Below, in pieces: positions 1-64,000 of a stretch of DNA of 64,000 bases (the stretch's first letter is position 1; each line of letters begins with the position of its first letter). The notes beneath the pieces were generated by a model. The model ran no database searches. It saw nothing but the letters and a program-made list of their open reading frames with translations, and was not told where the DNA came from. This DNA comes from Nostoc sp. GT001 (lineage in GTDB: Bacteria > Cyanobacteriota > Cyanobacteriia > Cyanobacteriales > Nostocaceae), in assembly GCF_030382115.1 (NCBI RefSeq), contig NZ_JAUDRJ010000003.1, positions 703,495-767,494 of the forward strand. The letters run 5' to 3'. The position numbers and the translations under genes were made by a program.

Positions 1-70
1 TTGCCGGATTACCGTAAATCTACCTGCGGTGGGTAAGTTAACAAAGGGATCTCAAGCAGTTTTACGCCAT

Positions 71-112
71 AGATAAACACAGATGTATCTGAAGACATAT
101 CTGTGTTTATCT
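71..112. repeat. Perfect inverted repeat downstream of rlmN
   Basis: Two 14-base arms (71-84 and 99-112, AGATAAACACAGAT and its complement) are separated by a 14-base loop. The hairpin lies just past the 3' end of the minus-strand rlmN gene and could stop or stabilise its transcript. No clear T-run follows on the minus strand, so a dispersed intergenic palindrome is equally likely. Confidence 0.6.
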
Positions 113-155
113 GCGGTTTCATATTCATTCATACATAAAATTGACTACAACAAGT

Positions 156-1247
156 TTAATTCTTACTTGCTCTCAATTGTCCGCAAGCAGCATCGGCTTC
201 TAAACCACGGGAATAACGCACACTCACAGCAGTATTTTGTTGCTTAAGGACGTTGACAAATGCTTCAATGCGATCGCGGTTGGGGCGTTTGTAGTCTACT
301 TCTTGGATGGGATTGTAGGGAATCAAATTCACATGACTTTGAAATCCTCGCATACATTTTGAAAGTTCCAGTGCGTGTTCTGGTAGATCGTTAACACCAG
401 CCAGGAGAACATATTCAAAAGTAACGCGGCGGCCAGTGATTTCCACATATTCTCGGCATTCAGCCAGTAAATCTTCGAGAGGATAGGCGCGGGCGCTGGG
501 GATGAGTTTTTCTCGGAGTGCTTGGTTGGGTGCGTGGAGACTTACAGCGAGAGTGATTTGCAAATTATTTTGCGCGAACTGACGGATGCGATCGCGAATA
601 CCCACTGTAGAAACTGTAAGCGATCGCTGCCCAATACCGACATCTTGATTGAGGGATTTCAGTGCTGCGAGGACATTCTCAGTATTCAACAACGGTTCGC
701 CCAGTCCCATAAACACCACATTGCTAACCCGTTGCCGAAAATCTTCTTGCACAGTTAACACCTGATCGACAATTTCATGCCGTGCAAGGTTCCGCTTGTA
801 GCCTCCCTTACCAGTAGCGCAGAAATCACACGCCATTGGGCAACCCACCTGAGTAGAAACGCAAACTGTCAGACGGGCTTTTGGGCCTTCTCCCCTTTCT
901 GCGAAGGTGGGGATGCCAACAGTTTCAATAATTTGCCCGTCTGCTAATCGTAAAAGATATTTGACCGTACCATCGGGAGCCTCAGAGCGGTAATGTAAAA
1001 TTGAGCGTCCTACGGGAACTTCTGCTAATTCTGCACGCCATTGCTTGGGGAAGACAGAAATATCAGCTAGCGATCGCACTCCCTTGTCATAGATCCATTC
1101 ATGCAGCTGCTTTCCTCTGTAAGCAGGTTGTCCTTGTTGCTGCACCCAAGTAGTTAACTCTGCCAGAGAAGCACCTAGAAGGGGAGGGATTAATTCTGAT
1201 TTTTCTGAGTTGAAGTCAACCTGAGATACAAGAGGCGTAGCAGACAT
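156..1247 (-). CDS. rlmN: Dual-specificity RNA methyltransferase RlmN
   Basis: Radical SAM enzyme that methylates C2 of A2503 in 23S rRNA and of A37 in some tRNAs, in the cytoplasm. The CX3CX2C cluster motif (GCPMACDFC) is at about residues 136-143 of the 363-residue product, followed by ATGKGG. The family's Ala-Cys near the C-terminus (ADAACGQLR) supplies the catalytic cysteine that accepts the methyl group. Length is normal. A GTG four codons further upstream (1259) is also open. I prefer the ATG at 1247 because the protein then begins MSATP, as I recall for relatives; neither start has a good ribosome site. It appears monocistronic. Confidence 0.96.
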
Positions 1248-1327
1248 AAAAAAAATCACGAGTTGATGTTGGATCTCTATCCTACACCTGCTAGATCGAG
1301 TTAGTCTTGACTAAAGATGACGAGAAA

Positions 1328-1681
1328 CTAGCCAAAAGTTGTGCCGTTCCAGCCCCACATTGCACCCTTAGCGTCTGCAAACTCTATATAAATTCGATTT
1401 TTTGGCACACCTAGAGTTTGATTAATCTGTTGGCAAAAGTCCTGACTCATTGCTGCGGTTTGATCTGGCTTCATCGTGCCAACACTCTTAATTTCAATGT
1501 AGCAAACTGGGTCTGTATTCCCGGCAAAAGTCATGGGAATTTCTGGTTCAAAAGCAGTCATTACATAAGATTCTGGTTTTCCTAAATGTTTCGCTAACCT
1601 GGCTGAGAGGTTTAAAAGCATTGACTCAATTTCAGCTTTTTGAGGAGTAGATGCAGAAGTTTGCACTTTAATTAAAGGCAT
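1328..1681 (-). CDS. MIF-like tautomerase
   Basis: A 117-residue member of the macrophage migration inhibitory factor/phenylpyruvate tautomerase family. The protein starts Met-Pro-Leu, so removal of Met exposes the Pro-1 catalytic base typical of the superfamily. The C-terminal WGWNG pattern and the PESYVM segment match MIF proteins. These small enzymes form trimers and tautomerise keto-enol substrates. The physiological substrate in cyanobacteria is unknown. It lies 80 bases upstream of rlmN on the same strand, but the spacing gives no firm evidence of co-transcription. Confidence 0.9.
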   Translation of the reverse strand: MPLIKVQTSASTPQKAEIESMLLNLSARLAKHLGKPESYVMTAFEPEIPMTFAGNTDPVCYIEIKSVGTMKPDQTAAMSQDFCQQINQTLGVPKNRIYIEFADAKGAMWGWNGTTFG

Positions 1682-1818
1682 AGTACTGATTTGGAATTTT
1701 GGATTTTATTACACTGTTAAGTTTACCGAAACGCAGAGTAAATGAGGGAATGGGGACACAAGGAAAATGAGGGAGACAAGGGATATGAGGAGAATAATCC
1801 ATGCCCAATGCCCACTAT

Positions 1819-2643
1819 TTAGTTATGAGATGAGCGAAATAGGTGATTATGTTCGGGATGATATAAACGCGATCGCCCTGTTGTTGTCGAGAGTGCTGGA
1901 CTGATTATATAAAGTGTAGTGCGAATTAGTTTTTCTTGATGAGTGCAATCTGCCATTTGATTCAGAGGGACAACCCTGATTTTTTCATCAGGCCAGCCGA
2001 TGCGAAAGCAAATCGCAATCAGGGTTTCGGCTGGATAGTGTTCGAGTAATTTAGCTTGGGCATTTTCGACGTGACGCGCACTTAAATATAGGCAGAGGCT
2101 AGCCTGATGTGCTGCAAGAGTGGCTAATTCTTCGGCGACGGGGACTTCTGTACGTCCGCTGATGCGAGTCAAAATGATGGTTTGGACTAAACCAGGGACA
2201 GTCAATTCTAGTTTGAGTTTGGCAGCAGCGGCTTGAAAGGCGCTGATACCAGGTATTACTTCAAAAGGAATATTTGCCTCTGCGAGGAGGTGCATTTGCT
2301 CGTGGATAGCGCTGTAGAGACTAGGATCGCCAGAATGAAGACGGACTAGAGATTTGTGCTGCGATCGCACCCTATCAATCATGACCGCCAAAATCTCTTC
2401 TAAAGTCTGATTCGCAGTTTTAATGATCTCCGCATCTTTTCGGCAAAGTTCTAAAATCTGTTCGGGTACCAAAGAATCAGCAAATAAAATCACATCAGCA
2501 ACAGCTAGTAGCTTCTGCGCTTTTACCGTTAATAAATCAGGATCTCCAGAGCCTGCTCCGACAATGTACACAGATGGTTCTATTGCATATAGCGTTTTTT
2601 TATAACTCAGGTTTTCTGTATATTCACTTTTAGAAGAACACAC
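1819..2643 (-). CDS. cobM: Precorrin-4 C11-methyltransferase (CobM/CbiF)
   Basis: Tetrapyrrole methylase that uses S-adenosylmethionine to methylate C11 of the corrin ring during cobalamin synthesis. The N-terminal block VGAGSGDPDLLT and the later LHSGDPSLY and PGISAF motifs are those of the CobM/CbiF group. Length (274 aa) is about normal with a roughly 25-residue N-terminal extension. The gene stands alone, without other cob genes in the window. Pseudo-cobalamin made by cyanobacteria would supply cobalamin enzymes, including the B12-binding-type radical SAM proteins encoded later in this window. No cobalamin riboswitch was recognised upstream. Confidence 0.93.
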   Translation of the reverse strand: MCSSKSEYTENLSYKKTLYAIEPSVYIVGAGSGDPDLLTVKAQKLLAVADVILFADSLVPEQILELCRKDAEIIKTANQTLEEILAVMIDRVRSQHKSLVRLHSGDPSLYSAIHEQMHLLAEANIPFEVIPGISAFQAAAAKLKLELTVPGLVQTIILTRISGRTEVPVAEELATLAAHQASLCLYLSARHVENAQAKLLEHYPAETLIAICFRIGWPDEKIRVVPLNQMADCTHQEKLIRTTLYIISPALSTTTGRSRLYHPEHNHLFRSSHN

Positions 2644-2689
2644 GGCAATCCCTCAAAAAACTTTTTTGATATTTTCTCAGTATCTTTCC

Positions 2690-2775
2690 GGATTCACCCT
2701 CTTTCCCTAGTAGAGAGTAATGGTAGATGCACCCTGGTTAAGCCCTAGAGAATACTCTGGGGCATTTTTTATTTT
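2690..2775 (+). ncRNA. Candidate small RNA ending in an orphan terminator
   Basis: On the plus strand an 8-bp stem (2743-2750 CCCTAGAG with 2755-2762 CTCTGGGG, loop AATA) is followed by CATTTTTTATTTTT, a textbook Rho-independent terminator. Both flanking genes, cobM and lgt, are on the minus strand, so this terminator serves no visible plus-strand gene. An upstream pairing segment around 2698-2718 suggests a short structured transcript. The 5' end is a guess and no promoter was identified. Confidence 0.35.
2743..2775 (+). terminator. Rho-independent terminator, plus strand
   Basis: Perfect 8-bp stem (one G-U) with a tetraloop, then six and five T residues. It points opposite to both neighbouring genes. 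Confidence 0.7.
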
Positions 2776-2868
2776 TGGATATCGGGAATTGGGCATTGGG
2801 CATTAGTTACTATTCTTTCTTCCTCTGCTTCCCCTGCTCCCCCTGCTCCCCCTGCCTCCCCTGCTCCC

Positions 2869-3744
2869 TCATCCCCTCATCTCCCCATTTCCCTTAGCAG
2901 TAGGAACTACATCGGGTAAAGGGCGTTTGAGTAAGTAAAGCCAAGCTAATCCAACTAATCCCAATAGAATTCCTAGACTACTAACTACTTGTGCCATCCG
3001 TAATGGCCCCAGCATCAAGCTATCAGTGCGAAAGCCTTCAATCCACAAGCGTCCTAAGCTATAAGCTGGCCAGTAAACTAAAAACAGGGTGCCTACCTTC
3101 AGGCGCGGTTTACCTACTAAAGACCGGAAAAACAACGTTATTAGTAGCGTAAACACCATTAAATCCCATAGAGATTCGTAGAGGAAGGTGGGATGAAAGT
3201 AATCGAAATTAACATAGTCTAAAGGACGATGGTCTGCTGGAATATAGAGTTTCCAGGGTAAATTAGTAGGATCGCCAAAAGCTTCAGAATTAAAGAAATT
3301 ACCCCAACGTCCGATCGCCTGTCCTAAAATCAGCGAAGGTGCTACTAAATCTGCCAGTTGCCAGAAAGAAACCTGCTTGATTTTGGCAAAGATTAACGCA
3401 GCCACAACGCCACCAAGAATCGCTCCATGAATGGCAATACCTCCTTCCCAGATCGCAAAGATTTTTTCTGGAGTTGAAGCATATTTGGACCACTCAAAGA
3501 AAACGTAATATAGCCGTGCGCCAGGAATTGCCCCAATCAACAACCAAAAGAACAAATCACCTAACAACTCAGGATTAACATTGCGGCGCTTTGCCAAATT
3601 CTGGGAAAGGATGACGCCAATTAACACTGCTGTGGCAATCAATAAGCCATACCAACGGATAGTTAGTGGCCCTATTTTCAGCAAAATCGGCCCTGGAGAA
3701 GTAAATTGAAACGCCAAAGGTAAGGTGGAAAGATCCAGTACCAT
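2869..3744 (-). CDS. lgt: Prolipoprotein diacylglyceryl transferase Lgt
   Basis: Integral membrane enzyme that transfers diacylglycerol from phosphatidylglycerol to the lipobox cysteine of pre-lipoproteins, the first step of lipoprotein maturation. The signature [13 protein letters not shown] and the IHGAILGG segment are present, with about seven hydrophobic helices. Length is 291 residues. The C-terminal codons run into a pyrimidine-rich STRR-like stretch (cctgctcc units, about 2826-2880), so the last residues may not be conserved. The window encodes probable substrates, including lipoproteins at about 22.1 and 33.3 kb. It is divergent from coaD. Confidence 0.96.
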
Positions 3745-4039
3745 GAAAAATTACCTAGAAAAGTTTGTTAACTACCCGCGCACTTTGCTAAGTACGGAGT
3801 TTCTTGTGTCTCGAATACTGTAACTACACTTGAATCTTCCACAACATTGTGGAGACGTAAGTAAAAATTCAGTATTCATATTTAGGAGTCTAGTTCCTAA
3901 CGCCTAGTTGAGCATAACTTGTGCCACTAAAACAATTGAGTTTACCATCCTTACCGAGAGCGCAAGATGGTAGATTTGAGTAAGTTACACAAAATGGTTT
4001 CGATATAATCACCTAAACAACTTTGATATATTTAAAATT
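3745..4039. promoter_or_regulatory. Divergent intergenic region lgt/coaD
   Basis: About 295 bases between divergent starts. It must hold both promoters. I see no coding potential and no operator I can name; the region near 3995-4035 is A+T rich. Confidence 0.4.
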
Positions 4040-4591
4040 GTGATTGCTATTTATCCTGGTAGCTTCGACCCCATCACCTTGGGACACCTCGATCTCATCC
4101 AGCGCAGTAGTCGGCTGTTTGAGCAGGTGATTGTCGCTGTACTACGGAACCCTAACAAGATGCCACTTTTTAGTGTGGAGCAACGGCTAGATCAGATCCG
4201 TCTTTCTACAGAACATCTACCTAATGTAAAAGTAGACAGCTTTGATGGTCTTACCGTCAATTATGCTCAAATGCAACAAGCACAAGTTTTGATCCGGGGT
4301 TTACGGGCTGTGTCAGATTTTGAAGTGGAACTGCAAATGGCTCACACCAATAAAACTCTTTCTACCCAAATAGAAACAGTTTTTCTCGCAACCTCAAATG
4401 AGTATAGTTTTTTAAGTAGTAGTGTGGTAAAAGAGATTGCAAGGTTTGGTGGCTCTATCGATCATCTCGTTCCCCCACACATTGCCCTAGATATATACCA
4501 ATGCTACAATCAGAAATCTCCAATGTTGAACCCAATCTCAACGGAAGCAATCCCCCCCCTCAAGAATATCTCGGTGGAGAGGGAAGCATAG
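4040..4591 (+). CDS. coaD: Phosphopantetheine adenylyltransferase CoaD
   Basis: Converts 4'-phosphopantetheine and ATP to dephospho-CoA, the penultimate step of coenzyme A synthesis. The N-terminal [14 protein letters not shown] contains the nucleotidyltransferase TxGH-type motif. SSSVVKEI corresponds to the family's ISSTxxR loop. It starts at GTG 4040. The core fold ends near residue 160; about 20 extra C-terminal residues are encoded where the next gene has already begun, a 91-base overlap in another frame. Confidence 0.96.
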
Positions 4592-5169
4592 ATATTCAGC
4601 AGGAACTCAACCGCCTAGAGGAAATGGTTCTCTCTAGTCTCAGGATTCCGCTAACGGGACGCACACTCATAGATGAAGAAAAGTTGCTAGATCAGCTTGA
4701 TTACATCCGGCTGGCTTTACCATCACTTTTTCAAGAAGCAGCAGCAGTTCTTGACCAAAAGAACGAAATTCTGTTAGAAGCGGAAGAGTATGGACAGCAG
4801 GTTGTTGAGGCTGCACAAGCAAAAAGAGCGCAAATTTTAGCTGAAAGCGATATTATTCACCAGGCTGAACAGGAAGCTGAACGACTGCGGCGACAAGTGC
4901 AACAAGAGTGTGAGGGAATAATGCAAGAAACCCTCGCCGAGATTGACCGCAAGCGGTATGCTTGTCAGCAAGAGTTAGAGCTGATGCGACAAAATGCGAT
5001 CGCTCATGCTCAAGAAATTGAAGATGGTGCCGATGCTTATGCCGATGGCATTTTGGGAAATATCGAGCAGGATCTCAAAGAGATGTTGCGAGTTATCACC
5101 AACGGACGACAACAATTGCAAATTGATAACCTCACCCAGCGTAATTCACCTCCAGGTAAAAAAAGATAG
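4501..5169 (+). CDS. Coiled-coil protein (DivIVA/ATP-synthase-b-like)
   Basis: A 222-residue, highly charged, mostly helical protein. After a variable 30-residue N-terminus, residues about 30-200 look like an extended coiled coil rich in Glu, Gln and Ala with repeated [15 protein letters not shown] heptads. There is no signal peptide or membrane segment. Such proteins are found beside coaD in cyanobacteria and are often annotated only by DivIVA-like or ATP-synthase-b-like similarity. It begins inside coaD (91-base overlap), implying translational coupling. The cellular role is not known; a scaffold or cell-division role would be speculation. Confidence 0.8.
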
Positions 5170-5212
5170 AGGTTATAACCAGAGATGAGGAAAAATTATC
5201 GGTTGGGTTTCG

Positions 5213-5235
5213 CTATTGCTTAACCCAACAATTTT
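5213..5235 (+). terminator. Weak terminator-like hairpin after the coaD operon
   Basis: Seven-base arms TTGGGTT and AACCCAA (5213-5219, 5222-5228 side) flank a short loop and are followed by CAATTTTC. It sits 45 bases after the coiled-coil gene and before the convergent tldE gene. Confidence 0.4.
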
Positions 5236-5281
5236 CATGAAGGAGTAATTTTAGGGAATCTACCTACTAATCAGCACATGA

Positions 5282-6628
5282 TTACAGAGTATATGTAAAA
5301 TCTTCTACCAGCATACCGGGAACTAAACTACCTCCTAGCTGGCGACTTTCATAAGTACCTACTTCAGGAATAAATTCTTGAAAAGTAGTTAAATCTATTA
5401 GATTTTCTCCCCAGAAGCGATAGAGACTTTCATCAAAACGTAAGTTCTCAATTGGTGCGATAATTTCTCCATTTTCTACCCAAAAACAAGCATAGCGGGT
5501 CATACCTGTGATTCTACCAGTGTGGCGATCGCTCCAATTCAAGTAATGCAAATTTGATACATATAATCCTGTATCTAAACTCGGAATAATCTGCTCAAAT
5601 ACTAAATTTCCCGGACTCACTTCTGGCGCTCGTAAAGTCTCTGAACCATTAGCACCGTTGGCAGTTTTTTGATATTCCTTAGCAGTGCGAGAATTCACTA
5701 AAGTATTTACCAAATATCCTTTTTCTATTACAGGTAACTCCGGTGCTGCCATTTCTCCCAATTCATTAAATCGCGGCACTAATCCCCGCTGAAAATTTTC
5801 TTTTAAATTAAATCTTAGAGAAAGTTGTTTTTCTTGACGTGATAAAGCAGCTAAAGCACTGTTTCCTTGTTGGATATCAGCTTCGCTTACCGCTCCCCAA
5901 GAAAGCATCAATAATAAATCTGCAACAGCAGCAGGTGCAAAATAAGTTTTGTACTGTCCCCGTGGCAGTTCTTTTGTTGGGTGAGCCAGCAATTCTAGTT
6001 GTTTTTTAGCTTCGTTAATTTTGGCTATATATTTAGATTCATCCCAATCACTCCCGGCAAACGTGCCCTTAACTGCTTGTCCAGATGGAGAAAATAGAGA
6101 ATAATCTAAGGTAAAAGAATCAGTCGCAAACCAGTGTTTTTGACCGCTAGAATCACCATAAGCCTTAATTACCACTCCCCCTGCGTATATCCCTGTAAAG
6201 TCCAATTCAGCAACTAGTTCTAGTACAGTTGGGACTACTGCTTCAGCCTCTAATAAATTTCCAGAATGTATTTCTCGACTGATATTATTTCCTGATGGCA
6301 AAACCAGATATGGATCGACGGGTAGTAAAATAAGTTCGTCACGTAGTTCTTGCAAAGCAGTATATGCTAACTGCCAGTCTACCTCCCAATTTCCAGTAAA
6401 GGGAAACTGCCGAACACTGTTGCGCTGATTTTGCATCAAAGTCAGTTCTATCCAACCATCAGCAACACAACCAGTTTGTCGCACTTTCGCATGATTAAAA
6501 CGAGTAAATTGACTTATTTCACTACTAAGTCTCACAGTGAATTGTTCATCTTCTGCTTTTTTAATCAGCAGATTTTCAATCAGTCGATTAAAGCTGACTT
6601 CTAACGCAGATAATTCCTCAATTTTCAT
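5282..6628 (-). CDS. TldE/PmbA-family metallopeptidase partner
   Basis: A 448-residue TldD/PmbA (U62-family) protein without the HExxxH zinc motif, so it is the TldE-type subunit. In E. coli TldE and TldD form a heterodimer that trims peptides such as the microcin B17 leader or unfolded peptides. Conserved C-terminal blocks (GGSLVPGMLVEDF-like end, SDRHTGRITGMTRYACFW) match PmbA proteins. It lies downstream of the TldD-type gene on the same strand with about 246 bases between them, a gap filled with STRR heptamers and a dispersed repeat. Partnership is inferred from family and adjacency. Confidence 0.9.
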   Translation of the reverse strand: MKIEELSALEVSFNRLIENLLIKKAEDEQFTVRLSSEISQFTRFNHAKVRQTGCVADGWIELTLMQNQRNSVRQFPFTGNWEVDWQLAYTALQELRDELILLPVDPYLVLPSGNNISREIHSGNLLEAEAVVPTVLELVAELDFTGIYAGGVVIKAYGDSSGQKHWFATDSFTLDYSLFSPSGQAVKGTFAGSDWDESKYIAKINEAKKQLELLAHPTKELPRGQYKTYFAPAAVADLLLMLSWGAVSEADIQQGNSALAALSRQEKQLSLRFNLKENFQRGLVPRFNELGEMAAPELPVIEKGYLVNTLVNSRTAKEYQKTANGANGSETLRAPEVSPGNLVFEQIIPSLDTGLYVSNLHYLNWSDRHTGRITGMTRYACFWVENGEIIAPIENLRFDESLYRFWGENLIDLTTFQEFIPEVGTYESRQLGGSLVPGMLVEDFTYTL

Positions 6629-6660
6629 AGATATTAAATATTAATAGGGAATAGGGAGAA

Positions 6661-6786
6661 AGTTAGGAGTTAGGAGTTAGGAGTTAAAAGAATTTTTATA
6701 AGTAGCTAGGCGTAAATCAATTAAAGTTTGTAGTAAGGACTTTAGTCCTGATAATCCTTTTTGAGCGATGAATCGCTCACTACGAG
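6661..6786. repeat. STRR heptamers and dispersed palindromic repeat
   Basis: At 6661-6685 the unit GTTAGGA is repeated in tandem. At about 6732-6786 a second element contains GGACTTTAGTCC and the palindromic GAGCGATGAATCGCTC; a relative of it lies at about 41548-41605. Both are typical spacer repeats of Nostocales genomes. Confidence 0.7.
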
Positions 6787-6874
6787 CTAGAATTTTATTT
6801 GATGTTTAATTATGCCTACCTACTTAATTGAAAATTCCTAACTCCTAACTACCAACTCCTAACTATTGTATTTT

Positions 6875-8314
6875 TCAAGTTCCTCCACCAAAAACTTCGA
6901 CATTAGCAAATACACAGACAGGTGAACCGTGTCCTACCCAAATGGCCTGATTTGGTTCTCCTTTACCACAATAAGGAGTACCATACATTTGCCAGTTTGT
7001 GGCATCTCCGACTTTAATTAAACTATGCCAAAACTCTGGTGTTGTGGCGCGGTAGTTGGGATTACGAAGAGTTTTGGTAAGTTTACCGTTTTCAATTAAT
7101 TTAGCGTACTCACAACCAAATTGAAATTTGTAGCGGCGATCGTCAATTGACCAAGAACGGTTAGATTCCATGTAAACGCCGTGTTCTATCTCGCCAATAA
7201 TGTCTTCAAAAGTGCCGTTTAAAGGCTCTAAATTCAAGTTACCCATGCGATCGATCGCTGGTCGATTCCATGAGGAAGCACGGGCACAGGCAACTCCTGC
7301 TACACCTGCTCTTGCTTGACTCTCTAGACTGCCTAAACCCCGTTGCAGTACACCTTCTTTAACCAAATACTCCCGTGTCGCTACAGCACCAGTATCATCA
7401 AAGCCGTAGCTAGAAAATTCACCAGGCACGGTAGGATTAAAGGTAATGTTCATTAATGGCGAACCATATACTAGGTTGCCAAAATCGCTTTTATTAACAA
7501 AGCTGCCCCCAGCATAATTACGCTCATCTCCCAAAATTCGGTCAATTTCTAGGGGATGCCCAACACTTTCATGGATTTGCAGCATCATTTGATCTGGGGC
7601 TAAAACTAAATTGGTACGGGTGGTTGGGCATTCTTCTGCTGTCAAGAGTTCTATTGCTTGTTCACCTATTTGCCGCACCCGATGCCATAAGTTTTCTTGT
7701 TTTAACAGTTCGAGTCCGCCTTGGTAACAGTTTGCTTGGGAGCCGTTGTTGCTGCGCTGCTGTACAACTGCTCCATCTTGGGCAGTGGCTCCATAATGAG
7801 TGCCTATAGATAGAACTTTTTGATAAACTTCTGAGCCGTTGCTGCTAACAAACCAAGATTCTCTCTCAGTGGTGCTGGCACTGGCTATGGTTTGCACAAT
7901 TTTGTCGTCAACTTTGAGCGTTTGGCAAATACGAACCAGTAAATCGTTGATTTCCCCTGGACTCAGAGCATCCAATGGCTCAAGAAATGGAGATTTATAT
8001 TCACCAACGACTTTAGGGCGCTCACTTTCACGGAAAGGATGTATCCACCATTCACTGGCTGCTAGTGCCTGTTTGTAGGCTGTTTGGGCAGCGGTTTGCA
8101 GGGAAGACAGTTCTAGAGAGTTAGTAGCTGCATAACCCAGACAGCCATTAACCAAAACTTCCAGCATGGCTCCGACAGTGAAGGATTTGCCGTTTAGTTG
8201 GGGTAAGGCGTCACGGACTAAACGGTTAGTAGAAGTCTCCTTTACGGCTCTAATACCAATCCAATCAGCGGGTATATCGAAACTAGCGATCGCTTTTCTA
8301 AGTTCAGACCACAT
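6875..8314 (-). CDS. tldD: TldD-family zinc metallopeptidase
   Basis: A 479-residue TldD protein. The zinc-binding HExxxH motif is seen as HESVGH at residues 248-253, with the usual glycine-rich segments after it (GFDDTGAVATREYLV). It should be the catalytic half of a TldD/TldE peptidase acting in the cytoplasm. The upstream position relative to the TldE-type gene, on the same strand, suggests a common transcript, although the spacer is long. Substrates in cyanobacteria are not established. Confidence 0.93.
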   Translation of the reverse strand: MWSELRKAIASFDIPADWIGIRAVKETSTNRLVRDALPQLNGKSFTVGAMLEVLVNGCLGYAATNSLELSSLQTAAQTAYKQALAASEWWIHPFRESERPKVVGEYKSPFLEPLDALSPGEINDLLVRICQTLKVDDKIVQTIASASTTERESWFVSSNGSEVYQKVLSIGTHYGATAQDGAVVQQRSNNGSQANCYQGGLELLKQENLWHRVRQIGEQAIELLTAEECPTTRTNLVLAPDQMMLQIHESVGHPLEIDRILGDERNYAGGSFVNKSDFGNLVYGSPLMNITFNPTVPGEFSSYGFDDTGAVATREYLVKEGVLQRGLGSLESQARAGVAGVACARASSWNRPAIDRMGNLNLEPLNGTFEDIIGEIEHGVYMESNRSWSIDDRRYKFQFGCEYAKLIENGKLTKTLRNPNYRATTPEFWHSLIKVGDATNWQMYGTPYCGKGEPNQAIWVGHGSPVCVFANVEVFGGGT

Positions 8315-8434
8315 AATTTAGGGGAATAAGGAATGGGGCATTGGGCATTGAAAAGAGGCAGAGGGGCGGGGGCAGGGTGCAGAGGGGAAATTCTGCTCCC
8401 TGCTCCCTTGCTTCTTCCCCACTCCGCACTCTCT

Positions 8435-9880
8435 CTAATTCCGGTGCCAGCGTGTGCCATCACGGTTATCAATTAGCGTAATACTTTGTGCCTGGAGTTC
8501 GTCACGAATGCGATCGCTTTCGGCAAAATTCTTGGCTTGACGTGCTTCTTGCCTTTGCTGAATTTTCGCCTCAATTTCCCCATCGCTTAAACCATTACTT
8601 GTTTGAGTTTCGGCTTCTATCTCGGCTTCTAAACCCAAAACTCCAGCTAATGTGACGAGAGTTTGCCATTGAAGTTGTAACTCCTCTGCTGATGTTTCGG
8701 TTTTCCCTTCATGCACAATAATATTTCCCTCACGGCGCAGTTCTTTCGCTAGTTCAAACAGCACTGTTAATCCACCAGGAAAATTAAAGTCGTTATTCAC
8801 AGTTTCTTGAAAGCGTTCAACAGTTTCAGCTAGCAGTGAAGCGGTTCCCACTCCCCAACCTAGTTGTTTACCGTATTGGTAGCCGAACAGTAAACCTTCC
8901 TTAATGGTGTGCCAACCGTTGGTTGCTGCGGCGATCGCTTCGTCGGTAAAATCTATGGGTGTGCGATATTGAGCAGTTAGCACGAATAACCGCACTGCCA
9001 TCGGGTCAACTCCTCGATCCAGCAAGTCTCGAATAGTGGTAAAGTTGCCCAAAGATTTGGACATTTTTTCACCATCTACCTTCACCATGCCGTTATGTAA
9101 CCAGTAATTTGCTAGAGGTTTTCCTGTTACAGCCTCAGATTGGGCAATTTCGTTTTCGTGGTGGGGAAAAATTAAGTCAGCACCACCAGCATGAATATCG
9201 ATCGTATCACCCAAGCGATCGCGTACCATTGCCGAGCATTCTATATGCCACCCTGGACGACCTGCGCCCCAAGGTGATTCCCAAGCGGGTTCTCCCGGTT
9301 TTGCTGCCTTCCACAAGGCAAAATCAAAGGGGTCTTTCTTTTTCTGGTACTCTGGATCTTCTACGTTAACGCGCTCGCTTTTCCCGGCTTGCATATCTTC
9401 TAACTTGCGTCCCGAAAGCTTGCCATACTCAGCAAACTGCCGTACTGCATAATACACATCGCCGTCAGCAGGGTAAGCAAAACCTTTATTTTCCAACTCA
9501 TGAATTAACCTCTGAATGCCATTCATCGTATGGGTAGCACGGGGATATTCATCAGCTTCTTTGATTCCCAATCGCGCCATATCCTCAAAATATGCTTTGA
9601 TAAAGCGATCGGCTACAGCTTCCATTGATGAATGTTCTTGCCGCGATCGATTTAGAATCTTGTCATCAATATCAGTAAAATTTTGGATATATCGGACTTC
9701 ATAACCGATAAACTGGAGATATCGGCGTACTACGTCCCAAACAATGCAAGCTCTCGCATGACCCAAATGGCAGTAGTCGTATACCGTCACGCCGCAGTAA
9801 TACATCTTAACCTTGCCTGGTTCGACTGTTTCAAACGGTTCTTGACGACGGGTGAGGGTATTGTAAAGGGTTAGGGTCAT
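8435..9880 (-). CDS. cysS: Cysteinyl-tRNA synthetase
   Basis: Class I aminoacyl-tRNA synthetase that charges tRNA-Cys. The HIGH-type motif is HLGHA near residue 37 and the KMSKS motif is intact (GEKMSKSLGNF). Zinc ligands expected of CysS are visible (YYCGVTVYDYCHLGH; HIECSAM). I place the start at ATG 9880 (MTLTLYNTL), since relatives begin there; an upstream ATG at 9949 would add 23 unconserved residues. The product is 481 residues. The C-terminus ends GTRWHRN, as in bacterial CysS. Confidence 0.96.
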   Translation of the reverse strand: MTLTLYNTLTRRQEPFETVEPGKVKMYYCGVTVYDYCHLGHARACIVWDVVRRYLQFIGYEVRYIQNFTDIDDKILNRSRQEHSSMEAVADRFIKAYFEDMARLGIKEADEYPRATHTMNGIQRLIHELENKGFAYPADGDVYYAVRQFAEYGKLSGRKLEDMQAGKSERVNVEDPEYQKKKDPFDFALWKAAKPGEPAWESPWGAGRPGWHIECSAMVRDRLGDTIDIHAGGADLIFPHHENEIAQSEAVTGKPLANYWLHNGMVKVDGEKMSKSLGNFTTIRDLLDRGVDPMAVRLFVLTAQYRTPIDFTDEAIAAATNGWHTIKEGLLFGYQYGKQLGWGVGTASLLAETVERFQETVNNDFNFPGGLTVLFELAKELRREGNIIVHEGKTETSAEELQLQWQTLVTLAGVLGLEAEIEAETQTSNGLSDGEIEAKIQQRQEARQAKNFAESDRIRDELQAQSITLIDNRDGTRWHRN

Positions 9881-10017
9881 AACAGAGTAATGCTGAAATA
9901 AGGAGATACGTAATAATAGGGTAAGGCAGCTGGGATGACAGTCCAGCATCCCTATGCTAGTGTTTTCTGGACTATCTGCGCTACATTACTATTTTTTGAC
10001 TATTTGATAACAGCGCT

Positions 10018-11160
10018 ATGCAATCAGCAGTTACACCCGACTCTTCCGCAATGGATACGCCCAAACAAGGAATGCCAGTAACAATCATTACGGGTTTCCT
10101 CGGTAGTGGCAAGACGACTTTACTTAATCATATCCTCAACAACCAACAGGGTTTAAAAACCGCTGTTCTAGTGAATGAATTTGGTGAAATTGGCATCGAC
10201 AACGAGCTAATTGTTTCCACTGGTGAGAACATGGTGGAGCTAAGTAATGGTTGTATCTGCTGCACTATTAATAATGATTTAGTAGATGCAGTTTACAAAG
10301 TTTTAGAACGCCAAGAAAATCTAGATTATCTAGTAGTAGAAACAACTGGATTAGCAGATCCGCTACCAGTAGCGTTAACATTCTTGGGCACAGAGTTGCG
10401 GGATTTAACCCGCTTGGATTCGATTATTACCGTAGTAGATGCGGCGAATTACAGCCTAGATTTATTTAACTCTGAAGCAGCATATAGCCAGATTGCCTAT
10501 GGCGATGTCATTGTGCTGAACAAGACTGATTTAGTTGATGAAGCCACTTTGAATGAGTTGGAAAGAAAAATCAACGAAGTTAAGGAAGGAGCAAGAATTA
10601 TTCGTGCTACGCGATCGCAAGTGCCACTTCCTTTAATTTTGAGTGTTGGTCTGTTTGAGTCAGATAAATATTTTGACACAGTGGTGGATGAACACGATCA
10701 TCATGGTCATGATGATCACGATCACTCAACATGCGGTCACGATCATCACGACCATGACCACGATCATTCAACGTGCGGTCACGATCATCACGACCATGAC
10801 CACGATCATCACGATCATCACCATCATTCTGACCATTTAGAAAATGATGGTTTTACTTCCATCTCTTTCCAAAGTGACAAGCCTTTTTCTATTAAGAAGT
10901 TTCAGTATTTCTTAGATAACCAGCTATCCTCAAATATCTTCCGAGCCAAGGGGATTATGTGGTTTGATGAAAGTCCGAAGCGTCATATTTTCCACCTTTG
11001 CGGTAAACGCTTTACCTTGGATGATGATGAATGGAAAGGTAAATTGAAAAATCAGCTAGTGCTGATTGGTCAAAATTTAGATCGTGAGGCTTTAATTAGT
11101 CAACTCGAAAACTGCATTTGTCTACCTTCAACCTCTCGCGGTAAAGGTTTTGGCAAATAA
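10018..11160 (+). CDS. CobW/COG0523-family GTPase, His-rich metallochaperone
   Basis: A 380-residue G3E-family GTPase. The Walker A motif GFLGSGKT is at residues 26-33, the metal-binding CxCC motif (GCICC) at 78-82, and the NKTD guanine motif is present. A very His/Asp-rich insert (about residues 225-272) contains two near-identical copies of HDHDHSTCGHDHHDHD. A C-terminal CobW_C domain follows. This set of features fits a zinc (or other transition metal) chaperone rather than the cobalt-insertion CobW itself. No Zur-box-like palindrome was convincing upstream. The metal is inferred, not proven. Confidence 0.88.
   Translation: MQSAVTPDSSAMDTPKQGMPVTIITGFLGSGKTTLLNHILNNQQGLKTAVLVNEFGEIGIDNELIVSTGENMVELSNGCICCTINNDLVDAVYKVLERQENLDYLVVETTGLADPLPVALTFLGTELRDLTRLDSIITVVDAANYSLDLFNSEAAYSQIAYGDVIVLNKTDLVDEATLNELERKINEVKEGARIIRATRSQVPLPLILSVGLFESDKYFDTVVDEHDHHGHDDHDHSTCGHDHHDHDHDHSTCGHDHHDHDHDHHDHHHHSDHLENDGFTSISFQSDKPFSIKKFQYFLDNQLSSNIFRAKGIMWFDESPKRHIFHLCGKRFTLDDDEWKGKLKNQLVLIGQNLDREALISQLENCICLPSTSRGKGFGK
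10690..10836 (+). repeat. Tandem His-codon repeat inside the CobW-like gene
   Basis: Two nearly identical DNA units (cgatcactcaacatgcggtc type) lie about 48 bases apart inside a CAC/CAT/GAT-rich tract. They encode the metal-binding His-rich loop and are likely to vary in copy number through slippage. Confidence 0.75.
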
Positions 11161-11213
11161 AAGTTAGGAGAGAGGCGATTAATCCCGTCTGTACAAGAGT
11201 TAAAAGTTTAATA

Positions 11214-11240
11214 CTCGTTCCCAGGTGGAACCTGGGAATG
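11214..11240. repeat. Dispersed palindrome (CGTTCCCAGGT family)
   Basis: Arms CGTTCCCAGGT and ACCTGGGAATG with a 3-base loop. A perfect relative occurs at 51859-51887. It lies between the CobW-like gene and the Rpn-family gene and may act as a transcript end. A second spacer repeat (gcgtaggcgcagcccg) follows at about 11293. Confidence 0.65.
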
Positions 11241-11324
11241 TATTCTTAATGGCTCTGCCATCGATTTTGAGCAATGGAAAATGAGAAAATAGCGTAGGCG
11301 CAGCCCGTCGTAGACATCGCTTCC

Positions 11325-12095
11325 TCACTCTCCTGCATTACCATCTTCTTCATTTCCCAACTGCTGCACCTGCTCTACGGTTAACCCCGTCACTTTTGCA
11401 ACTATTTCCACTGAGATTCCCTCTTTGAGCAAATTTATCGCTACACGCCGTACTCCTTGAGCAAGACCTTCCGCCCGACCTTCGGCTAAACCCTCAGCAA
11501 GGATAGCTTGATAAGTTACTGACTCCTGCATAAGTTCCCTCCGCAGCAATTGCTGAATTATCTCCTTCTCTAATACTAGCCCAGCCAGAATGAACGCTGA
11601 GGCTGCAACATTATTCTGGATACGTTGATTGGTAATTTCTGAAATTTCCTGAGCAACTTGTTGTAATGTAGCAGTGCGATCATTTGTCTGACTTAACACT
11701 GCAAATGGTAATAATCCTGGATGCTCCAAAAATACACTTGTTGGTTGCTCCCAAAGACGAATTACCTCGAACCTATGAGAGTTTTCTTCCAAAGTGAATG
11801 TGGTTTGTTGCAGATAAATCACGACTTGACGCATTCGCTTATTTTTAAAGCGGCGATGCACTCGCAACCGATAATCAATCATCCGAAAGGGAATATCAGC
11901 ATTGGGCTGGGTTTGGAACTCCAAATGCAGCACAACTTTATCGGATTGAAGCAATATCAGCGCATCGGCACGGATTGGTTCAAGAGAAAGTTCAGAAGGA
12001 CTTAATTCAGTCAGGTTGATAGATTCTCCTAACAGCCAAGTGGCAAAGTCACTGGAGAAAGTTTCAGCAAGGAACTTACAAACGTTATCGAACAT
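11325..12095 (-). CDS. Rpn-family PD-(D/E)XK nuclease/transposase-like protein
   Basis: A 256-residue protein of the Rpn/COG5464 group (recombination-promoting nuclease). The likely active-site set is D44 (RADALILL) and E59-F-Q61 (LHLEFQTQP). The C-terminal third is the family's low-complexity linker (AEGLAEGRAEGLAQG) and a short helix with a VTGLTVEQVQQL motif. E. coli Rpn proteins nick DNA and stimulate RecA-independent recombination; the role of the many cyanobacterial copies is not settled. It stands alone between convergent/divergent housekeeping genes, as mobile accessory genes often do. Confidence 0.83.
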   Translation of the reverse strand: MFDNVCKFLAETFSSDFATWLLGESINLTELSPSELSLEPIRADALILLQSDKVVLHLEFQTQPNADIPFRMIDYRLRVHRRFKNKRMRQVVIYLQQTTFTLEENSHRFEVIRLWEQPTSVFLEHPGLLPFAVLSQTNDRTATLQQVAQEISEITNQRIQNNVAASAFILAGLVLEKEIIQQLLRRELMQESVTYQAILAEGLAEGRAEGLAQGVRRVAINLLKEGISVEIVAKVTGLTVEQVQQLGNEEDGNAGE

Positions 12096-12202
12096 TAAGA
12101 GATTTTATTCAGATGGTAAGCGCTCATTCTTTCTATATTTAGTTTGCAGTTTAAGAATGCAATCGCTCTAAAATTGAAACGTTAATAAACCTTTAGATTA
12201 AA

Positions 12203-12655
12203 ATGCGCGTTGTTATTCAGCGAGTCAAATCATCTCAAGTTACAGTTAATGGTGAAATTGTCGGCAAAATTGGGCGGGGGCTAAATTTACTCGTGGGTAT
12301 TGCGAATAACGACACTGGTGTTGAAATTGACTGGATGGTGCGTAAGTGCTTAGAATTGCGGTTGTTTCCTGACGAAGAAGGAGACGACCGATGGCAAAAA
12401 TCTATACAAGAAATAGGTGGCGATTTGTTAGTAGTTAGTCAGTTTACGCTTTACGGTGACTGTCGCAAAGGTCGCCGTCCTTCTTTTGACCGTTCAGCCG
12501 CTCCCCAATCGGCAGAAGATTTGTATAATAGTTTTGTTGCTAAGTTAAGAGCTAGTGGATTGCAGGTAGAAACAGGTAAATTTGGTGCAATGATGCAAGT
12601 TGCAATTGAAAACGATGGACCTGTAACTTTGTTACTTGAAAAAGAAGCAATTTAA
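12203..12655 (+). CDS. dtd: D-aminoacyl-tRNA deacylase
   Basis: A 150-residue Dtd protein that hydrolyses D-aminoacyl-tRNAs and Gly-tRNA-Ala mischarges in the cytoplasm. The N-terminal [13 protein letters not shown] and the two signature loops, [17 protein letters not shown] and the C-terminal NDGPVT (Gly-cisPro-type), are intact. Length is standard. It starts at ATG 12203 and is followed after about 100 bases by psb28 on the same strand; co-transcription is possible. Confidence 0.96.
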
Positions 12656-12759
12656 GTATATATACCAAAAAAATGAATAACAGTAGCCTCTAGACCGTGG
12701 TGTTCTAATTGATGAGAGAATATTAAATTAACCATTACCAAAGTTTAAATTCATTCATC

Positions 12760-13101
12760 ATGGCGAAAATCCAGTTTTCTAGAGGTCTTGACGAAGAGGT
12801 AACTCCAGATGTGCGCTTGACGCGATCGCGCACTGGAGACAGTGGTACAGCGACGTTTATTTTTACAAATCCGAAAATTTTAGATCAAGGTACTACCGAA
12901 GATATTACCGGGATGTACTTGATTGACGAAGAAGGCGAGATAATTACCCGTGAAGTTAAAGCTAAATTTATTAACGGGAAACCGGAAGAATTAGAAGCAC
13001 TTTACGTAATGAAATCTGCCCAAGAATGGGAGCGCTTTATGCGGTTCATGGAGCGTTATGCCGAAGAAAACGATCTGGGACTGAGCAAAAACGAGGCATA
13101 G
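12760..13101 (+). CDS. psb28: Photosystem II assembly protein Psb28
   Basis: A 113-residue soluble protein that binds the cytosolic face of PSII assembly intermediates containing CP47. It begins [12 protein letters not shown] and carries the conserved block [13 protein letters not shown] and the C-terminal [21 protein letters not shown] region. Length matches the cyanobacterial family. It has its own gap upstream (104 bases). A palindromic spacer element starts a few bases after the stop codon. Confidence 0.96.
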
Positions 13102-13103
13102 GG

Positions 13104-13178
13104 GAGCCAGTGCATTGCGGAGGTTCCCGACGATCGAGTACTCGCTAACGCTGGGCTATCCGTTGAAGCAACTGGCGT
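13104..13178. repeat. Dispersed palindromic element after psb28
   Basis: The ends GCCAGT (13106-13111) and ACTGGC (13171-13176) enclose G+C-rich sequence (tgcattgcggaggttcccg, cgttgaagcaact) of a type common in Nostocales spacers. It is the only notable content of the psb28-moaB gap apart from a cattgcc-type repeat. Confidence 0.55.
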
Positions 13179-13263
13179 CATAGAACATGGGGCATCGGTA
13201 ATTGTCAATGCGCCATTTACCATGCCCAATTATCCATTATTAAAAGTTCATTAGTGACATATA

Positions 13264-13767
13264 ATGCCACGACCCCACCCAGACTCGCCTGGAGTTCTAG
13301 TAACTTGTGCTGTAGTTACTGTCAGCGATACACGCACTTTAGAAACAGACAAAAGTGGTCAGCTAATTCAGCAGTTACTCCTTGGTGCTAACCATGCTGT
13401 CGGAGCCTACACGATTATCAAAGATGAAGCAACACAAATTCAAGGGCAGATAGAAAATCTGGGTAAAAGCTCAAATTTGGATGCTGTAATTATCAATGGT
13501 GGTACAGGTATTGCACCAAGAGATACTACCTACGATGCCATTGAGAAGTTACTGGAGAAAACTTTGCCGGGATTTGGTGAATTATTTCGTTTTTTAAGTT
13601 ATCAAGAAATTGGTTCGCGGGCGATCGCTTCTCGTGCCGTTGCTGGTGTTTATCAAGATAAATTAATCTTCTCGCTTCCAGGTTCCAGTAATGCTGTGCG
13701 ACTGGCGATGGAAAAACTCATTTTACCCGAACTCACTCACTTGGTAAGTCAGGTTTGTAAGAGTTGA
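13264..13767 (+). CDS. moaB: Molybdenum cofactor biosynthesis protein MoaB
   Basis: A 167-residue MoaB/MogA-fold protein, expected to adenylylate molybdopterin before metal insertion. Conserved segments TVSDTRTLETDKSG, INGGTGIAPRDTT and LPGSSNAV are all present. Molybdenum cofactor is needed for nitrate reductase in this type of organism. No other moa genes are adjacent. It starts at ATG 13264, preceded by a short A+T-rich spacer. Confidence 0.93.
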   Translation: MPRPHPDSPGVLVTCAVVTVSDTRTLETDKSGQLIQQLLLGANHAVGAYTIIKDEATQIQGQIENLGKSSNLDAVIINGGTGIAPRDTTYDAIEKLLEKTLPGFGELFRFLSYQEIGSRAIASRAVAGVYQDKLIFSLPGSSNAVRLAMEKLILPELTHLVSQVCKS

Positions 13768-13909
13768 AATGAGCAGGAGTTCAGATAGTTACCATGATAA
13801 ATTTTGTAAAAATAAGGCATGATGTACTGAAATCATCCTTTCTCTACTTACATATTGAGGCTACCCAGAATTATAGTCAAACGGATGAAATATTAATATC
13901 AGGTCAGTA

Positions 13910-15661
13910 ATGGAACCTATTTACTGGAATTGCATAATTGCTCACAGCATCACTGCATTTTCATATTTTGGTATCCCCATAGTAATAGGGGTTTTCTTTG
14001 CCAAAACTAAGGCAACTATCCCTTCTAAGTTTTGGCTAGCTTTTTTGTTATCAGGTGGATTCGTACTATTTTGCGGATTTCATCACTTTTTGGCGATCTT
14101 TGAGCCATATACGGCAGTGTCCCTGCTGCACTTATGCGTACTTGATGTAATGGCGTTTATTTCCTTGTCTGCCTTACTCTACCTGACGCCAACCGCTTAT
14201 CTAGTTGTAAAGGCGATCGCCAGATATCAAGAAGATACTCGTGAACTTCAACGCAGCCAGCAGATGCAACGGCTATTCCTAGATCAGGGGCCATTTGCAG
14301 CATATATCAAAGATGAGCAATCTAGAGTGCTTTACTACAACCAGGAAATACAGTCTAGATTTTCTGTAAATTCACAAGAATGGTTAGGAAAAACGGATAG
14401 TGAATTCTTGCCAGATCCAGAAGAGGGGCGGCGAGTAATGGAAAACGATCGAATCGTTTTGAAGACTCTACGTCCTTTGAAGCTAATTGAAGAGGTAAAA
14501 GTATCTGGTAACAATCAGCCGTGCTACTGGCTATCATTTAAGTTTCCGTTTAGCGATTACGCAACGGGCGCTTACCGTATTGGGGGAATCAGTATTGATA
14601 TCACAGAATCTATAGAAGCACAGCGATCGCTCACTGATTTAAATCGGCAGCTAGAAGAAAAAACACTGGAATTGGAAGCAAAAAAACGAGAACTTATATA
14701 TCTCTCAGATATGGCGGATATGCTTTATTCCTGCGAGTCTGAAGATGAGGTGTATCAGGTAGTCGCTTTAACGTGTTCCAAGCTGTTTCCGAATATGAGT
14801 GGTTCTATTTATATAATTGCTAATTCCAAAAATTATGTTCAGATGAATAGTTTTTGGGGAGGTGAAAAAAGCAGTAAACAAATATTTTCACTATCTGATT
14901 GTTGGGCATTGCGGAGAGGAAAGTTAAATCTTTCATCGCCTCGGAATTCAGGATTAATTTGCAGTCACTTAATAGAGCCAGTTAGCGGCACACATTTGTG
15001 TGTTCCATTGTTTACACAAGGCCAAGTAGTTGGGATATTACACATTGATGCACTTGAAGAAATCAGTCCAGAAGATCAACAAACTTCTGAGATTATTGCT
15101 AGAACATTAGGCATTGCACTGAATAATTTATCGATAAAACAACGTCTAACCCATGAGAACTTGCGGGATGGGATGACCCAACTATTCAATCAAAGCTATA
15201 TGCAAAGCATAACGGAACAAAGGCTAGCAGAAGCCGAACGATCGGGACAACCTCTTAGTATTATTTTCCTTGATATCGATAACTTCAAGTCTTACAACTC
15301 GCGTTATGGTCATGTGACTGCCAACATTGTTCTCCAGGGATTAGCAAAGTTACTGTTAAAATCTATTCGCTCTTTTGATATTGCTTGCAGATGGGGTGGT
15401 GAAGAATTTGTGATTGTGATGCCTAATATGACACTGGAAACGCTCAGGAAGCGAGTAGAACAATTAAGGCTAGATATTGAACAAATGCAATTGAGAGACG
15501 GCGATCAGATCCTCGAAAGGATCACTGCTTCTTTTGGAATAGCTGTATCAGAACCAGGAATTACGGTTAAGGATTTGCTAAATCGAGCAAATCAAGCGAT
15601 GCTTGAGGCAAAGCGAACAGGGAAGAATCGAGTTAGAGAATATATAAATACCTATAATTGA
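13910..15661 (+). CDS. Ethylene-receptor-like diguanylate cyclase (EBD-PAS-GAF-GGDEF)
   Basis: A 583-residue membrane sensor. Residues 1-105 hold three hydrophobic helices resembling the copper-dependent ethylene-binding domain of plant ETR1, with YFGIP at 19-23 and the copper-ligand pair CGFHH (C55, H59). The position of ETR1 Asp25 is His12 here, and that of Glu38 is Val25. A PAS domain (about 125-238), a coiled linker, a GAF domain (about 265-410) and a GGDEF domain follow. The GGEEF active site is at 496-500 and the inhibitory I-site RSFD at 487-490, so cyclic di-GMP synthesis with product inhibition is expected. The ligand may not be ethylene. The gene is monocistronic, with a strong terminator 90 bases after it. 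Confidence 0.88.
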   Translation: MEPIYWNCIIAHSITAFSYFGIPIVIGVFFAKTKATIPSKFWLAFLLSGGFVLFCGFHHFLAIFEPYTAVSLLHLCVLDVMAFISLSALLYLTPTAYLVVKAIARYQEDTRELQRSQQMQRLFLDQGPFAAYIKDEQSRVLYYNQEIQSRFSVNSQEWLGKTDSEFLPDPEEGRRVMENDRIVLKTLRPLKLIEEVKVSGNNQPCYWLSFKFPFSDYATGAYRIGGISIDITESIEAQRSLTDLNRQLEEKTLELEAKKRELIYLSDMADMLYSCESEDEVYQVVALTCSKLFPNMSGSIYIIANSKNYVQMNSFWGGEKSSKQIFSLSDCWALRRGKLNLSSPRNSGLICSHLIEPVSGTHLCVPLFTQGQVVGILHIDALEEISPEDQQTSEIIARTLGIALNNLSIKQRLTHENLRDGMTQLFNQSYMQSITEQRLAEAERSGQPLSIIFLDIDNFKSYNSRYGHVTANIVLQGLAKLLLKSIRSFDIACRWGGEEFVIVMPNMTLETLRKRVEQLRLDIEQMQLRDGDQILERITASFGIAVSEPGITVKDLLNRANQAMLEAKRTGKNRVREYINTYN

Positions 15662-15751
15662 AGAATAAAGAATTTAGAATACCGCAAGCAGTCAAACAAT
15701 TTTAGATTTTAGATTTTAGATTGACTCCATGACTTTATAAATTTACCCTAT

Positions 15752-15790
15752 AAAAAAACAACTCCCTGAAGATGTGGGAGTTGTTTTTTT
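15752..15790. terminator. Bidirectional terminator between the GGDEF gene and mraY
   Basis: The stem AACAACTCCC/GGGAGTTGTT has a short loop (tgaagatgt). Seven A residues precede it and eight T residues follow it, so it can end transcripts from both convergent genes. Confidence 0.88.
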
Positions 15791-15814
15791 ATATTCAAGC
15801 AGTTTTTAAAACAT

Positions 15815-16918
15815 TTAGAAAGGTGCGATCGCTAAACAGATGGTAGCCAAAATAGCAGCGATTATATAAAACACTCCAACCACTTGCAATTCTGACCAGC
15901 CAGTAAGTTCCAAATGATGGTGTAAGGGTGCCATTTTGAAGAGACGTTTGCCTTTGCCATCAGGCCCCTTCGTGGCTTTGTAATAACTTACCTGTGCCAT
16001 GACTGAAAGGGTTTCTACAAAGAAGATACCACTGAGAATAAATAGACCTACTAAGGTGTTTGTCAATAGTGCTACAGCAGCTAAAGCTCCTCCCAGTGCC
16101 AGGGAACCAGTATCTCCCATGAAAACGCGGGCTGGGTTGCGATTATGGGCTAAGAAACCTAAGCACCCACCACTTAAAGCAGCACAGAAAACCATCAATC
16201 CTGGTACTGTTGGTGCGACTAAAGCACCTAATGCTAAAAGTGCGATCGCTACTGTTCCTGCTGCCAAGCCATCAATACCATCTGTTAAATTAGTCGCATT
16301 ACTTTCTGCAACTAGTACAAAACCTGCTAAAGGCCAAAATAGGAATCCTAATGGTAGTGTGAAGCCCACCCAAGGCAAAGCAATATTTGTAATATTAGAA
16401 GGTTGATTAAACATCAGCCATAGACAAAACACAGCTGCAAAACTCACCTGCAAAGCTAGTTTTGTGCGGGGAGATATACCTTTATTTGATTTCCGGCGCA
16501 GAATTTGCCAATCATCAAGCCAGCCAATCAATCCATAGCTGATTGTCAAAGCCGAAACTGCAAGCACCTCTTTAGAAAAGTTAGACAATATACAGGCAAT
16601 CAGCACAGATACAGGTATAAAAAATATACCGCCCATTGTGGGAGTACCTGCCTTTTTTAGATGAGCTTGTGGCCCATCTTCGCGAATTATTTGTCCAGTT
16701 TTAAGTGCTTGAAGTAAAGGTATTACCCAATAGCCCACCACACCTGAACCCAACGCACACAACAGTAGTGGCAGAGTTAGCGACATACTTTGCCACGGTA
16801 GCCGATTGGCCATCGAATCCAAGAAAAAAGCTGTTGTACCTAACCCTACGGCTAATAAAGAGGCTAGAGCGATTCCAGAAATGTTTAATCCTTGCTCAGG
16901 AGATAATTTAGCGTCCAC
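15815..16918 (-). CDS. mraY: Phospho-N-acetylmuramoyl-pentapeptide transferase MraY
   Basis: Polytopic inner-membrane enzyme that makes lipid I from UDP-MurNAc-pentapeptide and undecaprenyl phosphate in peptidoglycan synthesis. It shows about ten hydrophobic helices and the key motifs GTPTMGG, NATNLTDGIDGLA, FMGDTGSLALG and the terminal APLHHHLEL. Length is 367 residues, including a cyanobacterial N-terminal extension. It shares a terminator with the gene on the other strand and is followed upstream by a small acidic-protein gene. Confidence 0.97.
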   Translation of the reverse strand: MDAKLSPEQGLNISGIALASLLAVGLGTTAFFLDSMANRLPWQSMSLTLPLLLCALGSGVVGYWVIPLLQALKTGQIIREDGPQAHLKKAGTPTMGGIFFIPVSVLIACILSNFSKEVLAVSALTISYGLIGWLDDWQILRRKSNKGISPRTKLALQVSFAAVFCLWLMFNQPSNITNIALPWVGFTLPLGFLFWPLAGFVLVAESNATNLTDGIDGLAAGTVAIALLALGALVAPTVPGLMVFCAALSGGCLGFLAHNRNPARVFMGDTGSLALGGALAAVALLTNTLVGLFILSGIFFVETLSVMAQVSYYKATKGPDGKGKRLFKMAPLHHHLELTGWSELQVVGVFYIIAAILATICLAIAPF

Positions 16919-16997
16919 AGAAGTTTCCCTTCACTCCACACTTATAAAATTGAATACCAGTAACTAGGGATACTACCAAGTCCCTAGCCTGAAAAGG

Positions 16998-17240
16998 CTA
17001 ATTCTCAGCGATTCCTATATCATCATCGTCATCATCATCGAGGTCGTAGCCAATTCCATCATCTACACCCATTAGGGAGTCTATTCCTTCTTCGTTATCT
17101 CGAAAATCCGGTTCGTGAACGTCACGGGCAATGATGCGACCGTTATTTTGTAACCAGTCCAACAAAGAGGACTCTGGTTTTAGGGGGATGACATCGGCTC
17201 GTTGGTTACGAGCCGCTTCACGTAATGGAGAGTTCAACAT
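16998..17240 (-). CDS. DUF3134-type small acidic cyanobacterial protein
   Basis: An 80-residue protein. The N-terminal half (LREAARNQRADVIPLKPE) matches a cyanobacterial family that I recognise as DUF3134. The C-terminal half is strongly acidic, ending in seven consecutive Asp residues. It has no signal peptide or membrane segment. It lies about 80 bases upstream of mraY on the same strand and could be co-transcribed. Function is unknown. Confidence 0.75.
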   Translation of the reverse strand: MLNSPLREAARNQRADVIPLKPESSLLDWLQNNGRIIARDVHEPDFRDNEEGIDSLMGVDDGIGYDLDDDDDDDIGIAEN

Positions 17241-17484
17241 ATCGAGTCAGGTCAAGAAAAGGTTTACGTAAGTTGACATTTAGAGTCTATCACTTGAGAC
17301 GGATTAATTTAGTTATCTTTTCAACCCTTTAGTTGATAAATCCGCATTCAGATAGAAATTTTTTTATTTAATAAGCATAAGGCTTAAGTCAAGCGATTCT
17401 TAGTAATTTTTATGGCTCTACATATATGTCATTAATATCTTGTTTATGCTGATGGAAAGTGAGTGATTTTTGAGGTGACAGGCG

Positions 17485-18069
17485 ATGATGGGAAAAGCGG
17501 CTCTTATCGATGCGATCGCTGGTACAAATCGCGGTCTACTGGCGACCGAAGAACAGAAACAAGCTATCTTAGCAGCGATCGCCAATTTAGAAGACTTTAA
17601 TCCTACACCCCGTCCGGTGGAAGCTAGTAATTTGCTAGATGGCAATTGGCGATTACTATACACCACTAGCAAGGCTCTTTTAAACTTAGATCGTCTACCT
17701 TTGTGCAAACTGGGTCAAATCTATCAGTGTATCCGGGTAGAGACTACCAGTGTTTACAACATAGCTGAGATTTATGGCTTACCTTATTTAGAAGGATTAG
17801 TCAGCGTTGCTGCTAAATTTGAGCCTGTTTCAGGTCGGCGTGTCCAAGTAAAATTTGAGCGTTCTATTATCGGCTTACAACGTTTAATAGAATACAATTC
17901 TCCGGTAACTTTTATCCAACAAATTGAAGAAGGTAGAAAATTTCCCGGAATTGATGTTGCCATAAACAGTGACAAACAGCAAGGCTGGTTAGATATCACT
18001 TATATAGATAACGATCTGCGGATCGGCAGAGGTAATGAGGGAAGTGTGTTTGTCTTAACTAAAACATAA
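17485..18069 (+). CDS. PAP/fibrillin-family protein
   Basis: A 194-residue plastoglobulin/fibrillin (PAP) domain protein. Relatives are lipid- and carotenoid-associated proteins at thylakoids and plastoglobules, implicated in photoprotection. The start of the domain (LDGNWRLLYTTSKALLNLD) and the DNDLRIGRGNEGSVFVL ending are characteristic. There are no membrane helices. ATG 17485 and the next codon (also ATG) are both possible starts. It is divergent from the DUF3134 gene. Confidence 0.88.
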   Translation: MMGKAALIDAIAGTNRGLLATEEQKQAILAAIANLEDFNPTPRPVEASNLLDGNWRLLYTTSKALLNLDRLPLCKLGQIYQCIRVETTSVYNIAEIYGLPYLEGLVSVAAKFEPVSGRRVQVKFERSIIGLQRLIEYNSPVTFIQQIEEGRKFPGIDVAINSDKQQGWLDITYIDNDLRIGRGNEGSVFVLTKT

Positions 18070-18370
18070 GCTTTTACAAAATAGCTATTTGCGAATGAAG
18101 GTACGCTATAACGTCTACCTTGTCAAGTAGGGTCTGATACCTTTTGCAATTTTGGATGTGCTATGGAGTCGGGAGTGAAGAAGGGAATAGGGTACAGGTT
18201 ACAGATTATTCCCTATCAGCTTTCTACCTGTAACCTCTCCCCTAATCCAATGCCCACTCCCCAATTCAGACAAATAACTTAACAAAGACTCTTGCTGCGA
18301 CCTTGAGGTTGTAGAGTGAAATCAATTAGCCCTCTAGATTGGCGATTGATAACTAAAAGGGAAAATAATC
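18070..18370. promoter_or_regulatory. Upstream region of psaE
   Basis: This 301-base spacer has no gene I can support. It contains an STRR-like patch (about 18185-18265, tcccctaatcc and cccactcccc units). The 3' part leads to a purine-rich AAAAGGGAAAA before the psaE start, the likely ribosome site. No RpaB-type direct repeat was clear. Confidence 0.4.
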
Positions 18371-18586
18371 ATGGTTCAACGTGGTTCTAAAGTACGTATT
18401 CTCCGCCCTGAATCCTACTGGTTTCAGGATCTAGGAACTGTGGCTTCCATCGACCAAAGCGGCATCAAATACCCTGTAATTGTCCGCTTTGAAAAGGTCA
18501 ATTACTCTGGTATCAATACCAACAACTTTGCCCAGGATGAATTAGTCGAGGTTGAAGCACCAAAGGCTAAAGCACCGAAAAAATAG
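18371..18586 (+). CDS. psaE: Photosystem I subunit IV, PsaE
   Basis: A 71-residue stromal-side (cytoplasmic) subunit of photosystem I that helps dock ferredoxin and supports cyclic electron flow. The sequence starts [17 protein letters not shown] and has the SH3-like core [17 protein letters not shown]. The Ala/Pro/Lys-rich tail is usual for cyanobacteria. It is monocistronic, with its own upstream region. Confidence 0.98.
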
Positions 18587-18736
18587 CAGCAAAGCTACAA
18601 GGGGGTTGTTTGATGCGATGATGAAGGGTAGTCTTAAGTCTGAAGTATGAAGTCTGAAAATTTCAGTTCATTCATTCTTTGTCCTAGCCTACCCTAATCT
18701 AAGAGAGCCGCCCTGCGGGTATTTACGGTTTCTTTT

Positions 18737-18779
18737 GGGTAGTAATACGAGCCATCTACGGCTATGTAAGTTACTACCC
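18737..18779. repeat. Nested hairpin between psaE and mutM
   Basis: The outer arms GGGTAGTAA (18737-18745) and TTACTACCC (18771-18779) enclose an inner stem AGCC/GGCT. It lies 150 bases after psaE and 58 before mutM. It could act as an mRNA 3' structure for psaE or be a spacer repeat. Confidence 0.5.
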
Positions 18780-18837
18780 CATCTCTTCTAGCTCGAACCC
18801 TCAAATAAATCACAATTGCCTGCTTAACTCAGCTTAA

Positions 18838-19692
18838 ATGCCTGAACTGCCTGAAGTTGAAACAGTCCGAAAGGGTCTAAATCAATTGACCCTCAATCAA
18901 GAAATCACGGGTGGAGATGTGTTGCTTGATCGCACCATCGCCTACCCGTTTTCTGTTGGTGAGTTTGTTAATGGAATTAAAAATAATGCGATTGCTACTT
19001 GGCATCGTCGCGGTAAATATCTCCTCGCCGAACTCTCTTCGTCTTCCGGCTGGCTAGGAGTTCATCTGCGAATGACTGGTCAACTATTATGGCTGGATAG
19101 AGATGAAGCATTACACAAGCACACGCGGGTTAGATTATTCTTTGGGGATCGGCAGGAATTGCGCTTTGTTGACCAGCGAACCTTCGGTAAAATATGGTGG
19201 GTTCCGCCTGGTGTTGCTGTTGAAAGTATTATGACTGGTTTGGCAAAACTGGCAGCAGATCCATTTTCAGCCGAATTCACTGTCGAGTATCTAGCAAACA
19301 AACTCCACAACCGCCGCCGTCCAATAAAGACTGCGCTACTGGATCAATCGGTGGTGGCGGGATTAGGTAACATCTATGCTGATGAAGCATTATTTAAGAG
19401 TGGGATTTTACCTGAAACCTTGTGTATAGATTTGCAGCTAAAGCAAATTGAACTTTTGCGAACCGCCATCATTCAAGTGTTAGAAACCAGTATTGAGGCT
19501 GGTGGTACGACATTTAGTAATTTCTTAAATGTTAAAGGTACTAACGGCAATTATGGTGGTGTAGCCTGGGTTTATAACCGCGCTGGGGAACCCTGTCGAG
19601 TTTGTGGTACATCAATTCAACGGATCAGGTTAGCTGGGCGATCTAGTCATTTTTGCTCCCAGTGTCAAACTTTGCGGGGAGTTAGGAGTTAG
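18838..19692 (+). CDS. mutM: Formamidopyrimidine-DNA glycosylase (Fpg/MutM)
   Basis: A bifunctional glycosylase/AP-lyase that removes 8-oxoguanine and other oxidised purines. The N-terminal Pro-Glu nucleophile motif (MPELPEVETVRKGL), the H2TH segment (DQSVVAGLGNIYADEALF) and the C-terminal zinc finger (CRVCGT...CSQCQ) are complete. Length is 284 residues. The stop codon lies inside an STRR run (19681-19703, GTTAGGA units), so the final residues (RGVRS) are encoded by repeat sequence. Confidence 0.97.
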   Translation: MPELPEVETVRKGLNQLTLNQEITGGDVLLDRTIAYPFSVGEFVNGIKNNAIATWHRRGKYLLAELSSSSGWLGVHLRMTGQLLWLDRDEALHKHTRVRLFFGDRQELRFVDQRTFGKIWWVPPGVAVESIMTGLAKLAADPFSAEFTVEYLANKLHNRRRPIKTALLDQSVVAGLGNIYADEALFKSGILPETLCIDLQLKQIELLRTAIIQVLETSIEAGGTTFSNFLNVKGTNGNYGGVAWVYNRAGEPCRVCGTSIQRIRLAGRSSHFCSQCQTLRGVRS

Positions 19693-19703
19693 GAGTTAGG
19701 AGT
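19681..19703. repeat. STRR heptamer run overlapping the mutM stop
   Basis: Three tandem GTTAGGA units. The mutM termination codon is one of the TAG triplets in the run. Confidence 0.7.
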
Positions 19704-19809
19704 ACAGACGCGACCAATCGCTTCTGTACAGCATTAAGAGTTTTCACTTCTAACTCGGAACTCTTTTAAAATGCAGGTGAAAGACGTTACAAATTTGAGA
19801 GAGGAACTC

Positions 19810-20025
19810 ATGGCAGTCAAAAAAGGAGATATGGTTCGCGCTGTGCGCGAGAAACTAGAAAACAGTCTGGAGGCTAAAGCCAGTGATACTCGCTTTCCTC
19901 CTTATTTGTTTGAAACCAAGGGCGAAATTGTCGATATTAAAGGTGATTACGCCCTGATTAAGTTTGGGAAAGTGCCAACACCTAATATTTGGTTACGTGT
20001 GGATCAACTCGAAGAGTTTAAATAA
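19810..20025 (+). CDS. ndhO: NAD(P)H-quinone oxidoreductase subunit O, NdhO
   Basis: A 71-residue peripheral subunit of the cyanobacterial NDH-1 complex, which carries out cyclic electron flow and respiration at the thylakoid. The family core [23 protein letters not shown] is followed by YLFETKGEI and [14 protein letters not shown] choose ATG 19810, which has GAGAGGAA directly upstream and gives the usual protein length. The longer frame from 19771 would add 13 unconserved residues. Confidence 0.94.
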
Positions 20026-20113
20026 GTAAAAAGAATTCAGGAGTCAGAATTCAGAATTCAGCATTTATTCTGACTCCTGAATTCTTGCTGAGAAAAATCG
20101 CATCTTAATATTT

Positions 20114-21088
20114 ATGTCTTCTTCCCCTAACTCCTCAATTGTCTGTAATTTACCCCGTGTCACCATCGTGGGTGCGGGTAGGGTTGGTAGTACTTTAGCT
20201 CAACGTGTTGCAGAGAAAAACCTGGCAGATGTCGTTTTACTAGATATTATTGCGGGAATGCCTCAAGGTTTGGCGCTGGATTTGATGGAAGCCAGGGGAA
20301 TTGAAATACATAATCGCCAGATTATCGGCACAAATAATTATGCTGATACATCTGGTTCCCAAATCGTGGTGATTACCGCCGGACTTCCCCGCAAACCAGG
20401 GATGAGTCGGGATGATTTGCTGAAAACCAATGCCAAAATTGTGGTGGAAGCGGCAAAAAATGCGATCGCTCATTCTCCTAATGCTATTTTTATTGTTGTC
20501 ACCAACCCGTTGGATGTGATGACTTATTTAGCTTGGCAAGCAACTGGTTTACCACGCGATCGCATTATGGGTATGGCTGGTGTGTTAGATTCTGCCCGTT
20601 TTGAAACCTTCATTGCCCTAGAATTAGGCGTTTTACCTGCCGATGTCAAAGCGATGGTATTGGGTAGCCACGGCGATTTAATGGTTCCCTTGTCTCGTTA
20701 TGCTACCGTTAACGGCATTCCTATCACTGAATTGCTGGATGCAGCCACAATTGAACGCTTGGTAGAAAGAACTCGCAACGGTGGCGCAGAAATTGTGGAA
20801 TTGATGCAGACGGGTGGTGCTTTTTTTGCTCCGGCGTCGGCTACTAGTGTGATGGTAGAATCGATTTTATTAAATCAGTCGCGGTTGCTTCCTGTGGCGA
20901 CGTATCTGCAAGGTGAATACGGTTTAGAAGATGTTGTAATTGGTGTTCCCTGTCGGTTGGGATGCGGTGGAATTGAGAGTGTTTTGGAATTGACGCTGAC
21001 TGATGAAGAAAGAGAGGGCTTGCATACTTCGGCTCGATCTGTGCGTCAAAATATTGAGCGATCGCAGGAAATAATTTGTAATTCGTAA
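20114..21088 (+). CDS. mdh: Malate dehydrogenase (LDH-like type)
   Basis: A 324-residue NAD-dependent malate dehydrogenase of the lactate-dehydrogenase-like group, interconverting malate and oxaloacetate. The Rossmann motif is VGAGRVGST at about 19-27 with Asp at the end of the second strand (LLDI). The mobile loop carries substrate-binding arginines (GLPRKPGMSR). VTNPLDVMTYLAW and the catalytic-His motif GSHGD are intact. The gene is followed by a tRNA-arm-like hairpin that probably ends its transcript. Confidence 0.95.
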   Translation: MSSSPNSSIVCNLPRVTIVGAGRVGSTLAQRVAEKNLADVVLLDIIAGMPQGLALDLMEARGIEIHNRQIIGTNNYADTSGSQIVVITAGLPRKPGMSRDDLLKTNAKIVVEAAKNAIAHSPNAIFIVVTNPLDVMTYLAWQATGLPRDRIMGMAGVLDSARFETFIALELGVLPADVKAMVLGSHGDLMVPLSRYATVNGIPITELLDAATIERLVERTRNGGAEIVELMQTGGAFFAPASATSVMVESILLNQSRLLPVATYLQGEYGLEDVVIGVPCRLGCGGIESVLELTLTDEEREGLHTSARSVRQNIERSQEIICNS

Positions 21089-21115
21089 TTTGTATAAATA
21101 GTAGCCAAAATAAAA

Positions 21116-21152
21116 AGCAGTAGGTTCAAATCCCACTGCTTTATTTGTTATT
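21116..21152. terminator. Terminator hairpin built from a tRNA T-arm-like sequence
   Basis: A 9-bp stem (21116-21124 with 21132-21140, one A·C mismatch) has the loop TTCAAAT and is flanked by A-rich and T-rich tracts. GGTTCAAATCCCAC is the consensus of a tRNA T-arm, yet no acceptor, D- or anticodon arm can be drawn upstream. It probably terminates mdh and the convergent repeat-protein gene. Confidence 0.55.
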
Positions 21153-21201
21153 CCAAAATTCATCACCCTATAAAAACCAATATCACCAGATTGGTTTCGC
21201 G

Positions 21202-21534
21202 TTAGCGGCGAGAATCCTGATCTGCGGGGTCGCCGTAGGGATCTTCGCTGGCTGGACGGACATCACCAAACTCCCCTCTGTCTGCGGGGTCGCCGTAAGG
21301 GTCTTCGCTAGCTGGGCGAACATTGCCGTAAGACGAGATATCTGCGGGGTCGCCGTAAGGGTCTTCGCTAGCTGGGCGAACATTGCTGTAAGATGCCGGG
21401 TCTGCGGGATCGCCGTAGGGATCTTCGCTGGCTGGACGTACATTGCGATTGCGGAATTCGGCATCTTGATCGGCTTGATCGCTGTTCGATCCCAAAAGTA
21501 AGTCTTTCGCCTTTCGGAAAAATTCATTTACCAT
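21202..21534 (-). CDS. Small protein with four perfect 20-residue repeats
   Basis: A 110-residue protein. A 30-residue charged N-terminus (FFRKAKDLLLGSNS) is followed by four tandem 20-residue units, each with the invariant core VRPASEDPYGDPAD and a variable 5-residue linker. Its 240-base DNA is a 60-base repeat (21205-21444). There is no signal peptide or membrane segment. An AGGAGA ribosome site lies 8 bases before the ATG. The open frame in a second register is a by-product of the repeat. Function is unknown; the acidic Pro/Gly/Asp-rich repeat suggests a disordered or ligand-binding segment. Confidence 0.75.
   Translation of the reverse strand: MVNEFFRKAKDLLLGSNSDQADQDAEFRNRNVRPASEDPYGDPADPASYSNVRPASEDPYGDPADISSYGNVRPASEDPYGDPADRGEFGDVRPASEDPYGDPADQDSRR
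21205..21444 (-). repeat. Four 60-base tandem repeats
   Basis: Units share the string gtcgccgta with agggatcttcgc or agggtcttcgc, on the plus strand. The two central units are the most alike, suggesting recent duplication. Confidence 0.85.
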
Positions 21535-21624
21535 AATCTGTCTCCTGATTTAAGTTCGTGTTTCCGACGGGCGCGATCGGCGTTATCCTCCAGGAAACCC
21601 GCTTTATACACACGCTTCGCCGAT

Positions 21625-22113
21625 CTAGAGTGCTGGAGCTGCGGATGAAGTTATACCAGTTAGATCGCGACCTGTAGCACTCCGGTTATAACCTTGGAAT
21701 TCCCGATACTTTTGTGCTTCAGATTCTGGTACTCGAATTCCTTCTGATGGTGGCGTTACCCAGTGAGCGCGATGTTCAGCATCACGGTAATATACACGCC
21801 CGTTCTTGGATAGATAGTATTTACCTTGCGCTCCTTCTTGGGGAGCATTTTTATGCTGGTTGTACATATAGTAAAGTGCCGCAGCTCCCGCCAAAAGTGC
21901 CACTTTTTGCCCCGTACCCAATCCTTTCTTAACTTCGGTTTGGTTTGTGCGATCGCTCACTGTTCTACCAATGGTGTCATCTACTGGTGGTGGAACATTA
22001 GCCTTTTGGGAACCGCCTCCGCAGCTACTCAGCAAGGGCACCATTAACAATGCCGAAAGCAGCACTGCAAATAGACGCGAAACTATTTTACGTTCTTTAT
22101 ATATTGTGTTCAT
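21625..22113 (-). CDS. Predicted lipoprotein, unknown function
   Basis: A 162-residue protein with a type II signal peptide. A basic N-terminus and a hydrophobic stretch end in the lipobox LLSSC (Cys at about residue 31), followed by Gly-rich linker. A short hydrophobic segment (VALLAGAAALYYMYN) lies at about 70-85, and the C-terminal part has a YYLSKNGRVYYRD segment. It should be anchored by lipid after processing by Lgt. It is divergent from the ATPase-nuclease operon and on the same strand as the repeat protein. No named family recognised. Confidence 0.75.
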   Translation of the reverse strand: MNTIYKERKIVSRLFAVLLSALLMVPLLSSCGGGSQKANVPPPVDDTIGRTVSDRTNQTEVKKGLGTGQKVALLAGAAALYYMYNQHKNAPQEGAQGKYYLSKNGRVYYRDAEHRAHWVTPPSEGIRVPESEAQKYREFQGYNRSATGRDLTGITSSAAPAL

Positions 22114-22451
22114 TGGATTTCGTTCTCACCTGTATTTGCTAAAAGCCTTGCTGTTGCAAAAACAAAGTTGGAATTCTTGTTATTTCGCTGGGAATTGAAA
22201 AAACATATACCACTTAATTTACAACTGCACAGCTACAGCCTTTCTCTGTCATGATCGTCGATTTTCTCAAGCATTCCATCCCGCCTTTGAGAGAAACTGC
22301 ATTCATCCCAAGGAAATATATTGTTGATTTTTGATGAGTCTATTTAGCTAAAACGCCGAAATCTTCAGCAATTTCTCGGTTATTTTTTCTGCATAAATAA
22401 CTTAGAAAGATACAGTTACTATGATGCTTTTTCTCAAAAAATACACTCAAT
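22114..22451. promoter_or_regulatory. Divergent region before the ATPase-nuclease operon
   Basis: 338 bases, A+T-rich, without coding potential I can support. TATGAT-like hexamers near 22420-22430 (actatgatgc) could be a -10 element for the operon, with transcription starting about 20 bases before the first ATG. Confidence 0.35.
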
Positions 22452-23120
22452 ATGACATCAAAAAATACTAGTACTCGTCTTCTTTTGGCTTTGTGGGATT
22501 TGGGAGGAGTGCAGCAAGAAGTTAAGAAGGGTCAACTCACTAAGCGAATTGTATCCAAAAGCCAGAAGGTAGCAGATTATCAGGGCATATTCGAGGAATT
22601 ACAGAAGCAGGGTGCGATCGCAATTTCCAAAAAGGGATATTCTCTGACATCTGGCAAGGGTTTAGAGGCGTTGGGTGAGGGTTTGAGGAGCGGCGAGTTT
22701 AAGTTTGAAGGGACGATTGTCGGAACTTGGGCGGCGAATGCGTTGTTGCGGTGGATTAGTCAGATTGATGTTGCGGTAACTGGTGCAGATGTACTGGTTA
22801 ATGGTAACGGGGCGTTAGCGAAGCTTTCCAAAGGAATCGCGTCTTACAACGAGTTTAAATCAGTGGCGTTAGAAGTCTACGACAAGCTTAACCAAAACTA
22901 CAACCTAGATGATCTGGTGCCAATTTATCGCATCAGGAGAGAAATAGGCGATCGCATTAGTCGTTCCAATTTCAATGAATGGTTGTTAGAAATGCAGGCT
23001 AACGACATTTTGCAACTACAAGGCGGTAGCTTACCAGACAATGATCCAGCACAGATAGAAGATTCTATAACCACAGAAGTGAGCGGATTGCGCTGCTATG
23101 CCAAGCGTTTGAACTCATAA
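22452..23120 (+). CDS. Putative winged-helix protein, first gene of a three-gene operon
   Basis: A 222-residue protein of no family I recognise. Residues about 1-75 (LLLALWDLGGVQQEV through YSLTSGKGLEALGEGL) read like a winged-helix domain: a helix, a turn, then a strand pair around AISKKGYSLTS. A second predicted helical domain with ISRSNFNEWLLEMQANDILQLQGG near the C-terminus resembles another winged helix. There are no catalytic motifs, signal peptide or membrane helices. The gene precedes the ATPase by 67 bases on the same strand. A DNA-binding or adaptor role for the ATPase and nuclease is inferred from context. Confidence 0.7.
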   Translation: MTSKNTSTRLLLALWDLGGVQQEVKKGQLTKRIVSKSQKVADYQGIFEELQKQGAIAISKKGYSLTSGKGLEALGEGLRSGEFKFEGTIVGTWAANALLRWISQIDVAVTGADVLVNGNGALAKLSKGIASYNEFKSVALEVYDKLNQNYNLDDLVPIYRIRREIGDRISRSNFNEWLLEMQANDILQLQGGSLPDNDPAQIEDSITTEVSGLRCYAKRLNS

Positions 23121-23187
23121 ACCCAACTTTCTGAATACTTTTGATTCTTGAATTATCGCCATTCAATATCTGTCTCACACCAAATTT

Positions 23188-25083
23188 ATGAATAGCTCCT
23201 CATCTGCAATTACAGACATCACTAATGCCATTGCAAGCCAAAATCCTTTTGATAGACCTTTAGTAGTTAGAAGTCAAGATGTTTGGGGAAAGGGTTTTCC
23301 TGATGTACCTTCTTTAAATGCTCAGGTTTCAGATACTATTTTTGAAGCCATTGAGAAAGTTCGCCTTGGACAGCGCCACATCTTTGGTGTCACCATTACT
23401 GCTGAAAAAGGATTAGGCAAAAGCCACCTCATTAGTAGGATTAGACATCGCCTTCAGGCTGATGGGACTGCATTGTTTGTCTATATGAGTGAGTGCGCTG
23501 ACTTAAACCGAATTAAAACTGAATTTTTGCGGAATCTTGCTAATAGCCTTAAACAAATTGGTAGTCAAGGGGTAAGTCAATGGCGAGAATTAGCAACCGC
23601 TCTGATCAACGAAGCTTTCAACAAAAATCATACACCGCAACAACTTGTTAATCAATTCCCAGGAGCTTTGGCAAAAAATCCACGAGTTGTTGATATTTTG
23701 AGAGATAAGATACTATCAATCAAGCCTGATATCGAAAACCCTGATATTCTTACAGCTATAATATGGACACTTTCTCCTGATTCAGGTCATGAATCCTTTG
23801 CTATCAACTGGTTGTCTGGCAGGAACTTACCACAGTCGAAAGCAGACGAAATGGGTTTAGCAAATCCTAGTAACCAAGATAAAGAAGCAGAATCTTTTAC
23901 TACAATTCGTCAAATTCTTGATTTAATAGGGCGCTATAAACCAATAGTGATTTGTTTTGATGAATTAGATGTACCAGAATGTAATGAGGCAGGTTTTACT
24001 AAAGCACAAGTTGTTGCTGGTATAGCTAAGGATTTGTACAACAGCATTAAAAGTGGTGTTTTGCTAACAGCTATGTATGCTGAAACATGGGTTCATCAAG
24101 TCAAAGTCTTATCTTATGCTGAAGCAGTAGTAGATCGAATTGGTGAAAAAGTTCTGGAGTTAAAGTATCTCAACTCTGATGATGTTGTAACTTTAGTTGC
24201 TACGTGGTTAAAAGATTTTTATGATGAAAAAGGACTAACACCGCCGCACCTAGTATATCCTTTTGACGAAGATAAATTGAGAGAATTAGGAAAAGAAAGA
24301 CCTATTGTTAGAAGAGTATTAAAGTGGTGTGCCGAAAATTTTAAAGTTACTACAGAGCCACAACCTCTAATACCACCCAAGAACCCTGTAGAATCTGCTT
24401 ACATTAAAGAATTAGAGGGACTTGCAAGCACTATACAAGATTATATGGATGATAAAGTTGTGCTTGCTGATTCACTATGGTTAGGCTTTTCTGCACTAAT
24501 TGGAGAAACTATAGAAAAATTCAAAATTGAAGATATTACAGAAATTACAGCTAAAGCAGCTGATAAAGGATATCTAGACTTCAAAATCGTTGGCAAAGAA
24601 AATGGTAAAACAATCAAAATTGGAGTAGCTGTACTACAAGAATCAGGCGGAATGTTTGTTCAGGCAACATTGAAGCGATTAATTGATTACAAAAAGTTTG
24701 ATTTGACTCGTGGATGTTTAGTTCGTTCTAAGCAAGTTAATAAAGGTGCTGCTAAGGCTCAAGAATATCTAAGTCAGCTATTATCACCTAAACTAGGTGG
24801 AGAATGGGTATTGCTTAAAAGCGAAGATATAAAACCACTTTTAGCTATTTTATTAGTTTTTTATGCGCGTGAAGATTATGAATTTAGTGAAGAAGAAATA
24901 CTTGATTTTATTTACGAACACAAAATAGCAGTTGATAATTATCTTATTCGTGAAATTCTGAGTGATCCATCAGGGCAAGTTCCTCAAGATGCTATCAATG
25001 AAGAAACTGAGGGTAGTAACGTAACTCGATCAGAGATTACAAACACCATAAATGTTGATACAAATGATTTATTTCCGGGATAA
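23188..25083 (+). CDS. P-loop ATPase of a candidate defence operon
   Basis: A 631-residue ATPase. Walker A AEKGLGKSH lies at about residues 72-80 and Walker B VICFDELD at about 254-260 (D258, E259), an AAA/STAND-like arrangement. The C-terminal part (about 455-600), with LDFKIVGKENGKTIKIGVAVLQE and RGCLVRSKQV, looks like a restriction-endonuclease-like fold in which the acidic and Lys ligands are not fully preserved. No transmembrane segments are visible. The stop codon overlaps the next start by one base (TAATG at 25081-25085), a strong sign of translational coupling to the nuclease. The system is not one I can name. Confidence 0.8.
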   Translation: MNSSSSAITDITNAIASQNPFDRPLVVRSQDVWGKGFPDVPSLNAQVSDTIFEAIEKVRLGQRHIFGVTITAEKGLGKSHLISRIRHRLQADGTALFVYMSECADLNRIKTEFLRNLANSLKQIGSQGVSQWRELATALINEAFNKNHTPQQLVNQFPGALAKNPRVVDILRDKILSIKPDIENPDILTAIIWTLSPDSGHESFAINWLSGRNLPQSKADEMGLANPSNQDKEAESFTTIRQILDLIGRYKPIVICFDELDVPECNEAGFTKAQVVAGIAKDLYNSIKSGVLLTAMYAETWVHQVKVLSYAEAVVDRIGEKVLELKYLNSDDVVTLVATWLKDFYDEKGLTPPHLVYPFDEDKLRELGKERPIVRRVLKWCAENFKVTTEPQPLIPPKNPVESAYIKELEGLASTIQDYMDDKVVLADSLWLGFSALIGETIEKFKIEDITEITAKAADKGYLDFKIVGKENGKTIKIGVAVLQESGGMFVQATLKRLIDYKKFDLTRGCLVRSKQVNKGAAKAQEYLSQLLSPKLGGEWVLLKSEDIKPLLAILLVFYAREDYEFSEEEILDFIYEHKIAVDNYLIREILSDPSGQVPQDAINEETEGSNVTRSEITNTINVDTNDLFPG

Positions 25084-26663
25084 TGATTAATACCGCTTTA
25101 CGTTTACCAGCATCAGAAATTGAGGCATTGTTGCAAGGAAGAATAATTGCAGTAATGCCTAATAAATTTATTACTCTAGGGCGAGAATTTGCTCTTTGTC
25201 CAACAGACGCGTCAATTAATTTACTACCAGTTGAGCAGTACTATCGCCCAAGTTTTTTACCAATTGCTCAAAGTGCATTCACACAGCTAAATAGTGAGGG
25301 TGTTTTAATACAACCTCAGCAAATGAACTTACTTCCAGATGAGGAACAGTTAAAACTGCCCCTTCTAGCTTATAAAACAGCCTTGATAAAAGCTTGGGCG
25401 AGATGTGAGATGTGCCAAATTCTCAATAATGCTGAATCTTTAGCTTATTTATCACAGCTAACTATTTGGACGAAAGAAGGTTTACAGGAAATATTAACGC
25501 AACGTCAAAATATTTTCTTGGTATATCTGCGAGTATATCAGTTGCCTAAATCAATTGAAATTGCCGTAAATTCAAACAGCCAATTTATTCCTGTGCCACA
25601 GTTTATTAATGTTGCTGATACAAAACCAGTATTAAACGATCGCACCTTCGCCCAACGCAAGCATCAGTTAGAAAATCGACAGCCACCGCTGCATCCTGAA
25701 TTGGAAGAATTGCAGAGTGCGATCGCATCCCTAAGCATTAGCCAACCAGCAGCGAAACAATTAGACGACGATATCAAAGTATTTTTGGGTTGGAGTAGCG
25801 ATAAACCAACCAATTCATTAGATTTAGACTTACCTTGGATTCATAAAATTGCTGAAGTTGGAAACTCTAGCGACGGACATACATTTGAAAAATTGGTTCG
25901 TAGAGGATTACTAAAATTAGGCTTTACAGGTTCAGGTTTGAATCCAGATGCAATGGGTGGCGCAGGAGGCATGGATTTTTACGCTGAACAACCTTATCCA
26001 ATAGTAGGAGAGTGCAAAGCAACTAAAACTGAGAAAGTTCCTGATGGTACACCTGCACAGTTATTAAAAATAGGTATGAACCATCTTGGTAAATTTCAGT
26101 ATGACAATTCTATTAAATTAATTATAGCCGCCGGAGAATTAAATTTTTACGCATCAAGAACAGCTACCGAAAATCAAATGAATGTTATTAGCCCTGAAAC
26201 ACTACAAAAACTAGTTGAACTGCAAGCACACTACAAAAACTCTATCAACTTATTAGAACTAAAAGAGTGTTTGCAACAAGCTCCTTTTGGTTTAGCTGAA
26301 GATAAAATTAATATTTATATTGATAAAGTTGAACAATCTATAAGGTTGCGATCGCACATTGTTCAGCTTGTTAAAAACTATTTAGAAAACTCAGGTATAG
26401 AATCTGCTGGTGTTGAATCTCTACATGGTGCGTATTTTGGCTCACATCCGCTACAGCCAATCAAAACACCAGAAATGCACGAAATTCTGATAGAACTTTC
26501 CTCACCTTTAACAGGCTATTTAGGACGAATTAAAGGTAGTGATTGGAAAAGCGATCGCTTTACTTTCTCCGCGATTTACCTATTAACTAAATGTAGTAAA
26601 ATATATCTCTTTTCTTCTCTTCGCGCTCTTTGCATACTTTGCGGTTCGTTTCAAAATAACTAA
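25083..26663 (+). CDS. PD-(D/E)XK nuclease with DUF1802-like N-terminus
   Basis: A 526-residue protein. The region at about 110-165 (YKTALIKAWARCE, IWTKEGLQEIL, LVYLRVYQLP) resembles the DUF1802 family. The C-terminal half carries a nuclease core: GHTFEKLV (E269), GGAGGMDFY (D298) and VGECKATK (E310-C-K312), a Mrr/RecB-like order. The last 20 residues (FSSLRALCILCGSFQNN) come from DNA that looks like a dispersed spacer repeat, so the natural C-terminus may have been replaced. It is translated together with the ATPase (one-base overlap). DNA cleavage is inferred from motifs. Confidence 0.78.
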   Translation: MINTALRLPASEIEALLQGRIIAVMPNKFITLGREFALCPTDASINLLPVEQYYRPSFLPIAQSAFTQLNSEGVLIQPQQMNLLPDEEQLKLPLLAYKTALIKAWARCEMCQILNNAESLAYLSQLTIWTKEGLQEILTQRQNIFLVYLRVYQLPKSIEIAVNSNSQFIPVPQFINVADTKPVLNDRTFAQRKHQLENRQPPLHPELEELQSAIASLSISQPAAKQLDDDIKVFLGWSSDKPTNSLDLDLPWIHKIAEVGNSSDGHTFEKLVRRGLLKLGFTGSGLNPDAMGGAGGMDFYAEQPYPIVGECKATKTEKVPDGTPAQLLKIGMNHLGKFQYDNSIKLIIAAGELNFYASRTATENQMNVISPETLQKLVELQAHYKNSINLLELKECLQQAPFGLAEDKINIYIDKVEQSIRLRSHIVQLVKNYLENSGIESAGVESLHGAYFGSHPLQPIKTPEMHEILIELSSPLTGYLGRIKGSDWKSDRFTFSAIYLLTKCSKIYLFSSLRALCILCGSFQNN

Positions 26664-26972
26664 AGTACAGATTGCTTTACAATTAATTACTTCATGAATA
26701 ATTAATACTATCTATTGACTTAATTTTATTTTATGAGAAGCAATAAAAATCTTAGATGTAGCCCACGCCAAGGCATCGCAATCTTTCATCTTTCCCTCAG
26801 TAAATGTTATTTGTAGTGACAAACTTTACAGAAAATTCATACTTAGCCACTGTGTAACTTCATTTACATGATAGAAAAGTTTAGTACTGTCGAAGAAACA
26901 CATTATACTTACTACACTGGTGTTCATTCATCACAAACCTCTACCAAGTTTAAAGCTTAGGCAAAATGACCC
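26664..26972. other. Gene-free spacer after the nuclease
   Basis: About 309 bases, A+T-rich. A spacer-type repeat (gtagcccacgccaaggcatcgc) sits at about 26757. No gene or terminator could be supported. Confidence 0.4.
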
Positions 26973-27632
26973 ATGTATTATCAAATTTGGAATTTCTTTC
27001 TTAAAGAAGATAAATACATTTATTGGAAAGAAAAAATAAAAGTTAACAAAAACTTTGACAAAGTTACATGGCAAAAAATTATTGATTTCTTGTCATTAGT
27101 AGAGCAAACTTTCCAGTTAAAAAGTCAACTAGCAGAAACCGATAGCCTTGAGCCGTTTCTAAAGTTAGCAACAGAAAACGGTTACAATTTGACCGCAGAA
27201 GAACTCGCCTGGTTTCTAGTTACGAGAAGACAGATTTGGGATCTTTTTGATTTTGCACAAAAAACGCCATCTCTCAAAGAAGAATTGCTAATAGCTAAAG
27301 ATCCACAGCAGTTTGTTGATATCGCTGCCGAAAACGGCTATTACTTTTCTGTAGATGAGTTAGCTTGGTTGTTAATTGAAATCAAATCATCTTCAGATTT
27401 AGTATCTATTAACAACAGTGTTGGAGAGATTCTCCCGGTCTCAAGCTACGGCAGAATTGAAATAGGATACTGGATTTGGCTAGCAGAACACTGGGGAATT
27501 GTGCCACCATTTTGTCATCGAGATAAACCCAGTACTTTCTTATGTCAAAATCTCAACAATCCTTTTTTACCCGATCGCTGTTTCTTACCCAAGAGTTACT
27601 TTAATCAACGCCTGATGGCAATTCATAATTAA
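26973..27632 (+). CDS. Protein with two tandem Nif11-like domains
   Basis: A 219-residue protein. Two copies of a Nif11-like helical unit can be aligned: SLEPFLKLATENGYNLTAEEL at about 54-74 and DPQQFVDIAAENGYYFSVDEL at about 110-130, each followed by an AWxL segment. Nif11-type domains occur as leaders of some ribosomal peptide natural products (nitrile hydratase-like/Nif11 leaders) and as free proteins in nitrogen-fixing cyanobacteria. There is no GG cleavage site and the C-terminal 75 residues are not core-peptide-like, so a precursor role is doubtful. No modification enzymes are nearby. Confidence 0.7.
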   Translation: MYYQIWNFFLKEDKYIYWKEKIKVNKNFDKVTWQKIIDFLSLVEQTFQLKSQLAETDSLEPFLKLATENGYNLTAEELAWFLVTRRQIWDLFDFAQKTPSLKEELLIAKDPQQFVDIAAENGYYFSVDELAWLLIEIKSSSDLVSINNSVGEILPVSSYGRIEIGYWIWLAEHWGIVPPFCHRDKPSTFLCQNLNNPFLPDRCFLPKSYFNQRLMAIHN

Positions 27633-27734
27633 AATAAGTCGTAATTAGGTAAAGGAAGAGAAAAAAGCAATACTTAGACGAAACGGTATTGAGTGATAAA
27701 ACTTAATTACGAATTACGAATTACGAACTATACA

Positions 27735-27808
27735 GTGAAGCATCCTAGACAGAAGATATATCTTCTATTTAGGATGCTTCACAATAAAAAATTGTTGAGA
27801 CAACAATT
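27735..27808. terminator. Strong double hairpin between convergent genes
   Basis: Arms GTGAAGCATCCTA (27735-27747) and TAGGATGCTTCAC (27770-27782) enclose a second stem AGAAGATA/TATCTTCT. A further IR AATTGTTG-AGA-CAACAATT follows at about 27790-27808. It lies between the Nif11-like gene and pgi and should block read-through both ways. A dispersed aattacgaattacgaa repeat precedes it. Confidence 0.75.
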
Positions 27809-27840
27809 CTGGACAAAAAGTGATAATTAGACTAGAGCTA

Positions 27841-29427
27841 TCAGCTAGCAGAAACGGTCAAACTACCGGGTTTCTGAAGATCGCCTTGTAAAACTACACC
27901 CCGCTGATTGGCATGGATGTGACGCAAAATCTTGTAAATTGCCTCAACTTGGTCTGATGCGCCTGCCTTCTCGGCGAGTTCGTCAAGAGTAAGGGGAGTT
28001 TTTTCTTTTTGTAGCACTGCTACTACTCGTGTTTGTAAATCGAGAATGGAGGCGGCAGCTTTTTTGCCAGCTTCTACTCCTGGTTGATGGTACGCGTTGA
28101 CGTTGACCAAACTAGCATATAAACCAACAGCACGTTCGTACAAAGCAATTAATGCCCCTACAGTTCGGGGATTAACTTGGGGAATCGTGACTGTAATCGA
28201 ATCGCGGTGATTTTCATAAAGCGCTTGTCGGGTTCCTTGGAGAAAACCGGAAAGATAATCGCCTGATGTAACTCCTGGATCTATTTCAGTGGATGGGCCT
28301 TGACGATCTTCCAACACTTCGATGAAGGTAGCAAAGAAATTCGCTACACCCTCGCGTAACTGCTGGACATAAGCGTGTTGATCTGTTGAGCCTTTGTTAC
28401 CATAAACGGCTATACCTTGATGGACAACGTTGCCGTCTAAGTCTTTTTCCTTGCCCAAGGATTCCATCACCAGCTGTTGCAAATAGCGACTGAATAAAAA
28501 TAAGCTGTCCTTGTAAGGTAGAACAACCATATCTTTTTCGCCCTTTCCATTACCTGCAAAGTACCAAGACAAAGCAAGCAAGGCTGCTGGGTTATTTTTT
28601 ACATCTGGGACGCGGGTAGCGTCATCCATCTCTTTTGCGCCATCTAGCATAGCGCGAACATCAATCCCTTGTAATGCGGCTGGTACTAGCCCCACAGCAG
28701 ACATTTCTGAGGTGCGTCCTCCTACCCAGTCATACATCGGAAATCTGGCCAGCCAGCCTTCCTCTTTGGCCAGCTTATCGAGGTTGCTATCAACGCTGGT
28801 AATTGCTACCGCATATTGAGCAAATTCCAAATTGTGTCCGGCGTATGCTTTTTTAACTTCAATCATGCCGTTGCGAGGTTCTGGTGTTCCTCCAGATTTG
28901 GAGATTACCAAAACCAAAGTGCTGGCGAGGCTATTTCGGAGATGATTGATAACGCGATCGATACCTGCGGGATCGTTGTTATCGATAAAGTGAAGTTTCA
29001 GGGGTGGGAAATCAGGAGCGAGAGCTTCCGCGACAAATTGGGGGCCGAGAGCGGAACCACCAATACCAATGGAGATAATATCCGTGAAGCGGCTTGCTCT
29101 GGGAGGATGAATAGCACCTGTTTGGACTTTTTCCGCAAAGGCTTCGATTAGTTCTAAGGTTTGGACTATTTCTTGTGTAAGTTCTGGAGCTGGCGCTAAA
29201 TCAGGATTTCGCAGCCAGTAATGTCCAACCATGCGGTTCTCGTCGGGATTTGCGATCGCACCCTTCTCCAGTTGAGCCATATCCGCAAACGCCTTCTCAA
29301 ACTTCGGCCGCAACGAATCCACGAAGGCATCATCGAACCGCATTCGACTGATGTCTAAGTACAGTCCCAATCCCTCGTGGAAATATAACCAGTTTTGGTA
29401 TCGTTGCCAAAGTGCCCTAGCATCCAT
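27841..29427 (-). CDS. pgi: Glucose-6-phosphate isomerase
   Basis: A 528-residue phosphoglucose isomerase that interconverts glucose-6-phosphate and fructose-6-phosphate in glycolysis, the oxidative pentose pathway and glycogen metabolism. The sugar-isomerase motifs are visible: [25 protein letters not shown], and the late [12 protein letters not shown] with its catalytic His. Length agrees with cyanobacterial Pgi (somewhat shorter than E. coli). Start ATG 29427 gives [11 protein letters not shown]. Confidence 0.97.
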
Positions 29428-29724
29428 AGGGAAATCTCAAATAAAGTGTTTTCTCAAAAACCAGTTTAATGTAAGGTTATAGCGATCCCTGCCTAGCCTT
29501 ATACAGTTTACAGTTTTCAGTGTTCCTTTGACCGTGCCAATTTTAGATTTTAAATTTTAGATACTTCGACTCCGCTCAGTACAAGTTTTAGATTAAAAAT
29601 TATTTCGGTTGATGCCCCGCACTTCTTTACCAGACGCTACCGCGAACGTGCCAAGAAAGCGAACGTGGGTGGAACAAATCCAAAATCCGCAATTCCAAAA
29701 TCCAAAATTGATTGACTCTTCACT
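29428..29724. repeat. Repeat-rich spacer
   Basis: About 297 bases upstream of pgi. It contains a dispersed element around 29566-29592 (ACTTCGACTCCGCTCAGTAC) related to those at 48.6, 58.5 and 61.6 kb, plus other spacer repeats (accgcgaacgtgcc). No gene seen. Confidence 0.5.
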
Positions 29725-29982
29725 TTAAACATCTGGCATAGGGATGACACGCAGAAATTTCACAATTTCACCCCTAATTTCTATACCAATCAGGTAATTA
29801 TCGAGGGTGAAGCGGTGAAAAATGCCTTCACTATCAAGCTGCCGCAGTTCTTTTAAATCAGTCAGTTGCCACTTTTGGGCTAACTCAATAAAGACAAAAT
29901 CATGCACCCGCTCGTAGGCGGCAGGTTCTAAATTTTTCAGGTCTAGTAAAAAAGACCTGGCATAGCGCATTTCCAGACTCAC
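29725..29982 (-). CDS. RelE/ParE-type toxin
   Basis: An 85-residue basic protein of the RelE/ParE toxin fold. The pattern MRYARSFLLDLKNLEP at the start, a middle helix, and the final strand set NYLIGIEIRGEIVKFLRVIPM match this superfamily. RelE members cleave mRNA on ribosomes; ParE members poison gyrase. The sequence does not distinguish them. It is preceded, after 61 bases on the same strand, by a likely antitoxin gene. Confidence 0.78.
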   Translation of the reverse strand: MSLEMRYARSFLLDLKNLEPAAYERVHDFVFIELAQKWQLTDLKELRQLDSEGIFHRFTLDNYLIGIEIRGEIVKFLRVIPMPDV

Positions 29983-30043
29983 TGGGCGTTACCTTCACCA
30001 AAACTTGAGGGGCCACTGGCACTAGCTCAAAAGCGCTGCTGAA

Positions 30044-30241
30044 TCAGAAAAACATCAACAGTCTTACCGCTTCTTCATGGGTTAAGATATCCCACGGTTG
30101 CTGCGATCGCTTGACTTTTTGTATCGCTTTGAGCATATAAAAGTCATAATGTAAAGCCTCAAGAACATTCCAAATGTCTTGCAAATCGTCATCGCCTAAT
30201 TGCTCGATTAAGTGATGCATTCTAAGTCGCAGCAAATTCAT
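30044..30241 (-). CDS. Putative antitoxin paired with the RelE/ParE gene
   Basis: A 65-residue protein lying directly upstream of the toxin on the same strand, the usual antitoxin-toxin order. It is helical, with the run LGDDDLQDIWNVLEAL and the segment SQQPWDILTHEEAVRLL that resembles small cyanobacterial antitoxins. It ends abruptly at RLLMFF. The 61-base gap to the toxin is longer than the overlap usual in such pairs, so the C-terminus may have been shortened. Confidence 0.6.
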   Translation of the reverse strand: MNLLRLRMHHLIEQLGDDDLQDIWNVLEALHYDFYMLKAIQKVKRSQQPWDILTHEEAVRLLMFF

Positions 30242-30411
30242 ACGTCAATTATTCCCTACCACCAAACACCAACAATAAATAGTATTCCCATAAAATTAGC
30301 TACGCTCAAGCTACGCTAAAATTTATTCGCCCGGCGAGGAGGGCAGGGGGGCAGAGGGGCGGGGGAGCAGGGGAGCAGAATGACCAATGACAAATGACCA
30401 AATAATTCAAT

Positions 30412-31545
30412 ATGCTTGACTATCTCATTTTCTTAGCAATTTCTACAGCACTTTTTGCTCTATTCGCATTAGGACTGAATTTACAGTGGGGCTTTACGGG
30501 ATTAATTAACTTTGGTCATATTGCTTTCATGACTCTGGGAGCGTATACAACGGTATTGTTAAGCTTAAAAGGCGTACCCCTACTTGTATCGGCACTGGCT
30601 GGGGCAATTGTCGCAGCCTTATTGGGTTTGATAATTGGTTTTGTGACTCTCCGCTTACGAGAAGATTATCTAGGAATTGTCACCATTGGTACGGGCGAAT
30701 TAATTCGTTTGGTGGTGAATAATCAGGAATTACCTGTGGGTGATACTTGGATTTCTGGGGCGTTTGGTGTCCAAAGTTATCCCATACCCCTATCCACAGA
30801 GCCGAATTTGTTTGTCAGATTAGTGATGATTGGGTTGTTAACGCTGCTAGCTGCCATAACTTTTTTTACATTGTGGCGATGGATTCGTACTACCCAAATA
30901 TCTCGGACTACTGATTTGGGCAAAAGGACAACTAGCAAACAAGAATTTATATCCCGCTTGGCTGTGGGAATTGTGTTAGCAGTTTTGGCGGCAGCGATTT
31001 ATATTTCCGGGGTGATTGGACTGTATAATTACAACCCAAAAGCGGGTTTAATGCTGGTGTTGCTGTTGGTTTTAGCATTTGTATACTGGCGCTTAGAAAT
31101 TTTGGTGCGATCGCCTTGGGGTAGAATTCTCAAAGCTATCCGTGAAGATGAAGAAATTCCCAAGGCGCTGGGAAAAAATGTATTTTGGTATAAATTACAA
31201 TCTCTCATGCTTGGAGGTGCGATCGCAGGTATCGCTGGTGCTTTCTTTGCTTGGCAACTCAGCGCCATTTACCCCGATAATTTTCAACCGCAGATCACCT
31301 TTGACACTTGGATTATGGTGATTTTAGGCGGTTCTGGAAATAATGTCGGCACAATTGTAGGTGCAGTAATTTTCTTTGCTTACGATGCGCTGACGCGAGA
31401 AGTCTTACCCAGAATCGTTCCCCTTGATGAAGCACGTTTGGGTGCATTTCGCATCATGGTAATCGGATTAATTTTGATGGTACTGATGATTTGGCGTCCT
31501 CAAGGTATCTTAGGGAAAAAAGAGGAACTCACCCTTGGTAAATAA
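30412..31545 (+). CDS. Branched-chain-type amino-acid ABC transporter permease (LivM-like)
   Basis: A 377-residue polytopic membrane protein of the LivM class, one of the two permeases of a HAAT-type (LivHMGF) importer. Conserved blocks include GLINFGHIAFMTLGAY, the EAA-like loop SPWGRILKAIREDEEIPKALGKN, and FDTWIMVILGGSGNN. About nine hydrophobic helices are seen. In Anabaena, the neutral amino-acid (Nat/N-I) system has components of this class whose genes are scattered, which could explain why only a permease and an ATPase are here. It overlaps the next gene by 11 bases. Confidence 0.9.
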   Translation: MLDYLIFLAISTALFALFALGLNLQWGFTGLINFGHIAFMTLGAYTTVLLSLKGVPLLVSALAGAIVAALLGLIIGFVTLRLREDYLGIVTIGTGELIRLVVNNQELPVGDTWISGAFGVQSYPIPLSTEPNLFVRLVMIGLLTLLAAITFFTLWRWIRTTQISRTTDLGKRTTSKQEFISRLAVGIVLAVLAAAIYISGVIGLYNYNPKAGLMLVLLLVLAFVYWRLEILVRSPWGRILKAIREDEEIPKALGKNVFWYKLQSLMLGGAIAGIAGAFFAWQLSAIYPDNFQPQITFDTWIMVILGGSGNNVGTIVGAVIFFAYDALTREVLPRIVPLDEARLGAFRIMVIGLILMVLMIWRPQGILGKKEELTLGK

Positions 31546-32317
31546 CTATTCATCCCCACTTCCCCTTTTGGCAGCCACGGGACTTTCTAAAAGCTTTGGT
31601 GGTGTCAAAGCAGTTAATGAAGCCAGAATCGAAGTTGCTAAAGGCAGCATTACGGGCTTGATTGGCCCCAATGGTGCTGGTAAAACTACTTTATTTAACT
31701 TACTCTCAAACTTCATTCGCCCAGATAAGGGACGAGTGATTTTTGACGGCGAACCGATTCACAATTTGCAACCATATCAAATCGCCCAGCAGGGTGTAAT
31801 CCGCACCTTTCAGGTTGCACGAACTCTCTCGCGGTTGTCGGTGTTAGAAAATATGCTGCTGGCGGCGCAAAAACAAACGGGTGAAAATTTTTGGCAGGTG
31901 CAGTTGCAACCGCACGTTGTCGCTAAGGAAGAAAAGCAACTGCAAGAGCGGGCAATGTTTTTATTAGAATCAGTGGGCTTGGCAAAAAAAGCACACGATT
32001 ATGCTGGTTGCTTGTCTGGTGGACAACGGAAACTGCTGGAAATGGGACGGGCGCTGATGACTAATCCCAAGTTAATTTTGTTGGATGAACCAGCAGCCGG
32101 GGTGAATCCGAGATTGATTGATGATATTTGCGATCGCATTATCACTTGGAATCGCCAAGACGGGATGACCTTTCTGATTATCGAACACAATATGGATGTT
32201 GTTATGTCCTTGTGCGATCGTGTTTGGGTACTTGCTGAAGGGCAGAATTTGGCTGATGGTACACCAGCAGAGATTCAAACTAATCCCAAAGTTCTAGAGG
32301 CGTATTTGGGAAAATAA
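31535..32317 (+). CDS. Branched-chain-type amino-acid ABC transporter ATPase (LivG-like)
   Basis: A 260-residue cytoplasmic ATPase. Walker A GPNGAGKT, the signature LSGGQRKLLEMGRALM, Walker B LILLDEPAAGVNP and the switch His (IIEHNMDVV) are intact. The LivG-type insert between Walker A and signature and the terminal EVLEAYLG-like KVLEAYLGK confirm the class. It starts inside the permease gene, so the two are translationally coupled. A good terminator follows. Confidence 0.94.
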   Translation: MVNNYSSPLPLLAATGLSKSFGGVKAVNEARIEVAKGSITGLIGPNGAGKTTLFNLLSNFIRPDKGRVIFDGEPIHNLQPYQIAQQGVIRTFQVARTLSRLSVLENMLLAAQKQTGENFWQVQLQPHVVAKEEKQLQERAMFLLESVGLAKKAHDYAGCLSGGQRKLLEMGRALMTNPKLILLDEPAAGVNPRLIDDICDRIITWNRQDGMTFLIIEHNMDVVMSLCDRVWVLAEGQNLADGTPAEIQTNPKVLEAYLGK

Positions 32318-32343
32318 AGTGCGATTAGCTTTCTCCTCCAAAA

Positions 32344-32370
32344 CTCTCCCTGTGTGGGAGAGGCTTTTAT
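32344..32370 (+). terminator. Rho-independent terminator after the LivG-like gene
   Basis: Stem CTCTCCC (32344-32350)/GGGAGAG (32356-32362), loop TGTGT, then GCTTTTATTCTT. Confidence 0.8.
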
Positions 32371-32488
32371 TCTTGCTCTGATTCGCTGGTAGGGAACGGT
32401 TTGAGAGAAAGTTCCATACAGTGTCAAATCTTCGGAAATTTGGCTCTTGTTAAAATCGTGTTGTATATCTCAGTAGAAAAAGCTTTTT

Positions 32489-33064
32489 ATGTCAATGATG
32501 ACAATCAGAGATTTAGAGCAAGTTCAAACAGCTTTTACCGAAGCAGGTTTAGATTACCAGCTGGAACTCGACAATGGGAAAATTTCAATAATGGGCCCGT
32601 CAGATATTGTATCCAGCGAAATCAGTAGTCGTCTCATTGCCTTTCTCTTTGCTTGGATAAATCCTCGTCGCTGGGGAAGAGTATTTGATTCTGCTGGCGG
32701 TTTCATCATGCCAGATACAAACCTCAAAGCGCCTGATGTTTCCTTTGTTCGAGCTTCCCGACTTCTCCAAAGTCCTCGTTACTTTGGAGAACTTGTCCCT
32801 GACTTGGTGGTAGAAATTAAATCTCAGAGCGATAAAATTAAACTTATAGCAGCCAAAATTCTGAAATTTATAGAATTAGGAGCGATCGTCGGCATTCTCA
32901 TTGATCCTGATGAAGAGACAGTTACAATTTATCGCTCTACAGGCGAACCTATAGTTTTAGAAAATGGCGATATTTTAACCATACCAGAACTTTTTCCTGG
33001 TTGGGAATTGCCTGTTACTGAATTGTGGCCTCCTATTTTTACCGAGGGAGAAACACAAATTTAG
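32489..33064 (+). CDS. Uma2-family putative endonuclease
   Basis: A 191-residue DUF820/Uma2 protein. The restriction-endonuclease-like core shows the order APDVSF (Asp), PDLVVEIKSQSD (Asp, Glu, Lys), then a strand region ending with FPGWELPV, standard for the family. These proteins are abundant in cyanobacteria and their biological role is not established. A second family member is at 36.3 kb on the other strand, and their sequences differ strongly. Start ATG 32489. Confidence 0.88.
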   Translation: MSMMTIRDLEQVQTAFTEAGLDYQLELDNGKISIMGPSDIVSSEISSRLIAFLFAWINPRRWGRVFDSAGGFIMPDTNLKAPDVSFVRASRLLQSPRYFGELVPDLVVEIKSQSDKIKLIAAKILKFIELGAIVGILIDPDEETVTIYRSTGEPIVLENGDILTIPELFPGWELPVTELWPPIFTEGETQI

Positions 33065-33196
33065 TGAATTTAGTAGCAACTGAACAGCATTATCACTTGG
33101 AAGCGTCAAGATGGCATGACCTCCAAAAGTTTTATAAGCTTATTTAGGAAAATAATTTTGTGAAGTAAAAAATATATTTGCTAATGAAAGTCACAT

Positions 33197-33232
33197 ATCC
33201 CCGACTTATCAAATAAAGCGGGGATTTTATTT
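33197..33232 (+). terminator. Hairpin terminator (ATCCCCG family)
   Basis: Arms ATCCCCG (33197-33203) and CGGGGAT (33219-33225) with internal pairing, then TTTATTTATC. The sequence belongs to the same dispersed palindrome type as the one at 37566. It probably ends the Uma2 transcript. Confidence 0.6.
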
Positions 33233-33337
33233 ATCATGAATTATTGCATTTACCCGTTACATTTTATAAGTATTCGGGAATATTAAGTTATGAAAGTTTA
33301 GGACAGATATCGGATTTTGGAATTTAAAGACTCACTT

Positions 33338-34207
33338 ATGAAAAAGATTGCTCAGTTAACGATTGTCGGCATCATCTTTTTTGGTATGTGCGGTTGTAAC
33401 TCAGTCAAACCAACTGATTTAACCAATACTAATCAAGTTACTAACCAAGCCGATTCTCAAACTCAAAAAATTATCAAAATTGGTGGTTCCAGTTCAACAG
33501 CAACGGTTTTAAAACTTTTAGCACAAGCTTATCAATCCCAAAATAAAACTGTCAAAGTTGAGTTTATCCCCAATAGCCAATCCGAAGGTGCGATCGCAGC
33601 CCTAAAAAACGATATTATTGATATCGCTGGTAGCAGTCATAAACTCAAACCAGAAGAAAATAACGGGAAAATTCAATATCGTGAACTTGCACAAGATTTG
33701 TTAGTTGTCGCCACCCATAACAGTGTTAAAGGTGTTACTAACTTATCAACCAAGCAATTAAAATCCATTTACAAAGGTGACATCACCAATTGGCGAGAAT
33801 TAGGCGGTGCTAACGCAGACATTGTACTCTTGGATAGACCCGAAGACGAGTCAGCAAAAAAGTTATTACGAAAATATTATTTGGGAGAAGAAAAGACTAC
33901 AGCTAAAGCCGTGATTTTGAATAAAGAGGGAGAACTGATCGAAACCTTACAAATCACTCCTAATTCCCTCGGTGCTTTTTCTTTGGCATCTTCCCTCATC
34001 AATAAATTACCTGTTAATCATCTCAGTCTCAATGGTGTTGCTCCTAAAGCACAAAACTTTGCCACTGGTAAATATCAAATGGTGCGTAACATAGGTATTC
34101 TTTGGGAAAAATCACCTTCAGCAACTACTCAGGGTTTTATTGATTTTATCTTTAGCAAAGAAGGTGAAAAACTACTACAAAATAATGGCTTTGTTACTGC
34201 AAAATAA
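33338..34207 (+). CDS. PstS-like phosphate-binding lipoprotein
   Basis: A 289-residue periplasmic-type binding protein. The N-terminus is a lipoprotein signal peptide with the lipobox GMCGC (Cys at about 19 from ATG 33338; the longer TTG frame from 33317 is unlikely). The mature protein has the SSSTATVLKLL and IDIAGSSHKL segments and the STKQLKSIYKGDITNWRELGG block of PstS/PBP-like-2 proteins. It lacks adjacent pstCAB genes and is instead 12 bases upstream of a histidine-kinase gene. It may therefore present a ligand to the kinase rather than to a transporter. Confidence 0.87.
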   Translation: MKKIAQLTIVGIIFFGMCGCNSVKPTDLTNTNQVTNQADSQTQKIIKIGGSSSTATVLKLLAQAYQSQNKTVKVEFIPNSQSEGAIAALKNDIIDIAGSSHKLKPEENNGKIQYRELAQDLLVVATHNSVKGVTNLSTKQLKSIYKGDITNWRELGGANADIVLLDRPEDESAKKLLRKYYLGEEKTTAKAVILNKEGELIETLQITPNSLGAFSLASSLINKLPVNHLSLNGVAPKAQNFATGKYQMVRNIGILWEKSPSATTQGFIDFIFSKEGEKLLQNNGFVTAK

Positions 34208-34219
34208 ATTGAATATCCC

Positions 34220-36205
34220 ATGCAGAGATTTTTCAGGGGGCTGAGACTCAGCCAAAAAATTGTTCTACCGCTGCTTGCAGTTTGTCTTAGCGTCTTTATG
34301 TTGGGCTTAGTCGTGTTAGGACAGTGGTTTACGGATAGTTTGAATCAGAACTTTAGCCAACAAATTGGTAGTTTTAGCGAACGAGTTTATCAGGATTTTC
34401 AGCATGAACAGCAAACACTAGAAACTGAAATCGAGCTAATTGCTAATCGAGATATGCTGAATCAGGCTGTTAAACAGCGTAATCAAGGGTTGCTTTTGCA
34501 GATATTATTACCACTGAAGTCTATTTTGAAATTGGATTGGATTAAGGTAATCGATACTCAGGGCAATGTCCTCATAGATTTACGGAATAACTCGTTAAGT
34601 CAAGCCAAGTTTCTAGACAAAATAGTTACTAGCACTGCTAGTAGAGGAGCGCATTTAGTCGATTTGGTAGATGTAGAAGGCAAGCAACAAGTTCTACAAG
34701 TAGTAACAAATGGAATCAAATCATCAGCAGGACTCTTGGGAGGAATCATCATTGGTAACTTAGTAGACGATACTCTACTGCAACAAATTGCTGCGGGTTC
34801 CTCTAAACATCTGATTGTCCAGAGACAAAATCGTGTAGTTGCGGCAACCTTGTTGGCATCCAAAAGCGGAACTTGGCAATTTCCTCTTCCTGATTTGCCC
34901 GCTAGGCGAATTACTATTGATAACAAAAACTATTTAGCCAAAAGTATCGTATTTACAGGAGCAAGTCAGTCTTTAACAACTACAGTGTTGTATTCCATAT
35001 CATTGTTAGAGGTTGCTCAATATAAATTATGGCAACATTTAGGATTATTATTTTTGTTGGGAAGCGGTATTTTAGCAATTACTGGGTTTTTAATTTCGCG
35101 AACAATTACTCGTCCACTTAAAGCTGTCACACATGTGGCACAACGAGTTACTCAAGAATCTAATTTTGATCTCCAAGCTCCCGTAACAACTGAAGACGAG
35201 GTTGGAATCTTAGCCATTTCTTTTAACCAGTTAATTCAACAGGTAAAGGTACTGCTAGCAGAACAATATGAAGCGAATCAAAAGCTAGAAGTTTATAGCC
35301 AAACACTAGAAGATAAAATAGAAGAACGAACACAAGCACTGCGACAAAAAAATATTGTTCTCAAGCAAACTTTACAAGAACTTAGGCTTACTCAGTCCCA
35401 ATTAATCCAGAAAGAAAAAATGTCTTCTTTAGGACAGTTGGTTGCTGGTATTGCTCATGAAATCAACAATCCAGTTAATTTTATCTATGGCAATCTCAAG
35501 CACACTGATGATTATACTCAACAGTTATTGTGGTTACTTCAACTTTATCAAAAATATTACCCCTACCCAGAACCAGAAATTCAAAATGCTAAAGAAGAAG
35601 CTGATATTGAATATTTAACAGAAGATTTGCCTAAAATGTTGACTTCTATGAAGATTGGAGCCAGTCGCATCCGGGAAATTGTCCTTAGTTTAAGAATCTT
35701 CTCTCGTTTAGATGAGGCCGAGTTTAAAACCGCTGATATCCATGAAGGGATTGACAGTACCCTGTTAATTTTACAATATCGTCTCAAATCCCAAAGCCAT
35801 CGCCCTCAAATCACAGTGATTAAAGACTATGGTGAAATACCTAAAATTCAGTGCTTTGCAGGACAATTAAATCAGGTATTTATGAACATCTTGGCAAATG
35901 CGATTGATGCTTTAGAAGAGGCTTTTCAAAATGGGATTTGTCCAGAACCAATAATTCGGATTTCTTCAGCCCAGGTGAATGAAAATGTCGTTGTTCAAAT
36001 TGCTGATAATGGCACAGGGATTCCAGAAGCAATCCAGTCACATCTATTTGACCCCTTTTTCACCACAAAACCTGTTGGTAAAGGTACTGGTATGGGATTA
36101 TCAATTAGCTACCAGATTATTACTGAAAAACATGGTGGTTCGTTACGGTGCATTTCATTACCGGAACAGGGTGCAGAGTTTGTAATTACAATCCCGATTC
36201 GATAG
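34220..36205 (+). CDS. Membrane sensor histidine kinase (Cache-HAMP-HisKA-HATPase)
   Basis: A 661-residue kinase. A first membrane helix (about 13-38) and a second (about 270-293) bracket an extracytoplasmic sensor of Cache type. HAMP (about 293-345) and a coiled coil (about 345-400) follow. The phosphoacceptor region reads [17 protein letters not shown], the N box [18 protein letters not shown]1 IADNGTGIP and G2 [14 protein letters not shown]. No receiver domain is fused and no response regulator is adjacent. It is almost certainly in one operon with the PstS-like lipoprotein (12-base gap). Confidence 0.93.
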
Positions 36206-36314
36206 GTGATTTTTGACAATAGTTCTATAAAATTTCTTTTTTTAACATTGTTGAGAGTTCTTACGAATTACGAATTACGTTAGCGTAGCGGGGTGTAGCC
36301 CATTACGAATTATT
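36206..36314. repeat. Dispersed spacer repeat
   Basis: Contains tacgaattacgaattacg and gttagcgtagcggg units, also seen near 27.7, 48.6 and 58.5 kb. Confidence 0.55.
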
Positions 36315-36905
36315 TTAATCTTCGTTATTTTCTGCAAAATTGACTTGTTCATAAAGGTCGCGCAATTCAATTTGAAAATCAACCGTTTGCAGTGATAAAA
36401 TTGCAGATTCATGTTCAAGTTCAGTAAATGACCATTGACTTTCCGCAGTTTTTACATACTGCATCACATGATACTGATATTGATCAATTAAAATATATTC
36501 CTTGAATTCTGGAATAGAGCGATAATAAAGAAACTTATCGCCTTGATCGTAATTTTTAGTCGATTTAGATAAAACTTCAGCAATTAACATCGGGTTCATA
36601 ACGGTTGTTGTGCTGGTTCCCGTATAAATAGGTTGTCCCTCAATCACCATCACATCGGGATATGTATGCTGTCGATAACGGGGTATCCACAAACGCACAT
36701 CACCAATATAAACATCATAATTATTGCCTCTCAAACCAAACTTTAAATAAGCATAAAAGTTGCCTGCGATTTTATTATGATTTGTAGTGCCACCCGTCAT
36801 CGGTACAATTTCTCCATTACGGTATTCGCTTTTATATTCCGCTTTTTCTTCAAGTTCTAAATACTCTTCAGGTGTGTAATCGAATTTTTTGGTTTCTAAC
36901 TGCAT
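36315..36905 (-). CDS. Uma2-family putative endonuclease
   Basis: A 196-residue DUF820/Uma2 protein. Typical family blocks are YTPEEYLELEEKAEYKSEY, YPDVMVIEGQP (Asp) and MLIAEVLSKSTKNYDQGDK (Glu), with the final EFKEYILIDQ. It is more canonical than the family member at 32.5 kb. It is downstream of the ArsR-like gene on the same strand, with about 43 bases between them, so co-transcription is possible. Confidence 0.9.
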   Translation of the reverse strand: MQLETKKFDYTPEEYLELEEKAEYKSEYRNGEIVPMTGGTTNHNKIAGNFYAYLKFGLRGNNYDVYIGDVRLWIPRYRQHTYPDVMVIEGQPIYTGTSTTTVMNPMLIAEVLSKSTKNYDQGDKFLYYRSIPEFKEYILIDQYQYHVMQYVKTAESQWSFTELEHESAILSLQTVDFQIELRDLYEQVNFAENNED

Positions 36906-36948
36906 AAAAATACAACCTATGATTGTGTGATTTGCTCATCTTTTATAT

Positions 36949-37509
36949 CTATTTTATACGCCAATAAATCCCATTTTCTCGCTGCATTAACTGGCAAGCA
37001 ATTAACTCTCGTCGCAGGGTGGCGCAGTCAACATGGTAGCGTTTGAGAATATCATTTACCAAACGTTCAGGGTAATTGACTCCGACATCAAACTGGTTTG
37101 CTAACCACTTAAGAATAACTAGACGCTTTTTCCGACTAGCAGGAATTTCTTTGAGGCGATTGTCCTCGAAATAGTTTTTCAACACTTTGCTTTCCCAAGC
37201 TTCAGTATCCACATCTTCAATTAAAGATGCTATTTTCTCAGGTGTGAAAATTTCCTTACTAATGCTTTGTAAAGCCTCGCTATCCAACTGGTATAGACGG
37301 CTATTACCCTCTGGGCGCATTGTCACCAAATTTAGCTCTTTAAGTTTCGCCAAATGATGAGATACCGTCGGTTCCTTGAGTTGCAGTAGCGCCGCCAATT
37401 CTTCAACGCTGCATTCCTGATTCGCCAAAATACCTACAATCTTCAATCGGCTATCATCCGCTAATGCCTTGAAAAAGCGCAGTAAGATGTTAAATTGCTC
37501 TGGTTGCAT
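36949..37509 (-). CDS. ArsR-type regulator with DUF2087 domain
   Basis: A 186-residue transcription factor. Residues about 1-90 form an ArsR winged helix (ADDSRLKIVGILA, EELAALLQLKEPTVSHHLAKLKEL). The C-terminal 80 residues are a DUF2087 domain (SRKKRLVILKWLANQF, YPERLVNDIL). No cysteine metal site is evident in the helix, so a metal ligand is not implied. A perfect inverted repeat lies immediately upstream of its start (37517-37544), a strong candidate for autoregulation. Confidence 0.9.
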   Translation of the reverse strand: MQPEQFNILLRFFKALADDSRLKIVGILANQECSVEELAALLQLKEPTVSHHLAKLKELNLVTMRPEGNSRLYQLDSEALQSISKEIFTPEKIASLIEDVDTEAWESKVLKNYFEDNRLKEIPASRKKRLVILKWLANQFDVGVNYPERLVNDILKRYHVDCATLRRELIACQLMQRENGIYWRIK

Positions 37510-37516
37510 AACTAAC

Positions 37517-37556
37517 TTCTAATTAGATGTCTATCTAATTAGAAGTATATCTAATT
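37517..37556. promoter_or_regulatory. Perfect palindromic operator upstream of the ArsR-like gene
   Basis: Arms TTCTAATTAGAT (37517-37528) and ATCTAATTAGAA (37533-37544) have a 4-base spacer. A further half-site ATCTAATT occurs at 37549-37556, 16 bases after the same word at 37533. It begins 8 bases before the start codon, so bound protein would block transcription or its start. Confidence 0.75.
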
Positions 37557-37565
37557 TAAAAGCTC

Positions 37566-37598
37566 AGATCCCCGACTTCTTTAAGAAGTCGGGGATCT
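37566..37598. repeat. Perfect palindrome after hemA
   Basis: Two 15-base arms (AGATCCCCGACTTCT and complement) with a 3-base loop lie 16 bases beyond the hemA stop. It resembles a dispersed ATCCCCG palindrome and may act as a transcript end, although the T-run is weak. Confidence 0.7.
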
Positions 37599-37613
37599 AA
37601 CTTATTGTTTAAT

Positions 37614-38900
37614 TTAACTAAATTGTTCCTCTGCATCGAGGTTGAACAGCATTTGCAGAGTTTGCATACAGCGCCGTCTGGCTTCAACATCTTGCTGCGA
37701 TCGCAATTGTACCATCGGGTCATGTAAAATTTTATTGACAATTCCCCGTGTTAATGCTTCAATCACCTCTTGATGTTTTTCAGCAAATTCCGAACCCAAT
37801 CTCGATAAAGCTTTTTCTAACTCTTGTTCGCGGATGGTTTCGACTTTATTTCGCAGACAGCTAATAGTGGTAACAGTTTCTAAACTGCGCCACCAAATAT
37901 CAAAGGCTTCCACTTCTTCCTCTAAAAGTCGCTCGGCTTCTTGTGCAATCTTGCGACGGCTTTCGTAGTTTTGCGCTACTACTGCCTTCAAATCATCGAC
38001 ATTAAACGCTTGCACATTTTCCAATTCATTTACATCCGCATGAACATTACGCGGCACAGAAATATCAAATAACATTAAAGAGCGCTGAACTTCTAAAACC
38101 ATTTCCAATTTGGCACGGTCAAGTATTGGCTCTGTTGCTGAAGTACTTGTAAACACCAAATCACTATCGGCAATTACGCTCATCATTTCCGATAGCGGAT
38201 GAATATTGATCGGTTGCTGAGGGAATTGCTTTGTTAATTCTAGGGCGCGATCGCGAGAGCGATTTACAATACTAATTTCCACAGCACCTTTAGAAATTAG
38301 GTGTTGCACCAGCAGCCGCGACATTTTACCAGCACCCAGAATTACTACTCTGCAAGCAGCTAAATTTGCCACTTTAATTTGTGCTAACTCCACAGCAGCC
38401 GAACTGATAGAGACAGCGCCAGTACCAATACTAGTTTCAGTACGAACCCGCTTACCAGCTGTTAACGCTTGTTTAAATAATCGATTCAAAATGGTTTTTA
38501 TACCACTATATTGCTGTCCCAGTTTGTGAGTAGTCTTCACCTGAGCCAGAATTTGACCTTCTCCGAGTACCAGACTATCTAAACCACCTGCTACCCGCAT
38601 AACGTGCATCACGGCATCATCATGCAGCAGCATAAATAAGTGTTGTCGCAGAGAAATCACGGGCAATTTACTATATTCCGCAAGAAACTGTGTTATTTCC
38701 CGAATACCTTGGTCTGCTTCACTGGTGACAATGTAAATTTCCAGGCGGTTACAAGTGCTAAGAATTGCAACTTCATCAATATGAGGATAGCTGGCCAGTT
38801 GAGCGATCGCACTTTCAATTTGTGGTTCTGGAATGCTCAGTTTTTCCCGGACTTCTACTGGGGCTGTTTTATGGCTTAACCCCACCACTGCTATATTCAT
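37614..38900 (-). CDS. hemA: Glutamyl-tRNA reductase HemA
   Basis: A 428-residue NADPH-dependent reductase that turns Glu-tRNA into glutamate-1-semialdehyde, the first committed step of haem, chlorophyll and phycobilin synthesis. The active-site Cys is in [10 protein letters not shown] (about residue 50). [14 protein letters not shown] is the NADPH-binding motif. The C-terminal dimerisation helix with [16 protein letters not shown] is complete. It lies downstream of glpX on the same strand after 232 bases containing a long hairpin. Confidence 0.97.
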
Positions 38901-39038
38901 TTGCTAAATCGTAGTTACTAATTGGTAGTTGGCAATCTGGTATTAAGTAAGAATAGGGAATGGGGAACTTTTGTTTATTGGTTGATAGTTTTCCAACCAA
39001 CCATTAATCACTAACTACTAACTACTAACTACTGTAAA

Positions 39039-39101
39039 GGTAAAGCATTTTGGTGATGATTTTTCCGTTTTATAGAAACATTTCTTTCCAAATGCTTTAC
39101 C
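39039..39101. repeat. Long hairpin between glpX and hemA
   Basis: Twelve-base arms GGTAAAGCATTT (from 39039) and AAATGCTTTACC (to 39101) surround a 38-base loop. It lies in the glpX-hemA spacer and may be a small palindromic element. A ctaactactaactact run precedes it. Confidence 0.5.
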
Positions 39102-39132
39102 CTTACTTTTACCATTCCCCATTCCCTAAAAA

Positions 39133-40170
39133 TTAGTTCAGTTGGAGAACTTTTGGTTCACCAAACAAGTGAATTGTATCAACAAATCGAGCAGTTTTCG
39201 ATTGGTTAGAAATTACCAAGCTTTGAGTTCTTGCCCCGTCTTTGAAGAAACGTACACCTTGCATGAGATTACCACTGGTAATGCCGCTAGCCGCGAACAG
39301 AATAGTTTTACCAGATGCCAGTTCATGAGCATCATAGACCTTATCGGGGTCATTAATATTCATAGACTTTAAGCGATCGATGTTGGCTTCTCTGCTTTCT
39401 CCAATCAGACCTGTTTTGACTACAGCTGGATCGTAGATCAGTTGACCTTGGAAGTGTCCACCCAAAGCACGCATTGCTGCTGCTGAGATTACGCCTTCAG
39501 GAGCCGCACCAATACCCATCAGAGCGTGGATATTGGTTCCAGCAAAACCACAGCTTATAGCTGCACCCACATCACCGTCTGAAATTAGGGCGACTCTCGC
39601 TCCAGCCTCACGGATTTCCTTAATTAAATCGTTGTGGCGTTCGCGCTTCATGACTACGACCACAAGTTCTTCAATACTCCGATCTAGACACTCAGAGAGA
39701 ATTTTGAGGTTTTCTGTTGCTGACTTGTTGATGTCTACCTTGCCCTTAGCTGCGGGGGGTGCTGCTAACTTCTTCATGTAAAAGTCAGGAGCAGCAAATA
39801 ATCCACCCTTTTCAGAAATTGCCAAGACAGCCATCGAACCAGGTTGTCCATAAGCTACCAAGTTGGTACCTTCACAGGGGTCAACGGCGATATCAATTTC
39901 AATTAATTCATCAGGGTTACAGACACTTTCGGCATTTGGTTGGGTACAGATACCAACTTCTTCCCCGATGTATAGCATCGGCGCGTCGTCACGTTCGCCT
40001 TCCCCAATCACAATGCGACCGCGCATGTGGATTTTATTCATCCGCTCCCGCATAGCTTCCACAGCTACCTGGTCAGCGATGTTTTTTTCGCCTTTGCCCA
40101 TCCACTTTGCAGATGCGATCGCGGCTTGTTCTACTACTTCAATAATCTCTAAACCAAGTGTATTTTCCAC
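39133..40170 (-). CDS. glpX: Class II fructose-1,6/sedoheptulose-1,7-bisphosphatase
   Basis: A 345-residue GlpX-type phosphatase. In cyanobacteria this class is the main dual FBPase/SBPase of the Calvin cycle and gluconeogenesis. Motifs [24 protein letters not shown] and [10 protein letters not shown] carry the metal- and phosphate-binding residues. Length is normal. It is transcribed away from a 355-base divergent region and is followed by hemA. Confidence 0.96.
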
Positions 40171-40525
40171 AGAGTTTGCCCTCTCAGCTGCTTGAATTTG
40201 CGTCGTTTCATCTGCCTATTTCAGTTTTCAAGTCTACCAAAGGGCGGATACACGTGGAAGAAAGTTAAGTTTTACTGCTAACTCGTTAGAAAAGTGCCAG
40301 TTAACACATCCTGATTTTTTACTCATAATTACTCCAGTATAAAACGTGTTCACAAGCAACTAAGTTAAAAACTTGCACAAATGGGTAACAGTGTATATCT
40401 AGAACATTGCTTTTCTTTAGTATCTATCTTTAGGTATAAAATAATAAAGAAAAAAGCTGGTAGATTCACCAAAAACTGAAAAATGAGACGCAGAGTCAAG
40501 AGCTTGTTAAATTAAGAGGTTAATC
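40171..40525. promoter_or_regulatory. Divergent promoter region glpX/DUF981
   Basis: 355 bases, A+T-rich. No ORF or repeat stands out. The DUF981 start at 40526 is a GTG preceded by AAGAGGT, a fair ribosome site. Confidence 0.4.
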
Positions 40526-41098
40526 GTGTTTATCGACTACATCACCCTCATGTTAATCAACATGGTAGCTGGATTATTTCTACTAGCTGACTATGTGTAT
40601 CGTGGTATAGATAGTTCTAATCAAAGACCGTGGATTCCCGGTTTCGGAATTACGGGCGCGATCGCACTCACAACTGGTTTACACATGAGCTTCACCTGGC
40701 CAGTAATGGGTAGCTTTAACATTGCTTTCGGTGAAACAAGTGTCCTATTTGGAATCTTGTTTATTGCAGCTGCGATCGCACTTGCTCAAGGTTGGGATTT
40801 GTTGACAATAGCAATTTACGGTTTCTTTGCTGGTGTAGTTGCGATCGTAGTCGGTATCCGCATCATCAACTTGAATATGACACGCCAACCGCTTTTATCG
40901 GGAATCGGCTTTATCTTAACTGGATTAGGTGGTATTTTTGCAGCACCAACTCTTTATTGGAAAACCAACCGAACTTGGCGGCTAATTGGCGTAGCAGTGC
41001 TGATAGTAGCCGCTCTAATTTGGGCATTGACTGGATATTTGGCTTACTGGAATCATTTAGAGGGTTTCCAAAAATGGGTTCCAGCGCCGATGCGGTAA
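40526..41098 (+). CDS. DUF981-family membrane protein
   Basis: A 190-residue protein with five to six hydrophobic helices over its length and no large soluble domain. Its features (TLMLINMVAGLFLLADY, GLHMSFTWP, GILFIAAAIALAQGWDL) match the DUF981 family of putative membrane proteins. It starts at GTG 40526 with a purine-rich site before it. It is 48 bases upstream of grxC on the same strand, suggesting co-transcription. Function is unknown. Confidence 0.85.
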   Translation: MFIDYITLMLINMVAGLFLLADYVYRGIDSSNQRPWIPGFGITGAIALTTGLHMSFTWPVMGSFNIAFGETSVLFGILFIAAAIALAQGWDLLTIAIYGFFAGVVAIVVGIRIINLNMTRQPLLSGIGFILTGLGGIFAAPTLYWKTNRTWRLIGVAVLIVAALIWALTGYLAYWNHLEGFQKWVPAPMR

Positions 41099-41146
41099 GC
41101 AATGTTCTAGGCTAGAGACATAGTTAAAACCTTGTTTAAGATCAAT

Positions 41147-41461
41147 ATGCTGGACTTTCTTAATCCCTTTTTAAATCGCCATCCAGAGCGAGTCAAAGCC
41201 AACGTCGAACTTTATACGTGGCAAACTTGCCCTTACTGCATTCGTGCCAAAATGCTGCTGTGGTGGAAAGGTGTAAATTTCACTGAATACAAAATCGACG
41301 GCGACGAAGCAGCCAGAGCGAAAATGGCAGAACGCGCCAACGGTCGCCGTACCGTACCACAAATTTTTATCAATAACCAGCACATTGGCGGCTGCGATGA
41401 CCTCTATCAGCTAGACACACAAAGTCAACTCGATCCCCTTTTAGCCCAAGCCGCTATTTAG
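41147..41461 (+). CDS. grxC: Glutaredoxin 3 (dithiol)
   Basis: A 104-residue glutaredoxin with the CPYC dithiol motif (TCPYCIRAK) at about residues 27-30 from ATG 41147. GGRRTVPQIFINNQHIGGCDDLY-type sequence (glutathione-binding TVP and GG) is present. It reduces disulphides and mixed glutathione disulphides in the cytoplasm. A TTG start at 41132 would add five residues. It lies behind the DUF981 gene. Confidence 0.93.
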   Translation: MLDFLNPFLNRHPERVKANVELYTWQTCPYCIRAKMLLWWKGVNFTEYKIDGDEAARAKMAERANGRRTVPQIFINNQHIGGCDDLYQLDTQSQLDPLLAQAAI

Positions 41462-41547
41462 AAATCACATTGAAATCACATCAGCCCCCAACAAGTTCCT
41501 TGGTGATGCTATGTTGGGCAATTTTTGATTTTAAATAGCTCGGTAAG

Positions 41548-41605
41548 CAAGTTCGTAGTGAGGACTTTAGTCCTTATTTTCTAAGCACTAAAGTGCTTAC
41601 TACAA
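41548..41605. repeat. Dispersed repeat (GGACTTTAGTCC family)
   Basis: Contains the palindrome GGACTTTAGTCC and a diverged second half (actaaagtgctt). A relative lies at about 6732-6786. Confidence 0.6.
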
Positions 41606-41694
41606 ACTCTTCATTACTAGCTTGACAAAGTGCCAGAAAACTGTAGCACAAGTTTGCCCACCTTTAGGGCAAGGAATATCGAATTAATAAGAAT

Positions 41695-42180
41695 ATGTTA
41701 ACTAAGTATACGGAATATCTTATACATCAACAATGGATGAATTATGCCCTAGAATTAGCAAAAACAGCAGGTGAGGCAGGTGAAATCCCTGTAGGTGCTG
41801 TTATAATTGATTCAACAGGCAAATTGCTAGCACAAGGAGAAAACAGAAAAGAGCGCGACAAAGATCCTACCGCTCATGCGGAAATTCTCGCTATCAAGAC
41901 AGCGGCAACAACTTTACAAAATTGGCATCTTAATGAATGCACCCTCTATGTAACTCTCGAACCTTGCCCGATGTGTGCAGGTGCGATCGTCCAATCACGA
42001 CTAGGACTACTGGTATATGGAGTAGACGATACAAAAACTGGCGCAATTCGTACAGTTATTAACATCCCCGATAGTGCTGCTTCTAATCACCGTCTCCAAG
42101 TAATCGGAGGTATTCTAGAGTCAGCTTGTCGTCAGCAATTACAGACTTGGTTTGCTACTAGGCGGCGTAAGGTAAACTAA
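41695..42180 (+). CDS. tadA: tRNA-specific adenosine deaminase TadA
   Basis: A 161-residue zinc deaminase converting A34 to inosine in tRNA-Arg(ACG). The zinc- and catalytic-site motifs HAE (TAHAEILAI) and PCPMC are intact, and MNYALELAKTAGEAGEIPVGAV is the family start. It begins at ATG 41695; M1 precedes a short additional N-terminus (LTKYTEYLIHQQW). No partner gene is evident. Confidence 0.94.
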   Translation: MLTKYTEYLIHQQWMNYALELAKTAGEAGEIPVGAVIIDSTGKLLAQGENRKERDKDPTAHAEILAIKTAATTLQNWHLNECTLYVTLEPCPMCAGAIVQSRLGLLVYGVDDTKTGAIRTVINIPDSAASNHRLQVIGGILESACRQQLQTWFATRRRKVN

Positions 42181-42293
42181 CGGACAGAGGTAAAACTGTC
42201 CATCTACTACGACACAAGTCACACAAGAGAATCTACGGTGTAACTAATCAGGCTTTTCGTTAAATTTTTACCCGTCAATCAGCTGCATCCGTC

Positions 42294-43049
42294 ATGATGG
42301 AATTTTCCTCTTCATCCGATACCTGCCAGCACACCCCAGCAAATCCTCAGGTAGATAGCACTACCTCAAGGGTTTCTCCTTGGTTAAGTCCCCTGGCATA
42401 TTTATTAGGGCGTCACTGCCTATTACCATTATTCTTTGGACAAATTAGAATAACCGGACAAAAAAATATCCCTACAACTGGGCCTGTAATCCTTGCGCCT
42501 ACACATCGAGCGCGTTGGGATGCCTTGCTTGTACCCTACGCTACCGCTTGTCTAAGAAAGCAAGACTTGCGATTTATGGTGACTATTGACGAATGCCAAG
42601 GTTTGCAAGGCTGGTTTGTTCGACGTTTAGGGGGATTTCCTGTAAATTCTAAGCATCCGTCAATCCGCACGCTGCGACATGGGGTAGAACTACTTCAGCA
42701 GCAAAAAACTCTGGTAATCTTTCCAGAAGGTAACATTTTTCGTGATGGTCAAGTTCACCAGTTGAAGCCAGGAATTGCTCGTCTTGCTTTGAGTGCTGAA
42801 TCTAGTCATTCCGGGCTGGGAGTGAAAATTATACCCATAGGCATTAATTACAGCCAACCTTATCCAAATTGGGGTACAGATGTGAGTATTGACATTGGCT
42901 CCCCAATCAAAGTGACGGATTACATGAGTGGCTGTATAAAACAAGATGCAAAAAGCATCACAACTGATTTAGCAAAGGCACTACAACAATTAAGCCATCA
43001 AGAAACAAAAGTTACTAATCACGCATTTGCAGAAATTACTAATTCTTGA
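42294..43049 (+). CDS. 1-acyl-sn-glycerol-3-phosphate acyltransferase-like protein
   Basis: A 251-residue PlsC-domain protein. The catalytic HX4D motif reads HRARWD, and the acceptor-binding block FPEGN is present (VIFPEGNIFRDG). Such enzymes put the second acyl chain onto lysophosphatidate in membrane lipid synthesis; cyanobacteria have several, and which step this copy serves is unclear. No strong membrane helix is visible apart from the region around residues 30-50 (LAYLLGRHCLLPLFFG). Confidence 0.88.
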   Translation: MMEFSSSSDTCQHTPANPQVDSTTSRVSPWLSPLAYLLGRHCLLPLFFGQIRITGQKNIPTTGPVILAPTHRARWDALLVPYATACLRKQDLRFMVTIDECQGLQGWFVRRLGGFPVNSKHPSIRTLRHGVELLQQQKTLVIFPEGNIFRDGQVHQLKPGIARLALSAESSHSGLGVKIIPIGINYSQPYPNWGTDVSIDIGSPIKVTDYMSGCIKQDAKSITTDLAKALQQLSHQETKVTNHAFAEITNS

Positions 43050-43544
43050 TCTTGTTAAACATCAAGAGTTCCAAGACTAGCTCTTAAGCATTGACCATTA
43101 ATCGTGCATGATTAAGAAACTGCACGTTTTCAAGGTTTGACACTAACTGCTAACTGCTACACTCATCCTGAATAAGTGACAAAAGAATTAGTGATATTTT
43201 GTAACCTTTGAGGATGTATACATATATAGATTACTCTCTATCTACGCGATATTCAGCCAAATTGGCATTTTTTTGAGTAAATAGCTCAGAGTTGTCTGCA
43301 AACTATTGAATTGATTGATGAGCTATAGAGAATTAACGCGTTAACCCAGTCCACTGTGGGTATCGCTAATCACAACTATTTAAGTTAGTTACTATACAGG
43401 GGTAATGGGAACTCTATTAAACTGATTTTTAGTCTAAATCAGAGATACTTAGGATGTAACTTTGCTTTGTCCAAGACCAAAACAGAGTTAAGATACCCGA
43501 AGTTTCCCTAGCTCTTTTATATAGTTGTCGCACTAATTGATCCC
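43050..43544. other. Gene-free spacer
   Basis: About 495 bases. It is A+T-rich with a palindrome-like taacgcgttaa near 43332-43342 and no ORF of convincing composition. Probably holds the promoter of the downstream secreted-protein gene. Confidence 0.4.
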
Positions 43545-44153
43545 ATGAACACTGCTGTCGCTGTTACCTTGATGCACCGTACTGTTTTATCAGTTATAGC
43601 AGTCCTCAGCCTGCTATCACCTGTGAATGCTCAGGTATCACAGTCACCAGGCACTACCAGCCAACCACAACCCATTGACCCCAACGATCCTAATAACCTC
43701 CGCCCCATAACCCAAAGTAACAGCCTTTTGAGCATTGCAGGTGGCGATCGCTTAGTAAAAGATGCAGAACAAGCCGTTTCTGCTCAGAACTACCCCTTAG
43801 CTGCCAAGAAACTGCAAGAAGCGCGTCAAGTTTATAATCAGCTATCTAATTTTTATCAAGAGTTAAATTCTAGCTTTTCGGGAATTGACAACAGAGTTTC
43901 TGATTCTCAGCGTCAAAAAGCTCTATTAACAGCCCAAAAGCGAGATGAAGCCACCTTTCAGCTAGCATTGGTACATCGGGCACAAAATCAGCCAGAATTA
44001 GCTGTACCGTTGTTAGTTCAAATAATTAAGAGTCAAAACCCGACACGGGATTTAGGCAAGAAAGCCTATAAACAGTTGTTTGAGTTGGGTTTTGTTGATT
44101 CTCCTTATCCCAGAGAAGGTGGTAATTCATCCTCTTCATCCCCAAAAAAATAA
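43545..44153 (+). CDS. Secreted or periplasmic helical protein, unknown function
   Basis: A 202-residue protein with an N-terminal signal peptide, hydrophobic to about residue 27 and a probable cleavage site at VNA|QV (29/30). An internal ATG at codon 10 would give a more usual signal peptide. The mature part begins with a Pro/Gln/Ser-rich linker and continues with a helical region (residues about 65-180) that looks like TPR-type repeats (VKDAEQAVSAQNYPLAAKKL). No enzyme motif is recognised. Confidence 0.65.
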   Translation: MNTAVAVTLMHRTVLSVIAVLSLLSPVNAQVSQSPGTTSQPQPIDPNDPNNLRPITQSNSLLSIAGGDRLVKDAEQAVSAQNYPLAAKKLQEARQVYNQLSNFYQELNSSFSGIDNRVSDSQRQKALLTAQKRDEATFQLALVHRAQNQPELAVPLLVQIIKSQNPTRDLGKKAYKQLFELGFVDSPYPREGGNSSSSSPKK

Positions 44154-44375
44154 ATTAAATTTTTGTTGCCTGTTTTTCCCTACCCACATTTCTTTAACCA
44201 GTTGCTTGGGAACGCCCCAGTGCTAGGATAGAGCTATCTATCGTAACCAAAACCTGAGCGTTCTCAAGTAATACACCTCAGAGGCGCCTTTATCTACAGC
44301 CTTGCCAAAGCCTGAAGTTGGCACAGGCTATTTGCTCTATATCTGTTAATAATAGAAAAGTAAGTTTTTTCAGGA

Positions 44376-44639
44376 ATGGCGATGATTAGTCCGCAACAGG
44401 TTGAGGAAATGATCAAGGCGGGACTGCCAGACGCACAGGTTCAGGTGCAAGACTTGACTGGTGGCGGCGACCACTATCAGGTGACAGTAGTTTCATCGCA
44501 CTTTGCAGGTAAAGGACTAGTGCAACAGCACCAGTTAGTTTATGGTGCGTTGGGTCAAGCTATGTCAACTGAAGCAATTCATGCTTTGGCGGTGAAAACA
44601 TACACTCCCGAAGCTTGGCAAGCAACAGCAAGTTCCTAA
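44376..44639 (+). CDS. BolA-family protein
   Basis: An 87-residue BolA protein. Helix-turn-strand features [19 protein letters not shown] and the conserved [18 protein letters not shown] with the ligand-type His are as in the family. BolA proteins bind an Fe-S cluster together with monothiol glutaredoxins; the gene for such a glutaredoxin follows 112 bases downstream. An STRR-like patch (about 44641-44725) fills that gap. Confidence 0.93.
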
Positions 44640-44640
44640 A

Positions 44641-44725
44641 GTTAGGAGTTAGAAGTTAGAAGTTAAGAGTTATGAATTATGAATTTTTAACTCCTCACTC
44701 TTCACTCCTCACTCCTCACTCTATT
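44641..44725. repeat. STRR patch between bolA and grxD
   Basis: Repeated gttaggagtta-like and cactcctcact-like heptamers. Confidence 0.6.
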
Positions 44726-44751
44726 AATGCAACATAGGAAACATAAATACC

Positions 44752-45075
44752 ATGACACCAGAACTCAAAGACAAAATTGATAGCTTGCTACAAGAAAACA
44801 AGATTTTAGTTTTCATGAAGGGAAACAAGTTAATGCCCCAATGTGGTTTCTCCAACAACGTTGTGCAGATTCTCAATACCTTGGGAGTTCCCTTTGAGAC
44901 GGTTGACGTTCTATCAGATCCTGAAATTCGTCAAGGTATTAAAGAATACTCTAGTTGGCCCACAATCCCCCAAGTGTATATCAATGGTGAATTCCTTGGC
45001 GGTTCTGATATTTTGATTGAACTGTACCAGAAAGGTGAATTGCAGGAAAAGGTAGAAGTAGCATTAGCTTCTTAA
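44752..45075 (+). CDS. grxD: Monothiol glutaredoxin (Grx4/GrxD type)
   Basis: A 107-residue CGFS monothiol glutaredoxin, with the motif PQCGFS at residues 29-34 (Cys31). The glutathione-binding Lys (FMKGN), [13 protein letters not shown] and GGSDIL segments are complete. Such proteins bind and transfer [2Fe-2S] clusters and form heterodimers with BolA proteins; the neighbouring gene is a bolA. A clear terminator follows at 45152. Confidence 0.95.
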
Positions 45076-45151
45076 GCTCTTTTTACCCAAACTAAAGGGT
45101 ATGTTGCTGAATTTGCGCTTTGCTATCAAGGCAATGTGCCATTTTTAATAT

Positions 45152-45197
45152 CCTTGAAAGGAGATATACTATTTCTTTCCCCTTTCAAGGGTTTTTT
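45152..45197 (+). terminator. Terminator of the bolA-grxD operon
   Basis: Arms CCTTGAAAGG (45152-45161) and CCTTTCAAGG (45181-45190), then GTTTTTT. Confidence 0.8.
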
Positions 45198-45253
45198 AAT
45201 CGGTTTCTGACAAAAATACTCTTTGTTGGACTTGATTTTATTGCTAAACAACA

Positions 45254-45298
45254 ATCCCCTCAGTCTAATTGGCTTTGCCAATATAGGGCTGAGGGGAT
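45254..45298. repeat. Two-tier palindrome
   Basis: Outer arms ATCCCCTCAG (45254-45263) and CTGAGGGGAT (45289-45298) enclose the inner stem TTGGC-ttt-GCCAA. It lies between grxD and a minus-strand gene and could be a structured RNA or a small palindromic repeat. Confidence 0.6.
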
Positions 45299-45425
45299 GC
45301 GTTTAATCAATACAATATCTATCTCCAAAATTTCACACCACGACAACCCGTTGACCAATACAGATAATATGCTATAATTATCTGCGGTAATTAACGGTTA
45401 CTATCAATTACCATTTACCTGGTAA

Positions 45426-45674
45426 TTAGTAGTAATCGGGCTGTGGCTGTGGTTGTGGCACTGCAAAGTTTGAACCATCGTACAAGAAGCGGCTGGCTTC
45501 CTCTTCTAGGCGATGAATCAGATAAGGTTCAATGACATTGCTGTGTCGCAGTGCGGCTAGATATCCATCCAAATACATCCGCATATCATCCGTGCGATAA
45601 CCGCGATTCCATAACTCGATGAAGGCATCGGTGAGTCTTTGGTAATAGCGGATGGTTTGTGTGTCTTGGAGCAT
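45426..45674 (-). CDS. Small conserved cyanobacterial protein (DUF6761-like)
   Basis: An 82-residue protein with a helical body (TIRYYQRLTDAFIELWNRGYRTDDMRMYLDGYL) and a short QPQPQPDYY tail. I think it belongs to the cyanobacterial DUF6761 group but cannot confirm. It has no signal peptide. It stands alone on the minus strand with a 593-base gap upstream. Function is unknown. Confidence 0.72.
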   Translation of the reverse strand: MLQDTQTIRYYQRLTDAFIELWNRGYRTDDMRMYLDGYLAALRHSNVIEPYLIHRLEEEASRFLYDGSNFAVPQPQPQPDYY

Positions 45675-46193
45675 AACTGCTGTATTAATCTCTTTGGAAT
45701 GAGAATTGTAAATGATTCACGCTAAAAAGTGAAGTGTAATTTCACTTTGGCATAAACTCAAAGTCAACACATCTACTTTGGGTATTACCCTCATAGCAGC
45801 TACAAGCTACTTTAATCTTATTCCAGAAAACATCGATTCTAGTTAGCTGCTAAGTTATTTTTTTGATTTTCACAATCACAGCCCAATTGTATTGATGTTA
45901 TATTCCTGGATGGGAGTACTCAATTTTTGCGAAAAAATCCACTTTTGCCATCAGGTTTAATCAGGTTGAAAAGCTGTTGTTGTTGTTGTTAGCTGGTTGG
46001 GTTATAGATATTTGCCACATTACACCCATCTCAAAGCAAAATGTTAAGTTAAAAGAACTTTTTATAAGTCTAACAACGCTTTCGAGAAATTTAATAAAAA
46101 TTTAATAATATTTCTAATTGCCTATTGGCAAGGCATAAATTAAAGATATTGCCACTTATTTTATTAGGAAATGTAAAGTTAATCGCAATTGAA
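45675..46193. other. Long upstream region, gene-free
   Basis: About 520 bases without a convincing gene. A short trinucleotide repeat (gttgttgttgttgttagctgg) occurs at about 45976. The right part is A+T-rich and leads into the NtcA-type promoter. Confidence 0.4.
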
Positions 46194-46235
46194 GTAACAA
46201 AGGCTACAAAACCTTAGAGACGGGCTTGTTAATTT
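46194..46235 (+). promoter_or_regulatory. Canonical NtcA-activated promoter
   Basis: GTAACAAAGGCTAC (46194-46207) is a perfect GTA-N8-TAC NtcA site. After exactly 22 bases there is TAATTT (46230-46235), matching the TAN3T -10 element. The spacing is that of classic class II NtcA promoters. Transcription would start near 46242, about 26 bases before the GTG start of the response regulator. Confidence 0.65.
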
Positions 46236-46267
46236 GAAAGTCATCGACGCTAAGGGGTCTTGCCACC

Positions 46268-47041
46268 GTGGGTTCGGTTTGTATAGAAATCATTGAGGGG
46301 AATCCCCATCTGAGGTCGTTGTTGGGTTGGCACTTGCAACAACTGGAATACCGCGTGCATCAAGCTGCCAGTATTTATCAAGCAAGGGAAGTATTTTTAA
46401 GCCATCAACCAACACTGGTAGTTTTAGATGCAGACCTGCCTGATGGTGATGGCATTGAGTTTTGTCGTTGGTTGCATCGTCAGCAACAGCCTCTAATCTT
46501 AATGCTATCTGCCCGTAATAGTGAAGCTGATATAGTCGCAGGTTTAAAGGCGGGTGCAGATGATTACTTGAGCAAACCTTTTGGAATGCAAGAGTTTTTG
46601 GCACGGGTAGAGGCACTGATTCGCCGGAAGCGCACACCTACTGCACCAGCTTATTTGGATTATGGCACTTTGCAAATCGATCTAGTTCAGCGTCGTGTCC
46701 GCTTCCAAGGGGAGTTTATTGACTTAACGCCCCAGGAATTCAGTTTGCTGTACGTTTTAGCACAAGCTGGGGGAGTACCTCTAAGTAGATCGGAGTTGCT
46801 GCGTCGTGCTTGGCCGGATGCTATTGATAACCCTCGTACCATTGATACTCATGTTTTATCGCTGCGGAAAAAGGTTGAACTCGATCCTCGGCAACCCAAT
46901 TTGATTCAAACTATCCGCAATGTTGGATACCGTTTTAACATGGAAATTTTGAATACCAATATTTCACAGTCACAGACAACAAAGTTAGCTAGAGAGAGAT
47001 TTAATAATCAACGTTCAACACTTACTAGTAGTCAAGTGTGA
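46268..47041 (+). CDS. OmpR/PhoB-family response regulator
   Basis: A 257-residue two-domain regulator. The receiver (1-118) has the phosphoacceptor Asp in VVLDADLPDGDG, LMLSARNSEADI and the switch Lys SKPFG. The usual acidic pair at the start of the receiver is only partly present (IIEGNPH). The winged-helix output domain (about 130-230) contains LTPQEFSLLYVLA and DTHVLSLRKKVELDP. A 25-residue polar tail follows. It begins at GTG 46268. No histidine kinase is adjacent. The upstream NtcA-type promoter suggests nitrogen-status control. Confidence 0.93.
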   Translation: MGSVCIEIIEGNPHLRSLLGWHLQQLEYRVHQAASIYQAREVFLSHQPTLVVLDADLPDGDGIEFCRWLHRQQQPLILMLSARNSEADIVAGLKAGADDYLSKPFGMQEFLARVEALIRRKRTPTAPAYLDYGTLQIDLVQRRVRFQGEFIDLTPQEFSLLYVLAQAGGVPLSRSELLRRAWPDAIDNPRTIDTHVLSLRKKVELDPRQPNLIQTIRNVGYRFNMEILNTNISQSQTTKLARERFNNQRSTLTSSQV

Positions 47042-47102
47042 ATTAGGTAGTAGGGTGAGGGGGAGTAAGAAAACGATTCCTGATTCCTGTCTCATCCAAA
47101 AT

Positions 47103-47876
47103 TTAAAATCCAAAATCGTCTTGAGCTGCTGCTTGAATCAGACTTTTTCGTAATTCAATCCAATCTATCTCTGAGGCTGTTTGATTTGCGAATAAATGAC
47201 CTTGTTGCAGGTGTAATAACCGAGAGCAAAACATCTGGGCTAGTTCCAGTTGGTGATTCACCATCAGAATCGTGGTTTGATGAGTTTGACTCAACTGGGT
47301 TAAGACTTGCATTAGATGAGAAGCCGTACCAGGATCGAGGGCAGAGGTTGGCTCATCTAATAATAATATTTTAGGCTGGATGACTAAGGCACGAGCGATC
47401 GCTACTAGTTGTCGTTGTCCTGAAGAAAGTTGCACCTCTGTTCGCTCTAACCATTCATTGGGAATGTGCAGTTGGTCTGTCCAGTGATTGACTCGTTGCT
47501 GAATTGTCTGTTTGGGCAAACCACGCAAAACTAAAGGATAAGCCAAGGATTGCCCAACTGTCATCCCCAACAGCTTTGATTCTTGCAATACAAGTACAAG
47601 TATCTGCCGTAGCTGGATGACAGGAATTTGGCGATATTCTTGATTTTCCAGATAGAGTTTACCACTCGTGGGTTCAATTAGGCGGTTGATGAGGCGTAAT
47701 AACGAAGTTTTGCCAGCACCTACTGGGCCTACAATTGCAATGCATTCGCTCTGGAATACCTCTAAGGAAATATCCTGCAATATGGGGTATCCCTGCTGAT
47801 TGCCAGGAAGTTGGGTTTTCAGCTTTGTAAACAGATTAACTTGCTCTAGCCTGAGTGTGGCTTTTGCTGTATTCAA
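47103..47876 (-). CDS. ABC transporter ATP-binding protein
   Basis: A 257-residue ATPase. Walker A GPVGAGKTS, signature LSSGQRQLVAIARAL, Walker B ILLLDEPTSALDP and switch His (VNHQLE) are intact. The closest look is to the phosphate/iron-type and YbbL-like simple ATPases; the substrate cannot be read. Its neighbour upstream on the same strand is a frame-broken membrane-protein gene that is not a transporter permease. The order is therefore unusual for a complete transporter. Confidence 0.88.
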   Translation of the reverse strand: MNTAKATLRLEQVNLFTKLKTQLPGNQQGYPILQDISLEVFQSECIAIVGPVGAGKTSLLRLINRLIEPTSGKLYLENQEYRQIPVIQLRQILVLVLQESKLLGMTVGQSLAYPLVLRGLPKQTIQQRVNHWTDQLHIPNEWLERTEVQLSSGQRQLVAIARALVIQPKILLLDEPTSALDPGTASHLMQVLTQLSQTHQTTILMVNHQLELAQMFCSRLLHLQQGHLFANQTASEIDWIELRKSLIQAAAQDDFGF

Positions 47877-47926
47877 GGGGAGTGGGGAGTGGGGACTAGG
47901 GAGAAATCAATGCCCAATTCCCAATT

Positions 47927-48494
47927 TTAAGTTAATTGTGCAGTAGTTAATGCTGTAGCGATCGCCCAGCCATCGACTAATAGTAGCAGCAGTGTGCATA
48001 CCAGTAAAATCAGGTACATCCAGGGCTGCGCTAAAGAGCGAACATCTGTGGTGTCAATGCTCGTCTTTGCTTGGACAATTTGCACCAAACGGGCAAATCC
48101 AGCTACACGCATCGGTAGTAAATAAGCTTTCCCATCGTGGCTGAGGAAGTAATAAACTAGCCCTCCTTGACTAGGTGCTACGGGGTTTTAACTCTTTGAC
48201 TTGTGACCAAGGTAAAGACCAGCCTTTACGAAAAAAACGAGGCACCCAGGCGGGGTAAGTAAGCTGAATTCCCTCGTCATCTACCATTACTTGTTCAGTT
48301 AATACTGCGTACAAGGCAACAAAACCGATGCCAATCCCTATCCACAATAATTCTGGAGGTACGGGTGCAGCTGTTACCTGCGATAAAAAAGGTAATGGAA
48401 CTGTGAGTGCTATGTATAGACTCAGCAACGTTATCCGAATCAAAGGAGACAAACGAAAAACAGAAGGTGAGATATTGGCTGAGTTTGCTGTCAC
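47927..48494 (-). pseudogene. Membrane protein gene broken by one frameshift at ACC-TAG-T
   Basis: Two pieces in different frames form one protein of about 188 residues. The 5' piece (48494-48171, 107 aa) has two membrane helices and a following strand region ending KELKPRST and TAG. The 3' piece continues from SQGGLVYYFLS to a second helix pair (ILLVCTLLLLLVDGWAIATAL), ending at 47927. Reading ACC then skipping the T of TAG (48173) restores PRST-SQGG. The break is a one-base insertion, or a programmed +1 shift; an identical context breaks the next gene upstream. No named family. Confidence 0.7.
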
Positions 48495-48577
48495 GGCTCA
48501 ATTACAATGCTTTTCTTCATTGTAGAGTAGGTCTATGTCTTAGCTGGAGTGTTGGAAATAAGGTATGCCAATTTAAT

Positions 48578-48628
48578 AATTCGTAATTCGTAATACTTCG
48601 GCTACGCTCAGTACAAGTTCGTAATTCG
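48578..48628. repeat. Dispersed element, copy A (inverted copy at 58.45 kb)
   Basis: This 51-base sequence (extending to 54, 48575-48628) is identical to the reverse complement of 58452-58505. It contains ACTTCGGCTACGCTCAGT flanked by attcgtaattcg units. Its core also lies inside the radical SAM gene at 61641-61658. Confidence 0.85.
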
Positions 48629-48635
48629 CAATTTT

Positions 48636-49098
48636 TTAGGGTAAATACTTTTGTACTACAATCCAACCAGTAAGGGATACCCAGGCAAATCCTAGAAACA
48701 AAATAATATTTACGCCGATGTGTAAGGGTCTAGCCCAAGGTCGTCTGGCACTAATTTGGGTGGCACTGAAAGCAGACAGTAAAACTAGTGCTACCACTAT
48801 CAACCCAGCGATTAAGTGTGATGAGTGACCTAAAGAGCCAAAGTGCCCTAAAGTGCCAACAATACCGATCGCTAGCAACAGTAGCACTAAACTTACCATG
48901 CTAATGCCCATTGTATAGTGGAGCGATCGCACCCCTTTATTACCGCCCATAAATGGCGTGATAAAAGGAAATTGCTGCGAAGTTCTCGCCCGAAACATCC
49001 AAACACTAGGTGACTGCTAACATCAGATATGCCAGCAGGGACAACCCCATAGACCAGGCGGCTATTTTCCACAACCAAAGAAATGAAGGCAGATTCAT
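48636..49098 (-). pseudogene. DUF4079-type membrane protein gene broken at ACC-TAG-T
   Basis: A 154-codon gene in two frames. The first 30 codons from ATG 49098 encode MNLPSFLWLWKIAAWSMG and a membrane helix ending LAVT, then TAG. The rest from 48998 (MFRARTSQQFPFITPFMGGN) has three further helices and is a DUF4079-type protein. Skipping the T of TAG (49008) gives AVT-SVW-MFR, joining the two. Gene callers would start it at the internal ATG, giving 120 residues. The same octamer CACCTAGT occurs at the break of the neighbouring gene. Confidence 0.7.
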
Positions 49099-49241
49099 AA
49101 GATTGATTGTAGATGAGATGAGGGAGATGGGGAGAATAATTAATACCCAATGCCCAATGCCCCATGCCCCATGCCCAATAAATAATAAACAAAAAGGGCT
49201 GCTGAATTAGCAACCCTTAAATTTAGATAAAATTGTTTTTT

Positions 49242-49637
49242 TTAATCAACCGAGGCTAAACCAAGGATTTGCAAGGGTTTTGTAGTATCTCCGATTTTTG
49301 TATTAATTTGCTGCACCATTAATTTGGTACTAAAAGGGTCTTTTTCATCTGATGAGTCTGTATCAAACTCATTAGTATTGGGTTCTTCGAGCATCAGGCG
49401 ATCGCACGGAATCTTATCGGATAAAATTGCACTTGCCATCATCCCTGTATGAATCTCCACTTGACCTTTTCGCGGAGCTTCAAAAACTAAACGTTGTCCA
49501 GGGAAAACAACCCTTTCAAAGTACCAGTTGGGAATATTGGAGATGCGAGCTACCTGTATTTTGCTCGTGGCATTAATGTAGCAGCAGAGAATTTTTCCCG
49601 ATTGCTCAGGTGGTAGAGGATCTAATATTTGAGCCAT
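49242..49637 (-). CDS. DUF1830-family protein
   Basis: A 131-residue cyanobacterial protein. The core (residues about 15-95) begins ILCCYINATSKIQVARIS, contains PNWYFERVVFPGQRLVFEAP and LEVHTG-like QVEIHTGMMAS, characteristic of DUF1830. A polar linker and a short C-terminal tail follow. No membrane segment or signal. Function unknown. Confidence 0.82.
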   Translation of the reverse strand: MAQILDPLPPEQSGKILCCYINATSKIQVARISNIPNWYFERVVFPGQRLVFEAPRKGQVEIHTGMMASAILSDKIPCDRLMLEEPNTNEFDTDSSDEKDPFSTKLMVQQINTKIGDTTKPLQILGLASVD

Positions 49638-50191
49638 AACTGCTGAGGAGCTTTACGCCACAATTTTACATTACACTAGCCAAGCCTAGCACCCACTGAT
49701 CCCCAGTTGTTGTAACTGCGAATACCAACTGAGTATTTGTAGATTATTTCTGTCTAAAGATATATTTTTAGTTATGAAAATTTTGTAATTATTCACACCT
49801 TTTTCGGAATTATACACTATGAATAAAAGTTTTTGATATTTTTTCCTGGTATAAAAGCTTCAATTATCTTAAAGCAGATTGTTAAGGAATTGACATAACA
49901 ACGATCCCCTTACTTTTAGCATAGCGAGGAAGTGAGTTTTGCTGTTTCATCTACCCCAGAATTAATCGCCTGGGATCATCACTTAATGAATAAACTCGAT
50001 GTTATGGTAAAGCTATATGAAAAATGTCTTCATAAACCTCTCTATAGATTCTATGTATATTTTATGCACAGCAACTTTAGCGTTTTCCGCGGTTTCTAAC
50101 AGCAGATTTTAGATACCGATAATCGGCTGAAATGTCAAGCACGATTGTGATAAATAAAACCAAATAAAACAAGCACACACTGTAAGACTAG
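49638..50191. other. Spacer with a possible 55-codon ORF
   Basis: 554 bases. From GTG 49932 to TAA 50097-50099 a 55-residue frame reads MSFAVSSTPELIAWDHH and continues through YEKCLHKPLYRFYVYFMHS. A GAGGAA site is immediately before it. Composition is protein-like, but I know no relative; it may be spurious. The rest is A+T-rich promoter-type sequence. Confidence 0.3.
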
Positions 50192-50242
50192 ATGTTTCTC
50201 TCGCTTTCTCCACAGATTGGCAAGATGGAAGTTAAAACACAG

Positions 50243-51817
50243 ATGATGGAAAATCGAATTCTTTACGTTCGCCTTCCTTGTAACCCCATCTTTCCTATTG
50301 GGGTTGTCTACCTGAGCGATCATGTCCATAAGCAGTTTCCTAATATTGAACAGCGCATCTTTGATTTAGGAACAGTGCCACCTTTAGATTACAGTTCGGC
50401 TCTGGATCGCTGTATTGATGAATTTAAACCGACACTACTAGTATTCTCTTGGCGGGATATTCAAATTTATGCCCCAGTTGGCGGACGTGGTGGCAACCCG
50501 CTGCAAAACGCCTTTGAATTTTACTACGCCAAAAATCCTCTACTGAAACTACGCGGCGGATTGGGCGGTTTGCGAATCTTCATCGCTTATTATGTAGAGT
50601 TATGGCGAAACCAGGGCTTAATCAAACGCGGTTTAAACCGTGCCCAAAAATATAATTCTGATGCTCGTGTAGTTGTCGGTGGCGGTGCAGTCAGTGTATT
50701 TTACGAACAATTGGGTAAAAGCTTACCCCAAGGAACAATTATTTCTGTGGGTGAAGGCGAAACTCTGCTGGAAAAACTTTTAAGTGGCAGAGATTTTCGA
50801 GATGAACGCTGTTACGTTGCCGGAGAAACTCAACCACGAAAACGGCTAATTCACGAACAACCCACCCCAATAGAAAAAACCGCTTGTAACTACGACTATA
50901 TCGAAAGCATCTGGCCGGAATTTAACTTTTACCTGCAAGAGCAAGACTTTTATATAGGTGTACAAACTAAGCGTGGTTGTCCTCACAACTGTTGTTATTG
51001 CGTCTACACCGTCGTTGAAGGCAAACAAGTACGCATCAACCCAGCAGATGAAGTCGTTGCTGAGATGCGCCAATTATACGATCGCGGCATTCGCAATTTC
51101 TGGTTTACTGATGCCCAATTCATCCCCGCAAAAAAATTTATTGCCGATGCCGTAGAACTCTTGCAAAAAATCGTCGATTCTGGTATGACAGATATTCACT
51201 GGGCAGCATATATCAGAGCCGACAATTTGACACCAGAGTTGTGTGACTTGATGGCGAAAACCGGGATGAACTACTTTGAAATAGGGATTACCAGTGGTTC
51301 TCAAGAACTTGTGCGGAAAATGCGGATGGGGTATAACTTGCGAACCGTCTTGCAAAACTGCCGTGACTTAAAAGCCGCTGGTTTCAACGACTTAGTTTCC
51401 GTCAACTACTCCTTTAACGTCATTGACGAACGTCCCGAAACCATCCGTCAAACCATCGCTTACCACCGCGAACTAGAACGGATTTTTGGTGCTGATAAAG
51501 TCGAACCCGCAATCTTCTTCATTGGACTACAACCCCATACCCATTTAGAAGAATACGCTTTCAAAGAAGGCATCCTCAAACCAGGATACGATCCAATGAG
51601 CTTGATGCCGTGGACAGCCAAAAAACTTCTCTGGAATCCCGAACCCCTTGGTTCATTCTTTGGCGAAGTCTGCTTGCAAGCTTGGCAACAAAACCCCAAC
51701 GACTTCGGGCGCGAAGTCATGAAAATCTTAGAAGAAAAGCTGGGTTGTGCTGACTTAGAAGCAGCACTTTCCGCGCCAATACAAAGCAAAGAAAAACAGT
51801 TGGCTGGAGTTTCATAA
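50243..51817 (+). CDS. B12-binding-domain radical SAM protein (BchE-like family)
   Basis: About 524 residues (541 from the ATG at 50192). The N-terminal half (about 1-170) looks like a cobalamin-binding-type Rossmann domain with FSWRDIQIYAPVGG and VVVGGGAVSVF. The radical SAM motif CPHNCCYC gives C-x3-C-x2-C at about C263/C267/C270 in the long numbering. Downstream GITSGSQELVRKMRMGY matches this class, of which BchE is a well-known member. The substrate is unknown. I chose ATG 50243 or 50246 as probable start because the extension is not conserved-looking; 50192 and 50225 are alternatives. It has no partner genes nearby. Confidence 0.9.
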   Translation: MMENRILYVRLPCNPIFPIGVVYLSDHVHKQFPNIEQRIFDLGTVPPLDYSSALDRCIDEFKPTLLVFSWRDIQIYAPVGGRGGNPLQNAFEFYYAKNPLLKLRGGLGGLRIFIAYYVELWRNQGLIKRGLNRAQKYNSDARVVVGGGAVSVFYEQLGKSLPQGTIISVGEGETLLEKLLSGRDFRDERCYVAGETQPRKRLIHEQPTPIEKTACNYDYIESIWPEFNFYLQEQDFYIGVQTKRGCPHNCCYCVYTVVEGKQVRINPADEVVAEMRQLYDRGIRNFWFTDAQFIPAKKFIADAVELLQKIVDSGMTDIHWAAYIRADNLTPELCDLMAKTGMNYFEIGITSGSQELVRKMRMGYNLRTVLQNCRDLKAAGFNDLVSVNYSFNVIDERPETIRQTIAYHRELERIFGADKVEPAIFFIGLQPHTHLEEYAFKEGILKPGYDPMSLMPWTAKKLLWNPEPLGSFFGEVCLQAWQQNPNDFGREVMKILEEKLGCADLEAALSAPIQSKEKQLAGVS

Positions 51818-51858
51818 ACTCTTGTGGGGTGGGCCAGAAAGCCCGCCATTTTGTCTTT

Positions 51859-51887
51859 CTCGTTCCCAGGTTTCACCTGGGAACGAG
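51859..51887. repeat. Perfect palindrome (CGTTCCCAGGT family)
   Basis: Arms of 13 bases (CTCGTTCCCAGGT and complement) with a 3-base loop, located 42 bases after the radical SAM stop; no T-run. Same family as 11214-11240. Confidence 0.75.
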
Positions 51888-52129
51888 GAACGGAGTAAAT
51901 CTATTTTTTCGTATTCCCTACCCTCGATTTATCCATCATAAAATCGAATTCATCGTAAGGCTTGGCATATCGAACTGCCAAACGAAAGTCGCTAGGTTAA
52001 GAAGTGTTCCACGACCAAGTATAACTCTTTGTTTGGTTTGCGGTAATATCGTAGGAAGCTAACTTTCCATAGTTTTGTATTACTACCAAACTATGTCAAC
52101 AGCTGAAAGGATGAAAAATTATTCACCTA

Positions 52130-52396
52130 TTACTTGCGAGTTGCGGGCACATAGTAAATGCAGCGATAGAAAATTAGAGGCCCATACTGACCCTGAATAG
52201 CATAACGTTTGCATACAGTATAGCGGTTCTTAGAAGGGAATGGAAGGCAGAAATAAGGAGTGCTACAAAGGTTTTTTGGATATGGTGAACTGCTTTGGGA
52301 CACAAAATCATTTGGAGTTTCAGAATAGGCTGCGGAGGTAGAGACAGCTAAGGCTGTGGCTATAACAAAAGGAATGGACTTAATTGAAAATTTCAT
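52130..52396 (-). CDS. Small secreted four-cysteine protein
   Basis: An 88-residue protein. Residues 1-22 form a signal peptide (SIPFVIATALAVSTSAAYS), cleaved about AYS|ET. The mature part of about 63 residues has four Cys (44, 50, 62, 79) and many Tyr and Pro residues (YFCLPFPSKNRY, FYRCIYYVP), suggesting two disulphides. A GGAG ribosome site lies 9 bases before the ATG. No family recognised; a small extracellular or periplasmic protein. Confidence 0.6.
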   Translation of the reverse strand: MKFSIKSIPFVIATALAVSTSAAYSETPNDFVSQSSSPYPKNLCSTPYFCLPFPSKNRYTVCKRYAIQGQYGPLIFYRCIYYVPATRK

Positions 52397-52842
52397 GTTT
52401 TAATTCTCCGTTGTAAATCAACAACTTCATTTGATTGAATAGAAAGACTAAATAAGTCGGTGGTGAGAAACAGAACTATATTACGAAAAGTAAATACACC
52501 TGAAACCCTACCAATGAAAGCCTTCACCAGTTAGCTTTATTTGCGCCAACTTACTTAAGCTAAGTTTTAAATCAGAAAAACTTGCTTCACGGGGTTATGT
52601 TTTACCCGTGTTTGCGCTTTTGCGTCTTATACGTGCAATCGCTCTTTGTAGCCGATCGTCTATAACTACATTCACCAACTTGACTTTCTACCTTTCTAAG
52701 ATGGCTTACTTTGCTTAAATTCCACCAGTTCGGTTTTGGATCAGCGAGAGTGATCTTAAATATCAACTTTTTGTGTAAATGGTAAATAAACAGGTGATAA
52801 TTAATATGTGGAATGCCGCAAAACTTGACTTTTGCAATAGCC
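52397..52842. other. Gene-free region before the NB-ARC gene
   Basis: About 440 bases. The 84-codon frame on the minus strand at 52602-52856 has unnatural composition and overlaps the NB-ARC start, so I do not call it. No repeats of note. Confidence 0.4.
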
Positions 52843-54387
52843 ATGTCTACTCTCAAAGCTTCTCAACATGGTTTAGCTAGAATTAAACAAAAAAGAAAAG
52901 AAAAGGGTTGGACAATTGACGATCCGAGATGGCTTGAGGAAGCAAGTAAAATTTTAGGTACAGATTGGCAAGAAGAAGGTTTTTTTGCTGAAGGGATTTC
53001 TCAAGGAACTTGGAAACGCTTTTTAGCAGGAAAACTACCCATTAATACCGGAGCTTTTAAAGCTTACTGCTTAGTTCTTCAACTCAACTGGAATGAGATT
53101 GTTGAGCGAAATATACACCAAGATTGGGGTGAAGCACCAGATGTATCTATTTTCTATGGTCGTACTCAAGAAGTGCATCTTTTAGAGCAGTGGACTATAC
53201 ATGAAAACTGCCGTTTGGTAGTAATTTTAGGTATGGGTGGTATAGGTAAAACTGCTCTTGCTGCCAAACTGGGACAGCAATTTCAGCATGAATTTGAGTA
53301 TATAATTTGGCGAAGTCTCCGTAATGCTCCTGTAGTGGAAGAAATATTGACAGAAATGATTCAGTTTCTCTCAGAACAGCAGGAAATAGACTTGCCAAGG
53401 AACTTAGATGGTAAAGTATTACGGCTAATATATTACTTACGTTTACATCGCTGTTTGTTAGTACTGGATAATGCTGAGGCAGTACTTAAAAGTGGCGATC
53501 GTACAGGTAACTATAGAGAAGGATATTCTGGTTATGGTCAGCTATTGCGATGTATTGCAGAAACATCTCACAAAAGTTGTTTAATTTTGACTTCTCGCGA
53601 AAAACCCAAAGGATTAGCAAAATTAGAAGGTGAAATACCCGTTCGCTGCTTGCAATTAACTGGTTTACCCACAGATGCAGGAAGAGCAATTTTCTTTACT
53701 AAAGGGTCTTTTATTGGTTCGCAGGACGAATGGCAAGTTTTAATTTACCATTATGGCGGAAATCCCTTGGCATTAAAGATTGTAGCTGCGGCAATTAGAG
53801 ATTTTTTTGATAGTAATATTTCTGAATTTTTGCGATTTTTAAAGAAAGTTACATTCATTTTTGATGATATCTGCGATTTATTAGATAAACAATTTTATCG
53901 ATTGAGCAAATTAGAACAAGAAATTATGTATTGGCTGGCTATTAATAGAGAGCCAATAAATTTGATGAAATTGCAAGATGATTTTATTGCCAACGTCCCG
54001 CATTGTGAAATCATACAGGCGATCGTATCTTTGCAACGTCGGTCATTGATTGAAAAAAATGCCGCTGAGTTTACTCAACAGCCTGTCGTTATGGAGTACA
54101 TTATCGCTAAATTAGTTGAGCGTATTTGCCAAGAAATTACTGACGAAAAAATGGAATTATTTCAAAGTCATGCTTGGATAAAAGCAACTGCTAAAAATTA
54201 TATCTGAGCTCGCCAAAATTTCCTGATATTGCAACCAATAATTGAAAAATTACTCGCTAGCTTCGGTTCTGCCAAAAATATTGAAAGCTGTTTAGGGCAA
54301 CTTCTATTAAAACTGAGAAATGAATCGTCTATAGAAACAAGATATATTAGCGGGAATATCCTTACAAAACAAAGGCTTATCCTTTAA
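52843..54387 (+). pseudogene. NB-ARC ATPase gene with an in-frame TGA and truncated 3' end
   Basis: The intact part (52843-54207, 454 codons from ATG 52843; 464 from 52813) has the Nostoc-type N-terminal helical domain (ARIKQKRKEKGWTIDDPRW) and then NB-ARC motifs: GMGGIGKTALAAK, CLLVLDNAEAV, LILTSREKPKG and GGNPLALK. At 54205-54207 TGA interrupts the frame (ATC-TGA-GCT, probably from CGA), but the frame stays open and protein-like for 59 more codons (ARQNFLILQPIIEKLL) to TAA 54385. The WD40 repeats that usually follow are absent. A STAND signalling or defence protein is expected in the intact form. This copy is likely dead or recently shortened. Confidence 0.78.
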
Positions 54388-54567
54388 CATCAGCACAAAA
54401 AGCCACTTTGATCACTCTTGGCGGGTTAGCTGAACCGTGGTATTAGATATTATAATTTTCCGAGATAGCATAATTCATAGCTTAAACAGTAAAATAATAT
54501 AGTTATAAGCACTAATTTCAAACTCTTTGTTAATCAACGCTCTTTGTGATACGTTTAAATTAACTCC

Positions 54568-55956
54568 ATGTTAGAAGGCTCAATACTCCAAAAATTAGAA
54601 ACAGCCCATCGCCACACCACCAGGCCAATTCGATTCGGTGTTTACTACAAAAATACCCTGGTTGCCCTGTGCCACGCTTTAGAAGACCATATCTTAACTG
54701 ATGACGGTACGCCCTTAGTCATCACAGCCTTCCAACAAGGTAAATGGTATCTACAAGAAGCCGAGCGATATGCAGACATCGCCCAATGTAGTTGCCAAAT
54801 TGCCATCATGGCTGCCGCTGAATCTGGCTTTGCTGAACATCCTACCAGCCAGCTACCCAATGTAGACTTAGTGGCATTAGATGTAGGCGATCCAGTGGCG
54901 CAAGAGTGGCACTTAATTATTTTATCGCCCAAGTACACAGCAATGGTAATTTGTCAAGAATTATCAGAGGCTGATTATGGCAGTGCTGGAGTACCGACAT
55001 CAGATTTAGAGCGTAAATTTTATGGGTTGTGGACATTTGAGCCAGAGTTAGTACAAAAGACAGCAGAAATTGCGATCGCTCACATCAAAAAATACAACCC
55101 AGAATTGGCGGAAAAACTCACAAGCGATAAGCAGCAAATTGTACCGTCAATGGATAGATCCCAAAATTTAGGTGCAGTTGTCTCCCGTGTAGTAGATTAT
55201 CTCCAGACTGGGCAAGAGAATTTATCCATCCCTACAGCCCTTCAGAAACAAACCCTAGATCGCAACTTGGTTTCTAACGAAATCCAAGCCTTTTTGCGAA
55301 TGGCACAACTGATGGATATGGCAGATGTCAACAATCCAATGGCAGCTGCGGAAGTAGTAGTACTTGCTGAAGCGATCGCCCAGCTTTTGGATCTTCCCGC
55401 ATGGCAGATTAAGAGATTGCGGCTAGCGGCTTTGTTACATCGCATAGATCCATTACAAAATGCCGAAAGTGTCCTGAATTCTGGTAATATACCAACACGC
55501 TATCAAGAAGATGCCCCCAGTTGTCCTTTAATACCAGGGGCGCAAGTATTGCGAACCATGCCACGACTGCGAGCAGTTGCCCAAATTATCACTCACCAAA
55601 CCGAGTGGTGGAGTGGCGTAGGAGAACCAGCAGGTTTAGCTGGAGATGAAATTCCCCTAGAGTCGAGAATTTTGGCATTATTGGCAGACTTTCAGTGGCG
55701 AGTCAATCAGCGAAAATCGTCAAATCAAAGCCGGGAACAGATATTTACTCAAGCTTTAGATGAGTGCAAACAGCAAGAATCTACTCGCTTTGACCCTAAA
55801 CTCGTAAATACCCTAGCTTTGTTAGTTATGGGTTTACAACAGGGACTCGACTTACCCTTGATGACACCCAAATTCAGCGCCAGCATCTGGATACTTGATT
55901 CCCAATGGGATAGCCACAGCAAGATCAGTGAAGAGATTGGTAGTTACTTTACATGA
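54568..55956 (+). CDS. DICT-domain protein with degenerate HD-GYP domain
   Basis: A 462-residue cytoplasmic protein. Residues about 1-170 form a DICT sensory domain (TTRPIRFGVYYKNTLVALCHALEDHI; QGKWYLQEAERYADIAQ). The C-terminal half aligns with HD-GYP phosphodiesterases: LRLAALLHRID and TEWWSGVGEPAGLAGDEIPL correspond to the catalytic LLHDIG and the GYP loop. The HD pair is HR and GYP is GEP, so cyclic-di-GMP hydrolysis is unlikely and binding or regulation is more likely. It overlaps the next gene by 4 bases (ATGA), a sign of an operon. Confidence 0.8.
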   Translation: MLEGSILQKLETAHRHTTRPIRFGVYYKNTLVALCHALEDHILTDDGTPLVITAFQQGKWYLQEAERYADIAQCSCQIAIMAAAESGFAEHPTSQLPNVDLVALDVGDPVAQEWHLIILSPKYTAMVICQELSEADYGSAGVPTSDLERKFYGLWTFEPELVQKTAEIAIAHIKKYNPELAEKLTSDKQQIVPSMDRSQNLGAVVSRVVDYLQTGQENLSIPTALQKQTLDRNLVSNEIQAFLRMAQLMDMADVNNPMAAAEVVVLAEAIAQLLDLPAWQIKRLRLAALLHRIDPLQNAESVLNSGNIPTRYQEDAPSCPLIPGAQVLRTMPRLRAVAQIITHQTEWWSGVGEPAGLAGDEIPLESRILALLADFQWRVNQRKSSNQSREQIFTQALDECKQQESTRFDPKLVNTLALLVMGLQQGLDLPLMTPKFSASIWILDSQWDSHSKISEEIGSYFT

Positions 55957-56591
55957 ATATTGAAGCCATTAAATTAGGAAAACTCAAACAACTTCCAGGC
56001 GCAAATTTAGAAGACGAGGAACTCTCCCGACTGGATTTAAGCCGGATTAATCTTGCTGGCGCTACCCTTGTAGGTGCTAATTTTGCTGGTTCTAAGCTCG
56101 AAGGTGGACATTTGGAGGGGGCAAATTTGATGGGAGCCAACCTCCAAGCAACTGACTTGCGGGCGAACCTGATGGGAGCCAACCTGATGCAAGCAGACTT
56201 AACGGGCGCTGACTTGCGGGGTAGCAATTTGCGTGGAGCTAACTTGATGGGAGCAAGACTCAGTGATGTGTCATTGGTGGGTGCTTTCTTGAGTGGTGCC
56301 AATTTAATGAATGTGAACTTACAAGGCGTTGATTTGCGCGGCGCTGACTTGCGCGGTGCAAACCTGACAGGGGCAAATCTCAAAGGTGCAGACTTGAGTC
56401 GCGCCGATTTGCAAGGGGCTTTGTTGAGTGAAGCAAATCTTGAAGAGGCTGATTTGCGAGGGGCGAATTTGGCGGGCGCAAATTTGACAGGAGCTAATTT
56501 GCTTTGTGCAGAGTTAGAAGGTGCAAATTTGAGCGGTGTTAATTTGAATAAAGCTTGTGTGGTGGGGACAGTGGTTGAGACGCTTGCGTAA
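55953..56591 (+). CDS. Pentapeptide-repeat protein
   Basis: A 212-residue protein made almost wholly of A(D/N)LXX repeats (LTGADLRGSNLRGANLMGA), which fold as a right-handed quadrilateral beta-helix. About 35 units can be counted with slight irregularities. A short N-terminal leader (MNIEAIKLGKLKQLPGANL) lacks a signal peptide. Such proteins mediate protein-protein contacts; gyrase mimicry occurs in only some. The start overlaps the stop of the DICT gene, implying joint function. Confidence 0.9.
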   Translation: MNIEAIKLGKLKQLPGANLEDEELSRLDLSRINLAGATLVGANFAGSKLEGGHLEGANLMGANLQATDLRANLMGANLMQADLTGADLRGSNLRGANLMGARLSDVSLVGAFLSGANLMNVNLQGVDLRGADLRGANLTGANLKGADLSRADLQGALLSEANLEEADLRGANLAGANLTGANLLCAELEGANLSGVNLNKACVVGTVVETLA

Positions 56592-56648
56592 ACATTGCAC
56601 CAAAAAACCACCTATGCCGATTATTTGTATTTTTGAGGATTACCCAGA

Positions 56649-56891
56649 ATGACACCCGTCGCTGCACAAGTCTCAATCACCGCGATCATTCCCATGTTGA
56701 GGGCGATCGCAATTCGGCAATGAGAACAGTTTCAAGAACTGGAGGCAGATTTTATATCTCAGTATGGAGTAGAGGTATGGCAAGAGGTTTTTAATTTCCG
56801 TCTCAAGCCAGCACTGGATAAAGATTCTGACAGATGGCTACTGATTCAGTGGTGTGGTGAAGGAATTATCTCAGTCAAAAATGTGGCGTAG
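56649..56891 (+). pseudogene. Small gene with one in-frame TGA
   Basis: An 81-codon frame starts at ATG 56649 (MTPVAAQVSITAIIPMLRAI) and runs to TAG 56889. It is interrupted by TGA at codon 25 (56721-56723). The part after it reads EQFQELEADFISQYGVEVWQ and continues through LDKDSDRWLLIQWCGEGI, protein-like and in the same frame. The TGA is probably a CGA-to-TGA change. I do not recognise the family; the second part looks like a real conserved protein. Confidence 0.55.
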
Positions 56892-56924
56892 GTGCGATCG
56901 CGCAAAGTGAATTATGGCGATCGT

Positions 56925-57452
56925 TTAATTAAAAACTTCTCCTAAGTGCCCTCTTAATGCATCGATACTGCCCCACTGCTTCATCAAGCTTTCACTAGAC
57001 AACAATTTAGCTTTAGTATCAAACCGAACCCACTCGGCTCTCATTTCCTTTTGATCAAGAGGAATACGGTTGGGATTGTCGAAATCAGCAATCCAATGAA
57101 CCTTAACCCATCGGAAAATACCCCATGTATCTATTCCCCATTGAGGTTTATCTTCACTTCCCTCATTAACCAGTTCAACTACGTGTGTCAAGAATCGCTC
57201 GTACTCAGGTAGTTTTTGAGAAAGGATGATAAAAGATCCTTTTGGTAAGTTAAAGGCATGATTATCTACACCTTTACCCTCTTTAAAGTTTAACTGAAAG
57301 TAAGCTCCAACAGGATAGATTTTATACGCCCAAATATCACGATCATCATTTACATTTTTGATATATTCCAGACGACTACAATCCATTATTTTTAACCCTA
57401 AACCTTTATTTGATGTTGAATCTCTAAAAGCCTTTTGGCTACACTCTGACAC
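56925..57452 (-). CDS. Hypothetical protein
   Basis: A 175-residue soluble protein with an even amino-acid mix, rich in aromatic residues (WGIDTWGIFRWVKVHWIADF). No family, motif or transmembrane segment recognised. The strand composition and codon use look natural. It stands alone; its neighbours are unrelated. I cannot suggest a function. Confidence 0.65.
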   Translation of the reverse strand: MSECSQKAFRDSTSNKGLGLKIMDCSRLEYIKNVNDDRDIWAYKIYPVGAYFQLNFKEGKGVDNHAFNLPKGSFIILSQKLPEYERFLTHVVELVNEGSEDKPQWGIDTWGIFRWVKVHWIADFDNPNRIPLDQKEMRAEWVRFDTKAKLLSSESLMKQWGSIDALRGHLGEVFN

Positions 57453-57526
57453 TTTGCCTAAATGGAATATTAATGTAGTTTCTTTTTAGCCGATATTTTA
57501 TTTTTCTACAAGTTCATTACCCATCT

Positions 57527-58351
57527 TTAATGTTTTACTGTTCGCCCTCGTATCCCCAAAGCTAGTACACTCATTAACAACACCCCCATCACTCCTTGCA
57601 GGGGATTATTATTCACACCAGTTACCCAATCAGGAATTTGGCCAGAATATTTCACTAATTTACCCACATTAATAATGTAGTAACCCCAAACTAAACCACT
57701 ATGCAAACCAATTGGAAAACCCAAGCGTCCCCTCCGCCAACGCTTTCCCCATACTTGCGTTAATCCCAGCAGTACTAAAGCTGGAAATTGAGGCAGTGTA
57801 TGAATAATTGCCTCTAAGGGTTTAATAAAGTGCAATGTAGCAAACGCAGTTGCATCTGTCCACAGTGCCACACGCGGGCTGTAATCTCTTTGTAATTCAT
57901 CTAACAACCAGCCTCGGAATAACAACTCCTCAGCAAATCCAACACCTAAGCCAACAAGTGAACCCTCTAAAATAACTTTCAGCAAAAAAACTTTCGGTTG
58001 TTGCCACACCAACCAACCCAACAAACTTTCTACCCCAAAAAGTATCAGAATATTAATTATCCCCAAAGCCAAGCCACGCAGTAAATCCACACCGTTTTGC
58101 CGCGTGAACTCTAAGCCATAATGCCGCAGAATTTGGGGTTGCTGGTAGACATATTTACCCCATAGTCTCAGGAGAAAAATAAATATTGCATATAACAATA
58201 CCAATGTCAATATACTTTCTAAGTTTGAATCATGCACTAGTAAGTATATTGGTGTAGCAAATGGCAACCATAGCAACAGTAAGGTCAAAATAAAAGCACC
58301 CAGCCTAATAGGGGCAGGGCGTTCAGCTAAACGGACAAAGTTTTTGTTCAT
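57527..58351 (-). CDS. CPBP-family intramembrane protease
   Basis: About 274 residues from ATG 58351 (293 from GTG 58408) with roughly seven membrane helices. The CPBP/Abi motifs are visible: GFAEELLFRGWLL (EExxxR) and FATLHF with a His. In eukaryotes the family includes CAAX prenyl endopeptidases; bacterial members have been tied to bacteriocin self-immunity and membrane-protein processing. The ATG start MNKNFVRLAERPAPIRLG looks natural. A copy of the 51-base dispersed element lies just upstream. Confidence 0.85.
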   Translation of the reverse strand: MNKNFVRLAERPAPIRLGAFILTLLLLWLPFATPIYLLVHDSNLESILTLVLLYAIFIFLLRLWGKYVYQQPQILRHYGLEFTRQNGVDLLRGLALGIINILILFGVESLLGWLVWQQPKVFLLKVILEGSLVGLGVGFAEELLFRGWLLDELQRDYSPRVALWTDATAFATLHFIKPLEAIIHTLPQFPALVLLGLTQVWGKRWRRGRLGFPIGLHSGLVWGYYIINVGKLVKYSGQIPDWVTGVNNNPLQGVMGVLLMSVLALGIRGRTVKH

Positions 58352-58451
58352 ACTAAACAAGTCAAAATAATCCGTAATTACAATCAGTTTTAGCTCTGAA
58401 CTTTCCACTAAATTTTTAATTCAGTGTGGGCTGCTATACCCTTGTTACTTA

Positions 58452-58502
58452 CGAATTACGAACTTGTACTGAGCGTAGCCGAAGTATTACGAATTACGAA
58501 TT
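58452..58502. repeat. Dispersed element, copy B (reverse complement of copy A)
   Basis: Identical on the opposite strand to 48578-48628 (extending to 58505). Located between the CPBP gene and clpS. Perfect identity suggests recent transfer or an active mobile palindrome. Confidence 0.85.
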
Positions 58503-58508
58503 ATTTGA

Positions 58509-58790
58509 CTATTCATCAGGTTCAATCGTGCTACTTAAACCGTGACTTATCAATGTTTCGCAATAAAACTCAGCGTGTTCCAGGGCGCAAGTAATGACTA
58601 AAGCTAGCCCGTTAGTATGGGCTTCCATCATGATGCTAACAGCTTGGGGTTGGGTAAGGCTTGGTACAGTAGCGATTAGTGACTGCACAACATGCTCCAT
58701 CGAGTTGTAGTCGTCGTTATGGAGCAAAACGCGATACCGAGGCGCGAGCTTGCGGGTTGTGGAAGGCTTTTGAATAGTTTCAACTGACAC
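58509..58790 (-). CDS. clpS: ATP-dependent Clp protease adaptor ClpS
   Basis: A 93-residue adaptor that delivers N-degron substrates to ClpCP or ClpAP. The binding-pocket motifs are present: RVLLHNDDYNSMEHVV, the ALVITC-type segment, EHAEFYCETL and a Met-rich loop. An N-terminal tail of about 18 residues precedes the domain. Length and order are normal for cyanobacterial ClpS. Confidence 0.95.
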   Translation of the reverse strand: MSVETIQKPSTTRKLAPRYRVLLHNDDYNSMEHVVQSLIATVPSLTQPQAVSIMMEAHTNGLALVITCALEHAEFYCETLISHGLSSTIEPDE

Positions 58791-59083
58791 GGCTCTTTGC
58801 TCTTTTCTCGTTACTTCACTACAACAAAGTCTCTGTTTTGCGATCGCTTAACAGTCGTTTACCTATTCTATAGTATTTCTGCTCAGATACTATGCTAGGA
58901 AAACTCTTTGCTGCCAGGGATTGGTTGTATTAATTTTGCGTAGCCACTTGTGAGACAGATGTCTAAGACATGGCTGCCATAAGAGTGCTACCCTAATCTT
59001 ACAGAAGCTTTCCTTAACGTAGCGCATTTTCACTTTTAAGATTAAAGAAGTTGCAAGCAAAATAATCCTTGCCCTTGCCCAAG

Positions 59084-59449
59084 ATGGACATGAGCCTAGA
59101 TTTTCTTCAAACGGGACAAATTGTGTCTCTAGAGTATGGTGACAGGAACCTGTATGCAGAAGTCATTCAATTTGTAGTTTCCCGCCAGTTATGCTGGGTG
59201 CGTCCTTTATTAATGGTTACTTTCGTAGAAGAATCACCCCTAATTACTGATTTGCGAGATGCATCTGACTTACTTTGGCCTGCAAATTTATTTCGCCCAG
59301 CATTAGACACAGAAGTAATTACCTTCTTGAGTCAACTTTTAGCGAAAGAACCAAAAACTGAACCTGATTCAGTCGCAAAGCAGCAACTGAATCAGTTTAT
59401 TCACCAACTTTGGCAAGCATATCAAGAGGGGTTGGAGATTGGGGATTAG
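59084..59449 (+). CDS. Hypothetical cyanobacterial protein
   Basis: A protein of 121 residues from ATG 59084 (126 if the TTG at 59069 is used). The N-terminal half LDFLQTGQIVSLEYGDRNLYAEVIQFVV looks like a small beta-barrel domain; the C-terminal half is helical (LNQFIHQLWQAYQEGL). No membrane segment. I do not recognise a named domain. Its codon use is like that of neighbouring genes. Confidence 0.7.
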   Translation: MDMSLDFLQTGQIVSLEYGDRNLYAEVIQFVVSRQLCWVRPLLMVTFVEESPLITDLRDASDLLWPANLFRPALDTEVITFLSQLLAKEPKTEPDSVAKQQLNQFIHQLWQAYQEGLEIGD

Positions 59450-59618
59450 GATGGGGCATTGGAAATAGACAACATAGAGACTTCTTGAATAGTTCTTCCT
59501 TGTCTTCCTTGTCCCCTTTGTCTTCCCAGTCCCCAGTCCCTAATTCCCAACATTTTTCATACGTTGAAGACTGTGAAATTCGATTGCTACATCCTTCACA
59601 CCAGAAATTTTTCGTCCC

Positions 59619-59864
59619 TTAGTAAGGTGGATAATTTTGGTTAGCAGCGTCGTCAATCGCCTTATGCATCACCTGAAGGATATGACTAGAAGTAAGTTTA
59701 TCTGGATCGCCAGTAGCCATATTGATGATATCAACTCCCTTAGCAACGAGTTCATTCCGCTTGTGGGCAATTTCAGCAAACAGATTGGGAGGAATTTTTT
59801 TTAGGCGTTTAGCGAACTGTATGGCGATTTTCGATGAATGCATAATGTAGAGCTTCACCAGCAC
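59619..59864 (-). pseudogene. 5' fragment of an LL-diaminopimelate aminotransferase (dapL) gene
   Basis: An 81-residue frame. Its residues match the N-terminal region of DapL: IQFAKRLKKIPPNLFAEI, VDIINMATGDPDKLTSSHI and NQNYPPY, then TAA. DapL has about 400 residues and the PLP-lysine region is absent, so this is a remnant. A full-length copy presumably lies elsewhere, since lysine and peptidoglycan synthesis need the enzyme. DNA beyond the end does not continue the homology. Confidence 0.75.
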
Positions 59865-60063
59865 AGTTTACGCCACCTTAAGTATTTAAATAATCAACCT
59901 CATAGAAAAAGACTAGCAATCATATCGCTCTTGTATCCCCCTCCTAAATTTAATTACGAATTACGTTAGGGAGTCATTGTAACCTTACAGAGAAGCAAGC
60001 TACACACAACTTCTGTCTGCCACACGCTGTTCGCGTTCGTAGAAAGGGTCATTATGAATTATT

Positions 60064-60264
60064 TTAAAATCCTAGGCTAGGAACCAACTGGATTCTTCCA
60101 GCATCCATCTCTGCCATTAATAATTCTAGGGCTTCGTAATCAACATCAGAAATGTAACCTAGTTCCGTCAGTTCTGAGTTGATTTCATTCTCTATCTCAG
60201 GAGTTAGTTTTTTAATGTCAAGAGCTTTTTCTACCAATTTACGAATAGCGTACTGAGTTCTCAT
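60064..60264 (-). CDS. Small helical protein, unknown function
   Basis: A 66-residue acidic, helical protein (RKLVEKALDIKKLTPEIENEINSEL; DYEALELLMAEMDAGRIQLVP). It looks like a small regulatory or antitoxin-type protein but no partner gene is adjacent. I recognise no family. Confidence 0.5.
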   Translation of the reverse strand: MRTQYAIRKLVEKALDIKKLTPEIENEINSELTELGYISDVDYEALELLMAEMDAGRIQLVPSLGF

Positions 60265-60734
60265 AAGTAATAACCCAACAGTAATATGACACTAATCATC
60301 CCAGATCAGCCTCAGTATAAAGAGTGATCCAAATACTAACTTAGTAGTGATATATATCACAATTTAATTAGTTAGATAGATAATTCACTATGACTTTGCC
60401 GTATGCCATCAGCAACGCTAAAGTGGGAGATTTAACCTAACGTTAAGACTTGGCTAAATTAGCTTTAGTTATAGACTAAGCAAGGTTTCTCAGCATAGTT
60501 ACTGATAATTTGTCTGCTCTATGACCGTCTATAGTTGATTGTTTTTGAAGTGACATAAAAAAAAGTATATATAAACACATTTTAACCTGGAATTATAACA
60601 ATCTTTAAACAGACATACTAAAGCAATAAAGATTCAGCAAAGAGAGCTCAGACGTATGGTCGATGCAACAAAATAGAGTTTATGTTCAAATAATCCTTAG
60701 CTTGACGCTTCAAAATTCTTAATAGGATGTAACT
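60265..60734. promoter_or_regulatory. Upstream region of the STAS gene
   Basis: 470 bases without a gene. The left half contains dispersed A+T-rich sequence with atatataaac patches; I see no recognised operator. Confidence 0.35.
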
Positions 60735-61064
60735 ATGCAGGCAGTGCTTAACTATCCCAAAATTGCAGTTATTCGCCCTCAAGGGTGCTTAAATGCTGCA
60801 AACGCCTTGGAATTTGAACGAGATATGGCTACAGCGTTGGCGCAAAATGGTATTTCCACCTTGGTAGTAGACCTCGCAGCAGTAGAATCGTTAGACAGCG
60901 CGGGGTTGATGGCATTGTTATCTACACACAAGCTGGCTCTTACTTTAGGAAGAAGTTGCCAACTTAGCGCTGTTGCCCCACAAATTAGAATGATTTTTGA
61001 ACTGACGCAACTCGATCGGGTATTTGAAATATTAGACGCTGAAGCCAAATTGACCCAAATATAA
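60735..61064 (+). CDS. STAS-domain protein (anti-sigma-factor-antagonist type)
   Basis: A 109-residue single STAS domain. The phosphorylatable Ser motif is in VESLDSAGLMALLSTH at about 53-67. SpoIIAA-like proteins of this type relieve inhibition of a sigma factor when dephosphorylated; no partner kinase or sigma factor is next to it. It is followed after about 150 bases by the radical SAM gene on the same strand. Confidence 0.92.
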   Translation: MQAVLNYPKIAVIRPQGCLNAANALEFERDMATALAQNGISTLVVDLAAVESLDSAGLMALLSTHKLALTLGRSCQLSAVAPQIRMIFELTQLDRVFEILDAEAKLTQI

Positions 61065-61215
61065 CTTTATGTAAAAACACAAAGGTTCGGGCAATAATAA
61101 GTGGACTTTATGTAAAGGAGTTGTAAGTTGCAACGATAAAATCTGTTAGAAGACCTAATTCAATGCTAATGTTGGGTTTAGGTAGCTGTAATTAAGGTAG
61201 CTAGAAGATAGCACA

Positions 61216-63921
61216 GTGGTTGTTGCAGTTGAAAAATTAATAACGTCGGATATTTTAAAACCAGCACGTTACCTGGGTAACGAGCTGTTAGCGGTACACA
61301 AACCTTGGGATACGGCAGCAATACGCTGGGTTTTAACCTACCCAGAAGTATATGAAGTAGGTGCATCTAATTTAGGGCACATCATCCTTTATAACGTCTT
61401 GAATGCTCAACCGCGTCAATTGTGCGATCGCGCCTACCTCCCAGGAAAAGACCTGGCAGCCAAACTACGCGAGACTAATACGCCATTGTTTGCAGTAGAG
61501 TCAAAGCGATCGCTCACAGAATTTGACATTTTAGGCTTTAGCCTCAGTTACGAACTGGGTGCAACTAATATCCTCGAAATGTTGGATTTGGCTGGAATTC
61601 CTTTGACGTGGCGAGAGAGGCAGGGGAGCAGAGGAGCAGCACTTCGGCTACGCTCAGTGACCGAGGGGCAGGGGGGTAGTGAATCTACCGATACCCAGTC
61701 ATCCTTTCCGTTGATTTTCGCTGGTGGGCAAACAGCGACATCAAATCCTGAGCCTTATGCTGACTTTTTCGACTTTATCGCCCTTGGAGATGGAGAGGAA
61801 CTACTGCCAGAAATTGGTTTGGTATTGGAAGAAGGCAAACAAGCAGGATTAAGTCGAGAACATCTGTTACTTGATTTGGCACAGATACCAGGCGTATATG
61901 TGCCTCAGTTTTACGACATGGCAAAGGATGGCTCAGTTCATCCTTGTCGCCAAGATGTGCCGAAGCGAATTCTGCGAAGGGTGGCAACTCCCATACCAGC
62001 ATATTCCATTGGTTTAGTTCCTTATGTAGAAACGGTGCATGACCGTTTAACCATTGAAATTCGACGTGGTTGCACTCGTGGCTGTCGCTTCTGTCAACCA
62101 GGAATGCTGACTCGACCAGCACGGGATGTAGAACCCGATAAGGTTGTAGAAGCAATTGAACAGGGTATGCAGGCAACTGGTTACAATGAGTTTTCTCTAC
62201 TATCTCTGAGTTGTTCTGATTATTTGTCCCTACCAGCAGTGGGGATGGAAATCAAAAATCGCTTAAAAAATGAAAATATTTCTCTGACTCTACCAAGCCA
62301 ACGGGTAGACAGATTTGATGAGAATATTGCCAACATCCTTGGAGGTACGCGCCAAGGTGGACTAACATTTGCTCCAGAAGCTGGTACTCAGCGGATGCGA
62401 GACATCGTAAATAAGGGTTTGACGAATGAAGAATTGTTGCGGGGAGTAAAAACCGCTTGGGAGCAAGGCTGGGATAAAATAAAGTTGTATTTTATGATTG
62501 GCTTGCCGGGTGAGACGGATGCTGATGTTGTGGGCATTGCCGAAACGGTAAGGTGGTTACAGCGAGAATGTCGAGGTAAGGGTAGAAAACCCCTAAACTT
62601 TAACCTGACGATTTCTAACTTTACGCCTAAGCCCCATACACCATTCCAGTGGCACTCAGTTTCTACCGCTGAATTTAAGCGAAAACAAAACCTGTTACGG
62701 CAAGAATTCCGCCGAATCAAGGCAGTGAAGGTAAATTTTACCGATGTCCGCATTTCGGCAATGGAAGATTTTGTGGGACGAGGCGATCGCAATTTGAGCA
62801 AAGTAGTCCGCCGTGCCTGGGAATTGGGTGCAGGTATGGATTCCTGGTATGAAAATTTAGATCGAGCTTTTAGCGCTTGGGGATCTGCGATCGCCCAAGC
62901 TGATTTAGATTGGAAATACCGCCAAGTAGAAAATGGCGAATGGAATTTGTTTCACGTAGAGGCGCAAAAGGGCAAAGAAGCAGAGGAGAATAGCCCACTC
63001 AGTACTCCCCACTCCCTCGATATTCCCCTACCTTGGGATCATATTGATACAGGGATTGACAAAAAGTGGCTCCAAGAAGACTTGCAACGCGCTCTAAAAG
63101 CTGCAATTGTACCAGATTGCTCTTTTGAAGGTTGTTCTCATTGTGGCGTCTGTGGCACCGATTTTGGGCATAACGTGGTGATTGAATCACCTGCTATCCC
63201 AAAATTTGCTGGCGAATTTGTCCCCAATACAACTAAGGCGCAAAGACTGCGAGTTTGGTTTGGGAAACAAGGTAATATGGCTCTAATGAGCCATCTTGAT
63301 TTAATTCGTCTGTTTGACCGAGTTGTGCGACGAGCAGGCTTACCAATTGCCTTTACTGGTGGGTTTCATCCAATGCCACGCATTTCTTTAGCAACTGCTT
63401 TGGCTTTAGGGGCTACTAGCAGCGGTGAAATTGCAGATTTTGAGTTAACTGTGCCAGTGGAAGTTGATACTTTCTTCAGAAAGTTGGCTCGTGAAATGCC
63501 CACAGATATACCTGTATATAATGTGGAGCAGATAGATTTAAAAGCTAGTGCCGCTACCCAACTGCTAGAGACCGCAGAGTATTTAATTACTGTAGCAGCA
63601 CTTGCAGAAACAACACCCATACAATGGCAAAACTGGATTGATACAATCAAAGCAAAAGAGGAACTTTGGTACGAGCAAATAACTAAATCAGGCAAGAGCC
63701 AGTTAATAAATCTGCGCGATCGCTTATTTGAACTGGAATTAGTAGAAAACGACAATTGCGTTGCAGAATCTATGTCATCTGTAATCCGTTATCTAGGTAG
63801 CTATCGTCAGGACGGTTTGCTGTTGCGTCCCGAACAAATCCTGTTTATGCTAGAGACAGTGGCTGGTGTAGAATTCCAACTCCTACACATCCACCGCAAT
63901 CGGCTAATTTTAGGGGTATAA
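61216..63921 (+). CDS. Radical SAM protein fused to DUF2344 (TIGR03960/TIGR03936 type)
   Basis: A 901-residue protein starting at GTG 61216. The N-terminal part (1-250) resembles a cobalamin-binding domain of the TIGR03960 family. CTRGCRFC (C286, C290, C293) is the radical SAM motif. A Cys cluster near 636-648 (CSFEGCSHCGVCG) and a DUF2344-type C-terminal domain (about 675-900, MALMSHLDLIRLFDRVVRRAG) follow. The function is unknown; the family is almost universal in cyanobacteria. Residues about 134-165 are a hydrophilic insert encoded by spacer-type repeats, and about 590-605 is a second insert (KEAEENSPLSTPHSLD). Both are in frame. Confidence 0.9.
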   Translation: MVVAVEKLITSDILKPARYLGNELLAVHKPWDTAAIRWVLTYPEVYEVGASNLGHIILYNVLNAQPRQLCDRAYLPGKDLAAKLRETNTPLFAVESKRSLTEFDILGFSLSYELGATNILEMLDLAGIPLTWRERQGSRGAALRLRSVTEGQGGSESTDTQSSFPLIFAGGQTATSNPEPYADFFDFIALGDGEELLPEIGLVLEEGKQAGLSREHLLLDLAQIPGVYVPQFYDMAKDGSVHPCRQDVPKRILRRVATPIPAYSIGLVPYVETVHDRLTIEIRRGCTRGCRFCQPGMLTRPARDVEPDKVVEAIEQGMQATGYNEFSLLSLSCSDYLSLPAVGMEIKNRLKNENISLTLPSQRVDRFDENIANILGGTRQGGLTFAPEAGTQRMRDIVNKGLTNEELLRGVKTAWEQGWDKIKLYFMIGLPGETDADVVGIAETVRWLQRECRGKGRKPLNFNLTISNFTPKPHTPFQWHSVSTAEFKRKQNLLRQEFRRIKAVKVNFTDVRISAMEDFVGRGDRNLSKVVRRAWELGAGMDSWYENLDRAFSAWGSAIAQADLDWKYRQVENGEWNLFHVEAQKGKEAEENSPLSTPHSLDIPLPWDHIDTGIDKKWLQEDLQRALKAAIVPDCSFEGCSHCGVCGTDFGHNVVIESPAIPKFAGEFVPNTTKAQRLRVWFGKQGNMALMSHLDLIRLFDRVVRRAGLPIAFTGGFHPMPRISLATALALGATSSGEIADFELTVPVEVDTFFRKLAREMPTDIPVYNVEQIDLKASAATQLLETAEYLITVAALAETTPIQWQNWIDTIKAKEELWYEQITKSGKSQLINLRDRLFELELVENDNCVAESMSSVIRYLGSYRQDGLLLRPEQILFMLETVAGVEFQLLHIHRNRLILGV
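61620..61690 (+). repeat. Spacer repeat captured inside the coding sequence
   Basis: The sequence ACTTCGGCTACGCTCAGT (61641-61658) is the core of the dispersed elements at 48.6 and 58.5 kb. It is flanked by gggcaggggg/gcagagg-type runs (61618-61640, 61664-61678). It stays in frame and adds about 24 residues. Confidence 0.8.
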
Positions 63922-63927
63922 TCCTTG

Positions 63928-63954
63928 TAGGACAACTTGCTAGTAGTTGTCCTA
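63928..63954. terminator. Hairpin after the radical SAM gene
   Basis: Perfect 10-base arms TAGGACAACT/AGTTGTCCTA with a 7-base loop lie 6 bases beyond the stop. No T-run follows, so it may act as a 3' end stabiliser. Confidence 0.45.
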
Positions 63955-64000
63955 AGATGGCAGCTCACAGGAATTGATTTTTAGCAAGGTTGCGTTAGAA

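Follow-up and report, generated by a model that had tools for sequence, protein, structure and literature searches.

A three-gene ATPase–nuclease operon of Nostocaceae whose inner modules are exchanged between species at a conserved chromosomal address

Gene organization and predicted proteins of the trio

The DNA analysed here (hereafter designated the window) is a 64,000-nt stretch of Nostoc sp. GT001 (assembly GCF_030382115.1, contig NZ_JAUDRJ010000003.1, positions 703,495–767,494 of the forward strand); coordinates are window positions, and the stretch under study covers 22,452–26,663. As described in an earlier note on this DNA, it contains three consecutive genes on one strand, p1, p2, and p3, the last two of which share one base (TAATG), with mdh, a repeat-protein gene, and a lipoprotein-like gene on their left and pgi on their right (Table 1). 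The G+C content is about 36% in p2–p3 versus 44–46% on either side.

Table 1 Features of the trio locus in window coordinates
Feature	Position	Strand	Remark
mdh	20114..21088	+	left anchor of the conserved address
repeat protein	21202..21534	-	often left neighbour of the trio
lipoprotein-like gene	21625..22113	-	often left neighbour of the trio
p1	22452..23120	+	222 aa
p2	23188..25083	+	631 aa
p3	25083..26663	+	526 aa
exchange block 1	22900..25700	+	end of p1, whole p2, DUF1802 part of p3
exchange block 2	25860..26222	+	nuclease domain of p3, aa ~260–380
two-domain Nif11 protein	26973..27632	+	often right neighbour of the trio
pgi	27841..29427	-	right anchor of the conserved address

In the predicted structure of p1, an N-terminal winged helix (residues ~1–85) is followed by a second unit of helices and strands (~132–220). 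In p2, residues ~13–392 are, by predicted fold, an AAA+ ATPase of the ORC/Cdc6–TnsC–MuB type, with the reservation that absence of a family from the fold-match lists does not exclude that family. The sequences AEKGLGKSH and VICFDELD pointed out in the earlier note were found in p2, and both Walker A and Walker B of an AAA+ ATPase are present: among the 85 of 96 p2 ORFs that entered the alignment (rows of at least 560 aa), Gly75 and Lys78 of Walker A are identical in all rows and Asp258 of Walker B in 84, while Glu259 is kept in 75 and is Gln in nine, every one of class C. Judging from the predicted order of helices and strands, residues ~420–545 may have a PD-(D/E)XK-like fold whose active site is degenerate. 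Sequence searches of the PDB gave no credible relative, the rows for YTH, nickel-binding, and elongation-factor proteins being taken as chance.

The p3 protein consists of a DUF1802 domain (residues 5–195; Pfam, 1.9e-27), a linker, a probable Mrr-like PD-(D/E)XK nuclease, and a C-terminal part. Its match to Mrr_cat was below the Pfam cut-off (E 0.013), and there was no Pfam match to TnsA. The residues that the earlier note had picked out, Glu269, Asp298, Glu310, and Lys312, form the E, D, ExK core of this nuclease fold and are invariant in 89/89 rows of the p3 alignment (94 ORFs counted without the duplicate loci L072 and L073, five shorter than 430 aa being omitted). The median dN/dS was 0.11 for this nuclease domain and 0.14 for the AAA+ part of p2. 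NCBIfam gave no match for p1 or p3, and for p2 only matches far below the cut-off. In the literature searched, DUF1802 appeared in a single paper, which concerns soil gene networks.

Conservation of the trio and its chromosomal address

In a sample of the phylum, 39 of 244 cyanobacteria carry p3, adjoined by p1 and p2 in 37 of the 39, with the pieces lying at contig ends in the remaining two. Among 56 loci, including the window itself, the three genes are complete in 53, and the other three loci begin within p2; a longer-flank set of 60 loci, many of them the same places, contains all three genes in every case. These results show that p1–p2–p3 is a near-obligate trio. The conserved unit is confined to these three genes, without a transposase (such as TnsB, the DDE transposase of Tn7) or a modification enzyme, and the loci read show no delivery or immunity gene as its recurrent companion. 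A DDE gene between p1 and p2 is an insertion at one locus (L091), and tandem copies of the trio occur at L035, L046, and L097–L100.

Within Nostocaceae, about 142 of 192 genomes have a close match to p2. Of 60 Nostocaceae loci, 32 have the trio enclosed by the same genes on its mdh side and its pgi side, and in 21 more one of the two sides is visible; the trio is also present in other families, at other sites. The site is a conserved chromosomal address and not a random accessory island, and because the trio so often holds this address, the label "accessory island" in the earlier note was misleading. Being common in the family and often at one site, the trio is unlike patchily distributed defence systems, an observation against a defence role.

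Several genomes have lost the trio or carry it broken or replaced; it is absent at L124 and reduced to a p3 tail at L125. Among 20 trio-less genomes examined, seven kept both flanks, so that the site was readable: two encode a retron-type reverse transcriptase there (E 3e-139 and 1.1e-137), two PDC-S28, a candidate defence helicase (2.8e-281 and 2.3e-276), and three have no defence-like gene.

Searches for known defence systems and mobile elements

None of four proteins (p1, p2, p3, and the Nif11 gene product) matched PADLOC-DB 2.0, a library dating from 2023, at E ≤ 1, and none of the three trio proteins matched PHROGs. Hence the earlier statement that the trio corresponds to no named defence system holds for PADLOC, and the conserved combination of an ATPase, a nuclease with an intact active site, and a winged-helix protein is likewise without a named match in NCBIfam and PHROGs. 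No match was found for p3 in phages, for p2 or p3 in viral contigs, or for p1 or p3 on plasmids; p2 matched two plasmids weakly, with 22–23% identity over about half its length.

The earlier note had looked to co-occurrence in defence islands for support of an immune function. Outside Nostocaceae, 90 neighbouring ORFs (non-randomly taken from 154 of at least 150 aa at 19 loci, leaving out L180, L184, L186, and L187) matched 47 PADLOC families, versus 59 for 90 control ORFs (a non-random draw from 173 at 17 same-phylum loci in arbitrary positions, with few from L199–L204 and none from L202); 25 of the families were listed for each set. Since the control stretches themselves include clear defence matches, such as a type IV restriction enzyme (3.9e-90), defence genes are a common background, which also weakens the weight of the four trio-less sites carrying them. 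With no enrichment over controls outside the family and housekeeping flanks inside it, the expected co-occurrence was not observed, and a defence-island neighbourhood outside Nostocaceae was ruled out as support.

Exchange of alleles between species inside the trio

Comparison of the window with related loci revealed two blocks of exchange (Table 1). Against L042, L053, and L054, block 1 is only ~48–73% identical in DNA, with flanks that are mostly 85–97% identical, and block 2 is exchanged independently of both p2 and species. This was further analyzed quantitatively in 52 loci, by correlating the identity of flank genes with that of trio segments. Each control flank gene followed the other flank genes closely (rho 0.87–0.93), as did, to a lesser degree, residues 1–100 of p1 (0.78), whereas the correlation was nearly lost for p1 185–222 (0.15), p2 40–390 (0.14), p2 400–600 (0.05), and p3 262–380 (-0.08). 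Species relationships are thus reflected in the control genes and in the first part of p1, but not in the p1 end, in p2, or in the p3 nuclease domain. Moreover, p1 185–222 correlated strongly with p2 40–390 (rho 0.85); residues 1–140 of p1 track species, and residues ~181–222 track p2. The switch points fall inside p1 and inside p3.

Comparable results were obtained at the level of p2 classes: mapped onto the flank tree, they required 17 changes, compared with a mean of 17.7 after shuffling. In 113 locus pairs with flanks at least 95% identical (drawn from 54 loci, two duplicate genomes included), the p2 class differs in 55. L045 and L081 differ in p2 class and have flanks of 82.7% identity, but their nuclease domains share 96% identity at the protein level and 94.9% at the DNA level. 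Collectively, the inner modules of the trio are swapped between species at a fixed address, with the neighbours barely changed. Such a pattern of allele exchange is expected of an immune-type system and, together with the retron-type reverse transcriptase or PDC-S28 at some trio-less sites, points to genetic conflict. The immunity proposed in the earlier note is therefore favoured by these two lines of evidence and not by the gene neighbourhood.

Proposed function and alternative explanations

The trio probably defends the cell against mobile DNA, by restriction-like or abortive action. We infer this role rather than assign it, because PADLOC and PHROGs gave no match and the neighbours outside Nostocaceae are not enriched in defence genes; to our knowledge, no anti-phage phenotype is known for the trio. 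In a possible mechanism, the predicted winged helix of p1 would bind DNA or an adaptor, and p2 may form an AAA+ ring on DNA, as its predicted fold shares the type of ORC, TnsC, and MuB. Recognition would be set by p2 with the co-inherited end of p1, and p3, partly co-inherited with p2 through its DUF1802 part, may be held to p2 by that part and, judging from its invariant active site, would cut DNA. The operon in Nostocaceae, usually staying at one address, would be re-armed by homologous recombination, in which the DNA upstream, the larger part of p1, the linker of p3, and the pgi side may serve as arms, between which alleles of other species take the place of the inner modules. Selection by phages or plasmids is the presumable cause of this exchange. 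The full reading, to which we give slightly less than an even chance (about 0.45), is that of a new cyanobacterial immune-type system, which in Nostocaceae resides at one address and has diversified in the manner of a polymorphic immune locus, where modules for recognition (p1 tail and p2) and killing (p3 nuclease domain) are reassorted independently via conserved in-gene segments, so that close relatives differ in their combination.

The frequent address beside housekeeping genes, the prevalence in the family, the predicted ORC/Cdc6-type fold of p2, and the purifying selection indicated by dN/dS would also suit a machine for genome maintenance or DNA uptake (repair, recombination, or natural transformation) with fast-drifting partners, the exchange being a by-product of a recombination-prone stretch. 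We regard this as unlikely, since the genes on both sides do not take part in the exchange, the in-gene switch points and independent modules are hard to fit to locus-wide recombination, and several genomes have lost, broken, or replaced the trio.

Polymorphic discrimination loci, too, have a high diversity of alleles at one address without phylogenetic signal. The many alleles found here could accordingly mark strains of filamentous cyanobacteria, with the nuclease attacking the DNA of non-self relatives or incoming conjugative DNA, but such kin recognition or competition seems improbable for a conserved unit of only three genes that has no recurrent delivery or immunity gene in the loci read and is present at different sites in further families. 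Equally little credence is given to a selfish, addictive restriction-type element that harms cells losing it and brings no net benefit to the host: the invariant nuclease active site and the tandem copies are as such an element would have them, and the losses at L124 and L125 and the want of a modification enzyme are not.

Relation to known systems

The exchange of whole islands in this manner has already been described for a haloarchaeon: the homeocassettes of Halorubrum ezzemoulense are divergent sets of homologous genes between the same core genes, with near-identical neighbours, apparently replaced by homologous recombination (PMC11078007). By the features given there, the trio is similar in that its alleles alternate between the same core genes, its homologues are highly divergent beside near-identical neighbours, and half or more of the genes, here all three, are shared as divergent homologues. 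It differs in that the units of exchange can be smaller than a gene, with at least two modules moving independently, and in being one conserved ATPase–nuclease operon, in Cyanobacteria. From the Tn7-type selectors (TnsA/TnsC) and MuB, the trio is set apart by the lack of a transposase and by a p3 composed of DUF1802 and an Mrr-like domain.

McrBC consists of an AAA+ motor and a PD-(D/E)XK nuclease encoded by adjacent genes, and the trio also splits the work between motor and nuclease; however, p2 seems to be of another AAA+ type, the trio includes a winged-helix partner, and none of its proteins matched the McrB, McrC, or methyl-reader families in Pfam or PADLOC. In RADAR, the partner of the ATPase RdrA is the deaminase RdrB, whereas that of p2 is a nuclease, and PADLOC gave no RADAR match. 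Shuffling of type I restriction hsdS genes relies on conserved segments around exchangeable recognition segments within genes, and conserved segments likewise border the exchangeable parts in the trio, which has no methyltransferase or S subunit; what is exchanged instead is an ATPase together with its partner's tail, and a nuclease domain. Literature searches turned up no description of a comparable system. If the proposed reading is true, many Nostocaceae have in common an undescribed nuclease-based system, an immune-type operon exchanged modularly, below the gene level, at a fixed address, and its specificity parts could be read straight from natural recombinants, offering a way to learn which segment senses invaders.

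The 3' end of p3 in the window

The final ~30 residues of p3 in the window are unlike those of 30 aligned relatives, and relatives with the usual ending exist. Because the DNA of this tail also matches sequence downstream of p3 in L029 and L053, insertion of a repeat was suspected. This was ruled out by the alignment with L061, which continues through the end of p3 and further at 89.6% identity, and by the scant matches in the window's own genome, just four more, weak and short. At the 3' end of p3, the window and L061 differ in length by one base.

Composition and distribution of the trio

On re-reading of the window, the three consecutive genes were found at the positions, and with the reading, that the earlier note had given them, namely a putative winged-helix protein (p1), a P-loop ATPase of AAA+ type (p2), and a PD-(D/E)XK nuclease (p3) (see table; L and G numbers designate compared loci and genomes). 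No family match was obtained for p1 in Pfam, PADLOC, NCBIfam or PHROGs. In Pfam, p2 matched AAA_16 (3.8e-07, just under the cut-off) and KAP_NTPase (0.00013, just above the cut-off), and p3 matched DUF1802 (1.9e-27) and, weakly and under the cut-off, Mrr_cat (0.013). The end of p3 in the window was unlike that of 30 aligned relatives, and a one-base length difference from L061 lies within this stretch. The genome has a single copy of p2. It also has another DUF1802 gene that stands alone, away from the trio (open frame of 199 aa), and that is much nearer to the Pfam model than the p3 copy (248.6 and 93.7 bits, respectively).

Locations of the trio and of associated features (window positions unless a locus or genome is named)
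Feature	Location	Strand
p1, winged helix	22452..23120	+
p2, AAA+ ATPase	23188..25083	+
p3, DUF1802 and PD-(D/E)XK nuclease	25083..26663	+
Divergent p3 end	26530-26663	
Small repeat protein	21202-21534	
Stand-alone DUF1802 gene	G000:C3:1687735-1688256	
Retropepsin-like gene (examples)	L071:12275; L102:4109-5910; L105:4624-6436	
Additional p1-like protein	L097:13803-14852; L098 near 4474; L099 near 4156	
p2-like ATPase without p3	L184:6390-16082	
Retron-type reverse transcriptase	L119:2936-5451; L121:9372-11683	

A p2 match at E <= 1e-3 was found in 164 of the 192 genomes of the window's family, 22 of which had a best E > 1e-25 by manual count and possibly carry other ATPases; the prevalence without them is about 142/192. 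Across the phylum sample, p3 was matched at E <= 1e-30 in 39 of 244 genomes and, as recounted by coordinates, was adjoined by p1 and p2 in 37 of the 39, the remaining two (G145 and G153) having trio pieces at contig ends. p1 without p3 also exists (e.g., G302), as do p2-like genes without p3 (G193, G249, and G373). All three genes were present in 53 of the 56 loci of the first set, including the window (L001), the other three (L032, L047, and L049) starting within p2. They were also present in 60/60 loci of the longer-flank Nostocaceae set, which overlaps the first, many being the same places with longer flanks, and in which some trios are broken or ended by the contig (e.g., L076, L108, L113, and L114).

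Tandem trio copies occur in L035, L046, and L097–L100, with an additional p1-like protein upstream in three of these loci; that of L097 begins with an extended N-terminus rich in lysine. Three genomes (L184, L186, and L187) have a p2-like ATPase of 636 aa but no p3, possibly a second use of this ATPase; in L184, the only one of the three whose neighbors were scanned, it is accompanied by a 201-aa von Willebrand A protein, a 224-aa protein without assignment, and genes resembling folP, rnhA, and glycosyltransferase genes.

Chromosomal address and trio-less sites

The accessory island proposed in the earlier note proved to be the wrong picture in Nostocaceae, because the trio often lies between the same mdh-side and pgi-side genes. 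Both sides (mraY-pap-fpg-psaE-mdh-repeat-lipoprotein and pgi-livM) were seen in 32 of 60 Nostocaceae loci, one side only in 21, and neither in seven, some of which are short contigs. L101, which shows neither side, is a second copy, and the other copy in the same genome (L102) sits at pgi. Among 26 named loci, both sides were seen in 11, one in eight, and neither in seven, these last belonging to Leptolyngbya, Oscillatoria (two), Symploca, Spirulina, Trichocoleus, and an Oscillatoriales genome. Matched flank proteins of the window and Nostoc sp. NMS9 (L054) were 93–98% identical, which puts the window within or close to Nostoc. Many Nostocaceae loci have, at this site, a small protein built of ASEDPYGDPAD-type repeats. 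Another small gene, retropepsin-like and coding for 120 aa, occurs in 40 of 106 loci, at times in three tandem copies and often with a partner of ~105 aa (judged by eye); in L071 it weakly matched gag-asp_proteas.

Of 28 family genomes without a p2 match, 20 were examined; both flanks were kept in seven, the site being unreadable in the other 13. A retron-type reverse transcriptase stood in place of the trio in two genera, its best PADLOC model being RT-Protease_XI (E, 3e-139 in L119 and 1.1e-137 in L121), adjacent to a Schlafen AlbA_2-TPR protein in L119 and with a similar protein in L121. The candidate defence helicase PDC-S28 was found at the site in L120 (2.8e-281) and L127 (2.3e-276); these defence-like occupants are small in number, and arbitrary loci carry defence genes too. 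The site contained transporter-like genes in L126 (judged by eye) and little beyond a Nif11 gene and small ORFs in L124 and L125. Remnants of p1 (93–140 residues) were detected in L119, L120, and L126, and p3 tails were left in L125, L126, and L127.

Separate inheritance of trio segments

Flanking DNA of the window was mostly 85–97% identical to that of L042, L053, and L054, except in L053 and L054 where mdh is absent from its place. Identity dropped to about 50–60% from about 22,900 through p2, was 66–73% in the first part of p3, and was back to 90–95% at 25,700, inside p3, in L042 and L053, recovering only near 26,450 in L054. Among the compared loci, the window p2 was nearest (75%) to that of L077, from another genus with 80% identical flanks, and only 56% identical to that of L066, whose flanks are 98% identical.

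Over 52 loci (54 minus L072 and L073, which each duplicate a genome), each control flank gene gave a rho of 0.87–0.93 against the other flank genes. The corresponding values were 0.78, 0.62, and 0.15 for p1 residues 1–100, 127–184, and 185–222; 0.14 and 0.05 for p2 residues 40–390 and 400–600; and 0.37, 0.58, -0.08, and 0.32 for p3 residues 1–195, 196–255, 262–380, and 381–460. Moreover, p2 40–390 gave a rho of 0.85 with p1 185–222, 0.57 with p3 1–195, and just 0.05 with p3 262–380. Switch points, located in 20-residue steps, were near p1 residue 181 (shoulder from 141) and p3 residues 181, 245, and 420.

On the flank tree, 17 changes were required for the p2 classes (A in 31 loci, B in 18, and C in 3), where shuffling gave a mean of 17.7, with 17 or fewer changes in 130 of 300 shuffles. 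For the nuclease subtypes, of which there are two (in 35 and 17 loci), the figures were 13 and 14.5 (71 of 300 shuffles), and for tail subtypes, based on a crude pattern, 17 and 15.6. Pairs more than 5 points more alike in a segment than in the flanks numbered, out of 1262, 68 for p1 185–222 (none for 1–100), nine for the AAA+ part of p2 (two for 400–600), and 58 for the p3 nuclease domain (none for 1–195 or 381–495), several of the last including L104, with its low flank identities throughout, and part of this excess could come from slow change of the domain. The cleanest exchange case was a pair of loci with different p2 classes, L045 (B) and L081 (A): their nuclease domains share 94.9% DNA identity (88.8% at third positions), against a protein identity of 82.7% in the flanks. 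Median dN/dS ratios were 0.11–0.21 over six segments; the trio parts are therefore maintained. In class C p2 (e.g., L104, L105, and L116), the Walker B glutamate was replaced by glutamine in nine of 10 rows, and ATP may be bound there but not hydrolyzed.

Interpretation

Restriction-like or abortive defence is the best fit for the combination seen here: a nuclease whose active site is invariant, an ATPase of DNA-loading type, and a winged-helix partner, swapped as modules between species at a fixed place. Against this reading speak the frequent fixed address and the prevalence, as well as the neighborhood test outside Nostocaceae, in which the enrichment of defence genes near the trio, of the kind that the earlier note had looked to for support, was not found; we also know of no phenotype of the trio, which likewise counts against it. 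The p1 tail and p2 may touch and jointly set the trigger, as their co-inheritance suggests. That the nuclease domain turns over independently would be consistent with evasion of phage inhibitors.

Among published patterns, the closest we found is the homeocassette (PMC11078007), whose three defining features are all seen in the trio locus; sub-gene modules, moving independently, go beyond the description consulted.
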